This document shows, piece after piece, positions 1 through 40,782 of a stretch of 40,782 bases of DNA. The notes below the pieces were generated by a model. The model ran no database searches, had not been told where the DNA came from, and worked only from the letters and a program-made list of their open reading frames with translations. The first letter of the stretch is position 1, and each line of letters starts with the position of its first letter. The position numbers and the translations under genes are program-made. Location of the stretch: NCBI GenBank assembly GCA_949425575.1, contig CASPVX010000005.1, positions 1 to 40,782 of the forward strand, written 5' to 3'. Source of the DNA: an uncultured Bacilli bacterium. GTDB lineage: Bacteria; Bacillota_I; Bacilli_A; RF39; UBA660.

Positions 1-75
1 GAAGGGACTTGAACCCCCATGCCGTAAGGCGCTAGATCCTAAGTCTAGTGCGTCTACCAATTTCGCCACACCCGC
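1..75 (-). tRNA. tRNA-Leu(UAG), 3' end cut off by window edge
   Basis: Read on the minus strand the 5' part is GCGGGTGTGGCGAAATTGG, the usual bacterial class II Leu tRNA start with the D-loop GGTAGACGC. The anticodon stem CTAGA/TCTAG closes the loop CTTAGGA, giving anticodon TAG. A short variable arm and the T arm (GTTCAAGTC) follow. The 3' acceptor strand and CCA lie outside the window, so the gene is partial only because of the cut. Confidence 0.93.
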
Positions 76-82
76 AAATAGA

Positions 83-159
83 TGGTGGACCCTGATGGAT
101 TCGAACCATCGACCGTCCGGTTATGAGCCGGATGCTCTAACCAACTGAGCTAAGGGTCC
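83..159 (-). tRNA. tRNA with CAU anticodon, probably tRNA-Ile2 (lysidine type)
   Basis: The minus strand gives a complete 77-nt cloverleaf: acceptor GGACCCT/AGGGTCC, D arm AGCTCAGTTGGTTAGAGC, anticodon stem TCCGG/CCGGA around loop CTCATAA (anticodon CAT), T arm with GGTTCGAATCC, discriminator A and an encoded CCA. CAU is read either by Met tRNAs or by the minor Ile tRNA whose C34 becomes lysidine. The body resembles the Firmicutes Ile2 tRNA from memory (GGACC start, anticodon stem ending CCGG), so Ile2 is preferred over elongator Met. It lies 7 bp from the Leu tRNA gene and is probably cotranscribed with it. Confidence 0.9.
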
Positions 160-258
160 TTTTGACTTCTGCAGTTCTAATGATACCACATTAGTAAATT
201 TTATGCAATAAATTTTGTAAAATTAATTTAAATTCGTGTAAATAAGACATAATTCAAA

Positions 259-288
259 TTGACTTGTCAATAATAAGCATGCTATGAT
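259..288 (+). promoter_or_regulatory. sigma-A promoter for the 324-1991 gene
   Basis: TTGACT (259-264), an 18-bp spacer and TATGAT (283-288). Transcription would start near 295, so the ATG inside the -10 region at about 288 cannot be the translation start. This supports the start at 324. The promoter diverges from the two tRNA genes on the other strand. Confidence 0.75.
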
Positions 289-323
289 TGAAATGTTTAA
301 TGATAAAGGAAAGAGGAAAAAAT

Positions 324-1991
324 ATGGCATATAGTTCGGTAAGACAAATAAATGATATTTTTATGGCTGATTTTAAAAATTTTATTAATTCAAATAATTT
401 AGAAATAAAAAATAGGGAAGATGCTAATAATGCAATGAAGGATTTTTTAAATCTTAGACTTAATAGTAATAATCCTGCAGAAAATTATGAAGATATTAAT
501 CCAGATTTAGCTATTTGGACTTATAGTCTTTCAACTACTAGAGATTTATTACCATATAACAATCCTGGATATGATATTGATAAAATTATTGGAGAATTAA
601 TAAGCGAGAATTATGATAGGATTTCTTTAGAAAATCCAGAATTTGCAAATTATATTGAATCAAATGAATTATTAGGAAAATATGTTACTGTATTAAAAGA
701 AGAAAAAACAGATGTTCCAGAAACTAATGAAAAAGAAGATAGTGGAAATTTACCTGATATGGAAGAAGATAAAGAGGCTGCAATTGCTTCATTGTATGAT
801 GAAAATACTGAAGAACAAGAGCTTCCAGTTATTGAAGAATCTGCAGTTAATCCAGTGCCTGTGAATGAAGATAAAAAAGAAAGAAAAACTGTTTTAAATA
901 GAACAGCAAAATTTGCTAAAATAGCTATTCCATCAGCACTTTTGATAACAGTATTAGCTTTGATTCCACAAGGAGGAGTGAATACTGTAGATGAACCAAC
1001 TGAACAAAATACTTTAACAATAAGTGAAGTTACTAGTAAACTTGCTAATGAAAGTGGTAATACAATAGAAAATGTTGGAACAAATTTAAGTGAGAATGTA
1101 GATTTAAATGAGAGTAATGTAGAATCATTAATTACATATGAAGATTATTTAGCTTGTAAAGGTTATATAGAAAACTTGATGTCAGTTGTTGAAAGTGAAG
1201 ATGAAAATTATAAAACTTCAAAAACTAGTCTTAGTGATACAGCTGCAGCAAATATTCCATTAATGGGACTTATGGATGAAGCTAGTAATGGTGTATCAGT
1301 AAATGAAGAGTTTATTTCAGGCCTTCAAAATGATGGTTATACTGTTCCAAGCAACGTAAATGATATTGCAGTTGAAAATTCAGCATTAGCAATTTCTTAT
1401 ATGCTCGTTTCTCATCCAAATGATATAAAACTTTCTGATATGGTTTTAGGTGCTACTGATAAAGAAATATTGTATGGCCTTCAAGACCGATATAATACTG
1501 TATTAAATGCAAGAGATGAAAACGAATGTAAAAAAGCATTATTTAATTTAAGTGAATATGAAGAAAAAAACTGTGGAAAAGATGGAATTACACATATAAT
1601 TGGAAATGAGGTTGTAGGAACTGTTATTCCACAAGTATGTGCAAATTTATCAAACCAAAATGGTTGGAATTTAATTACATCTGTACCAAGCGAATCTTAT
1701 GTTGCAGGAATTGCAGAAGATGGAAGTTTAGTAGAAATGAAAGAAGAATCAGTTAATCAAATAACAATGATTGATAATGAAGGAAATGAAATTATAGATA
1801 GCGGTATTAGTTTAACAGAAGAAGATTTAAATACTATTAGACAGCAAGTAGCTGGAGGTAATGTGAATTTATCTATAGAAGGAAGAGGTAAATTTAGTTC
1901 TCTTAGTTCAAATCCAGATTTAAATGCTAGATTTGTAGATTTTGGTGAAAATAGTTTAGGCATTTCTTCAGGTCTTTCAGTTGTAAAGTAA
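324..1991 (+). CDS. Unrecognised single-pass membrane protein with acidic linker
   Basis: A 555-residue protein that I cannot assign to a family. The N-terminal ~120 residues look globular and cytoplasmic. An acidic, low-complexity linker follows (about 125-180), then a basic patch (KKERK) and one hydrophobic segment at about 198-216. By the positive-inside rule the last ~340 residues would be outside the cell. That part is rich in Asn, Ser, Glu and Val, with no sorting motif or repeats that I can see. The ATG at 324 is chosen because AAAGGAAAGAGG lies at a proper distance before it and an upstream ATG overlaps the promoter. The gene stands alone, with its own promoter and a weak hairpin after it. 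A surface or stress-related role would be a guess. Confidence 0.85.
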   Translation: MAYSSVRQINDIFMADFKNFINSNNLEIKNREDANNAMKDFLNLRLNSNNPAENYEDINPDLAIWTYSLSTTRDLLPYNNPGYDIDKIIGELISENYDRISLENPEFANYIESNELLGKYVTVLKEEKTDVPETNEKEDSGNLPDMEEDKEAAIASLYDENTEEQELPVIEESAVNPVPVNEDKKERKTVLNRTAKFAKIAIPSALLITVLALIPQGGVNTVDEPTEQNTLTISEVTSKLANESGNTIENVGTNLSENVDLNESNVESLITYEDYLACKGYIENLMSVVESEDENYKTSKTSLSDTAAANIPLMGLMDEASNGVSVNEEFISGLQNDGYTVPSNVNDIAVENSALAISYMLVSHPNDIKLSDMVLGATDKEILYGLQDRYNTVLNARDENECKKALFNLSEYEEKNCGKDGITHIIGNEVVGTVIPQVCANLSNQNGWNLITSVPSESYVAGIAEDGSLVEMKEESVNQITMIDNEGNEIIDSGISLTEEDLNTIRQQVAGGNVNLSIEGRGKFSSLSSNPDLNARFVDFGENSLGISSGLSVVK

Positions 1992-1996
1992 GTTTA

Positions 1997-2021
1997 GAAA
2001 ACTCATATGGTTTTTCTTTTT
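1997..2021 (+). terminator. Weak Rho-independent terminator
   Basis: GAAAAC and GTTTTTC can pair around TCATATG, followed by CTTTTT. The stem is short and mostly A-T, so this is a tentative call. Confidence 0.35.
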
Positions 2022-2050
2022 AACTGTTTTATTGAAAAAATAATATATAA

Positions 2051-2211
2051 TTGATTGGATATGCTGAATATGTTAGTTCAGGATATAAAAGTGGTGCATT
2101 ATGGCTTATGCTAGTGATTATACAAAAGTTTTACCAGTTCTTTATTTATCAGAAAGTATAAATTTAAGTGGTAAAGGTACTGCGGATAATCCATATATAA
2201 TTAATTCCTAA
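2051..2211 (+). pseudogene. Remnant of a pilin-like protein C-terminus, frameshifted
   Basis: One frame (2051-2107) reads IGYAEYVSSGYKSGALWL. After a shift of two bases near 2108 the next frame continues with ASDYTKVLPVLYLSE and ends ...GTADNPYIINS at a stop at 2209-2211. Joined, this looks like the C-terminal end (LWLASDY...LPVLYLKS...GDGT..NPY) that I recall from long prepilin-like proteins of RF39-type and related Firmicutes. No prepilin leader or complete reading frame precedes it, so only a decayed tail is left. The ATG at 2101 could give a 36-residue peptide but has no ribosome binding site. Two intact prepilin genes lie elsewhere in the window (23922 and 38272). Confidence 0.5.
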
Positions 2212-2237
2212 ATAAATAGTATTTTAAGTAGTAAAAT

Positions 2238-2262
2238 AAGGACATTAAGTCCTTTTCTTTTT
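2238..2262 (+). terminator. Rho-independent terminator before cysS
   Basis: AAGGAC and GTCCTT form a 6-bp stem around ATTAA, followed by TTCTTTTT. It lies after the pilin remnant and before the cysS promoter, so it may be a leftover of the lost gene. Confidence 0.6.
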
Positions 2263-2271
2263 CATATATTA

Positions 2272-2280
2272 TGTTATAAT
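2272..2280 (+). promoter_or_regulatory. Extended -10 promoter of cysS
   Basis: TGTTATAAT gives an extended -10 element 20 bp before the cysS start. No good -35 hexamer is seen 17 bp upstream, as expected for an extended -10 promoter. The leader would be only about a dozen bases, so no T-box can be present in front of this synthetase. Confidence 0.6.
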
Positions 2281-2299
2281 AAGCAAAGAGGGTGAAACT

Positions 2300-3691
2300 A
2301 TGAAATTATATAATACATTAACTAAAACAGAAGAAGAATTTATTCCTTTTAATAAAGAAGAAGTTACATTATATACTTGTGGACCAACAGTATATCATTA
2401 TGCCCATATTGGAAATATGCGCAATTATATATCTGAAGATATTTTAGAAAAATCACTTAAATATTTAGGTTATAATGTTAAGAGATGTATGAATATAACT
2501 GATGTTGGACATCTTACTAGCGATTCAGATAGTGGCGATGACAAAATGCTTAAAGGCGCTAAAAGAGAAAATAAAACAGTATTAGATATTGCTAAAAAAT
2601 ATACTGATGCCTTTTTTGAAGATTGTGAAAAACTAAATATAAGAAAACCAGATATTGTAGTACCAGCAACAACATGTATAGATGAATATATAAAAATGGT
2701 AGAAACTTTACTTGAAAAAGGTTATGCATACAAATCTAATGGTAATATTTATTTTGATATTACAAAATTAGAAGATTATTATGCATTAACTAATCATAAA
2801 GAAGATGAAATGGTTGTTGGAGTTAGAGATGGTGTTGAAGAAGATAAAAGGAAAAAAAATCAAGCAGATTTTGTTTTATGGTTTACCAAATCTAAATTCG
2901 ATGATCAGGAATTAAAATGGGAAAGTCCTTTCGGAATTGGATACCCTGGGTGGCATATTGAATGTTCTGCTATTTCAATTAAAAATTTAGGAGAATATTT
3001 AGATATTCATTGTGGTGGTGTTGATAATATTTTTCCTCATCATACAAATGAAATCGCACAATCAGAAGCTTATTTAGGTCATAAATGGTGTAATTACTGG
3101 TTTCATACTGAACATTTAAATGATCAAAGTGGCAAGATGAGTAAATCAAAAGGAGATTTTTTAACTGTTGATACTTTAATAAGTAAAGGTTATGATCCTA
3201 TTGTTTTTAGATATATGTGCTTAGGTTCCCATTATAGAAAACAATTAGTTTTTAGTTTCGATAATTTAGGAAATGCAAGAGATGCTTATAATAAATTAAT
3301 AAATAAAATTAGAAATATTGAAAATGATGGCGAAATAGAAGAAAATGAAATAAAAAAATTTCAAAATAAGTTCAAAGATGCTTTAAGTAATGACTTAAAC
3401 ACATCTTTATGCTTAACGTGTATATATGATGTTTTAAAATCAGACTTAAATGGAAAAAGTAAACTTTATCTAATTGAAGATTTTGATGAAGTTTTAAGCC
3501 TTAATTTACTTAATGAAGAGGAAATAGATGAAGTTTTTAAAGCATTCATTGAAAAGAAGATTGCTGAAAGAGCTGAGGCGAAAGAAAATAAAAACTATGA
3601 ACTTGCAGATCAAATAAGAGATATTCTATTGAAAGAAAATGTTGTTATTAAAGATGGTAGAGAAGGAACAACATATGAAATTAGAAAATAG
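2300..3691 (+). CDS. cysS: Cysteinyl-tRNA synthetase
   Basis: Class I synthetase that charges tRNA-Cys in the cytoplasm. The sequence shows the zinc/cysteine-binding CGPTVY segment (C27), the HIGH motif as HIGN (36-39), the WHIECS and HCGGVDNIFPHH segments carrying further zinc ligands, and KMSKS at 279-283. At 463 residues the length matches bacterial CysRS. The C-terminal helical region ends in a basic, charged segment. The gene follows its own extended -10 promoter with RBS GAGGGTG and is closed by a terminator that includes its stop codon, so it is monocistronic. Confidence 0.98.
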   Translation: MKLYNTLTKTEEEFIPFNKEEVTLYTCGPTVYHYAHIGNMRNYISEDILEKSLKYLGYNVKRCMNITDVGHLTSDSDSGDDKMLKGAKRENKTVLDIAKKYTDAFFEDCEKLNIRKPDIVVPATTCIDEYIKMVETLLEKGYAYKSNGNIYFDITKLEDYYALTNHKEDEMVVGVRDGVEEDKRKKNQADFVLWFTKSKFDDQELKWESPFGIGYPGWHIECSAISIKNLGEYLDIHCGGVDNIFPHHTNEIAQSEAYLGHKWCNYWFHTEHLNDQSGKMSKSKGDFLTVDTLISKGYDPIVFRYMCLGSHYRKQLVFSFDNLGNARDAYNKLINKIRNIENDGEIEENEIKKFQNKFKDALSNDLNTSLCLTCIYDVLKSDLNGKSKLYLIEDFDEVLSLNLLNEEEIDEVFKAFIEKKIAERAEAKENKNYELADQIRDILLKENVVIKDGREGTTYEIRK

Positions 3692-3714
3692 CTATTAAGT
3701 TATTTTCTTTTTTT
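3684..3714 (+). terminator. Rho-independent terminator of cysS
   Basis: A 10-bp stem GAAAATAGCT/AGTTATTTTC (one G-U) with loop ATTA is followed by seven T. The left arm contains the last codons and the TAG stop of cysS. Confidence 0.85.
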
Positions 3715-3777
3715 GTGAAATTATTTATCTATAATTTTAAAAGAACTTAGTTAGAAAGATTTACCATTGTTTTTTTC

Positions 3778-3806
3778 TTGCTAAAATTTTTGGACTATTA
3801 TATAAT
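3778..3806 (+). promoter_or_regulatory. sigma-A promoter of truB
   Basis: TTGCTA (3778-3783), a 17-bp spacer and TATAAT (3801-3806), 18 bp before the truB start codon. Confidence 0.65.
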
Positions 3807-3824
3807 TATTAAAGAGGTTATTGT

Positions 3825-4676
3825 ATGAAAAATGGAATTTTATTAGTGAATAAACCTAAAGATGTTACTAGTAGAGATATTGTTAATAGAATATCTAAGC
3901 TGTTGCAAATAAAAAAAGTGGGGCATAATGGCACATTAGATCCACTGGCTACAGGTGTTCTAGTAATTTGTATAGGAAAAGCAACTAAATTAAATGAACT
4001 ATTAACAAGTAAAACTAAGGAGTATATTGCAGAAGTTACATTAGGCATTTTTACTGATACTTTAGATATTACAGGAAATGTTTTAGAAGAAAAAAAACAA
4101 ATTGTTAAAAAAGAAAAGTTGGAACGTGTAATAAAAAGCTATAAAAAAACTTATACGCAAGAAGTTCCAAAATATTCTGCAGTAAAAGTAAACGGTAAAA
4201 AATTATATGAATACGCTAGAAATGGTGAAGATGTTGTTTTGCCTAAAAAAGAAGTTACAATATTTGATATAGAACTTTTGGAATTTAACGAAAATAAATT
4301 TGTTTTTAAATGTTTAGTAAGTAAGGGAACTTATATTAGAAGTCTTATAAGAGACATTTTATCTGACTTAAATGTTATCGGAACTATGAGTAATTTAGTT
4401 AGAAGTAAACAAGGTTCTTTTAATTTAGAAGATACTTATAGTATTGATGAAATAGAGAATAACAATTATTCTATTATTAGTATAAAAGATGCTTTAAATT
4501 TAAAAACAATTAGAGTTAACGATGAAATGAAAAGAAAAATAATAAATGGTCAAAAAATAAATAAAGCATACGATGAAGATATTTTGTACATTGATGATAA
4601 TGATAAACCACTTGCAATATATACAAGTGATAAAAATCAAATGAAAGTGAAAGTGATGCTATATGAGAATAACTGA
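3825..4676 (+). CDS. truB: tRNA pseudouridine-55 synthase TruB
   Basis: Makes pseudouridine 55 in the T loop of tRNAs. The hallmark motif is present as GHNGTLDPLATGVL with catalytic Asp39. The usual Thr of GHTGTLDP is Asn here. Other family segments are NKPKDVTS near the N-terminus, VPKYSAVKVNGKKLYEYAR and KGTYIRSLIRD. The 283 residues include a short C-terminal PUA-like part. In many Firmicutes truB is followed by ribF; here the next gene is instead an unusual PP2C-like gene that overlaps it by 14 bases, implying translational coupling. Confidence 0.96.
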   Translation: MKNGILLVNKPKDVTSRDIVNRISKLLQIKKVGHNGTLDPLATGVLVICIGKATKLNELLTSKTKEYIAEVTLGIFTDTLDITGNVLEEKKQIVKKEKLERVIKSYKKTYTQEVPKYSAVKVNGKKLYEYARNGEDVVLPKKEVTIFDIELLEFNENKFVFKCLVSKGTYIRSLIRDILSDLNVIGTMSNLVRSKQGSFNLEDTYSIDEIENNNYSIISIKDALNLKTIRVNDEMKRKIINGQKINKAYDEDILYIDDNDKPLAIYTSDKNQMKVKVMLYENN

Positions 4677-5463
4677 TAAATTATGTAAGTCTATGGATAA
4701 AGTAAATGAGGATGTTATCTGTTATGGTAAAGATTTTGCTTTTGTTATAGATGGACAAAGTAGTATAAACGATAAAAATGCAAAAACTACGAAATGGTAT
4801 GTAAACGTTTTAAAAAGAGAACTTAAAAAAAATATTATTCATGGAACTCTTTTAAATTCTTTAAATCAAACGATTAAATCTGCTTCAAGTATTTTTAAAA
4901 AAACATTTTCTAGTATGGAAGTTCCATCAGCTACTATAGCAATTATCAGACAAAAAAATTTAAAAGTAGAAATTTTAATTGTTGGTAATGCAAAATGTTT
5001 AGTACAAACAAAAAAAATTGAATTAGTAGAAGATCCAAGAATGGATAAAGTAGAAAATAATATTTTGAAAAAAGTAAAACTACTTTGTGGAGATAAAAAT
5101 ATAAATTCATTAGAACTTAAGAAGAAATTTCATGAACTTTTATCTGAAACACGTAATAAAGTTAATACTATGGGCGGTTATCCAGCAATTAAAGATAAGC
5201 CATTGAATGAAGAAGATGTTGTATATAAGGAATATGACTATAATGATGTAATTTCAGCGATTATTTGTACTGATGGCTTTTATGCATATAAAACATATCT
5301 TATGATTAAAGATAAAGATTTATATGCGATTATTAATAACCAGGGATTAGCACATTGTTATAAACATATAAGAAGAATGGAATCTAAAGATGTTAATTGT
5401 AGTAGCTTTCCTCGATTACAGTTATACGATGACGTTTCAGCACTTTACATAGTATTTTATTAA
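4663..5463 (+). CDS. Divergent PP2C-like protein phosphatase
   Basis: A 266-residue protein that follows the PP2C fold order, though weakly. MDKVNEDVICYGKDFAFVIDG resembles the metal-binding N-E-D ... ADG segment. VPSATIAIIRQKNLKVEILIVGNAK resembles the ATA...GDSR strand pair, with Asn replacing Asp in the GD position. ISAIICTDGFY matches the late L..SDG metal motif. The GMGG glycines after the first DG are absent, so activity may be altered. The ATG overlaps truB with only a weak RBS, suggesting coupling. A canonical PrpC-type phosphatase is also encoded (20023), so this is a second, specialised family member. The target is unknown. Confidence 0.65.
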   Translation: MRITDKLCKSMDKVNEDVICYGKDFAFVIDGQSSINDKNAKTTKWYVNVLKRELKKNIIHGTLLNSLNQTIKSASSIFKKTFSSMEVPSATIAIIRQKNLKVEILIVGNAKCLVQTKKIELVEDPRMDKVENNILKKVKLLCGDKNINSLELKKKFHELLSETRNKVNTMGGYPAIKDKPLNEEDVVYKEYDYNDVISAIICTDGFYAYKTYLMIKDKDLYAIINNQGLAHCYKHIRRMESKDVNCSSFPRLQLYDDVSALYIVFY

Positions 5464-5482
5464 CTCACATTTGTGAGTTTTT
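5462..5482 (+). terminator. Rho-independent terminator of the truB operon
   Basis: AACTCACA/TGTGAGTT, an 8-bp perfect stem with a TT loop, followed by T. It starts within the TAA stop of the upstream gene. Confidence 0.8.
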
Positions 5483-5518
5483 ATTATATCCAGTATTATT
5501 TGTTTTTTAAATTTAATA

Positions 5519-5527
5519 TGCTATAAT
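5519..5527 (+). promoter_or_regulatory. Extended -10 promoter for the zinc-ribbon gene pair
   Basis: TGCTATAAT, an extended -10 element, 44 bp before the 5572 start. The -35 region is not convincing. Confidence 0.55.
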
Positions 5528-5571
5528 GAAAACAGATAGACATAATATGTTCATCTTTAAGGAGGTAAAAA

Positions 5572-6774
5572 ATGTTTTGCCCAGAATGTGGAATTAAGAA
5601 TGTAAAAAATGCTAAGTTTTGTGCCGAATGCGGTAGTAAAATTATAGATGATAGACCTAAGATTAAAGTTATTGGTCCATTAAATAATACTAAAAAACCA
5701 ATGACTAAAAAAACAAAAATTATAATTAGTATTTCAGTTATTTTGTGTGTTTTAATTATTGCATTCTTTGGAATATGCTCTGCTAAATTTACACCATCTA
5801 AAATTGCAGAGGGATATTTTGTTGCTTTAAAAGATAAAAATGCTGATGAATTATATAAATATTTGGACGTTAAAAATAGTGGATTTACTAATAAGAAACT
5901 TTTTGAAAAGGTATACGATGGAAAAAAGGACAATATAATTAATTATTCAGTTGTAGATGAAGTTGAATCAGCTGATGGACTTAATGCTCTTGTTACTATT
6001 AACTATACTAAAAAAGGTAGTAATAAAGTATCAAGTGAAACTATTTCATTAATTAAAGAAAAATCAAAAAAATATTTTTTCTTTAACGATTGGAAAATTA
6101 GTAACGAAAGTTCTATGATAATAGAGAATAATAAATTTAATGTTCCAAAAGATTCAGTTCTTTCATTAGAAGGGATTAAAGTAGATAAGAAGTATTTAAA
6201 AAATGAAAAAGACGCCGAATATGATACTTATGTAATACCAGAATTGTTTGCTGGTAAATACAACGTAACCATTAATTTAAAAAACAAATTAAAGCTAGAA
6301 GAAGATGTTAAAGTTAGTAGTGTAGGGGTTAATAACTTAACAAATTTAAAATTAGAGGGTGCTATAGAAAATAAACTTGAAAAAGATTTTCCAAATATAA
6401 TAGAGAAATTATATGAGGACGCTATTAAAGATAAAACATTTGATGACGTAAAAAAAGACTACAATTATGGAGTTGCAAATTTAGAATCATTTGAAGAATC
6501 ATATAATCATTTTGTAGATTATCTTAGTGATAGTTTGACAAAGTTTAAAGTTATAGATGTTGATATAGAAAATATTAAAGTAACACCAGATGGATATCTA
6601 TATGTAACAGTAGATGTAGATTATGAATATACGCTTAATTATAGTTTCTTAGGAGAGGAAAAGGTAAAAACCAAAGAATCAGACGATATTATGTATTTTA
6701 CATTTGATTATTTTAAAGATAATTTTAAACTAATAGATATTTCAAGTATGAGTTCATATTTTTCAAAGTATTAA
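5572..6774 (+). CDS. Zinc-ribbon membrane protein, TcaA/YvbJ-like
   Basis: The 400-residue product begins with a CxxC-x10-CxxC zinc ribbon (C3, C6, C17, C20), followed by a basic linker, one transmembrane helix (about 49-69) and a large domain placed outside by the positive-inside rule. The order zinc ribbon, helix, extracytoplasmic NTF2-like repeats is that of staphylococcal TcaA and Bacillus YvbJ, membrane proteins tied to cell-envelope stress. The last ~110 residues look like an NTF2-like fold (YNHFVDYLSDSLTKFKV...YLYVTVDVDYEY). RBS AAGGAGG is strong. The 6789 gene follows after 14 bp. The family is inferred from architecture, and function here is unknown. Confidence 0.75.
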   Translation: MFCPECGIKNVKNAKFCAECGSKIIDDRPKIKVIGPLNNTKKPMTKKTKIIISISVILCVLIIAFFGICSAKFTPSKIAEGYFVALKDKNADELYKYLDVKNSGFTNKKLFEKVYDGKKDNIINYSVVDEVESADGLNALVTINYTKKGSNKVSSETISLIKEKSKKYFFFNDWKISNESSMIIENNKFNVPKDSVLSLEGIKVDKKYLKNEKDAEYDTYVIPELFAGKYNVTINLKNKLKLEEDVKVSSVGVNNLTNLKLEGAIENKLEKDFPNIIEKLYEDAIKDKTFDDVKKDYNYGVANLESFEESYNHFVDYLSDSLTKFKVIDVDIENIKVTPDGYLYVTVDVDYEYTLNYSFLGEEKVKTKESDDIMYFTFDYFKDNFKLIDISSMSSYFSKY

Positions 6775-6788
6775 GGAGGTAGATATAT

Positions 6789-7493
6789 ATGGCGAAATTT
6801 TGTATAAATTGCGGAAAAGCATTAAAAGATGGTAAACCTTGTGATTGCCAAAAAGAAATGGAAAACACAGTATTTCAAAATAATGAATTAGTTGGTAAAT
6901 TATTAAACATATTTAAGGGAATGTTCATAAAGCCAATCGATACTATGAAAGCATGTGCTAAAAAAGAATTTTTTGGTGTTTCTTTAATTTTAACAGGAGT
7001 ATTAAGTATTTTATCTGGTTTGTTTGCTATGGGAATTTCAAAAGGATCATACGAACTTGTAAATATGCTTATGCTTGGAGGAAGTTCTAGTAGTTATTTA
7101 CTTGGAACAGTTTCAGTAGAAATACCTTATATACAAATTTTTCTTGCAACAGCAATTGTAACATTTGGACTTACATTTGCTTATTCAGGAATATTATATT
7201 TAGTGAATAAGTTATTTAAAGGGAAATCACATTATCAATCAATATACTCACTTTATGCAGTGGCATCAATTATAATTTCAAGCTCATTAGCATTAGCAAC
7301 AATACTATCACTTATTAATCTTTCATTAGCATTGGTGGTATTTATGTTAGGTTCACTTCTTAACTTTGTATATATTGTAAAAGGAATTAGATTTATTGGT
7401 CCAAAAGATGAAAATAAATATGGTTATATTTATTTATCAGCAACAGTTATTTATATTTTAGTAATATTTTTAGTTTTAAAACTATTTGCCTAA
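6789..7493 (+). CDS. Zinc-ribbon polytopic membrane protein (YIP1-like)
   Basis: The 234-residue product starts with a compact zinc ribbon (C5, C8, C18, C20) followed by about five hydrophobic helices: one near 60-80, one near 112-136, one near 152-176, one near 178-200 and one at the C-terminus. This is the layout of YIP1-type membrane proteins that carry a zinc ribbon. It is placed 14 bp after another zinc-ribbon membrane gene with a perfect AAGGAGG, so the two are cotranscribed and may act together at the membrane. No enzymatic motif is visible. Confidence 0.75.
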   Translation: MAKFCINCGKALKDGKPCDCQKEMENTVFQNNELVGKLLNIFKGMFIKPIDTMKACAKKEFFGVSLILTGVLSILSGLFAMGISKGSYELVNMLMLGGSSSSYLLGTVSVEIPYIQIFLATAIVTFGLTFAYSGILYLVNKLFKGKSHYQSIYSLYAVASIIISSSLALATILSLINLSLALVVFMLGSLLNFVYIVKGIRFIGPKDENKYGYIYLSATVIYILVIFLVLKLFA

Positions 7494-7524
7494 AAAGATG
7501 ATTAATTCATCTTTTTGTTTTTTT
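7492..7524 (+). terminator. Rho-independent terminator
   Basis: AAAAAGATGA/TCATCTTTTT, a 10-bp stem with loop TTAAT, followed by GTTTTTTT. It overlaps the TAA stop of the membrane protein gene. Confidence 0.85.
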
Positions 7525-7534
7525 AATATTAAGG

Positions 7535-7540
7535 TATAAT
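7535..7540 (+). promoter_or_regulatory. Possible -10 element for the DUF523 gene
   Basis: A perfect TATAAT lies 20 bp before the start codon. The expected -35 region falls in the T-run of the preceding terminator and is poor. Confidence 0.4.
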
Positions 7541-7560
7541 AATTTTAAGGAGAAAGATGT

Positions 7561-8010
7561 ATGGAAAAAGAAAAGATTTTAGTGAGTGCATGCCTTGCTG
7601 GAGTAGATTGTAAATATAATGGGGGCAATAACGAGAATGAGAAAATTATTGAACTTATAAAAAATAATGATGTTATTTTAGTTTGCCCAGAACAATTAGG
7701 TGGACTTAGTACACCAAGAGATCCAGCTGAAAATATTAATGATAAAGTTATAACAGATAAAGGAAAAGATGTTACTAAAGAATTTGATAAAGGGGCGGAA
7801 GAAGTATTAAAACTAGCAAAAAAATTTAATATTAAAAAAGCAATTTTAAAATCTAGAAGTCCATCTTGTGGGAAAGGAAAAATATATGATGGGACATTTT
7901 CAGGAAAGAAAATAGATGGTAATGGAAAAACGGCAGAGTTATTGATCAAAAATGGGATAGAGGTTATTTCTTCAGATATTTTTATAAAAAGTGAAGAATG
8001 TGACAAGTAA
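7561..8010 (+). CDS. DUF523 family protein, TudS-like desulfidase
   Basis: The 149-residue product carries the DUF523 signatures: SACLAGVDCKYNGGNN with C11 and C17, CPEQLGGLSTPRDPAE with C42, and LKSRSPSCGKGKIYDGTFSG with C103. The characterised member TudS is a [4Fe-4S] enzyme that removes sulfur from thiouracil, using three cysteines to hold the cluster. The same cysteines appear to be present, so a thiouracil desulfidase or a related nucleobase-repair role is plausible but not proven. The gene is monocistronic, between a terminator and the rpsO promoter. Confidence 0.88.
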   Translation: MEKEKILVSACLAGVDCKYNGGNNENEKIIELIKNNDVILVCPEQLGGLSTPRDPAENINDKVITDKGKDVTKEFDKGAEEVLKLAKKFNIKKAILKSRSPSCGKGKIYDGTFSGKKIDGNGKTAELLIKNGIEVISSDIFIKSEECDK

Positions 8011-8032
8011 TAGATGTTTACTTTATAAGTAC

Positions 8033-8061
8033 TTGCATATTTTTCCAATTTAGTGTATATT
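8033..8061 (+). promoter_or_regulatory. sigma-A promoter of rpsO
   Basis: TTGCAT, a 17-bp spacer and TATATT. Transcription would begin near 8068, directly at the 5' edge of the structured leader. Confidence 0.65.
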
Positions 8062-8070
8062 ATTAATGAA

Positions 8071-8115
8071 CTTATTCTTGGATTTGAAAGTCTCCGATTT
8101 TTATCTAGGATTAAG
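8071..8115 (+). promoter_or_regulatory. Structured 5' leader of rpsO, probable S15 autoregulatory RNA
   Basis: CTTA(T)TCTTGGAT at 8071-8083 pairs with ATCTAGGA(T)TAAG at 8103-8115: 12 pairs including two G-U, with one T-T mismatch. A small inner hairpin (AGTC/GATT) sits in the loop. The element lies between the promoter and the rpsO RBS. Firmicutes S15 is known to repress its own mRNA through a leader of this kind, so autoregulation by S15 is likely but inferred. Confidence 0.6.
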
Positions 8116-8144
8116 CCGCATATTATATAAAGGAGGAAAAAAAT

Positions 8145-8414
8145 ATGGCATTAACTAAAGAACAAAAAGATTCTATCGTTAAAAAGTATGCTAGAGGTAA
8201 GAATGATACAGGTTCTGCTGAAGTTCAAATTGCAATTCTTACAGAAGAAATTAAAGAACTTACAGAACATTTAAAAGAACATTCACATGATTTCCATTCT
8301 AGAAGAGGACTTCTTAAAAAAGTAGGACACAGAAGAAGTTTACTTAACTACTTAAAAGAAAAAGATGTTACTAGATATCGTGAAATCGTAAAAAGCTTAG
8401 GTTTAAGAAAATAA
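8145..8414 (+). CDS. rpsO: 30S ribosomal protein S15
   Basis: An 89-residue protein with the full S15 signature: [55 protein letters not shown] and [17 protein letters not shown]15 binds the three-way junction of helices 20-22 of 16S rRNA and starts assembly of the platform. The start follows a very strong AAAGGAGG. The neighbour pnp is downstream, as in many bacteria, with a terminator-like hairpin between. Confidence 0.98.
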
Positions 8415-8426
8415 TTATGATAGGTA

Positions 8427-8450
8427 GGCACTCTTTTTGAGTGTCTTTTA
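8427..8450 (+). terminator. Terminator/attenuator between rpsO and pnp
   Basis: GGCACTC/GAGTGTC (7 bp, one G-U) around TTTTT, followed by TTTTATTT. No separate promoter is seen before pnp, so partial readthrough probably sets the pnp level relative to rpsO. Confidence 0.7.
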
Positions 8451-8464
8451 TTTGGAGGAAGAAA

Positions 8465-10594
8465 ATGAAAAAAGTATTTGAATTAGATTTTAGAGGAAGA
8501 AAATTAGTAGTTGAAACAGGCGAACTTGCTAAACAAGCAAATGGTTCAGTATTAGTAAGATATGGAGATACAGTAGTTTTAACAACAGTTGTAGTTAGTA
8601 AAAATGCAAATGTACTATCTGACTTTTTTCCACTTATGGTTTTATACCAAGAAAAATTATATTCAGTAGGTAAAATACCAGGTGGATTTATTAAAAGAGA
8701 AGGAAGACCTACAGAAAATGCAACATTAGCTGCTCGTATGATTGATAGACCAATGAGACCTTTATTCCCAGAAAAATTTAGAAATGAGGTTCAAATTGTA
8801 AATACAGTTTTATCAGTAGATCAAGATAATTCACCAGAGCTAACTGCCTTATTTGGATCTTCTTTAGCAACTGCAATTAGTAAAATTCCATTTGATGGAC
8901 CAGTCGCAGGTGTAAAAGTTGGAAGAGTAGATGGAAAGTTTGTTATTAATCCGACTACTTCTGAAATAGAAAAATCTGATATTGATCTAACTGTTGCAGG
9001 AACATTTGATTCAATTAATATGGTTGAATCAAGTGCTAAAGAAGCTAATGAAGAAGATATGTTAGAAGCATTAATGTTTGGTCATGATGCAGTTAAAGAA
9101 TTAACTGAATTCCAAAAGAAAATTATTGCTGAAATAGGAGAAGAAAAAATGGAATATGATGTATTAGATATTCCAGAAGATTTAGAAAAAGAAGTAAGAG
9201 ATTTGGCTACTAATGGAATTTATGAAGGTTTAAAGGTTATTGGTAAATTAGAATCAATGGAAGCCAGAGATAAAGTAAAAGAAGAAGTAATAAATAAAAT
9301 AGAGGAAAAATATTCAGATTTAGAAAAGGAAGAACTTGATGAATTAATTATTAAAGTTAAGTTAATTTTAGAACAAATTGAATATGACGAATTTAGAAAA
9401 ATTGTTGTTAAAGAACATATTAGGCCAGATGGTAGAGCAATGGATGAAATAAGACCACTTTCTGCAGATATTGATTTACTTCCAAGAACACATGGCTCTG
9501 CATTATTTACAAGAGGTCAAACTCAAAGCTTATCAATTACAACATTAGGCGCTTTAGGAGAACATCAAATTTTAGATGGCTTAGGGTTAGATGATAGTAA
9601 AAGATTTATGCTTCATTATAACTTCCCACAATTTTCAGTTGGTGAAACTGGAAGATATGGAGCTCCTGGAAGAAGAGAAGTTGGTCATGGTGCTTTAGGA
9701 GAAAAAGCATTACTACAAGTTATTCCATCTGAAGAGGAATTTCCTTATACAATCAGAGTTGTATCTGAAATATTAGAGAGTAATGGTTCATCATCTCAAG
9801 CAAGTATATGTGCAGGATGTATGAGTTTAATGGCTGCAGGAGTACCAATAAAAGCTCCAGTTGCAGGAATTGCAATGGGACTTATTACAGAAGGTAATGA
9901 TTATACTATTTTAACTGATATACAAGGAATGGAAGATCATTTAGGAGATATGGACTTTAAAGTAGCAGGTACATCTAATGGTATATGTGCCCTTCAAATG
10001 GATATTAAAATAAAAGGCGTTACTAAAGATATTTTAAAAGAAGCATTAGAGGAAGCCAAAAAAGCAAGACTTAAGGTATTAGATGTAATTACTAGTACAA
10101 TAAAAGAACCAAGACAGGAAGTTAGTGAATATGCACCAAAAACAATGACATTTATGATTAATCCAGATAAGATTAAGGATGTTATTGGTAAAGGTGGAGA
10201 AATGATTACGAAAATTATTTTAGAAGCAAGTCATGTTAATAGTGTAAATGATATAAACGCTGTTAAAGTAGATTTAGAGGATAGTGGTAGAGTAATTATT
10301 TATCATACAAATAAAGAGGTGATTGAAACAACTGCTAATATGATAAAAGATACAGTTAAGGAAGTAGAACCTGATGTAGTTTATACTGGTAAAGTTGTCA
10401 AAGTTGAAGATTTTGGTTGTTTTGTTGAATTGTGGCCAGGATGTGAAGGTATGGTTCATGTTTCACAATTAGATAGTAAAAGAGTAGAAAAACCAAGCGA
10501 TATAGTAAAAGTCGGAGATGAAATTTTAGTTAAATCACTTGGATATGATAAAAAAGGTAGATTAAATTTATCTAGAAAAGAAGTTTTAAAATAG
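8465..10594 (+). CDS. pnp: Polyribonucleotide nucleotidyltransferase (PNPase)
   Basis: A 709-residue phosphorolytic 3'-5' exoribonuclease of the RNA degradosome. The order is complete: RNase PH domain 1 ([23 protein letters not shown]), helical linker, RNase PH domain 2 ([32 protein letters not shown]; catalytic region with [10 protein letters not shown]), KH domain ([14 protein letters not shown]) and C-terminal S1 domain ([26 protein letters not shown]). The ATG at 8465 is chosen because GGAGGA lies 5 bp upstream. An upstream in-frame GTG at 8441 falls inside the hairpin. Confidence 0.98.
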
Positions 10595-10642
10595 AATATA
10601 ATTGAATAGTTAGTAAAAGAATAACGAAAGGAAGTGTGTATT

Positions 10643-11035
10643 ATGAAAGATAAAACATTATTAAAAGTTTCAGGTATTGTAGCTATGGTTTGCGGAGGAC
10701 TATGGTGTCTTTCTATAATAGGTGCAATAATAGGGATTCCACTTTTAATTGGTGGATCTAGAATGATTGATTTTTCTAAAATGAGCGATTCAGAATTAGA
10801 AAAGTATAAAACTCATTTATTAGTTTGGTCAATTATTTTCCTTATTTTTGCAACTATTGCCGGAATTTTATCAATAATTTATTATGTAGGAGTAAATTTT
10901 GATATAAATGTTAAAGGAACAGGTTATATTGATGAACTTGAAAAACTAAAAAAATTATATGATGAAAAAGCAATTACTAAAGAAGAATACGATAAATTAA
11001 AAAAAGAAATTTTAGATAAAAAAGTAAATAATTAA
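10643..11035 (+). CDS. Small membrane protein with C-terminal SHOCT domain
   Basis: A 130-residue protein with two hydrophobic regions (about 8-36 and 57-81) and a C-terminal short helical hairpin LEKLKKLYDEKAITKEEYDKLKKEILDK, which is a typical SHOCT domain (often found on membrane proteins as an oligomerisation module). AAAGGAAG at 10627-10634 lies 8 bp before the ATG, which decides this start over the GTG nine bases upstream. Function unknown. Confidence 0.8.
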   Translation: MKDKTLLKVSGIVAMVCGGLWCLSIIGAIIGIPLLIGGSRMIDFSKMSDSELEKYKTHLLVWSIIFLIFATIAGILSIIYYVGVNFDINVKGTGYIDELEKLKKLYDEKAITKEEYDKLKKEILDKKVNN

Positions 11036-11108
11036 TATTTCTGTATAGTTTTAAATAAACTGTTAACAATGATAATGAATTATGAGGGCAAGAAAGGGTG
11101 TGTCTATT

Positions 11109-11696
11109 ATGAAAAGGATGGTTCATAAAAGCATTGTTGTAACATATTCTTTTTTGCAAATTATGCGTGGCGAAAATCAAATGATAGAAGATATTACACC
11201 ATGTGAAGAAGTAGAAAATATTTTATCTATTGATTTTGATGAATTAATTATGAATGGTTACTTTAATTATATATTTGATATTGATAATACTATAGTTCCA
11301 GCTTGTAGTGCGAATATTTCTGAAGAAGTATGTAAATTATTTAGTTATTTAAAAACACTTGGCTGTAACATTTGTTTAGTTTCTAATAATCCCGAAATTA
11401 TTGTAGGTAGAGTAGCTAGAAAACTAGATGTTCCATTTATTTCACATGCAAGTAAACCATTTGCGAAAGCTTATAAGCAGGCACTTACTATTATTGGTGG
11501 TAATAAAGATAATACGGCTTTTATAGGCGATCAAATGATTACTGATATTGCTGGAGCTAATAGAATCGGATTGTATACAATATTAACAGAACCTATTAAT
11601 AAAAATTCATCAGCTTTAGTTTATTTAACAACTATACCACAGTCAATTATTAAAAAAAGATATGATAAAATCAAAAGATTAGCTTTAAAACTATAA
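11109..11696 (+). CDS. YqeG-like HAD-superfamily phosphatase (copy 1)
   Basis: A 195-residue HAD IIIA hydrolase. Motif I is FDIDNTI, motif II LVSNN, motif III the Lys of SHASKPFAKAY, and motif IV GDQMITDIAGAN. This combination is that of the YqeG family (TIGR01668-type), thought to dephosphorylate phosphatidylglycerophosphate or another small phosphate ester. The ATG at 11109 follows AAAGGG with 10 bp spacing. It is one of two tandem copies of identical length (see 11770), each with its own control signals. Confidence 0.85.
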   Translation: MKRMVHKSIVVTYSFLQIMRGENQMIEDITPCEEVENILSIDFDELIMNGYFNYIFDIDNTIVPACSANISEEVCKLFSYLKTLGCNICLVSNNPEIIVGRVARKLDVPFISHASKPFAKAYKQALTIIGGNKDNTAFIGDQMITDIAGANRIGLYTILTEPINKNSSALVYLTTIPQSIIKKRYDKIKRLALKL

Positions 11697-11698
11697 AG

Positions 11699-11719
11699 AA
11701 CTCTGTAAAGAGTTTTTTT
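11699..11719 (+). terminator. Rho-independent terminator between the YqeG-like copies
   Basis: AACTCT/AGAGTT with loop GTAA, then seven T. Confidence 0.8.
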
Positions 11720-11724
11720 GTTTA

Positions 11725-11753
11725 TTGCTTATATATTTATTATTCTGTATAAT
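11725..11753 (+). promoter_or_regulatory. sigma-A promoter of the second YqeG-like gene
   Basis: TTGCTT (11725-11730), a 17-bp spacer and TATAAT (11748-11753). The -35 occupies an in-frame TTG, so translation must start downstream at the ATG at 11770. Confidence 0.75.
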
Positions 11754-11769
11754 AATATTGGTGGTAAAA

Positions 11770-12357
11770 ATGGCAGTAAAGCATTTACTTATGACAGAAA
11801 CATTTATGAAAATAATGTTTGGTAATAAAAAGCATATTAATTACATAATTCCTGACATGTATGTAAAAAGTGTATTAGATATAGATTATAATTTGTTAAA
11901 GGAAAAAGGGATTACCAATTTAATATTCGATATTGATAATACAATTGCATATGTTGACGAATTGACAGTAACAAAAGAAATAGAAAAATTAATTACTAGA
12001 TTAAAAGATGACGCTTTTAACATTATTTTAATGTCTAATAATAGTGATAGAAGAGTAGTTCCAATCGCTAAAATATTAGATGTATTATATTTGTCTGATG
12101 CAGGTAAACCAGCATTAAAAGCCTATGAACGTATTTTACATTTATTAAAATGCAATAAAAAAGGTGTAGCAGCAATCGGAGATCAAATGATTACCGATAT
12201 AGTAGGTGCTAAAAAATATGGTATATATGCTATTTTAGTAGATCAATTAAGTGAAGAAAATAATATTCAAACAGGTACAGCTAAAAAACTTCAAGATAGA
12301 ATAGAAAAAAAATTGAAAAAGAAAAAATTATTCCAATATGGAAAATATTATCAATAA
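11770..12357 (+). CDS. YqeG-like HAD-superfamily phosphatase (copy 2)
   Basis: A 195-residue paralogue of the preceding gene, with the same motifs: FDIDNTIAYVDE, LMSNN, the Lys of AGKPALKAYERI and GDQMITDIVGAKKYG. All HAD catalytic residues are present. Both proteins begin with a similar hydrophobic/basic segment (FMKIMFGNKK here, FLQIMRGENQ in copy 1), and both have a basic C-terminus. The start follows GGTGG. The separate promoter means the two copies can be expressed independently. Confidence 0.85.
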   Translation: MAVKHLLMTETFMKIMFGNKKHINYIIPDMYVKSVLDIDYNLLKEKGITNLIFDIDNTIAYVDELTVTKEIEKLITRLKDDAFNIILMSNNSDRRVVPIAKILDVLYLSDAGKPALKAYERILHLLKCNKKGVAAIGDQMITDIVGAKKYGIYAILVDQLSEENNIQTGTAKKLQDRIEKKLKKKKLFQYGKYYQ

Positions 12358-12382
12358 AAACTCATTAAATGAGTTTTTTATT
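12353..12382 (+). terminator. Rho-independent terminator of YqeG copy 2
   Basis: AAAACTCATT/AATGAGTTTT (10 bp) with loop AA, followed by TTATT. The TAA stop of the gene is in the left flank. Confidence 0.85.
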
Positions 12383-12409
12383 GACGAAAATTTGTTCGCG
12401 TGTTATACT
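12381..12409 (+). promoter_or_regulatory. Strong distal promoter for the 12474 gene and uvrA
   Basis: TTGACG, a 17-bp spacer and TATACT with an extended -10 TGT just before it. It begins at the foot of the preceding terminator. Confidence 0.75.
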
Positions 12410-12439
12410 TTAGATAATTGTTTTAAAAAGTAAAAAACG

Positions 12440-12448
12440 TGGTATAAT
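12440..12448 (+). promoter_or_regulatory. Proximal extended -10 promoter
   Basis: TGGTATAAT, 26 bp before the GTG start. With the distal promoter this gives two tandem start sites for the same operon. Confidence 0.55.
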
Positions 12449-12473
12449 AATTCATACAAGCAGGGTGGTATTT

Positions 12474-12914
12474 GTGGAACAGTATGGTTTTAAAGTGTTT
12501 TTAAAAGGATTAAAAAACAGATATGGTTATACATTTGAAGTTGGACAACTTTATTTAGTAAATGGTCCAATCTCATGGGGAAATAGAGGAAATGGGTTTC
12601 ACTTTTGTAAAAACTTAGAAGACTGTTTAAGATATTTTGATTCACAAACTGAAGAAATAGAAGTTGCCGTTGTAAGAGGATTCGGACAAATAAAAAAACA
12701 AGATGATGAATATTTTGGCTATTACGATATGTTTGTTAGTGAAGGAATAGATATAATTAGAGTATTGACTCGTGAGGAAATTATTGAATATATGCTAGCA
12801 ACAACCGAAGATAGACAATTAAGGTTTATAGAACATTTTAATTTAACAGATGAAGAAAAACTTTTATTTGAAACAGAAAAACTAGATAGTGCAAGAAAAA
12901 ATTTTAGATTTTAA
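12474..12914 (+). CDS. Conserved-looking hypothetical protein, DUF7666-like
   Basis: A 146-residue soluble protein. The N-terminal half ([48 protein letters not shown]) resembles a small domain I recall from phage-related and repeat proteins (GFKVF...FEVGKTYE...GFHFC..LEDCF.YY, DUF7666). This match is from memory. The C-terminal half is charged and helical. The GTG start at 12474 follows AGGGTGG at short spacing. uvrA starts 14 bp after the stop, so the two form an operon behind two promoters, which makes a DNA-damage link possible but unproven. Confidence 0.7.
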
Positions 12915-12928
12915 AGGAGGGCGAAGAT

Positions 12929-15739
12929 ATGAATGAAATAATTATCAAAGGTGCAAGAGAAAATAATTTAAAAAATATAGACATAACTTTACCAAAAGAT
13001 AAGTTAATTGTTATGACAGGCGTTTCTGGAAGTGGTAAAAGCTCATTAGCATTTGATACTATTTATGCAGAAGGTCAAAGAAGATATGTAGAAAGTTTAA
13101 GCGCTTATGCAAGACAGTTTTTAGGAGGCTCTGAAAAACCAGATGTTGATAGTATCGAGGGACTATCTCCTTCTATTAGTATTGATCAAAAAACAACTAA
13201 TAAAAATCCACGAAGTACAGTAGGTACAGTGACAGAAATATATGATTATTTAAGACTTTTATATGCTCGTATAGGAACTGTTTATTGTCCAAAGCACAAT
13301 ATTCCAATTTCGTCACAAAGTGTAGAAGAGATGGTTAATGATGTTTTGGTATTAGAAGAAAATACTAAAATTAGAGTTTTATCTCCAGTAGTATATGGTG
13401 AAAAGGGAACACATAAAGATTTGATCGATGATTTAAGAAAAGATGGTTTTGTAAGAGCTATTATTGATGGTAATGAATATGATTTATCTGAAGAAATTAT
13501 TTTAGAAAAAAACAAAAAACATAATATTGAGGTAGTTGTTGACAGATTAATTATTAAAGATGATATTAGAAGCAGACTTTATGAATCTATGGAAACCTCA
13601 GTAAAATTATCAAAAGGAAAAGTGGTTATTGATGTAATAGGCGGAGAAAAAATGATTTTAAGTGAAAACTATGCATGTCCTCACTGTGATTTTTCAATGC
13701 CTGAATTAGAACCAAGAATCTTTTCATTTAACGCCCCTTATGGTGCTTGCCCAGATTGTAAAGGACTAGGAGTAAAATATAAAATTGATGAAGATTTAGT
13801 TATACCAGATAAAGATTTAAGTATTAATGAGGGTGCTATTAAAGTTATAAATGTTACAGATATTAACAATATAACTTATACAGAATTAGAGACTACTTGT
13901 AATTATTATGATATTGATATGGATAAACCTATAAAAGAATTATCTAGAAAAGATTTAGATATAATCTTTTATGGATCACCAGATATTATGACGTTTAATT
14001 ATACTTCAAAAACAGGAAATACAAGAAATAAAAAAGATTATTTTGAGGGATTAATTACTAATTTAGAAAGAAGATATATTGAAAGTAAAAGTACATGGAT
14101 TAGAGAGTGGATCGAAAACTACATGACTGAACTTAAATGTGAAACATGTAATGGAACAAGACTTAGTAAAGGTGTTTTATCAGTATTGGTAGGTAATAAA
14201 AATATTGCACAAGCGACCGATTTAAGCATAGGTAAATTAAAAGAGTTTTTAAGTAGCTTAAAATTAACGAAACAGGAAGAAGATATTTCAAGATTAATTT
14301 TAAAAGAAATTGATTCGAGACTTTCATTCCTAATTAATGTAGGTCTTGAGTATTTAACACTTTCTAGAGAAGCGGGAACATTATCAGGAGGGGAAGCACA
14401 ACGTATTAGACTTGCCACTCAAATTGGATCAAGGTTAACTGGTGTTTTATATGTTTTAGATGAACCATCAATAGGTCTTCACCAAAGAGATAATCAAAAG
14501 TTAATAAATTCTCTTTTGGAAATGAGAGATTTAGGTAATACCTTAATTGTTGTAGAACACGATACTGATACAATGCTTGCTGCTGATTATTTAGTAGATA
14601 TTGGACCTAAAGCAGGAGAACATGGAGGCAAAATTGTTGCTGAAGGTACTCCAGAAGAAGTTATGAAAAATGAAAAAAGTTTAACTGGAAAATATTTAAC
14701 TGGTAAAGAAAAAATAGAATTACCAACAACAAGAAGAAAAGGAAATAAAAAACAAATAGAGATAGTTGGTGCTAAAGAAAATAATTTAAAAAATATTAAA
14801 GTTAAATTTCCATTAGGAAAATTTATTTGTGTTACTGGAGTTTCTGGAAGTGGTAAAAGTACATTAGTCAATGAAATATTATATAAAGCTATTGCTAATA
14901 ATTTATATCGTTCAAAAGAAAAACCAGGAAAATTTAAAGAAATAAAAGGGTTAGAAAATATCGATAAAGTAATTGATATTTCACAAACTCCAATAGGAAG
15001 AACACCTAGAAGTAATCCAGCTACATATACATCTGTTTTTGATGATATAAGAGATGTTTTTACTGAAACTAAAGAAGCAAAAATGAGAGGATATGACAAA
15101 GGTAGATTTTCATTTAATGTAAAAGGTGGAAGATGTGAGGCATGCTGTGGAGATGGTGTTAAAAAAATAGAAATGCATTTTCTTCCAGATGTTTATGTTC
15201 CATGTGAAGTATGTCATGGGACTAGATATAATAGTGAAACTCTTCAAGTAAAGTATAAAGGAAAAAGCATTTATGATGTTTTAGAAATGAGAGTAGAAGA
15301 TGCTTTAGAATTTTTTGAAAACGTTCCTAAAGTTAAAAATAAATTACAGATGCTTATGGATGTTGGGCTTTCTTATATTAAATTAGGTCAAAGCGCACCT
15401 ACTTTATCAGGAGGAGAAGCAGCACGTGTTAAACTTGCTAAAGAACTTCAAAAAAAACCAACAGGAAAAAGTTTATTTATTTTAGATGAACCTACAACTG
15501 GGCTACATAGTGATGATATTAAAAAGTTACTAGTAATTTTAAATCGTATTGTTGATAATGGTGATACAGTACTTGTAATAGAACATAACTTAGATGTTAT
15601 TAAAGTTGCAGACCATATTATTGATCTAGGACCTGAAGGCGGCGATGAAGGTGGTAACATTGTATTTGCTGGAACTCCAGAGGAACTTATAAAAGAAGAA
15701 AAAAGTTATACTGGTAAATTTTTAAAACCTTATTTATAA
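12929..15739 (+). CDS. uvrA: Excinuclease ABC subunit A
   Basis: The DNA-damage sensor ATPase of nucleotide excision repair, 936 residues, as usual for the family. Two ABC ATPase modules are present, with Walker A motifs GVSGSGKSS (about residue 31) and GVSGSGKST (about 637) and signature motifs [12 protein letters not shown] and [12 protein letters not shown]. Both zinc modules are intact: CPHC ... CPDC in the first half, and CEAC ... CEVC with [21 protein letters not shown] in the second. RBS AAAGGAGGG is strong. uvrB is not adjacent in this window. Confidence 0.98.
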
Positions 15740-15766
15740 GAATTTAAAAATCTTTGATTTGAAAAC

Positions 15767-15790
15767 ACACTAAAATTTTAGTGTTTTTTT
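15767..15790 (+). terminator. Rho-independent terminator of uvrA
   Basis: ACACTAAAATTTTAGTGT is a perfect 18-nt palindrome, followed by seven T. Confidence 0.85.
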
Positions 15791-15835
15791 AATATATATT
15801 AGTAAGAATGAGAATGTAATAATTAAAGAAATAAA

Positions 15836-15903
15836 TTTCATGACCTATAAACTTATTAATTAAAAAACATCATGAAAAGATATAAGTTTTATCTTTTTAT
15901 GAT
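15836..15903. other. Self-complementary intergenic element with interleaved inverted repeats
   Basis: The 305-bp gap between uvrA and the M16 genes holds, after the uvrA terminator, three complementary sets. TTTCATGA (15836-15843) pairs with TCATGAAA (15870-15877). AAACTTAT (15849-15856) pairs with ATAAGTTT (15882-15889). A 14-bp hairpin, ATCATGAAAAGATA (15869-15882) with TATCTTTTTATGAT (15890-15903), has one G-U and a 7-nt loop. The first two sets interleave (A-B-A'-B'), so they could form a pseudoknot, and both compete with the hairpin. On the minus strand the hairpin is followed by GTTTTTT like a terminator, but no gene reads into it. The rest of the gap (15904-16044) is AT-rich with no clear gene. 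Possible leader RNA; function unknown. Confidence 0.45.
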
Positions 15904-16044
15904 ATACTAATCATAAGGGTGATGTAAGTATAAGATATGTATGTTTTTGATTGTTAATTTGAAAATTTATTTATAATAAAGCATAACTTAGATTATAAGT
16001 GGGAATAATGCAAATAGATGTAAAATAGAAATGGAGTAGATAAG

Positions 16045-17313
16045 ATGAAGTATGAAAAAATTAAGCGTGATGGTTATAATTTACACCTTATAAAAACAGA
16101 TAAATTTAGAACAGTTAATATGGTTTTAAATTATGTTGGACCAAGAGATAAGAAAAGTACAGTTTGCTTAGAACTTTTAGAAATGGTAACACTTTATGTA
16201 ACAAAAGATTATCCAAATAGAATAGAGTTTGCAAAAGCATGTGCTAATATGTATGATTTAAGAATGAGAGCTGGAAAACAACAGTGGGGCAAATACAATG
16301 TATTTAATTTAAGTGTATCTTTTATTAATGAAAAATATACTAAAAAAGGAATGAATAAAAAAAGCATTTCTTTTGCACTAAAACAATTTTTTAATCCATT
16401 AACTTCAAATGGTGGATTTGACAAAGAAATTTTTGAAATGACAAAAAAATTATATAAAGAAGAACTTATTAGTTTGAAAGATAATCCAGAACTTTATAGT
16501 CATTTGAGATTAAAAGAAGAAATGGGTAAAAAAGATTTTTATAGTTATACAGCAGCAGAAGAATTAAATGTATTAGAGAAAATTAATGAAAAAAATCTTT
16601 ATAGTTTCTATAAAAAAGTTTTAAAAAATTATGATTTAGAAATTTTTATTATAGGAGATATTGATAAAGACGAGGTTTTATCCGTTCTAGATTCTAAAAT
16701 AAAAAGAAAAATAAATGATGATACAGTAAAAGATTTTAAAATAAATCATAGTAAAATAAGATCAAGAATAAAAACGGTAATTGAGCCATCTGATTTTTCA
16801 CAAAGTAAACTAGATATGGGATTTAAAACAGAAAATTTAACACCATTTGAAAGACAATACGTTTCATATATGTATGGTAGTATTTTAGGTGGCGGAACTG
16901 ATTCATTGTTATTTGATGAAGTAAGAGGCAAACGCTCTTTGTGCTATTACATTTATACAACAGGTGATGCCAGATCAAACTTTTTCCAAATTAAATCGGG
17001 AATAGATAGTAGAAATATTAAAAAAGTAATAAGTATTGCTAAAAAATGTGTTCAAAAGATGAAAGATGGAGACTTTGATGATAAATTAATTGAACAATCT
17101 AAAAAGTGCTATATTAATGTTATAACAGAGAATGAAGATTATCCAGCTCCTGTTTTAGCAGATTATGCAGGTACATATTTTTTTGAAAAAGATAGTATGG
17201 AAATTAGAAAGAAAAAAATTAGTGAAGTTACAAAAGAAGATATCATGAATTTTGCTAAAAAAATACATTTAGATACAATTTATGTTTTAAGGGGTGATAA
17301 AAATGGAGATTAA
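16045..17313 (+). CDS. M16 family peptidase homologue lacking the zinc motif (YmfF-like)
   Basis: A 422-residue protein of the pitrilysin/insulinase (M16) fold, similar to Bacillus YmfF. The segment where HxxEH should lie reads CLELLEMVTLYVTK, so the zinc ligands are missing and this subunit is probably not catalytic. Typical M16 C-terminal half features remain: GGTDSLLFDEVRGKRSLCYYIYTT and the helical end VTKEDIMNFAKKIHLDT. It overlaps the start of the zinc-bearing partner by 11 bases. M16 enzymes often work as an active/inactive heterodimer, and this pair fits that pattern. Substrate unknown. Confidence 0.85.
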   Translation: MKYEKIKRDGYNLHLIKTDKFRTVNMVLNYVGPRDKKSTVCLELLEMVTLYVTKDYPNRIEFAKACANMYDLRMRAGKQQWGKYNVFNLSVSFINEKYTKKGMNKKSISFALKQFFNPLTSNGGFDKEIFEMTKKLYKEELISLKDNPELYSHLRLKEEMGKKDFYSYTAAEELNVLEKINEKNLYSFYKKVLKNYDLEIFIIGDIDKDEVLSVLDSKIKRKINDDTVKDFKINHSKIRSRIKTVIEPSDFSQSKLDMGFKTENLTPFERQYVSYMYGSILGGGTDSLLFDEVRGKRSLCYYIYTTGDARSNFFQIKSGIDSRNIKKVISIAKKCVQKMKDGDFDDKLIEQSKKCYINVITENEDYPAPVLADYAGTYFFEKDSMEIRKKKISEVTKEDIMNFAKKIHLDTIYVLRGDKNGD

Positions 17314-18580
17314 GACATTTAAAAAATTAGATACTAAAGTTTATGAAGAAACTTTAGAAAACGGTCTTAGAATTTTTATCGCACCTTTAAAAAGAAATGG
17401 AATATCTGTTTCTTATACTACCTTATTCGGTGGGAAAGATATAAGTTTTATTCCTGAAGGAAGTGAAGAGATTTATGATTGTCCTCCAGGGGTAGCTCAT
17501 TTTCTTGAACACAAAATGTTTGATAGAAAAGGAGAAAATGTTTTTAACTTTTTCAATAAATCAGGAACATATAATAATGCCTTTACTTATAAAGAAAAAA
17601 CTAAATATATTTTTCAAGGACCTACTAATTTTGAAGAAAACTTAAATTTTCTATTAGATTATGTGGCGACACCAACATTTACTAAAACAAAAGTGGAAAA
17701 AGAAAAACCAATTATTTTAGAAGAGGCGAGATCTAATTTTGATAATCCTATAAATATGGCTTTTGATACAGCTATGAAAAACTGTTTTCATGAGAATCCA
17801 TACATGTTCCCAATAATTGGAACATTTCCTAGTATTGAAGCAATATCAAAAGAAGATATAGAAATGTGCTATAAAACATTTTATAATCCTGCAAATATGA
17901 TATTAGTAATAACAGGAAATGTCGATCCTGTAGATACACTAGAAATTGTTAAAAATAATTTCTCAAAAAGAAATTATTCTTCTAATAAACGAGGATTAAA
18001 ATTAAAATATGATGAACCAGATAGTGTTGCTAGGGAATATGAAGAAGCAAACATGCCAATTACAAATGAGGTTTTCTATTTAGCCTATAAAATAAATAAG
18101 AAAAAATTAAATATGGATTTATATAAAATTAATCATTATTTAAAATGTTTATTTATTTTAAAATTAGGAAGTTTATCATTATTTAATGATGAGGGGCTTA
18201 GAAGTGGAGAACTACTAGGACAACTAGGATCAGAAATTATAGATATAGATGACCATATAATATTTGGAATTTATGGTGAAGTTAAAAATGCAACAGAAAC
18301 ATTAAGAAAAATTCAAAATGAATTGGGTGATCTGTCTATAGAAGAAAGTGATTTAGAACTATTAAAGAAAAGTACACTAAGTAATCTGATTTTAATGAAT
18401 GAACAAGTCACTGGTACAAACAATAAAATAGAAGAAGATGTTTGTAAATATGGAAAAGTTGTATATGATGTTTATGATATTATTAAAGGATTAAGTATTA
18501 AAGAGTATAGCGAACTTATAAAAAATATGGATTTATCTAATTACACTATAGCTATCGCTAAAAATAAGAAAACAAGTTGA
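17303..18580 (+). CDS. Zinc-dependent M16 family peptidase (YmfH-like)
   Basis: The 425-residue catalytic partner. GVAHFLEHKMF contains the inverted zinc motif HxxEH (H66, E69, H70), and the third ligand is probably the Glu of LEEARSNFDNP downstream. Further M16 features are YNNAFTYKEKTKY and FYNPANMILVITGNVDP. The C-terminal half is degenerate, as usual. The ATG at 17303 follows GGGGTGAT; the GTG nine bases upstream is too close to the RBS. Coupled to the upstream gene by overlap, as ymfF-ymfH are in Bacillus. Confidence 0.88.
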   Translation: MEIKTFKKLDTKVYEETLENGLRIFIAPLKRNGISVSYTTLFGGKDISFIPEGSEEIYDCPPGVAHFLEHKMFDRKGENVFNFFNKSGTYNNAFTYKEKTKYIFQGPTNFEENLNFLLDYVATPTFTKTKVEKEKPIILEEARSNFDNPINMAFDTAMKNCFHENPYMFPIIGTFPSIEAISKEDIEMCYKTFYNPANMILVITGNVDPVDTLEIVKNNFSKRNYSSNKRGLKLKYDEPDSVAREYEEANMPITNEVFYLAYKINKKKLNMDLYKINHYLKCLFILKLGSLSLFNDEGLRSGELLGQLGSEIIDIDDHIIFGIYGEVKNATETLRKIQNELGDLSIEESDLELLKKSTLSNLILMNEQVTGTNNKIEEDVCKYGKVVYDVYDIIKGLSIKEYSELIKNMDLSNYTIAIAKNKKTS

Positions 18581-18605
18581 TTTTTCCCTTATTTTATGGT
18601 AAATT
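18577..18605 (+). promoter_or_regulatory. Promoter of secG
   Basis: TTGATT (18577-18582, overlapping the previous stop codon), a 17-bp spacer, then TAAATT with an extended TGG before it. The ATG start at 18628 lies 22 bp further. Confidence 0.6.
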
Positions 18606-18627
18606 AAATAAGTCAGGAGGAAAGTCC

Positions 18628-18846
18628 ATGAAAATCGCATTAATAATTATTTCTATTTTAATCATTGCTATTGTATTATTACAAAGTGGTAAATCAGCAG
18701 GGGCAAGTAGTATTATATCTGGTGGTAATGATGATTTATTCCAAAATCGTAAAGAACGTGGGGGCGAATTATTTATTACACGTTTAACTGCTGTATTAGG
18801 TATTGCCTTTATGATTATGTGTGTATTGATGCAATATGTATTTTAG
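18628..18846 (+). CDS. secG: Preprotein translocase subunit SecG
   Basis: A 72-residue protein with two transmembrane helices (about 2-19 and 50-70) separated by the SecG loop (LLQSGKSAGASSIISGG, then RGGELFITRLTAVLG). SecG joins SecY and SecE in the protein-conducting channel. The ATG at 18628 follows a perfect AGGAGG; upstream in-frame starts would add residues unlike SecG and overlap the promoter. It is not followed by rnr/smpB as in many Firmicutes, but by two terminators and rlmN. Confidence 0.93.
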   Translation: MKIALIIISILIIAIVLLQSGKSAGASSIISGGNDDLFQNRKERGGELFITRLTAVLGIAFMIMCVLMQYVF

Positions 18847-18851
18847 TTAAG

Positions 18852-18877
18852 AAAGTTGAATTTATTCAGCTTTTTTT
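18852..18877 (+). terminator. Rho-independent terminator of secG
   Basis: AAAGTTGAA/TTCAGCTTT (9 bp, one G-U) with loop TTTA, followed by T. Confidence 0.85.
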
Positions 18878-18937
18878 ATTTTCTTATAAAATTAATTATA
18901 AATAAAAAATATGTATAATGTATTAATTTTCTTAGTT

Positions 18938-18964
18938 AAATAATAGAGTATTCTATTATTTTTT
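18938..18964 (+). terminator. Second, orphan terminator between secG and rlmN
   Basis: AAATAATAGA/TCTATTATTT is a 10-bp perfect stem with loop GTAT and a T-run. It lies 60 bp after the secG terminator with no gene between. A TATAAT at 18914-18919 could in principle start a transcript of about 40 nt ending here. Confidence 0.7.
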
Positions 18965-18973
18965 CTTATTTAA

Positions 18974-18982
18974 TGGTATAAT
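18974..18982 (+). promoter_or_regulatory. Extended -10 promoter of the rlmN operon
   Basis: TGGTATAAT, 18 bp before the rlmN start codon. No clear -35. It probably drives the long series of closely spaced genes to nifJ. Confidence 0.6.
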
Positions 18983-19000
18983 TATTAAAGGTGAAGCTTC

Positions 19001-20023
19001 ATGAATATTTATGGTAAAACACTAGAAGATTTAGAAAATTATTTTTTAGAAAATGGTGAAAAAAAATTTAAGGCTATTCAGGTTTATGAATGGCTTTATA
19101 AAAAACGAGTAAATGATTTTGATAAGATGTCTAATATTAATAAAAATACAATTAGTATGTTAAAAAAAGATTTTACTATTTTTAAACCAGAAATTATAAA
19201 AAGGCAAAGTGGTAAAGACGTATATAAATATCTATTTAAATTAGAAGATGGTGAAAAAGTCGAGGCCGTTTTAATGCTTCATGATTATGGACAAAGTTTA
19301 TGTATATCAACTGAAGTTGGATGTAATATGAATTGTGCATTTTGTGAGAGTGGAAGGCTTAAAAAAAGAAGAAATTTACTTCCAGAAGAAATGACTTCAC
19401 AAATTTTAGCAATAGAAGATGATTTAGAAGTACGTATATCTCATGTTGTACTTATGGGGATTGGAGAACCATTTGATAATTATGATAATGTAATGAAATT
19501 TATTAAAATAATTAATAGTGGAAAGGGAATTGATATTGGAGCTAGACACATTACAGTTTCAACTTGCGGAATTGTACCTAAAATAGAAGAGTTTATGAAT
19601 GAAGGCCTTCAAGTTAATTTAGCAATTTCGCTTCATGCTCCTAATGATAAAATCAGAAATAAATTAATGCCAATAAATAAAGTATATAGTATTGATTTGT
19701 TAATTAAAGCTGTAAAAGAATATATTGAAGTAACCAATAGAAGAGTAACTTTTGAGTATATTTTGCTAAATGGAATAAATGATAGTTCAAAATGTGCTTT
19801 AGAACTTGCAAAATTACTTAGGGGAATGAATGCATACGTAAATTTAATCCCATATAATGAAACTAGTCATTTGGAATTTAAAAAAAGCGAGAAAAAGACT
19901 ATTTTAGAATTTTATGATATACTAAAGAAGAATAAAATAAACGTAACAATAAGGAAAGAATTTGGCTCTGAGGTAACAGCTGCTTGTGGTCAGCTTAGAG
20001 CAAATTATGAGGAGGGAAAATAA
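19001..20023 (+). CDS. rlmN: Dual-specificity rRNA/tRNA methyltransferase RlmN
   Basis: A 340-residue radical SAM enzyme that methylates C2 of A2503 in 23S rRNA (and A37 in some tRNAs). The cluster motif CxxxCxxC is C108, C112, C115. The two cysteines for the methyl transfer are C101 and C329 (TAACGQLRANYE). SLHAPND, ARHITVSTCG and PYNE are also typical. RBS AAAGGTGA. The stop codon overlaps the prpC start region by one base, so the genes are coupled. Confidence 0.96.
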   Translation: MNIYGKTLEDLENYFLENGEKKFKAIQVYEWLYKKRVNDFDKMSNINKNTISMLKKDFTIFKPEIIKRQSGKDVYKYLFKLEDGEKVEAVLMLHDYGQSLCISTEVGCNMNCAFCESGRLKKRRNLLPEEMTSQILAIEDDLEVRISHVVLMGIGEPFDNYDNVMKFIKIINSGKGIDIGARHITVSTCGIVPKIEEFMNEGLQVNLAISLHAPNDKIRNKLMPINKVYSIDLLIKAVKEYIEVTNRRVTFEYILLNGINDSSKCALELAKLLRGMNAYVNLIPYNETSHLEFKKSEKKTILEFYDILKKNKINVTIRKEFGSEVTAACGQLRANYEEGK

Positions 20024-20766
20024 TGAAAGAAGAGTATTCTTTTTTAACAGATCCAGGAAAGATAAGAGACCATAATGAAGATTGTGTTACAGTAATGAAA
20101 AATGCATCAGGTGAGTATTTACTTGCTGTATGTGATGGCATGGGAGGTCATACTGGAGGAGAAATTGCTTCTTCAATAGCAATTTCGCATATTGAAAAAA
20201 GATTTAGTGCGATTAGTAGTGTAGGGAATAAAGAAGATGCTATTGCCTTTCTTAAAGATATTGTGAGTGAAGCAAATGTTTCTATATATAAATATACAGC
20301 TGAGCACCCTGAAAGCTCAGGAATGGGAACAACTGTAGTACTTGCAGTTTTAACAAAAGATTTCTTGTTATTTGGTAATATTGGTGATTCATCAGGCTAT
20401 GTTTTTAAAAATGATAAACTACATAAAATCACTTATGATCATACATTAGTAAATTTACTTGTAAAATCTGGAGAACTTACTGAAGAAGAAGCAAAAGATC
20501 ATCCAAGAAAAAATGTTCTTATGCGTGCACTTGGTGCTAATATGACTGTAGAAATGGATATTTTTGATGTTGAAACTGATGTTGATGGAATTTTCTTATG
20601 TAGTGATGGACTTACTAATATGTTAGATGATGAACAAGTTGCTAAAGTATTATCAAGCGATTTAACCATTGACGAAAAATTACAAAAATTAATTTATAAA
20701 AGTAATAATCGTGGTGGAACCGATAATATATCAATTGCTTATTTGAATAAAGGAGGGGTAAGATGA
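20023..20766 (+). CDS. prpC: PP2C protein phosphatase PrpC/Stp type
   Basis: A 247-residue metal-dependent Ser/Thr phosphatase that reverses the PASTA kinase. All metal-binding parts are present: RDHNED (E19, D20), VCDGMGGHTGGE (D38, G39), GMGTTVV, GNIGDSSGY, FLCSDGLTNML and GGTDNIS near the C-terminus. The TGA stop is inside ATGATG of the kinase start (4-base overlap), the standard prpC-prkC pair. Confidence 0.95.
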   Translation: MKEEYSFLTDPGKIRDHNEDCVTVMKNASGEYLLAVCDGMGGHTGGEIASSIAISHIEKRFSAISSVGNKEDAIAFLKDIVSEANVSIYKYTAEHPESSGMGTTVVLAVLTKDFLLFGNIGDSSGYVFKNDKLHKITYDHTLVNLLVKSGELTEEEAKDHPRKNVLMRALGANMTVEMDIFDVETDVDGIFLCSDGLTNMLDDEQVAKVLSSDLTIDEKLQKLIYKSNNRGGTDNISIAYLNKGGVR

Positions 20767-22487
20767 TGATTGCTAAAGGGCAAAGAATTAACGATCGTTA
20801 TGAAATAATTAGAACCATTGGTGAAGGTGGAATGGCTAATGTTTATTTAGCTCATGATGTTATTTTAGATCGTATGGTTGCTGTTAAAATTTTAAGAGGC
20901 GACCTTGCTGATGATGAAAAATTTGTAAGACGTTTTCAAAGAGAAGCAATTGCCGCAAGTTCACTTAGCCATCCTAACATTGTTGAAATGTATGATGTAG
21001 GAGAAGATGATGGTAGATACTTTATAGTTATGGAGTATGTTGATGGAAAAACACTTAAGAGTTTAATTAAAAAAAGAGGAGCTCTTACTTTACCAGAAGT
21101 AGTAGATATTATGTTACAGCTTACTTCAGCTATTACTCATGCCCATGAGAGTTATATAATTCATAGAGATATCAAACCCCAAAATGTTATGATTTTGGAA
21201 GATGGAAGAGTAAAAATAACTGACTTTGGAATTGCAATGGCACTAAATAGTAATGAAATGACACAAACTAATAGTGTTATGGGATCTGTTTACTATATGC
21301 CACCAGAACAAGCAAATGGTAATGGCTCAACAACAAAATCAGATATTTATTCTTTAGGAATTTTAATGTATGAGCTTGTTACAGGAAAAGTTCCATTTAA
21401 AGGCGATAGTGCAGTTGAAATTGCAATTAAACAAATGCGTGATAAACTTCCAAGTGTGTGTGAAATGGATCAGTCTATACCACAAAGTGTAGAAAATGTT
21501 ATTTTAAAATCAACTGCTAAAAATCCTAAAAACAGATACGATTCAGCAGAAGAAATGCATGATGACTTAATGACTGTTTTAGATGATGATAGAAAAGCAG
21601 AAAAGAAAGTTATATATAAATATCCAGAAAATAATTATGATGAAAAAGAAGAAATAGTAGAAACTAAAAATAGACGAAGCGAAAATACTAAAGAAGATGA
21701 AAAAGAAAATAAAAAAATCAATAAAGCAATTTGGATTGTTGGTGGAATTATAACAGCTTTAATAGCTTTAATAATTTTCTTTACATTGATTTTCCCTAAA
21801 ATAATGAATAATAAATCAGTAGTTGTTCCAGATGTTTCAGATATGACTGTGGAAAAAGCGGAAAAATATTTGGAAGATAAAGGTTTAGATGTGGCTACTA
21901 AAACTAAAAAAGAAGAAAGTGATGAAATAGAAGAAGGTAGAGTTATTAAAACAGATCCAGAGGCAAAAAGATCTGTAAAAAAAGGAACTAAAGTAACTTT
22001 AATTGTTTCATCAGGTACAAAGAAAATAGAAGTAGAAGATTATACTGGTAAGAACTATTATAAAATTCAAGCTGAATTAGAAGTTTATGGAATAAAAGTG
22101 GCTATCGAAGAAAAAGAAGTTCCAGAAAGTGATAATGTCAAAGAAAATACAATTATTTCACAAGATGTAAAAGCAGGAGAAAAATTAGGTAAAGATGATT
22201 CTATAACTTTAGTTATACCAAAAATATATAGAGTATATCCAGATTTTGAGGCAGAAGGTTATTCAGTATCTTCAATTAGAAGATTCTGTGATGAAAATGG
22301 AGTAAATTTAGATGTTGTTTATGAAGAAAGTAATAAACCAGAAGGAACAATTCTTTCACAAAGTCAAAAGGCAGGATCTAAAGTTGTTAAAGATACAAAT
22401 TTAAAAATTAGAGTATCAAGAAAAGCAGAAACAGATAATAATCAAAATAATACTGATAATACAAATACTGATGAAACTGCTGAGTAA
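20763..22487 (+). CDS. prkC: PASTA-domain Ser/Thr protein kinase PrkC/Stk
   Basis: A 574-residue membrane sensor kinase. The kinase domain covers about 10-275 with GEGGMANVY (glycine loop), catalytic Lys42, HRDIKPQN (D136), DFG (154-156) and MPPEQ. A charged juxtamembrane linker (280-320) leads to one helix (about 322-345). Three PASTA domains follow outside (about 353-419, 420-488, 489-553), and an Asn/Thr-rich tail ends the protein. PASTA domains sense peptidoglycan fragments and muropeptides, which implies this organism makes a cell wall, unlike true mycoplasmas. RBS AAAGGAGGGG precedes the start. Confidence 0.96.
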   Translation: MMIAKGQRINDRYEIIRTIGEGGMANVYLAHDVILDRMVAVKILRGDLADDEKFVRRFQREAIAASSLSHPNIVEMYDVGEDDGRYFIVMEYVDGKTLKSLIKKRGALTLPEVVDIMLQLTSAITHAHESYIIHRDIKPQNVMILEDGRVKITDFGIAMALNSNEMTQTNSVMGSVYYMPPEQANGNGSTTKSDIYSLGILMYELVTGKVPFKGDSAVEIAIKQMRDKLPSVCEMDQSIPQSVENVILKSTAKNPKNRYDSAEEMHDDLMTVLDDDRKAEKKVIYKYPENNYDEKEEIVETKNRRSENTKEDEKENKKINKAIWIVGGIITALIALIIFFTLIFPKIMNNKSVVVPDVSDMTVEKAEKYLEDKGLDVATKTKKEESDEIEEGRVIKTDPEAKRSVKKGTKVTLIVSSGTKKIEVEDYTGKNYYKIQAELEVYGIKVAIEEKEVPESDNVKENTIISQDVKAGEKLGKDDSITLVIPKIYRVYPDFEAEGYSVSSIRRFCDENGVNLDVVYEESNKPEGTILSQSQKAGSKVVKDTNLKIRVSRKAETDNNQNNTDNTNTDETAE

Positions 22488-22495
22488 GGAGATTT

Positions 22496-23323
22496 ATGGA
22501 AGGAATTATTATAAAATTAATCAGTAATGATTACACTGTACTTTGTAATGGAAAAAAATATATTTGTAAAGCTAGGGGAAAGTTTAGAAATTTAAACGTT
22601 TCCCCTTTAGTGGGTGATAGGGTAATTATAGATCCAGAAAATAATTATATTTTAGAGGTTAAAAAAAGGAAAAATTATTTAACCAGACCTAGTATTGCTA
22701 ATATAGACCAGGCTGTTATTATTACAAGTTTAAAAAGTCCTGATTTTTCTTCTAATTTATTAGATAAACTATTAGTGACAATAATTAATAGTAATATTAA
22801 ACCAATAATTTGTTTTACAAAATTAGATTTAACTAATATTAATGATTTTAAAGATATTGCAGACTATTATAAGAAAATAGGCATTGATGTTTATTTTAAT
22901 AATGATATTGATCATATTAAAAAAATATTTAAAGATAAAATTAGTGTTTTTACAGGCCAAAGTGGTGCTGGGAAATCAACCCTTTTAAATAAATTAGATA
23001 ACTCTTTAAATTTAAAAACAAATGAAATTTCAAAGGCATTAAATAGAGGAAAACATACAACAAGGCATGTAGAACTTTTAGAACTTTGTGGTGGTTATAT
23101 AGCAGATACTCCAGGTTTTTCTGCTTTAGATCTAAGTAATTTAAACACAGAAGACATAAAAAATGCATTTTTAGAATTTAGAGGTGTAAACTGTAAATAT
23201 AAAGATTGTAATCATTATAAAGAAGATGATTGTGAAATTAAACAAAAACTTGAAAATGGGGAAATTATGCAAAGCCGTTATGATAATTATATAAAATTTA
23301 TAACAGGAGGAGATAGAATATGA
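22496..23323 (+). CDS. rsgA: Ribosome small-subunit biogenesis GTPase RsgA
   Basis: A 275-residue circularly permuted GTPase for 30S maturation. An N-terminal OB fold (LSNDY...C.ARGKFR..) is followed by the G motifs in permuted order: G4 TKLD, G1 GQSGAGKSTL, G2 GKHTTRHVEL, G3 DTPGFSAL. The C-terminal zinc knuckle is CKYKDCNHYKEDDC. AAGGAG lies between the prkC stop and this ATG. The order prpC-prkC-rsgA-rpe is the conserved Firmicutes arrangement. Confidence 0.96.
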   Translation: MEGIIIKLISNDYTVLCNGKKYICKARGKFRNLNVSPLVGDRVIIDPENNYILEVKKRKNYLTRPSIANIDQAVIITSLKSPDFSSNLLDKLLVTIINSNIKPIICFTKLDLTNINDFKDIADYYKKIGIDVYFNNDIDHIKKIFKDKISVFTGQSGAGKSTLLNKLDNSLNLKTNEISKALNRGKHTTRHVELLELCGGYIADTPGFSALDLSNLNTEDIKNAFLEFRGVNCKYKDCNHYKEDDCEIKQKLENGEIMQSRYDNYIKFITGGDRI

Positions 23324-23937
23324 AATTATCTATTTCTTTTCTAAGTATTAGTGATAATAAGGAAAAAATAAATAAACTAAATGAAGTAAATTCAGATTAT
23401 ATTCATTATGATGTTATGGATGGAAAATTTACTGAAAAAAAGAGTTTAACATATAATGAAATGAAAAATCTAAATTTGAATAAGCCAAAAGATGTTCATT
23501 TAATGGTAGATGATGTAAAAAATTATATAGATGAATTTAAAAATTTAAATCCAGAATATATTACATTTCATATAGAGGCAAATGTTAATACCAAAGAAAT
23601 GATTGATTATATACATTCACTAGGAATAAAGGTAGGGCTTTCTATAAATCCAGAAACAGATATAAATAAAGTATTACCTTATTTAAAATATATTGATTTA
23701 GTATTAGTTATGAGTGTTCATCCAGGAAAAGGTGGGCAAACTTTTATAGATATATCAGACAAAATAAATAAATTAAATGAAATAAAAAAAGAAAATGATT
23801 TTTTAATTGAAGTTGATGGTGGAATAAACAATGAAACAATAAAATATTGCAAAAATGCTGATATTGTAGTTGTTGGTTCTTATATTACAAATGATAATAT
23901 AAATGAAAGGGTGAATTCATTATGGGAAGAAATATAA
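23320..23937 (+). CDS. rpe: Ribulose-phosphate 3-epimerase
   Basis: A 205-residue TIM-barrel enzyme interconverting ribulose 5-phosphate and xylulose 5-phosphate in the pentose phosphate pathway. Signatures are HYDVMDGKFT (metal-binding H and catalytic D), VHLMVDD, SVHPGKGGQTF and EVDGGIN. It is slightly shorter than most family members (about 215-225). It begins in the ATGA overlap with rsgA and overlaps the following prepilin gene by 16 bases. Confidence 0.92.
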   Translation: MKLSISFLSISDNKEKINKLNEVNSDYIHYDVMDGKFTEKKSLTYNEMKNLNLNKPKDVHLMVDDVKNYIDEFKNLNPEYITFHIEANVNTKEMIDYIHSLGIKVGLSINPETDINKVLPYLKYIDLVLVMSVHPGKGGQTFIDISDKINKLNEIKKENDFLIEVDGGINNETIKYCKNADIVVVGSYITNDNINERVNSLWEEI

Positions 23938-24335
23938 AAGGTTTTACGCTAGCGGAGCTTATGGGAGTTATTGTACTTCTAGCAATTCTTGCACTTATTA
24001 TTGTTCCTGTAGTAGATCGTAATTTGAAAAAGGGAAGAACAGTAACTTGTGAAACGCAAGAAAAGTCAATTTTAGAAGCTGCTAAAAACTGGAATAGTGA
24101 TAATGTTACAATGTGTACTAATAAGGGTGAAGTATGTACTGTAAAAGTTATCGAACTTGTACAGCGAGGATATTTGCCTGGATCTGATAGTCTTAGTACA
24201 AAAAATCCAATTAATCCTGCAACAGGAAATCCTTATCACCTAGATACTGAAGTTCAAATAAATAATGTTTCAGGAACAAATTATGTTTATACATTAATGT
24301 ATAAAGGTGATGATAAAAATACTTGTGGAGAGTGA
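23922..24335 (+). CDS. Type IV prepilin-like protein (ComGC/GspG type)
   Basis: A 137-residue protein with a prepilin peptidase site after Gly: GRNIKG-FTLAELMG, with Glu5 of the mature protein, followed by a ~20-residue hydrophobic helix. The globular part has cysteines in TCETQEKS, MCTNKGEVC and DKNTCGE that could form disulfides outside. The AAAGGGTG RBS lies inside rpe, so it is translationally linked to housekeeping genes rather than to a com operon; no peptidase, ATPase or platform gene is in the window. It may be a competence or surface pseudopilin. Confidence 0.85.
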   Translation: MGRNIKGFTLAELMGVIVLLAILALIIVPVVDRNLKKGRTVTCETQEKSILEAAKNWNSDNVTMCTNKGEVCTVKVIELVQRGYLPGSDSLSTKNPINPATGNPYHLDTEVQINNVSGTNYVYTLMYKGDDKNTCGE

Positions 24336-24340
24336 TATAA

Positions 24341-27300
24341 ATGATTAAAAAAACAATAGATGGTAATGAGGCATGTGCAAGTGTTTCTTACCTATTTACA
24401 GAAGTCGCTGGTATTTATCCAATAACACCATCTAGCCCAATGGCAGAGGTTGTTGATAAGTGGGCAAGTGCGGGTAAAAAAAATATTTTTAATGATGAAG
24501 TAAAAGTTGTTGAAATGCAAAGTGAGTTAGGAGCAGCAGGTATGGTTCATGGTTCACTTAGATCTGGGCTATTAACAAGTACTTATACGTCAAGCCAAGG
24601 ACTTCTTTTAATGATTCCAAACTTATATAAAATTGCAGGAGAATTGCTTCCAGGAGTTATTAATGTTGCAGCTAGAAGCCTATCTACTCATGCACTTAGT
24701 ATAATGGGTGATCATCAAGATATTTTTGCGGCTAGAGCTACAGGGGTATGTATGCTTGCTTCATCAAGTGTTCAAGATATTGTATACATGACACTTCTTA
24801 GTCATTTGGCATCACTTTCATCATCGCTTCCATTTATGAATTTTTTTGATGGATTTAGAACTAGCCATGAAATAAATAAAATAGATGTAATTGAAAAGGA
24901 TGATGTTTTAGACTTAATTGATTATAAGGCAATTGAGCAATTTAGAAATAAAGGTTTAAATCCATTAAAACCTTATATTATAGGTACAAATCAAAGTGAT
25001 GATATTTACTTTCAAAATACCGAAGCAAGAAATATTTATTATGAAAAAGCAGCTAATATTGTTTTAGAATATATGAATAAAATAAACAAAAAGTTTGGAA
25101 CTGATTATAAACCATTTAATTATTATGGAAATGAACAAGCTGAAAAAGTAATTGTTGCAATGGGATCGGTGTGTGAAACAATTAAAGAGTTTATTGAAGG
25201 AACTGATTATGGATTAGTTGAAGTACATTTATATAGACCTTTTAGTACTAACTTTTTATTAGATGTGCTGCCAGAATCTACAAAGAAAATAGCCGTTTTA
25301 AATAGAACAAAGGAAGCTGGAAGTATTGGTGAACCACTTTACTTAGATGTTCTAGCAGCTTTAAAAAATAAAAATATTGAAATTGTAAGTGGAAGATATG
25401 GCCTTTCTAGTAAAGATACAACTCCAGGTCAAATAAAAGCAGTTTATGAAATGCTTGATGATCCAAAAGATAATTTTACTATAGGAATCGAAGATGATAT
25501 TACTCATTTAAGTTTAAAATATGATGAATACAAAACATCTACTTCTGATGAAGTATTAATCTTTGGTTATGGTAGTGATGGAATGATCTCTGCCAGTAAA
25601 ATATTACTTAAAATAATTGGAGAAAAAACAGATAATTATGTTCAAGGTTATTTTGAATATGATTCTAAAAAATCTGGAGGAATAACTGTTTCTCATTTAA
25701 GATTTAATAAAAATAAAATACATTCAAGTTATTATGTAGATAATCCTAAATTAATTGTTATTAGTAAAGATAACTATTTAAATTCATTTGACTGCGTTTC
25801 TAAGCTGAAAGAAAATGGAACAGTATTAATTAATACTGAACATGAAAATTTAGATTTTGCATCAGATGATGTTAAGAAATTATTAATAGAAAAAAATGCT
25901 AAAGTATATTTAATAGATGCTTATGGTGTTGCTAGAAATCATGGTCTTACAAATAAAATAAGTATGATTATGGAAAGTGCAATTTTGAAATTACAAACTT
26001 TAATTGATTATGATAAAGCAATAGAAGAAGTAAAAGAAAACATTAAAACAAAATTTAAGAAAAAAGGCAGTGATGTTATTAATGCCAATATTGATGCTTT
26101 AGATGAAATTAATTTAAAAGAAATAAAGGTAACTTTGAGTAATAAGGAAATAGAAAAACCAAACTCACTTTATGAAAAATTAAGTAGTAGAAAAGGTAAC
26201 GAACTTAAAACATCTGATTTTCTAAATATAATTGATGGAAGATTTTTAACAGGAACAGCTAAACTAGACAAACCTAAAATAAGTCAGGTAGTCGCTTGTT
26301 ATAATAAAGATAAATGTATTGAATGTAACCAATGTTCATTTGTTTGTCCTCATGGAGTTATAAGAACTTATTTACTTGATAATGAAGAATATGAAAAAGC
26401 ACCAGAATTTGTAAAAGATAGATGTAAAAAAGCTATTGGTCCTGGCCTTGAAAACTATCATTATGCGCTTGCTATTTCTAAAAAAGATTGTACTGGTTGT
26501 GGGCTTTGTAAAGATATTTGTCCAACTGGAGCCATTACACTAAATATGTACAGTGATCCAGATGTTTATGATTATTTAGAAGAAAATGTAAGTGATAAGA
26601 AGGTAAATAGATTTACTTTAAAAGGTAGTCAGTTTGTAAACCCATCATTCAAATTTCCAAAATCGTGTGCTGGATGTGGGCAAACAGCTTATCTAAAATT
26701 ATTAAGTCAATTATTTAAAGAAAATTTGGTAATTGCTAATGCAACAGGGTGCTCTTCTATTTATGGAGGAAATATCCCTAATATTCCATACGAAACTCCA
26801 TGGGCAAGCAGTTTATTTGAAGATAATGCTGAATATGGGTATGGTATGGTAGTTGCTGATAGAGTAATGAAAAATAGAATTAGAAAAATAATGGAAAATA
26901 ATTTAGAAGGAAATAACAAAGAATTATTTGAAAAATGGATTTCTAATCCTAATGATTATGAAATAACAAAAGAGGTTTATGAAAAAATTGATTACTCAAG
27001 TTTAGAAGAATTATCTCAAATAAAAGATTATATAATTTCTAAAAATATTTGGATTGTTGGTGGAGACGGTTGGGCTTATGATATTGGATTTAGTGGAATA
27101 GATCAAGTTCTTTCAAGTAATGATAATGCTAAAATATTAGTATTAGATTCAGAACTTTATTCAAATACTGGTGGTCAAGCATCAAAATCTAGTCCAAGAG
27201 GTAGCGTGGAGTCTTTTGCAAGTAGTGGTAAAAAAACAGCTAAAAAAGATTTAGCTAAAATAGCCTTAGCTTATCCAAATGCTTATGTAGCTCAAGTATC

Positions 27301-27661
27301 ACTTGGTGCCAATATGATGCAATTGATAAAAGCATTTAAAGAAGCAAATGAATATAATGGACCAGCTATTATAATTGCATATACACCATGTATTGCTCAT
27401 GGATTTAAAGAAGGTAGTGCGACTAAACAAAAATTAGCTACTCAGTCAGGATATTTTCCAATCTTTAGATATAACCCACAAACGAAAGTATTTAATTTAG
27501 ACAGTAAAGCAGATTTTGATTTATATGAAAAATATATTGAAGGAGAAGCTAGATATGCTATGCTTAAATCAGTAAATCCAGATAAAGCAAAAGAACTTTT
27601 AGAAGCAAGTAAAAAAGATGCTATGGAAAGATATGCTTATTATGAAAACTTAACAAAATAG
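24341..27661 (+). CDS. nifJ: Pyruvate:ferredoxin (flavodoxin) oxidoreductase
   Basis: A 1106-residue single-chain PFOR, which oxidises pyruvate to acetyl-CoA and CO2 and reduces ferredoxin or flavodoxin. The N-terminal pyruvate-binding domain (GIYPITPSSPMAE), the gamma domain, the two [4Fe-4S] motifs CIECNQCSFVCP and CTGCGLCKDICP, the proximal cluster cysteines (KSCAGCGQ, GCSSIYGG) and the TPP motif GDGWAYDIGFSG ... NTGGQ are all seen. It is somewhat shorter than the usual ~1170-1190 residues. An anaerobic, fermentative metabolism follows. The gene begins 6 bp after the prepilin stop. Confidence 0.97.
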   Translation: MIKKTIDGNEACASVSYLFTEVAGIYPITPSSPMAEVVDKWASAGKKNIFNDEVKVVEMQSELGAAGMVHGSLRSGLLTSTYTSSQGLLLMIPNLYKIAGELLPGVINVAARSLSTHALSIMGDHQDIFAARATGVCMLASSSVQDIVYMTLLSHLASLSSSLPFMNFFDGFRTSHEINKIDVIEKDDVLDLIDYKAIEQFRNKGLNPLKPYIIGTNQSDDIYFQNTEARNIYYEKAANIVLEYMNKINKKFGTDYKPFNYYGNEQAEKVIVAMGSVCETIKEFIEGTDYGLVEVHLYRPFSTNFLLDVLPESTKKIAVLNRTKEAGSIGEPLYLDVLAALKNKNIEIVSGRYGLSSKDTTPGQIKAVYEMLDDPKDNFTIGIEDDITHLSLKYDEYKTSTSDEVLIFGYGSDGMISASKILLKIIGEKTDNYVQGYFEYDSKKSGGITVSHLRFNKNKIHSSYYVDNPKLIVISKDNYLNSFDCVSKLKENGTVLINTEHENLDFASDDVKKLLIEKNAKVYLIDAYGVARNHGLTNKISMIMESAILKLQTLIDYDKAIEEVKENIKTKFKKKGSDVINANIDALDEINLKEIKVTLSNKEIEKPNSLYEKLSSRKGNELKTSDFLNIIDGRFLTGTAKLDKPKISQVVACYNKDKCIECNQCSFVCPHGVIRTYLLDNEEYEKAPEFVKDRCKKAIGPGLENYHYALAISKKDCTGCGLCKDICPTGAITLNMYSDPDVYDYLEENVSDKKVNRFTLKGSQFVNPSFKFPKSCAGCGQTAYLKLLSQLFKENLVIANATGCSSIYGGNIPNIPYETPWASSLFEDNAEYGYGMVVADRVMKNRIRKIMENNLEGNNKELFEKWISNPNDYEITKEVYEKIDYSSLEELSQIKDYIISKNIWIVGGDGWAYDIGFSGIDQVLSSNDNAKILVLDSELYSNTGGQASKSSPRGSVESFASSGKKTAKKDLAKIALAYPNAYVAQVSLGANMMQLIKAFKEANEYNGPAIIIAYTPCIAHGFKEGSATKQKLATQSGYFPIFRYNPQTKVFNLDSKADFDLYEKYIEGEARYAMLKSVNPDKAKELLEASKKDAMERYAYYENLTK

Positions 27662-27673
27662 TTAAGTTTTTTT
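27647..27673 (+). terminator. Rho-independent terminator of nifJ
   Basis: AACTTAAC/GTTAAGTT (8 bp, extendable by A-T pairs), loop AAAATA, then T. It includes the TAG stop of nifJ. Confidence 0.85.
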
Positions 27674-27746
27674 GTGAAAAAAAAGGAAATAGGAGTAGTC
27701 ACATCGTAACATATTAGTAGAGTGGGAAAAAGAAAGAGGAGATATT

Positions 27747-28637
27747 ATAGATTATTATAATGAAATAAAGGGTACTTTAGTAAAAAACGAAATATATAAG
27801 AAAGCAAAAGATTATTCTAAAAATCGAAGTGATTTAAATTCTTACTTTGAAGTAGGGAGGTTACTTGCAGAAGCACAGGGCAGAGAGGCAAGAGCAAAAT
27901 ATGGAAATAAATTAATAAAAGAATATTCAGAAAAATTAACTAAAGAGCTTGGAAAAGGATATTCTACTAGAAATTTAAAATATATGAGAAAATTTTATTT
28001 ATTAATTCAAAAAGGGCAGGAAATGCCTGCCCAATTATCTTGGAGCCATATTATTGAATTATTATCATTAAAAAATACTAATGAAATCAATTATTATATC
28101 TATATTAGTGAAACTGAAAATTTATCATATTGAGAGCTTAGAAAACGAATACATTCTAAAGAGTATGAAAGAATTGATCACAAAGAAGAAATAAAAAGTC
28201 CAAAAGTAAATACGTTAATTAAAAATCCGATTATAATAAAATCAAATAATAAAAATGGAAAATTAACTGAATATGTACTTCATCAAATGATTTTAGAAAA
28301 TATGGATGATTTTTTAAAAGAATTAGGAGTTGGTTTTACATATTGTGGTAGTGAAGTAAAAATAAAAATAGGAGATAGATATAATTACATAGATTTACTT
28401 TTATTTAATTACAAATATAATTGTTTTGTAGTAATTGAACTGAAAGTAGCAGAAATGAAAGCAGAATATATAGGGCAAATAAAAAAATACATGAATTATG
28501 TAGATAAAAATATAAAGGAACCTTTTAATGATAAAACAGTAGGAGTGATTATTTGTAAGAAAGAAAATAAGTATGTTATGGAGTACTGCAGTGATGATAA
28601 AATTTTTACTACAATATATAAATTAATAAAAAAATAA
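27747..28637 (+). pseudogene. DUF1016/YhcG-type PD-(D/E)XK nuclease, start codon lost and in-frame stop
   Basis: One frame encodes a nearly full DUF1016 protein. DYYNEIKGTLVKNEIYKKAK, EVGRLLAEAQ and STRNLKYMRKFY form the N-terminal domain, LSWSHIIELL the middle, and YIDLLLFNYKYNCFVVIELK the PD-(D/E)XK core (D...ELK). Two lesions are visible. The expected ATG is ATA at 27747-27749, six bases after AGAGGAG. A TGA at 28131-28133 stands where an Arg is usual (SY-stop-ELRKRI). The part from ATG 28287 alone would be a nuclease-domain fragment without RBS. Both lesions are single transitions, so inactivation is recent. Such proteins are often linked to restriction or defence loci. Confidence 0.8.
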
Positions 28638-28654
28638 CTCTTACTGAGTTATTT
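28626..28654 (-). terminator. Terminator of the HIT gene, shared with the convergent pseudogene
   Basis: AAATAACTC/GAGTTATTT is a 9-bp perfect stem with a 5-nt loop. The minus strand has seven T after it, the plus strand only TTTGTT, so it acts mainly on the HIT transcript. Confidence 0.75.
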
Positions 28655-29006
28655 GTTCATAAACTTGTTCGATATTAATTTCCGCTTGCTTTTCATCATA
28701 AGCAGGTAATATGTGCAAATGATAGTGTTTAACTTCTTGTGGAAGCCCGTTATTTTGAACTAAAGTCATACCTTTAGATCCTAGTTTTTCTTCATACAAA
28801 GTTCCTATTTTTTTAGCTGTTTCCATAATATGCATTAATGTTTCGTTTGGAATATCATATAAATCTTGGTAATGCTTTTTAGGAACAATTAAAGTGTGTC
28901 CATTTACTTCTGGATTAACATCTAAAAATACTTTAACAATATCATCTTCATAAATTGTATATGATGGAATTTCTCCATTCATTATTTTACAAAAAATACA
29001 GTTCAT
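28641..29006 (-). CDS. HIT family hydrolase (Hint/PKCI type)
   Basis: A 121-residue nucleotide hydrolase/transferase of the HIT superfamily. The catalytic triad motif is HYHLHIL (H-x-H-x-H), the N-terminus MNCIFCKIMNGEIPSYTIYE carries the CxxC found in Gram-positive members, and LDVNPEVNGHTLIVPKKHY is typical. It probably cleaves adenosine 5'-phosphoramidates. The ATG at 29006 is chosen because GAGGTGA precedes it at a good distance; the GTG at 29015 lies in that RBS. It is one of the few minus-strand genes here, divergent from sufC. Confidence 0.93.
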   Translation of the reverse strand: MNCIFCKIMNGEIPSYTIYEDDIVKVFLDVNPEVNGHTLIVPKKHYQDLYDIPNETLMHIMETAKKIGTLYEEKLGSKGMTLVQNNGLPQEVKHYHLHILPAYDEKQAEINIEQVYEQITQ

Positions 29007-29041
29007 TATATTCACCTCATTTTTATTTTATCATAAATTTA

Positions 29042-29070
29042 AAAAGAGAGATATTTTTTATCTCTCTTTT
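29042..29070. terminator. Perfect 12-bp hairpin between divergent HIT and suf genes
   Basis: AAAAGAGAGATA/TATCTCTCTTTT with loop TTTTT. It lies upstream of both flanking genes, so it ends no visible gene. It may stop antisense readthrough, sit in the HIT leader, or be an operator. Confidence 0.5.
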
Positions 29071-29114
29071 ATCGTGAATATCTGCGAATATTCTATCTTA
29101 TAATGTTCTTAGAG

Positions 29115-29143
29115 TTTAATTTTTATTCAAAAAATGTTAAAAT
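29115..29143 (+). promoter_or_regulatory. Promoter of the suf operon
   Basis: TTTAAT, a 17-bp spacer, then TAAAAT with extended TGT. Only 18 bp separate it from the sufC ATG. Confidence 0.5.
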
Positions 29144-29161
29144 ATTAGGTAGGTGATTATA

Positions 29162-29938
29162 ATGGATAAATTAGAAATAAAAGATTTAACTGTTAGTATA
29201 GATGGTAAAACGATTTTAGATGGTTTAAACTTAGAAATAAAATCAGGTGAAATTCACGCTATTATGGGACCTAATGGAACAGGAAAGTCAACACTTTCAC
29301 AAGTTATAATGGGTCATCCTGCATATAAAATAGAAAAAGGAGAAATTTTATTTAATGGTGAAAATATTAACAAATTATCAGTAGATAAAAGAGCTCATGC
29401 AGGTATATTTTTAGGAATGCAAATGCCTATGGAAATTGAAGGTGTTAGTAATGCTGATTTTTTAAGAACTGCTCTTAGAAGTAAACAAGGAAATGATTTT
29501 AAACTATTTGATTTTATTAAAGAACTTGATAATCAAATAGATGATTTGAAAATGAATAAAGACATGGTGCATAGAAGTATAAATTTAGGTTTTTCAGGTG
29601 GTGAAAGAAAGAAAAATGAAATTCTTCAAATGCATATTTTAAAACCTAAAATAATAATGCTTGATGAAATAGATTCAGGATTAGATGTTGATAGTTTAAA
29701 ATTAATTGGCGAAAGCGTTACTAAATATTATAAAGAAAATAAACCTGCTTTACTTTTAGTTACACATTATCAAAGATTACTTGATTATATAGTTCCTGAT
29801 TTTGTTCATGTTTTATATAAAGGTAAAGTCGCTGTTAGTGGTGATGTTTCATTAGTTAAAGAAATAGAAGAAAATGGTTATGAAAAACTTTTAAAAAATT
29901 ACGCAAATAAATTAGAGGAAAATAAATCTAATGAATAA
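29162..29938 (+). CDS. sufC: Fe-S cluster assembly ATPase SufC
   Basis: A 258-residue ABC-type ATPase that powers the SufBCD scaffold. Walker A is GPNGTGKSTL, the signature SGGERKKNE, Walker B IIMLDEIDSGLDVDSL, and the H-loop is LLVTHY. The SufC-specific Q-loop region (GMQMPMEIEGVSNADFLR) is present. The ATG at 29162 follows AGGTGA by 6 bp. It overlaps sufD by 8 bases. Confidence 0.96.
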   Translation: MDKLEIKDLTVSIDGKTILDGLNLEIKSGEIHAIMGPNGTGKSTLSQVIMGHPAYKIEKGEILFNGENINKLSVDKRAHAGIFLGMQMPMEIEGVSNADFLRTALRSKQGNDFKLFDFIKELDNQIDDLKMNKDMVHRSINLGFSGGERKKNEILQMHILKPKIIMLDEIDSGLDVDSLKLIGESVTKYYKENKPALLLVTHYQRLLDYIVPDFVHVLYKGKVAVSGDVSLVKEIEENGYEKLLKNYANKLEENKSNE

Positions 29939-30725
29939 AATAATTATAGCTAATGATGAAATTACACTAAAACAGATAGATAAAACATTAAAAGTAGAAG
30001 CTGATAAAAAATGTGAATTTTTAAATGTTAAATTAATCAAAATAGATGTTTTAGAAAGTACAAATTTAATTATTGAACATTCAAATATTAAAGAAACAAA
30101 ATTTGAAATAAATATAAATATAGAAGATGATATAGATTTTAAATTATTTGAATTGAAACAAGAGGGAAATTATAAAATTTATTATAATTATTCAATCGGA
30201 AAAAATTCAGAAGTTAATGTTTTAAAAATTCATAATACAAATGGAATTAAAGAACAAACTAAAGTTAACTTAAACGGAATTAATTCTAAAATCACTCACA
30301 CATTAAAAACAATCTCAACAACCGAAGAAAAATATGATTTTTTAGTTTATCATAATGCTAAAAATACATATAGTAATATAGTAAATAATGGTGTTAATAT
30401 TAAAGATGGCTGTTTAAATTTAAAACTATCTAGCTTTGCTCCTAAAGGAACTATAGATTGTAATTTAAATCAAAATAGTCGCATAATTAATCTCACAAAT
30501 AACAAATGCGAAATCAATCCTAATTTATTTATTGACGAAAATGAAGTGATAGCTAATCATAGCGCACTTATCGGTACCTTTTCAGAGGAAGAAATGTTTT
30601 ATTTAATGAGTAGAGGTATTAATAAATCTAAAGCTGAAAGTTTAATGATTAAAGGATTCCTATTAAATGAATCTGGAATTTATCAAAAAGAACTAGAAAA
30701 AATTATAAATAAGTATTGGAGGTGA
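29931..30725 (+). CDS. sufD: Short SufD/SufB family scaffold protein
   Basis: A 264-residue protein with the C-terminal SufB/SufD signature: NPNLFIDENEVIANHSALIG, then FSEEEMFYLMSRGINKSKAE. The conserved His of the SufD-type VxxSHGA motif is kept as ANHSA. It is far shorter than usual SufD (about 400-430 residues): the N-terminal helical region is missing and the beta-helix core is small. It lies between sufC and sufS, as SufD does in Firmicutes. Assignment to SufD rather than SufB rests on gene order, the motif and the absence of the SufB-type cysteine. Confidence 0.82.
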   Translation: MNKIIIANDEITLKQIDKTLKVEADKKCEFLNVKLIKIDVLESTNLIIEHSNIKETKFEININIEDDIDFKLFELKQEGNYKIYYNYSIGKNSEVNVLKIHNTNGIKEQTKVNLNGINSKITHTLKTISTTEEKYDFLVYHNAKNTYSNIVNNGVNIKDGCLNLKLSSFAPKGTIDCNLNQNSRIINLTNNKCEINPNLFIDENEVIANHSALIGTFSEEEMFYLMSRGINKSKAESLMIKGFLLNESGIYQKELEKIINKYWR

Positions 30726-30731
30726 TATATT

Positions 30732-31928
30732 TTGAATAGAGAAGATTTTCCAATATTAAAGGGAGATAATATTTACTTTGATAATGGAGCAACTACATTT
30801 AAACCACAAGTATTATTAGACGGACTTTCTGAATACTATAATAATTACTGTGCAAATATCCATAGAGGTGATTATGGTATTAGTTTAAAAGCTAGTGAAG
30901 AATATGAAAAAGCAAGAATGAAAGTTGCTAACTTTATTAATGCTAAAGATATGAATGAAGTTGTTTTTACAAGTGGAGCGACTGACTCTTTAAATAAAAT
31001 AATATTTGGTTATTTTAAAAATATTTTAAAGGAAAATGATGAAGTTGTTTTGACTAGAAGTGAACATGCTTCAAATTTACTACCATGGTATGAGCTTGAG
31101 GATTTGCTTGGAATAAAAGTTAAATATATTGATTTAGATGAAAAATTTGAAGTTACTTTTGATAATTTAAAAAAAGTAGTAACTGAAAAAACTAAAGTGA
31201 TTTCTATAGCACATATTACAAATGTAGTTGGCGATGTTAGAGACATTAAATCTATCACTAAATTTGCTCATGAAAGAGGTATTTTAGTTTTAGTTGATGG
31301 GGCCCAAAGTGTACCTCATATGAAAACAGACGTTGTAGATTTAGATGTTGATTTCTTAGTTTTTTCTGCCCATAAAATGTGTGGTCCAACAGGAGTAGGC
31401 GTTTTATATGGTAAAATGGAATATTTAAAAAATACAAAACCAATCATTTTTGGTGGCGGGATGAACTCTACATTTACGAATGATGGATCTAGAATGTATA
31501 AAAATTTACCAGAAAGATTAGAGGCAGGAACACCAAATATAGCAGACGCTATAGCCTTCGGTAAAGTAATAGATTATTTAGAAAATATAGGTATGGAAAA
31601 AATCCATAAACATGAAATGAAATTAAAAAAATATTTAGTATCTAAATTGAAACAAAATGAAAATATAATAATTTATAATGATAGTTCTAATAGTGGAATA
31701 GTTACAATTAATTATAAGGATATTTTTGCACAAGATTTATCTATTTATTTAGATAAATATGGAATATGTACAAGAGCGGGTAACCACTGCGCTAAAATAC
31801 TAAAAGATGAAATAGGAATGAAAAATACTTGCAGAATTAGTATGTATTTCTATAATACAAAAGAAGAAATTGATAAACTTGTAGAAGTATTACAAAACCC
31901 AAATATAAAAAATGAAATCATAATGTAA
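30732..31928 (+). CDS. sufS: Cysteine desulfurase SufS
   Basis: A 398-residue PLP enzyme that supplies sulfur for Fe-S clusters by turning cysteine into alanine. FVFTSGATDSLN-like, VLVDGAQSVPHMKTDV, the PLP-lysine segment SAHKMCGPTGVG and the catalytic cysteine in TRAGNHCAK are all visible; this is the SufS (group II) type. Translation begins at TTG, 5 bp after a perfect GGAGGTGAT; no ATG is available in register. In Bacillus-type operons sufU and sufB follow; here a terminator does. Confidence 0.95.
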   Translation: MNREDFPILKGDNIYFDNGATTFKPQVLLDGLSEYYNNYCANIHRGDYGISLKASEEYEKARMKVANFINAKDMNEVVFTSGATDSLNKIIFGYFKNILKENDEVVLTRSEHASNLLPWYELEDLLGIKVKYIDLDEKFEVTFDNLKKVVTEKTKVISIAHITNVVGDVRDIKSITKFAHERGILVLVDGAQSVPHMKTDVVDLDVDFLVFSAHKMCGPTGVGVLYGKMEYLKNTKPIIFGGGMNSTFTNDGSRMYKNLPERLEAGTPNIADAIAFGKVIDYLENIGMEKIHKHEMKLKKYLVSKLKQNENIIIYNDSSNSGIVTINYKDIFAQDLSIYLDKYGICTRAGNHCAKILKDEIGMKNTCRISMYFYNTKEEIDKLVEVLQNPNIKNEIIM

Positions 31929-31944
31929 TGGTTTCATTTTATTT
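31911..31944 (+). terminator. Rho-independent terminator of the suf operon
   Basis: AATGAAATCAT/ATGGTTTCATT pairs over 11 bp (one G-U) around AATGTA, then TTATTTT. The stem contains the sufS stop codon. Confidence 0.8.
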
Positions 31945-31972
31945 TGCATAACTTATAAATTAGTAGTATAAT
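31944..31972 (+). promoter_or_regulatory. sigma-A promoter of the GDPD-like gene
   Basis: TTGCAT, a 17-bp spacer and a perfect TATAAT. Confidence 0.8.
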
Positions 31973-31994
31973 ATGCCTCAATTGGGGGATTATT

Positions 31995-32705
31995 ATGGAA
32001 ATTATTTTACACAGCGGCGGAACAGACGGACATATTACAAAAAAACAATTACAAAAAGTTTTAAGTTCGCCAGACTTTGATATTATTGAACTTGATTTCA
32101 TTCATGCTAAAGAGTTAGGTTTCGTATGCTCACACAGTAAAAGATGCGAAAGAGGATTAATCTCAGAACTTAGTAAAGATGAAATATATAAATCAGGACT
32201 TATGACTTTAGAAGACGTTTTAGAAATAATAAACGGTAATAAAAAGATTTTGTTAGATTTTAAAGATGCTTCTAATCGTTATTTTTTAATTGATTATATA
32301 AGAAAGATAATTAATAATTATGGTTTTGAAGATAAAGTAATGATTCAAAGTTTTAATAGAGAATTTATTAGAACAATTCTTTCATTTAAAAAATTAGGAA
32401 TGTTTACAGAAACAGAAATAGGACTAATAATTAATTTATTTAAAACATTTAAATATAGAAATGGAATAGATGAATTAAGTAAACTTGATTTTGTATCTTT
32501 GTCATCAGAATTATTTGAGTGGCCAATTGTAGGGGATGATTATCAGACTTATAGAGACTTCCTTCCAGAAGCAAAACAATATGCTTGGACTTGGGCACCA
32601 CCATATACTGAGAAAGATAATAGAATAGTAAATTATATTGAGTCAGGTGTAGATGGAATAATTACTAATGATCCTGTAAAAGTAAAGCGATTGTTAAATA
32701 AATAA
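31995..32705 (+). CDS. Glycerophosphodiester phosphodiesterase-like protein
   Basis: A 236-residue TIM-barrel protein resembling GDPD enzymes, which cleave glycerophosphodiesters to glycerol 3-phosphate and an alcohol. The N-terminal HSGGTDG stands where HRG is usual. IIELDFIHAKELGFVCSHS matches the E-x-D-v...D...V.HD segment, TLEDVLEII and KILLDFKD match LeeVL and lEiK, and the end GVDGIITNDPVKVKRLLN is a clear GDPD C-terminus. The changed HRG means substrate may differ. Monocistronic, with a short leader that could fold CCTC/GGGG over the RBS. Confidence 0.82.
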   Translation: MEIILHSGGTDGHITKKQLQKVLSSPDFDIIELDFIHAKELGFVCSHSKRCERGLISELSKDEIYKSGLMTLEDVLEIINGNKKILLDFKDASNRYFLIDYIRKIINNYGFEDKVMIQSFNREFIRTILSFKKLGMFTETEIGLIINLFKTFKYRNGIDELSKLDFVSLSSELFEWPIVGDDYQTYRDFLPEAKQYAWTWAPPYTEKDNRIVNYIESGVDGIITNDPVKVKRLLNK

Positions 32706-32743
32706 TTATATATAAAATAAAAGAAAAAAATTTATAATTTCTA

Positions 32744-32773
32744 TTGACTTAATGACCTGGAAATTGATAAAAT
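32744..32773 (+). promoter_or_regulatory. sigma-A promoter with a flanking inverted repeat
   Basis: TTGACT, an 18-bp spacer and TAAAAT with extended TGA. GACCT (32754-32758) and AGGTC (32774-32778) flank the -10 as an inverted repeat with a 15-bp gap, which could be a repressor site. Confidence 0.65.
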
Positions 32774-32799
32774 AGGTCCGTTTTGAGGAGAGTGTTTAT

Positions 32800-33339
32800 A
32801 TGTTAACAAAAGGGGAATTAATACAACCATTCAATAGTATATTATCTAATTTAGCTAAAGATAGAATGACATTAATAACAGATTATTGTAGTATAAAAGA
32901 TCAAATTTCTAATTCAAAAAAAGAAATGAATGAATTATCAGAAGAATATGAACAAAGAAGAGTTAAGGCACATACAATATATTCAATGCTTGCTTCATTT
33001 ATCATATTAGGCGCTATCTTTGTAAACTTGGCTGGACTTGTATTTATGATTGTAAGTACACTAAGTTTAGTGCTATATAAAAAATATTTTGATAAAACAT
33101 ACAAAAAAGATTATGAAGTTTCAACAGAAAAGTTTAGAGCATCCATTGAAAGATTGGAAGAAAAAAAGACAAAACATAAATATGATATAGAGAAAATGGA
33201 TGTTATTATTAAAAATATAAAGGAAATTATAGAAAGTCTTGAAGAAAGAGATTCTGGTTTTATTTCCAATCATCCACTTTCTAATTTACCAGAAGATACA
33301 GAAGCTAAGAAATTAACACATGAAAGAACTAGATTTTAA
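32800..33339 (+). CDS. Unrecognised coiled-coil membrane protein
   Basis: A 179-residue protein. A helical, charged N-terminal part (to about 55, with a coiled-coil pattern SKKEMNELSEEYEQRR) leads to a hairpin of two hydrophobic helices (about 58-79 and 80-95). A second coiled coil follows (about 108-155, FRASIERLEEKKTKHKYDIE...), then a polar tail. Both ends are probably cytoplasmic. No family recognised. It has its own good promoter and terminator and lies just before dnaB-dnaI, but is not in their operon. Confidence 0.8.
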   Translation: MLTKGELIQPFNSILSNLAKDRMTLITDYCSIKDQISNSKKEMNELSEEYEQRRVKAHTIYSMLASFIILGAIFVNLAGLVFMIVSTLSLVLYKKYFDKTYKKDYEVSTEKFRASIERLEEKKTKHKYDIEKMDVIIKNIKEIIESLEERDSGFISNHPLSNLPEDTEAKKLTHERTRF

Positions 33340-33341
33340 TT

Positions 33342-33372
33342 AAAGAAACCATTAAAATAAGGTTTCTTTTTT
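33342..33372 (+). terminator. Rho-independent terminator
   Basis: AAAGAAACC/GGTTTCTTT, a 9-bp perfect stem with a 10-nt loop, then T. Confidence 0.85.
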
Positions 33373-33383
33373 GTGTAAATATA

Positions 33384-33392
33384 TGCTAAAAT
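33384..33392 (+). promoter_or_regulatory. Extended -10 promoter of dnaB-dnaI
   Basis: TGCTAAAAT, 22 bp before the dnaB start. The -35 is not clear. Confidence 0.5.
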
Positions 33393-33414
33393 AAATAAAA
33401 GAAGGAGGAGTATT

Positions 33415-34701
33415 ATGAAGATTAATCTATTGCCTGCTGATACATATATCGTAAAAAATAGTACAGTTTTAAATAATGAAGATCGTAATCTATTAATGAC
33501 CTTATATCAACCCGTAATAGGGGCAACAGCTATTAATCTTTATTTTACTCTTTGGTCACATTTAGACGATAGTAAAATTTTAGGAAGTGAATATACTCAT
33601 CATTTTTTAATGACTAGTATGGGCATTAAATTATCAGATATTTTAGAAGCTAGGGAAAAGCTTGAAGCAATCGGTCTTTTGAAATCATTTGTTAAAAAGG
33701 GGAGTATTAATAACTATATATATGAATTATATTCACCACTTGATGCTTATGAGTTTTTAGCAAACCCAATTTTAATGAATGCACTTTTAAGTAATATTGG
33801 TAAAAAAGAATTTAAGAAACTAGTTAAAGTGTTTATAACACCAAAAATAGATCTTGATAGTTATGAAAATATTACATCTTCTTTTGATGAGGTTTTTACA
33901 GTTTATAAAACTTTAGAATTTAATGAAAACATAACAAATATTAAAAAAGTTAATAAATTAGATATGGTAATAAATTCAAAAAATGATTTAAATAATGTTT
34001 TTTCATTAATACCAGAAGAAATGTTAAATTTAAAATCGGTTTCTTCTGAAATAAAAGAACTTATTTATAAACTAGCATTTATTTATGATTTAGATGATAA
34101 AACATTAAGTGAACTTATTAGAAACTCTTGTAATGAAAGAAGAATTATTGATAAACAAAAACTAAGAATTAATTGTAGTAACTACTATACCTTTGAACAT
34201 AAAGGTAAATCGCCAAAACTAATTTATAAAAATCAACCAGAATATTTAAGAACAGAAGTTAATGATGCATCTAAAAAATCAAAACAAATATATACATTTG
34301 AAACAACTAGTCCATATGATTTTCTTCTTGGCAAAAATAAAGGCGTTAAACCAGCAAAAAGTGATCTTCAAATTATCGAAATGTTATTGATTGATTACAA
34401 ATTAAATCCAGGCGTTGTAAATGTTTTAATAGATTATGTTTTAAGAATAAATAATAATAAGTTAACTAAAAATTTTGTTTTAACAATTGCTAGTCAGTGG
34501 TGTAGAAGTAATATTGAAACTGTAGAAGATGCAATGAATATTTCGAAAAAAGAAGTTAGTAATAGAAGTAAAACAGCACCTAAAAAGGTAAAAGAAAAAG
34601 TGCCAGAGTGGTACAATAAAGAAATTGAAACAGAAGAAATGAGTCTTGAAGAAATTAATGAGTTAGAAGAAAAAATGAGAAAGGCAGGAATTGAAGTATG
34701 A
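33415..34701 (+). CDS. dnaB: Replication initiation/membrane attachment protein DnaB (Firmicutes type)
   Basis: A 428-residue primosome protein (the Firmicutes DnaB, not the helicase). It helps load the replicative helicase at oriC with DnaD and DnaI. The N-terminal winged-helix region opens with TYIVKNSTVLNNEDRNLLMTLYQPVIGATAINLY, typical of the family. The DnaD-like C-terminal domain is near 300-375 (LQIIEMLLIDYKLNPGVVNVLIDYVL...FVLTIASQW). The tail is charged. It overlaps dnaI by 4 bases (ATGA), the conserved dnaB-dnaI pair. RBS GAAGGAGGAG. Confidence 0.92.
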   Translation: MKINLLPADTYIVKNSTVLNNEDRNLLMTLYQPVIGATAINLYFTLWSHLDDSKILGSEYTHHFLMTSMGIKLSDILEAREKLEAIGLLKSFVKKGSINNYIYELYSPLDAYEFLANPILMNALLSNIGKKEFKKLVKVFITPKIDLDSYENITSSFDEVFTVYKTLEFNENITNIKKVNKLDMVINSKNDLNNVFSLIPEEMLNLKSVSSEIKELIYKLAFIYDLDDKTLSELIRNSCNERRIIDKQKLRINCSNYYTFEHKGKSPKLIYKNQPEYLRTEVNDASKKSKQIYTFETTSPYDFLLGKNKGVKPAKSDLQIIEMLLIDYKLNPGVVNVLIDYVLRINNNKLTKNFVLTIASQWCRSNIETVEDAMNISKKEVSNRSKTAPKKVKEKVPEWYNKEIETEEMSLEEINELEEKMRKAGIEV

Positions 34702-35627
34702 AAAATGCAGTAAATGAAATTACTTTAAATAGAAATGCCGATGTTTATAAAGAACTTGAAAAGAACTTTAAAAAAAGTTTAGGGGATGAAAAATTTAAAG
34801 TTCTCGTTTCTAAATTAAAAGCAAAGCCAGAACTTTTAATGAAATATACATCAGAACTTGAAGACTCAAGTATTGAGTATGACCATTGTTTAAAATGTAA
34901 AAGCATTTTAGAGTGTAAAAACAGACTTGAAGGTTATGCTTTTTTACCAAAAGTAAATAAAGAAACTATTGAATTTTTATATAAACCTTGTAAATATAAA
35001 AAGAAATTAGATAAACAAAACAAATTTTATGAAAATATTTATTGTTATAATGTACCAAAAGAAATAAAAGAAGCTAATTTTTCTAAAATATATAAAACAG
35101 ATAAAAATAGAATAAACACGATTCTTTATTTAACAGAATTTATGGAAAAGTATAAGGAAAACCCAAATCAAAAAGGACTTTATTTACACGGTAATTTTGG
35201 ATGTGGTAAATCATATTTAGTTTCAGCAATGTTTAATGAACTTGCTAAAAATGGAGTTAAAAGTGCAATTGTATTTTGGCCAGCATTTTTAAGCGATCTA
35301 AAAAATTCATTTAATAGTGAATATCGTAATGAATTTTCTATTAAATATGAAAAGGTTAAAAAATCACCAATTTTACTTATTGATGATATTGGTGCAGAAA
35401 GTATGACTGCATGGTCTAGAGATGAAATTCTTTGTCCTTTACTTCAATATCGTATGGATGAAAAACTACCAACTTTTTTTACTTCAAATTTAAATTTGGA
35501 TGCTTTAAAGAATCATTTATCAAGTAGTTCTAAAGGCGTAGAAGAAATAAAAGCTGGAAGAATTATTTCAAGAGTCAAACAATTAACAAATGAAATAGAA
35601 ATGATTAGTAAAAATTTAAGAAAATAA
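34698..35627 (+). CDS. dnaI: Primosomal protein DnaI (helicase loader)
   Basis: A 309-residue AAA+ ATPase that loads the replicative helicase. The N-terminal helicase-binding domain has a zinc-binding cysteine group (CLKCKSILECKN ... PCKYKKK). The ATPase domain has Walker A GNFGCGKSYL, Walker B PILLIDDIGAE and sensor I PTFFTSNLNLDAL, with the arginine-finger region GRIISRVKQL. The length matches Bacillus DnaI. Last gene of its operon; a T-box promoter follows at once. Confidence 0.95.
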   Translation: MKNAVNEITLNRNADVYKELEKNFKKSLGDEKFKVLVSKLKAKPELLMKYTSELEDSSIEYDHCLKCKSILECKNRLEGYAFLPKVNKETIEFLYKPCKYKKKLDKQNKFYENIYCYNVPKEIKEANFSKIYKTDKNRINTILYLTEFMEKYKENPNQKGLYLHGNFGCGKSYLVSAMFNELAKNGVKSAIVFWPAFLSDLKNSFNSEYRNEFSIKYEKVKKSPILLIDDIGAESMTAWSRDEILCPLLQYRMDEKLPTFFTSNLNLDALKNHLSSSSKGVEEIKAGRIISRVKQLTNEIEMISKNLRK

Positions 35628-35632
35628 TTAAT

Positions 35633-35659
35633 TGACAAAAAATATATAGATGATATAAT
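35633..35659 (+). promoter_or_regulatory. Promoter of the T-box/thrS operon
   Basis: TTGACA and TATAAT with extended TGA. The spacer is only 15 bp, so the extended -10 may matter most. Confidence 0.65.
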
Positions 35660-35665
35660 GAATTT

Positions 35666-35870
35666 TAGAAAAGCAATGATTAGGATATGATTATTAAAAA
35701 GTGTTTTGAAGCGAATTTGGGGTGGTGTAAGCCAAATAAATAACTTTAATAATTACTCCCTATGAGCTGACACTGAAAAGTGCTCCGGGTAAAACCGTTA
35801 TTTTAATTAAGAACCAATAAGGATGGTACCGTGAAATATTCACTCCTTGCATTTTTGCAGGGAGTTTTTT
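35666..35870 (+). promoter_or_regulatory. T-box riboswitch, threonine-specific by context
   Basis: The leader has the T-box plan. A long Stem I includes the apical motif GGGTGGTGTAAGCC and closes with AATAATTACTCCCTATGAGCTG; the likely specifier is ACT (Thr) at 35755-35757. Next come the small stems CACTGAAAAGTG and CGGGTAAAACCG, then the T-box sequence GGATGGTACCGTG (usual form GGGTGGNACCGCG) and the terminator. Uncharged tRNA-Thr would favour the antiterminator and switch on the downstream genes. The specifier is inferred from position and from thrS. Confidence 0.9.
35842..35870 (+). terminator. T-box regulated terminator
   Basis: ACTCCTTGC/GCAGGGAGT (9 bp, one G-U) with loop ATTTTT, then six T. 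Confidence 0.88.
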
Positions 35871-35887
35871 GTTTGTTGGAGGTTTTT

Positions 35888-36433
35888 ATGAATAAAAAAG
35901 AATTAGAAAAACAAAGAAAAATAACAATGGAACAATTTTTAAGGGGTTTTCTTGAAGTTGAAAATGATACTGTTATTGATACACTTTCTAGATTAGAACA
36001 TAAAGAATTTAAAAAAATTTGTCGTTCTATTTATCGTTTAAATGTTTCATGTTTACCATTTGAGGCTGTAAAAAAAGAAGATTTATATGAAGGCAGAGTG
36101 ATTTTAGTTTATGATGTTCATCATAACTTCGCGCCATATAGAAATCCGAATCAAAAGAGTGTTGATAGAATTCATGAAGAGCTTGCTGCTTATAATATGA
36201 ATGGAAGGTTATTATCACAAGCTGAGGAGGAGCATATAAGATATAATGAGTTATTATCAAAATATGAAGAACTTTATGATCTTTATGAGGAATTAATTGA
36301 TGCTTTAGAAGAACATTTCACGTTAGAATCTTTTGATATATCTTCTATAGGACCATTCGATATCCCAAGTGAACCAAAAATAAAAATATTAATGGAAAGA
36401 GGAAAAGAATATGATAAATATAAAAGAAAATGA
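35888..36433 (+). CDS. Unrecognised protein in the threonine T-box operon
   Basis: A 181-residue, soluble, strongly acidic protein of no family I know. The N-terminal ~90 residues are charged and mixed (TMEQFLRGFLEVENDTVIDT, YRLNVSCLPFEAVKKED, VILVYDVHHNF). The C-terminal ~80 are helical with heptad-like ELLSKYEELYDLYEELIDAL. The ATG at 35888 follows GGAGG; upstream in-frame codons lie in the T-box terminator. It overlaps thrS by 23 bases, so it is made when threonine charging is low, which suggests a role tied to ThrRS or threonine supply. Confidence 0.8.
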   Translation: MNKKELEKQRKITMEQFLRGFLEVENDTVIDTLSRLEHKEFKKICRSIYRLNVSCLPFEAVKKEDLYEGRVILVYDVHHNFAPYRNPNQKSVDRIHEELAAYNMNGRLLSQAEEEHIRYNELLSKYEELYDLYEELIDALEEHFTLESFDISSIGPFDIPSEPKIKILMERGKEYDKYKRK

Positions 36434-38165
36434 AAAATTAAATACACTTAATCATAGTTGTGCTCATTTACTTGCGCATGCTGTTAAAAATTTATATCCA
36501 AATGCAAAATTTTGGGTAGGACCTGTTATTGAGGAAGGATTTTATTATGATATTGATTTAGATGATGAAAGTATCTCTGAAGAAACTTTGGAAAAAATCA
36601 GTAAAGAAATGAAAAAAATTGCTAAAAATGATAGATTAATAAAACGTATTGAACTATCTAAAGAAGAAGCTTTAGAATTATTTAAAGATGACCCATATAA
36701 AATTGATTTAATTGAAAATATGCCTGAAGATGAAATTATTTCAGCATATAAACAAGATGATTTTATAGATTTATGTAGAGGACCTCATGTAAACAGTACA
36801 AAACTTCTTAAAAACTTTAAATTACTTAAGGTAAGTGGTGCTTATTATAAAGGAGACTCTAATAATAAAGTACTTCAACGAATTTATGGTATATGTTTTG
36901 ATAATCCAGAAGATTTAGAGGAACACTTAAAAGAATTAGAAGAAGCAAAAGAAAGAGACCATAGAAAAATAGGAAAAGATTTAGAAATCTATATGACTGA
37001 TGATTTAGTAGGTAGAGGTCTTCCTATGTTTTTACCTAACGGTTATATCATTTGGCAAGAACTTGAAAATTACATAAAAGAAAAAGAAAGAAAATTGGAC
37101 TATAACCATGTTAAAACACCTTGTTTAGGAAATGTTGAGTTATATAAAACTAGTGGACACTGGGATCATTATAAAGACGATATGTTCCCATCAATGAAAC
37201 TAGATAATGAAGAATTTGTCTTAAGACCAATGAATTGTCCACATCATATGATGATATTTAAAAATAAACTTCATTCATATAAAGAACTTCCAATAAAAAT
37301 AGGAGAGATTGCTCCTGATTTTAGATATGAAGCATCAGGTGCTTTAAAAGGTATTGAAAGAGCAAGACATTTTTGCCAAAATGATGCACATCTATTTGTG
37401 ACTTTAGATCAAATTAAAGATCAATTTAAAGAAGTAGTTGATTTAATTTTAGAAGTTTATAAAGATTTCAATATTACAAATTATCATTTTGAACTTTCAC
37501 TTCGTGATCCAGAGGATAAAGTTAAGTATTATCAAGATGATAAAATGTGGGATGAGGCTGAAAATATGCTTCGTAAAGTTTTAAATGGAATTGGAATAGA
37601 GTACACAGAAAAAATAGGTGAGGCTGCATTTTATGGTCCAAAATTAGATGTTCAAATAAGACCAGCTGTTGGAAATGAAGTAACTTTATCAACTTGTCAA
37701 TTGGATTTCTGTTTACCACAAAAATTCGATTTAACTTATATTGACAAAGATGGTGAAAAGAAAACACCAGTGGTTATTCATAGAGCTATTTTGGGTTCAT
37801 TAGATAGATTTATCGCATATTTACTTGAAGAAACAAAAGGTGCACTTCCACTTTGGCTTTCACCAGTACAAGTTAATGTTATACCAGTTAATAATAAATA
37901 TCATTTAGATTATGCTAAAGAAATTTATGAGTTATTAAGAGAAAAAAATATTAGAGTAAACTTAGATGCTAGAGATGAGAAACTAGGTTATAAAATGCGT
38001 GAAAGTGTTACTCATAAAAACCCATATGCTTTAATTATAGGCCAAAATGAAGTTGATACAAATACTATTAGTTATAGAAAATATGGTACAGATGAAACAG
38101 TAAATATTGATAAAAATGAATTTATTGATTTAATAAAGAAACAAATAGAGACTAAAGAATTTTAG
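36411..38165 (+). CDS. thrS: Threonyl-tRNA synthetase without TGS domain
   Basis: A 584-residue class II synthetase. It begins directly with the editing domain: HSCAHLLAHAV carries H15 and H19, and LCRGPHV carries C122 and H126. The class II core follows (RPMNCPHHM with zinc ligand C276, FRYEASGALKGIERARHF, AILGSLDRFIAYLLEE), then the anticodon-binding domain (VQVNVIPVN...NIRVNLDARDEKLGYKMRE). Full-length enzymes are ~640 residues; the ~60-residue N-terminal TGS domain is absent. No sequence for it exists upstream, since that DNA codes for another protein in a different frame. Confidence 0.96.
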   Translation: MINIKENEKLNTLNHSCAHLLAHAVKNLYPNAKFWVGPVIEEGFYYDIDLDDESISEETLEKISKEMKKIAKNDRLIKRIELSKEEALELFKDDPYKIDLIENMPEDEIISAYKQDDFIDLCRGPHVNSTKLLKNFKLLKVSGAYYKGDSNNKVLQRIYGICFDNPEDLEEHLKELEEAKERDHRKIGKDLEIYMTDDLVGRGLPMFLPNGYIIWQELENYIKEKERKLDYNHVKTPCLGNVELYKTSGHWDHYKDDMFPSMKLDNEEFVLRPMNCPHHMMIFKNKLHSYKELPIKIGEIAPDFRYEASGALKGIERARHFCQNDAHLFVTLDQIKDQFKEVVDLILEVYKDFNITNYHFELSLRDPEDKVKYYQDDKMWDEAENMLRKVLNGIGIEYTEKIGEAAFYGPKLDVQIRPAVGNEVTLSTCQLDFCLPQKFDLTYIDKDGEKKTPVVIHRAILGSLDRFIAYLLEETKGALPLWLSPVQVNVIPVNNKYHLDYAKEIYELLREKNIRVNLDARDEKLGYKMRESVTHKNPYALIIGQNEVDTNTISYRKYGTDETVNIDKNEFIDLIKKQIETKEF

Positions 38166-38174
38166 TCTTTTTTT
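38149..38174 (+). terminator. Rho-independent terminator of thrS
   Basis: AGACTAAA/TTTAGTCT, an 8-bp perfect stem with loop GAAT and a T-run; includes the thrS stop codon. Confidence 0.85.
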
Positions 38175-38208
38175 GCATAATAATTAAGTTTTTAATAAAT
38201 AGCTTTAT

Positions 38209-38240
38209 AAAGTATCGATAAAATAACTTGATACTTTTTT
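38209..38240 (+). terminator. Second, orphan terminator after thrS
   Basis: AAAGTATC/GATACTTT with a 13-nt loop, then T. No gene lies between it and the thrS terminator 35 bp upstream. Perhaps a backup terminator. Confidence 0.65.
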
Positions 38241-38271
38241 TAATTTATATTAAAATTAAAATGGTGATAAT

Positions 38272-38745
38272 ATGAAAAAGGGTTTTACATTAATTGAATT
38301 ACTTGCAGTTATTGTTATTTTAGCGCTTATTGTGCTTATAACAGTTCCAGCTATTAATAAACTTATTAATGATTCTAGGGGGAATTCTTTTAGAGTTAGT
38401 TTGGAATCTTTATTAAAAGTGGCAAAAAATGATTATCAAAGTAATGCTAGAATAGGAGAAGTTACATATACATTAGAAGATAATAATTTGACCTGTACTA
38501 GTGGTTGTAATGAAGGTGTTATTACAATTAAATATAGTGGGGATATGAAAAAGGGTGCAGGATATATTAAAATAACTGATGATCAAGTAGAAATAAGTAT
38601 AGAAAATTCAACACATAAAGGAACATATGAGCAAAAATATGATGAAGATAATGGGTTAATTGGAAAGGTTGTTGTTGAAGCTAAAACAGAAAATACTGAT
38701 AAAAATAATTCTGAAACTGAAGAAAACGAAAAAACAACCGAATAA
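38272..38745 (+). CDS. Type IV prepilin-like protein
   Basis: A 157-residue protein with a textbook prepilin leader: MKKG-FTLIELLAVIVILAL with Glu5 of the mature protein and a long hydrophobic helix. The globular part has one cysteine pair (LTCTSGC) and a long acidic Glu/Thr/Asn tail after about residue 135. No other pilus assembly genes are near. It is followed after 59 bp by a SpoIIIAH homologue with no terminator between, so readthrough is possible. Confidence 0.87.
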   Translation: MKKGFTLIELLAVIVILALIVLITVPAINKLINDSRGNSFRVSLESLLKVAKNDYQSNARIGEVTYTLEDNNLTCTSGCNEGVITIKYSGDMKKGAGYIKITDDQVEISIENSTHKGTYEQKYDEDNGLIGKVVVEAKTENTDKNNSETEENEKTTE

Positions 38746-38748
38746 TAA

Positions 38749-38776
38749 TCATAATTTTTATCTCTCTTAATATAAT
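38749..38776 (+). promoter_or_regulatory. Promoter of spoIIIAH, resembling sigma-E type
   Basis: TCATAAT, a 13-bp spacer and AATATAAT. The known Bacillus sigma-E consensus is about KMATATT, 13-15 bp, then CATACAAT; this site matches 6 of 7 and 6 of 8. The TATAAT inside could also serve sigma-A, but no TTGACA-like -35 is present. Confidence 0.4.
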
Positions 38777-38804
38777 TAATTAGAATGTACTAGGAGGGAC
38801 AATA

Positions 38805-39305
38805 ATGATTAATAAAAAAAGTTTATGGTTTTTAACACTATTTAGTTTGATATTAGTTTTAAGTGTTTATTATATTACAATGCCAAGTGAATTATTACTT
38901 ACGACTAATAATAGTGAAATAACACCGAAAGCAGAAACTGTAGCTACAGAAGAAAATGAGAGTGCAGAACTTGTGGCTTTAAGAGTTGAAGCAGAGGAAG
39001 AAATGTTGTTGGAAGTAAATAATTTAAAAAAAGTTTTAAATAATAAAGAAGCTACAACTGATGAGAAAAATACAGCATTTGATAAAATGCAAAAATTAAA
39101 TGAAAATAGAGGAAAAGAAGAAAATTTAGAAGAATTGATTTCTACTGAATTTAATCTTAAAGCATTTGTAAAAATAGCTGATAGAGATATAACCGTTGTT
39201 GTTGATAGTAAAAAACACGATAAGCAAACAGCAAATAAAATTATGCGAAAAATACAAGAAAATTTTGATACAAAAGTAAATATATCTGTAAAATTCCAAA
39301 AATAA
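38805..39305 (+). CDS. spoIIIAH: SpoIIIAH-like stage III sporulation protein
   Basis: A 166-residue protein with one N-terminal transmembrane helix (INKKSLWFLTLFSLILVLSV, about 6-27), a polar helical segment (ATTDEKNTAFDKMQKLNENR matches the SpoIIIAH helix) and a C-terminal ring-building-like fold (AFVKIADRDITVVVDSKKHD, ending VNISVKFQ). In Bacillus this is the mother-cell ring that meets SpoIIQ across the engulfment space. The other spoIIIA genes are not adjacent. RBS TAGGAGGG. The stop codon lies in its terminator. Confidence 0.88.
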   Translation: MINKKSLWFLTLFSLILVLSVYYITMPSELLLTTNNSEITPKAETVATEENESAELVALRVEAEEEMLLEVNNLKKVLNNKEATTDEKNTAFDKMQKLNENRGKEENLEELISTEFNLKAFVKIADRDITVVVDSKKHDKQTANKIMRKIQENFDTKVNISVKFQK

Positions 39306-39325
39306 CTCTTAAATAGAGTTTTTTT
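39304..39325 (+). terminator. Rho-independent terminator of spoIIIAH
   Basis: AACTCT/AGAGTT with loop TAAAT, then T; overlaps the stop codon. Confidence 0.8.
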
Positions 39326-39338
39326 AGGCATTTTCTTT

Positions 39339-39366
39339 CACTTAAAAGACACTTACTCATAAAATA
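39339..39366 (+). promoter_or_regulatory. Possible sigma-K-type promoter of gerE
   Basis: CACT at 39339-39342 and CATAAAATA at 39358-39366 resemble the sigma-K consensus (mACm, ~16 bp, CATAnnnTA), with spacing one base short. In Bacillus gerE is sigma-K dependent. No sigma-A promoter is seen in the 105-bp gap. AT-rich sequence makes chance matches likely. Confidence 0.3.
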
Positions 39367-39376
39367 ATATGAGTAA
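39353..39376. repeat. Perfect inverted repeat before gerE
   Basis: TTACTCAT and ATGAGTAA, 8-bp perfect arms with an 8-bp centre, overlap the presumed -10 of gerE. There is no T-run, so it is not a terminator. It could be an operator. Confidence 0.6.
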
Positions 39377-39410
39377 ATATAAACCACCCAGCTAAAGGAA
39401 GTGAGGGAAA

Positions 39411-39617
39411 ATGAAAAAAGGAATTCTTACCAAAAGGGAAAGAGAAGTTTTTGAGCTTCTTATAAATAACTATACTACAGCCCAAATAGCTGAAAAACTA
39501 AATATAAGTGAAAAAACAGTTAGAAATCATATATCGAACACAATGCAAAAGCTTGGGGTAAATGGTAGAGCTGGAGCAGTAGTTGAACTTCTAAAATTAG
39601 GAGAACTTTCATTGTAA
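39411..39617 (+). CDS. gerE: GerE-like LuxR-family transcription regulator
   Basis: A 68-residue protein that is only a LuxR-type helix-turn-helix: LTKREREVFELLINNYTTAQ, IAEKLNISEKTVRNHISNTM, QKLGVNGRAGAVVELLKLGEL. This is close to Bacillus GerE (74 residues) along its full length, including QKLGV.GR..AVVELL. GerE is the last mother-cell regulator in sporulation, acting with sigma-K. Because the fold is widely shared, the GerE name rests on length, the end-to-end likeness and the neighbours spoIIIAH and gerM. Confidence 0.85.
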   Translation: MKKGILTKREREVFELLINNYTTAQIAEKLNISEKTVRNHISNTMQKLGVNGRAGAVVELLKLGELSL

Positions 39618-39640
39618 AAGGTTATAAATAACCTTTTTTT
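39616..39640 (+). terminator. Rho-independent terminator of gerE
   Basis: AAAAGGTTA/TAACCTTTT, 9 bp with loop TAAA and a run of T. It overlaps the gerE TAA stop. Confidence 0.85.
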
Positions 39641-39664
39641 TCATATTATTATTTAGGTGATAAT

Positions 39665-40609
39665 GTGCTTAAAAGATTAACAATAAAAAAAATTACGATA
39701 ACCACTATTGCTTTATTTGCTGTTTTACTTATATATATTGTTCCAACAGAAAGTGAAATAACAATGAATGAAAAATTAGAATATGTTGATAAAACTGTAA
39801 ATACACACCCAATATTCTTGTTAGATAAAAACGGATATGTTAGTTTAACTAATATTGAAGTAAAAAATACTCATGTTGAAGGTCTTGCTAAAGAACTAGC
39901 TACTTATTTGATTAAGGGAGAAAGTGAGAATATTCCTAGTGGTTTTAAAGCAATAATACCACCAGATACAAGAGTTTTAAGTGTTGCTACTGATGATAAA
40001 GGTCTTTTAAAAATTGATTTTTCTAAAGAAATATTCGATGTAGCTAAGGAATATGAGGAAAAAATGGCTGAAGCAATTACATATACACTTACTTCAATTA
40101 AAGGCATTAATAAAGTAATTATTTATGTAGAGGGTGATGTTTTAACAAAGTTGCCAAAAACTAAAATTAATTTACCAAGCACTTTAGATAGAACTTTTGG
40201 AGTGAATAAAGAATATGAATTTACTAGTTTAAATAATATTAATGATGTAACAGTTTATTATGTTAATGAAAATAATGGAAATTATTATTATGTACCTGTA
40301 ACAAAGTATTTAAATGATGATAGGGATAAAGCTGATATTGTTATAGATGAACTTTCTTCAAATTTTAATTATAATCGTAATTTAAAAAGTTTTTTAAATA
40401 GTGAAGCCAAATTACAAGGATTTAATTTAAAAAACAATATTCTTAATTTAGCATTTAACTCTTATATCTATGATACAACAGTTGATAATTCTATTGCAGA
40501 TGAAGTAAAAGAAGTTATAAAATTATCAATGATTGATAATTATGATATAAAGCAAGTTGTTTTTACAGTTGATAATAAAGAAGTTTATAAAAGTGAAATA
40601 AAAGATTAA
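39665..40609 (+). CDS. gerM: GerM-like sporulation lipoprotein homologue (GerMN domains)
   Basis: A 314-residue exported protein with one N-terminal helix (about 10-26, ITTIALFAVLLIYIVP) but no lipobox cysteine, unlike Bacillus GerM. Two GerMN-like units follow. The first is near 35-160 (IFLLDKNGYVSLTNIEVK...IPPDTRVLSVATDDKGLLKID...AITYTLTSIKGINKVIIYVEG). The second is near 190-310 (VTVYYVNENNGNYYYVPVTK...LNLAFNS...VIKLSMIDNYDIKQVVFTVDN). In Bacillus GerM is part of the SpoIIIA-SpoIIQ complex, which fits spoIIIAH nearby. GTG start after AGGTGAT. Confidence 0.85.
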   Translation: MLKRLTIKKITITTIALFAVLLIYIVPTESEITMNEKLEYVDKTVNTHPIFLLDKNGYVSLTNIEVKNTHVEGLAKELATYLIKGESENIPSGFKAIIPPDTRVLSVATDDKGLLKIDFSKEIFDVAKEYEEKMAEAITYTLTSIKGINKVIIYVEGDVLTKLPKTKINLPSTLDRTFGVNKEYEFTSLNNINDVTVYYVNENNGNYYYVPVTKYLNDDRDKADIVIDELSSNFNYNRNLKSFLNSEAKLQGFNLKNNILNLAFNSYIYDTTVDNSIADEVKEVIKLSMIDNYDIKQVVFTVDNKEVYKSEIKD

Positions 40610-40637
40610 AAAAAGCATCTGTAAAGTGCTTTTTTTG
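40608..40637 (+). terminator. Rho-independent terminator of gerM
   Basis: AAAAAAAGCA/TGCTTTTTTT around a 9-nt loop; overlaps the gerM stop codon. Confidence 0.8.
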
Positions 40638-40640
40638 TTA

Positions 40641-40669
40641 TTGTAATACATTTTGATGTAGTATATAAT
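40641..40669 (+). promoter_or_regulatory. Upstream sigma-A promoter for the last gene
   Basis: TTGTAA, a 17-bp spacer and a perfect TATAAT. It would give a leader of about 100 nt to the ATG at 40779. Confidence 0.6.
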
Positions 40670-40724
40670 AAAAGAAGAATTGTAAATAATAAAAGTAAAG
40701 AAAATTAAAATATCCAATTCCCAC

Positions 40725-40754
40725 TTGCAAATATGCTGGGGGGGGGGGTATAAT
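40725..40754 (+). promoter_or_regulatory. Promoter with G11 spacer, probably phase-variable
   Basis: TTGCAA (40725-40730), an 18-bp spacer that ends in eleven G, and a perfect TATAAT (40749-40754). Both hexamers are good, and the mononucleotide run sits exactly where its length sets the -35/-10 distance. A start near 40761 gives a short leader to RBS AAGGTG and ATG 40779. Confidence 0.8.
40738..40748. repeat. Homopolymer tract of eleven G
   Basis: The longest G run in the window, in otherwise very AT-rich DNA. Such runs change length by slipped-strand mispairing. Confidence 0.95.
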
Positions 40755-40778
40755 GTGTTTAGAGTAAGGTGTTAAAAC

Positions 40779-40782
40779 ATGA
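40779..40782 (+). CDS. Start of a gene cut by the window end
   Basis: ATG at 40779-40781 follows TAAGGTG at 7 bp spacing, downstream of two promoters. Only one codon and one base are visible, so the product is unknown. It is the gene controlled by the G11 promoter. Confidence 0.6.

Follow-up and report, generated by a model that had tools for sequence, protein, structure and literature searches.

We analyzed a stretch of 40,782 nucleotides (the window), which is the entire contig C5 of an assembly of 1.05 Mb in 68 contigs that is 79% complete. Toward its 3′ end, the forward strand encodes a protein with two Germane (GerM-like) domains (39665..40609; Pfam PF10646, E 2 × 10−28). This gene is present in 42 of 44 genomes of the genus and marks the position in relatives. 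The segment 38805-40609 holds SpoIIIAH-like, GerE-like, and Germane-domain genes, that is, genes of the sporulation type in a reduced genome of about 1 Mb. A probable intrinsic terminator of the Germane-domain gene, AAAAAAGCA / TGCTTTTTTT, could be read from the sequence on the same strand (40609..40636), and a simple terminator scan did not report it. The forward strand continues with a sigma-70-like promoter (40641..40669), in which TTGTAA (40641-40646) and TATAAT (40664-40669) are separated by 17 bp. An earlier note, made from these letters alone, had suggested that this second promoter may give a base level of expression. The promoter is real as a pattern but does not always accompany the unit described below: among nine copies of that unit aligned from this genome, seven have it in common and two (C4 and C15) are without it. 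Its spacer contains an inverted repeat, TACAT-TTTG-ATGTA, that is imperfectly kept in most of the seven copies and could be a candidate operator.

The G-run promoter lies at 40725-40754 on the forward strand and reads TTGCAA-ATATGCT-GGGGGGGGGGG-TATAAT. Its −35 element TTGCAA (40725-40730), which falls within the invariant core of the nine copies from this genome, is followed by a non-G linker of 7 nt, ATATGCT (40731-40737), by a run of 11 G that we propose to be a slippage-prone tract (40738-40748; the length of 11 rests on one assembly consensus), and by the −10 element TATAAT (40749-40754). Linker and run together make a spacer of 18 bp (7 + 11), which is within about 1–2 bp of a functional value, so that changes of a single unit would matter, and TTGCAA-ATATGCT-G11-TATAAT qualifies as a homopolymer-spacer promoter, in which recognizable −35 and −10 elements flank a homopolymer of 8 or more nucleotides. 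Further along the same strand are a ribosome-binding-like site, AAGGTG (about 40766-40771), in whose place the copies on contigs C24 and C26 have AAGGAG, and the ATG start codon of the putatively switched gene (40779-40781); position 40782, an A, is the first base of codon 2, and the remainder of the gene is off the contig. The earlier note had described TTGCAA and TATAAT 18 bp apart with 11 G between them in AT-rich DNA, which on re-reading the sequence is exact, and the ribosome-binding site and ATG that it placed after the run are both present. No strong inverted-repeat pair, such as would flank an invertible promoter, was seen around 40725-40754 within 40560-40782, where the contig ends.

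Within the window, which has a GC content of 27%, the G11 run is the longest homopolymer of any base, and runs of A or T are never longer than 8. The octamer GGGGGGGG has four overlapping matches, all of them inside the G11 run, against 0.02 expected from dinucleotide shuffles, and a chance origin of the run was rejected on this count.

To find other G runs beside TATAAT, as the earlier note had advised, we searched the whole genome for runs of at least 8 G. This yielded 13 runs of 10, 11, or 12 G, and all 13 sit in the same promoter arrangement, in which the sense strand of the gene is in every case the one that carries G. Where the contig permits, a TTG-type −35 stands 7–8 nt 5′ of each run. 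The runs are followed by TATAAT or AATAAT, with one GATAAT that uses the last G and one copy that is cut after TA. Ahead of the run, the nine aligned copies have a short core of about 20–30 bp in common.

The arrangement recurs in relatives. Of 36 genomes from the same genus, 10 contain GGGGGGGGTATAAT, at 87 sites in all and up to 29 per 1.2 Mb, and the reversed pattern occurs in none; 23 genomes from other families contained no site. Any run of 9 G is present in 24 of 44 genus genomes and absent from the other 20, and several other genomes of the genus have TACAAT as the −10 element or a few bases that separate the run from it. CCC was seen within 16 nt of the −35 element at 47 of 131 G-run loci genus-wide, most often 10–12 nt upstream (e.g., L204, 2500-2521); this patch could be a putative pairing partner of the G run or a putative binding site. 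Across the class, G9-TATAAT occurs in 25 of 395 genomes taken as a spread sample, with no occurrence of the reversed pattern, and neither of two core patterns was found in viral contigs. Finally, we scanned about 85,000 species and took the first 117 G10-TATAAT sites met; 73 of the 117 have a TTG-type −35 at 16–21 bp with a peak at 19 (requiring at least 10 G favors longer spacing), and for ordinary TATAAT at the same loci, used as a control, at most about 3% have a −35 at any single spacing. Hosts in this broad survey include Streptobacillus, Streptococcus suis, Lachnospiraceae, and Saccharibacteria. The G-run spacer design is widespread, occurring in many unrelated taxa, and the present case stands out because the design serves as a large modular repertoire.

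We then considered how the length of the run relates to the spacing of the promoter. Over 84 loci with a TTG −35, the non-G linker measures 4–10 nt and the run 8–17 nt, and the two are inversely related (Spearman −0.67); for species means over 119 loci in 21 species, with other architectures added, the linker–run rho is −0.64 (P 0.0016). At the 119 genus loci the total spacing has a median of 19 bp, with 19 the commonest and 18 the second commonest value in the genus, 79% of loci at 17–20 bp, and a variance of 3.55 that is smaller than in all 10,000 permutations (lowest 4.04), figures that are to be read with the relatedness of loci within one species and with the search requirement of at least 8 G in mind. 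Such compensation between linker and run is expected of a promoter spacer and not of an unrelated G tract. Run lengths, which are consensus values from metagenome assemblies with one consensus per species, differ in five of six pairs of copies whose upstream flanks are at least 94.7% identical. Interrupted runs (e.g., G7-A-G3 on C33 and G6-T-G2 on C26) keep spacers of 16–18 bp, and we infer that they are stabilized versions.

Next, we characterized the genes behind these promoters. Among the 67 downstream ORFs that reach 30 residues, 56 carry an anchor motif: their N-terminus has a hydrophobic segment containing a G-Y-A-A-F-like motif. Behind the anchor comes either an Ig-like domain (weak DUF11/CARDB matches) or the head directly. 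Heads above Pfam cut-offs are diverse and comprise LamG, phage tail collar with Gp10_C, InlB-type repeats, DUF6273, DUF285 and LRR_5 repeats, a glycine-rich domain, CBM_4_9, and pretoxin-type HINT. In the genomes G012 and G025, anchors are on average 69–70% identical and the last 120 residues 13–20%. The predicted structure of L047, from the genome of the window (mean pLDDT 73), matches part of the IgA peptidase 9qa6 of Thomasclavelia ramosa (E 1 × 10−6) and has a weak match to C-type lectins; the modeled likeness to 9qa6 is a resemblance of fold and not of function. Not every G-run promoter serves this family: an ABC transporter ATPase on C26, for example, is among the other products whose genes follow one. 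Many members of the anchored family have ordinary promoters without a G run. At L415 and L418 (contigs C22 and C25 of G025), a family gene is closely preceded by a hairpin, CAAGGTA...TACCTTG, that carries a long T tract, T18 in the case of L415; this looks like a terminator that might govern read-through by changes in the length of its T tract.

The continuation of the gene cut at 40782 was not found on the other contigs of this genome. At the matching position in the relative G028 (L204), the Germane-domain gene is followed by a G12 promoter, TTGATT-TTTCT-G12-TG-TACAAT, and then by an ORF starting MHRENKKRKIIIFSLVGILL (translated by eye). Since a G12 promoter and a family gene occupy this position in G028, the gene cut at 40782 is very probably a member of the anchored modular family, and its product beyond the contig end is predicted to have an anchor like MKNIFKSKRNIL or MRKHRLDRR followed by a variable head.

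The promoter at 40725-40754 is real, one of the copies that make up a multi-locus system. The earlier note had interpreted it as a phase-variable-type promoter for a surface-type protein, and comparison of sequences bears this out: the core reading, a promoter of the phase-variable type with a G run in its spacer ahead of a surface-type protein, is strongly supported by its occurrence at 13 of 13 G runs of this genome and at about 120 loci genus-wide, by the near-constant spacing with its trade-off between run and linker, and by the anchored modular proteins downstream. The earlier note had also cautioned that a sequencing or assembly fault must be excluded, and the run does lie 34 bases from the contig end; of the 13 runs, 8 have a contig end no more than 450 bp away. 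Faults of this kind occur: in G021 (L334-L346), the sequence of several contigs decays after G14–G20 into poly-A or G-rich noise, likely a poly-G sequencing artefact. Against such an origin, the remaining five runs are thousands of bases inside contigs, an equivalent architecture is found in about 20 other species, and the −10 element, ribosome-binding site, and ATG are intact 3′ of the run. The existence of the run is not an artefact, since runs with coherent flanks are found at 13 sites of this genome and in many species; its exact length is consensus-based, and we rejected the contig-end artefact as scarcely credible. The clustering of contig ends at G runs is what a dispersed repeat would be expected to cause in assembly, and contig C5 probably stops at 40782 since the promoter and signal-peptide region is such a repeat.

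That contigs break at these repeats, and that the heads differ far more from one another than promoter and anchor do, would also be expected if the conserved promoter and signal-peptide region were mainly a homology block for head exchange or gene conversion, with the G run as a by-product. We judge this to be very improbable as the main explanation, given that the core common to the aligned copies of this genome is just about 20–30 bp long before the run and that other species keep the architecture despite unrelated flanks and different −35 and −10 elements; a role as a homology block is in any case compatible with a switch rather than an alternative to it. Somewhat less improbable, though still unlikely, is that a constitutive or regulated promoter uses the G run as a fixed element of set length, either structural or protein-binding (e.g., a stiff or quadruplex-forming spacer). 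Such an element would fit the strand bias, as G is always on the sense strand and C never is in this genome, a bias that a pure slippage switch does not need, and it would fit a spacing that stays near 18–19. A fixed element should, however, keep its own length, and the observed runs vary: near-identical copies differ in run length, runs span G8–G17 across loci while the total spacing is kept, and runs interrupted by A or T occupy the equivalent position with similar total spacing.

We therefore return to the phase-variable reading, and, judging from sequence patterns, we consider it highly probable that these are porA-type phase-variable promoters serving as a genome-wide repertoire. In the proposed mechanism, a housekeeping-sigma promoter would have a −35/−10 spacer that is mostly G run, and replication slippage would add or remove single Gs and so shift the spacing around a working value. 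These shifts would turn downstream transcription up or down, randomly and reversibly. With the unit at 13 places and one gene at each, a cell line would have a whole repertoire of switches, and each G-run copy probably acts at random, and independently of the others, on one surface-type protein. The switched genes would mostly encode one common N-terminal membrane anchor with very different C-terminal binding heads, so cells may differ in the set of heads displayed on their surface; the benefit could be a change in what the cells bind, or evasion of phages or of host immunity.

Multi-gene families of surface proteins in small genomes, with a repeat-controlled promoter for each gene, are found in mycoplasmas, namely Vlp (poly-A spacer) and VlhA/pMGA (GAA repeats), whose proteins are lipoproteins. 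In the system described here, the repeat, its position, and the proteins are different, the latter having an N-terminal hydrophobic anchor and heads made of binding domains. The promoter itself resembles that of porA, which also has poly-G in the spacer of a sigma-70-type promoter and a surface protein as its product. However, porA is one gene in an outer-membrane species, whereas here there are 13 loci, and about 30 in a relative of 1.2 Mb, serving a multi-gene modular family in uncultured bacteria of low GC content that have gut MAGs as their relatives. The tp0126 and tpr promoters of Treponema pallidum offer a further parallel, with poly-G in the spacer of tp0126 and many poly-G tracts in one small genome, 76% of the 17 tested there being clearly length-variable (PMC7864442). 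The tracts of T. pallidum are in various positions (upstream, at the −10, and inside ORFs), whereas those described here almost all occupy the spacer of a single promoter type, and the genes behind them mostly encode proteins of one type. Transcription of Neisseria fetA and opc is altered by a poly-C tract that lies within or at the promoter (PMC5320596, PMC7864442); these have C on the sense strand, and the present runs, with G on the sense strand in 13 of 13, do not follow that pattern.

These systems also bear on the claim of the earlier note that loss of one G would bring the promoter to its optimum, which must count as uncertain. The claim agrees with tp0126, in which poly-G lies between −35 and −10 and 17 bp is optimal (PMC7864442), but not with Neisseria meningitidis porA, where runs of 11G, 10G, and 9G give graded expression that is highest with 11G (PMC3639595), nor with the genus, where the spacing is most often 19 and next most often 18. 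Spacings of 18–19 would mean either that the majority of copies sit in a weak state or that the optimum of a poly-G spacer is slightly longer. There is perhaps an even chance that dozens of independently slipping poly-G spacer promoters in this uncultured reduced-genome lineage form a combinatorial code that chooses, cell by cell, among interchangeable heads (lectin-like, LRR, phage-tail-collar-like, and others) on a common anchor, with a working point that may be 18–19 rather than 17 bp, the spacer being poly-G.

The familiar examples of poly-G spacer switches are single genes in a few pathogens, and here they would form a genome-wide repertoire in an uncultured lineage with small genomes; no description of this multi-locus poly-G promoter system was found in the papers covered by our search. 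The multi-locus design predicts heterogeneity of run length at named loci in existing metagenome reads. As contigs break at G-run genes, the surface repertoire is probably undercounted in such assemblies. At contig ends of G028 (L351, L353, and L357), a run of G8–G11 is followed by the reverse complement of the −35 region of another copy, which is either an assembly chimera or a real head-to-head arrangement.

Loss of mismatch repair as a driver of slippage was rejected for this genome, where MutS (C11, an open frame of 842 codons) and MutL (C26) are both intact; slippage would thus happen with mismatch repair present. In G012, the genome richest in G-run promoters, MutL is present and no match to MutS was found. 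The G012 assembly is also without the Germane-domain gene, found in nearly all relatives, and other expected genes, and an assembly gap may explain the absent MutS. On C26 of the genome of the window, a G-run promoter (G000:C26:79) lies downstream of mutL (G000:C26:443-2005), whose product affects slippage rates; this adjacency is probably a coincidence.
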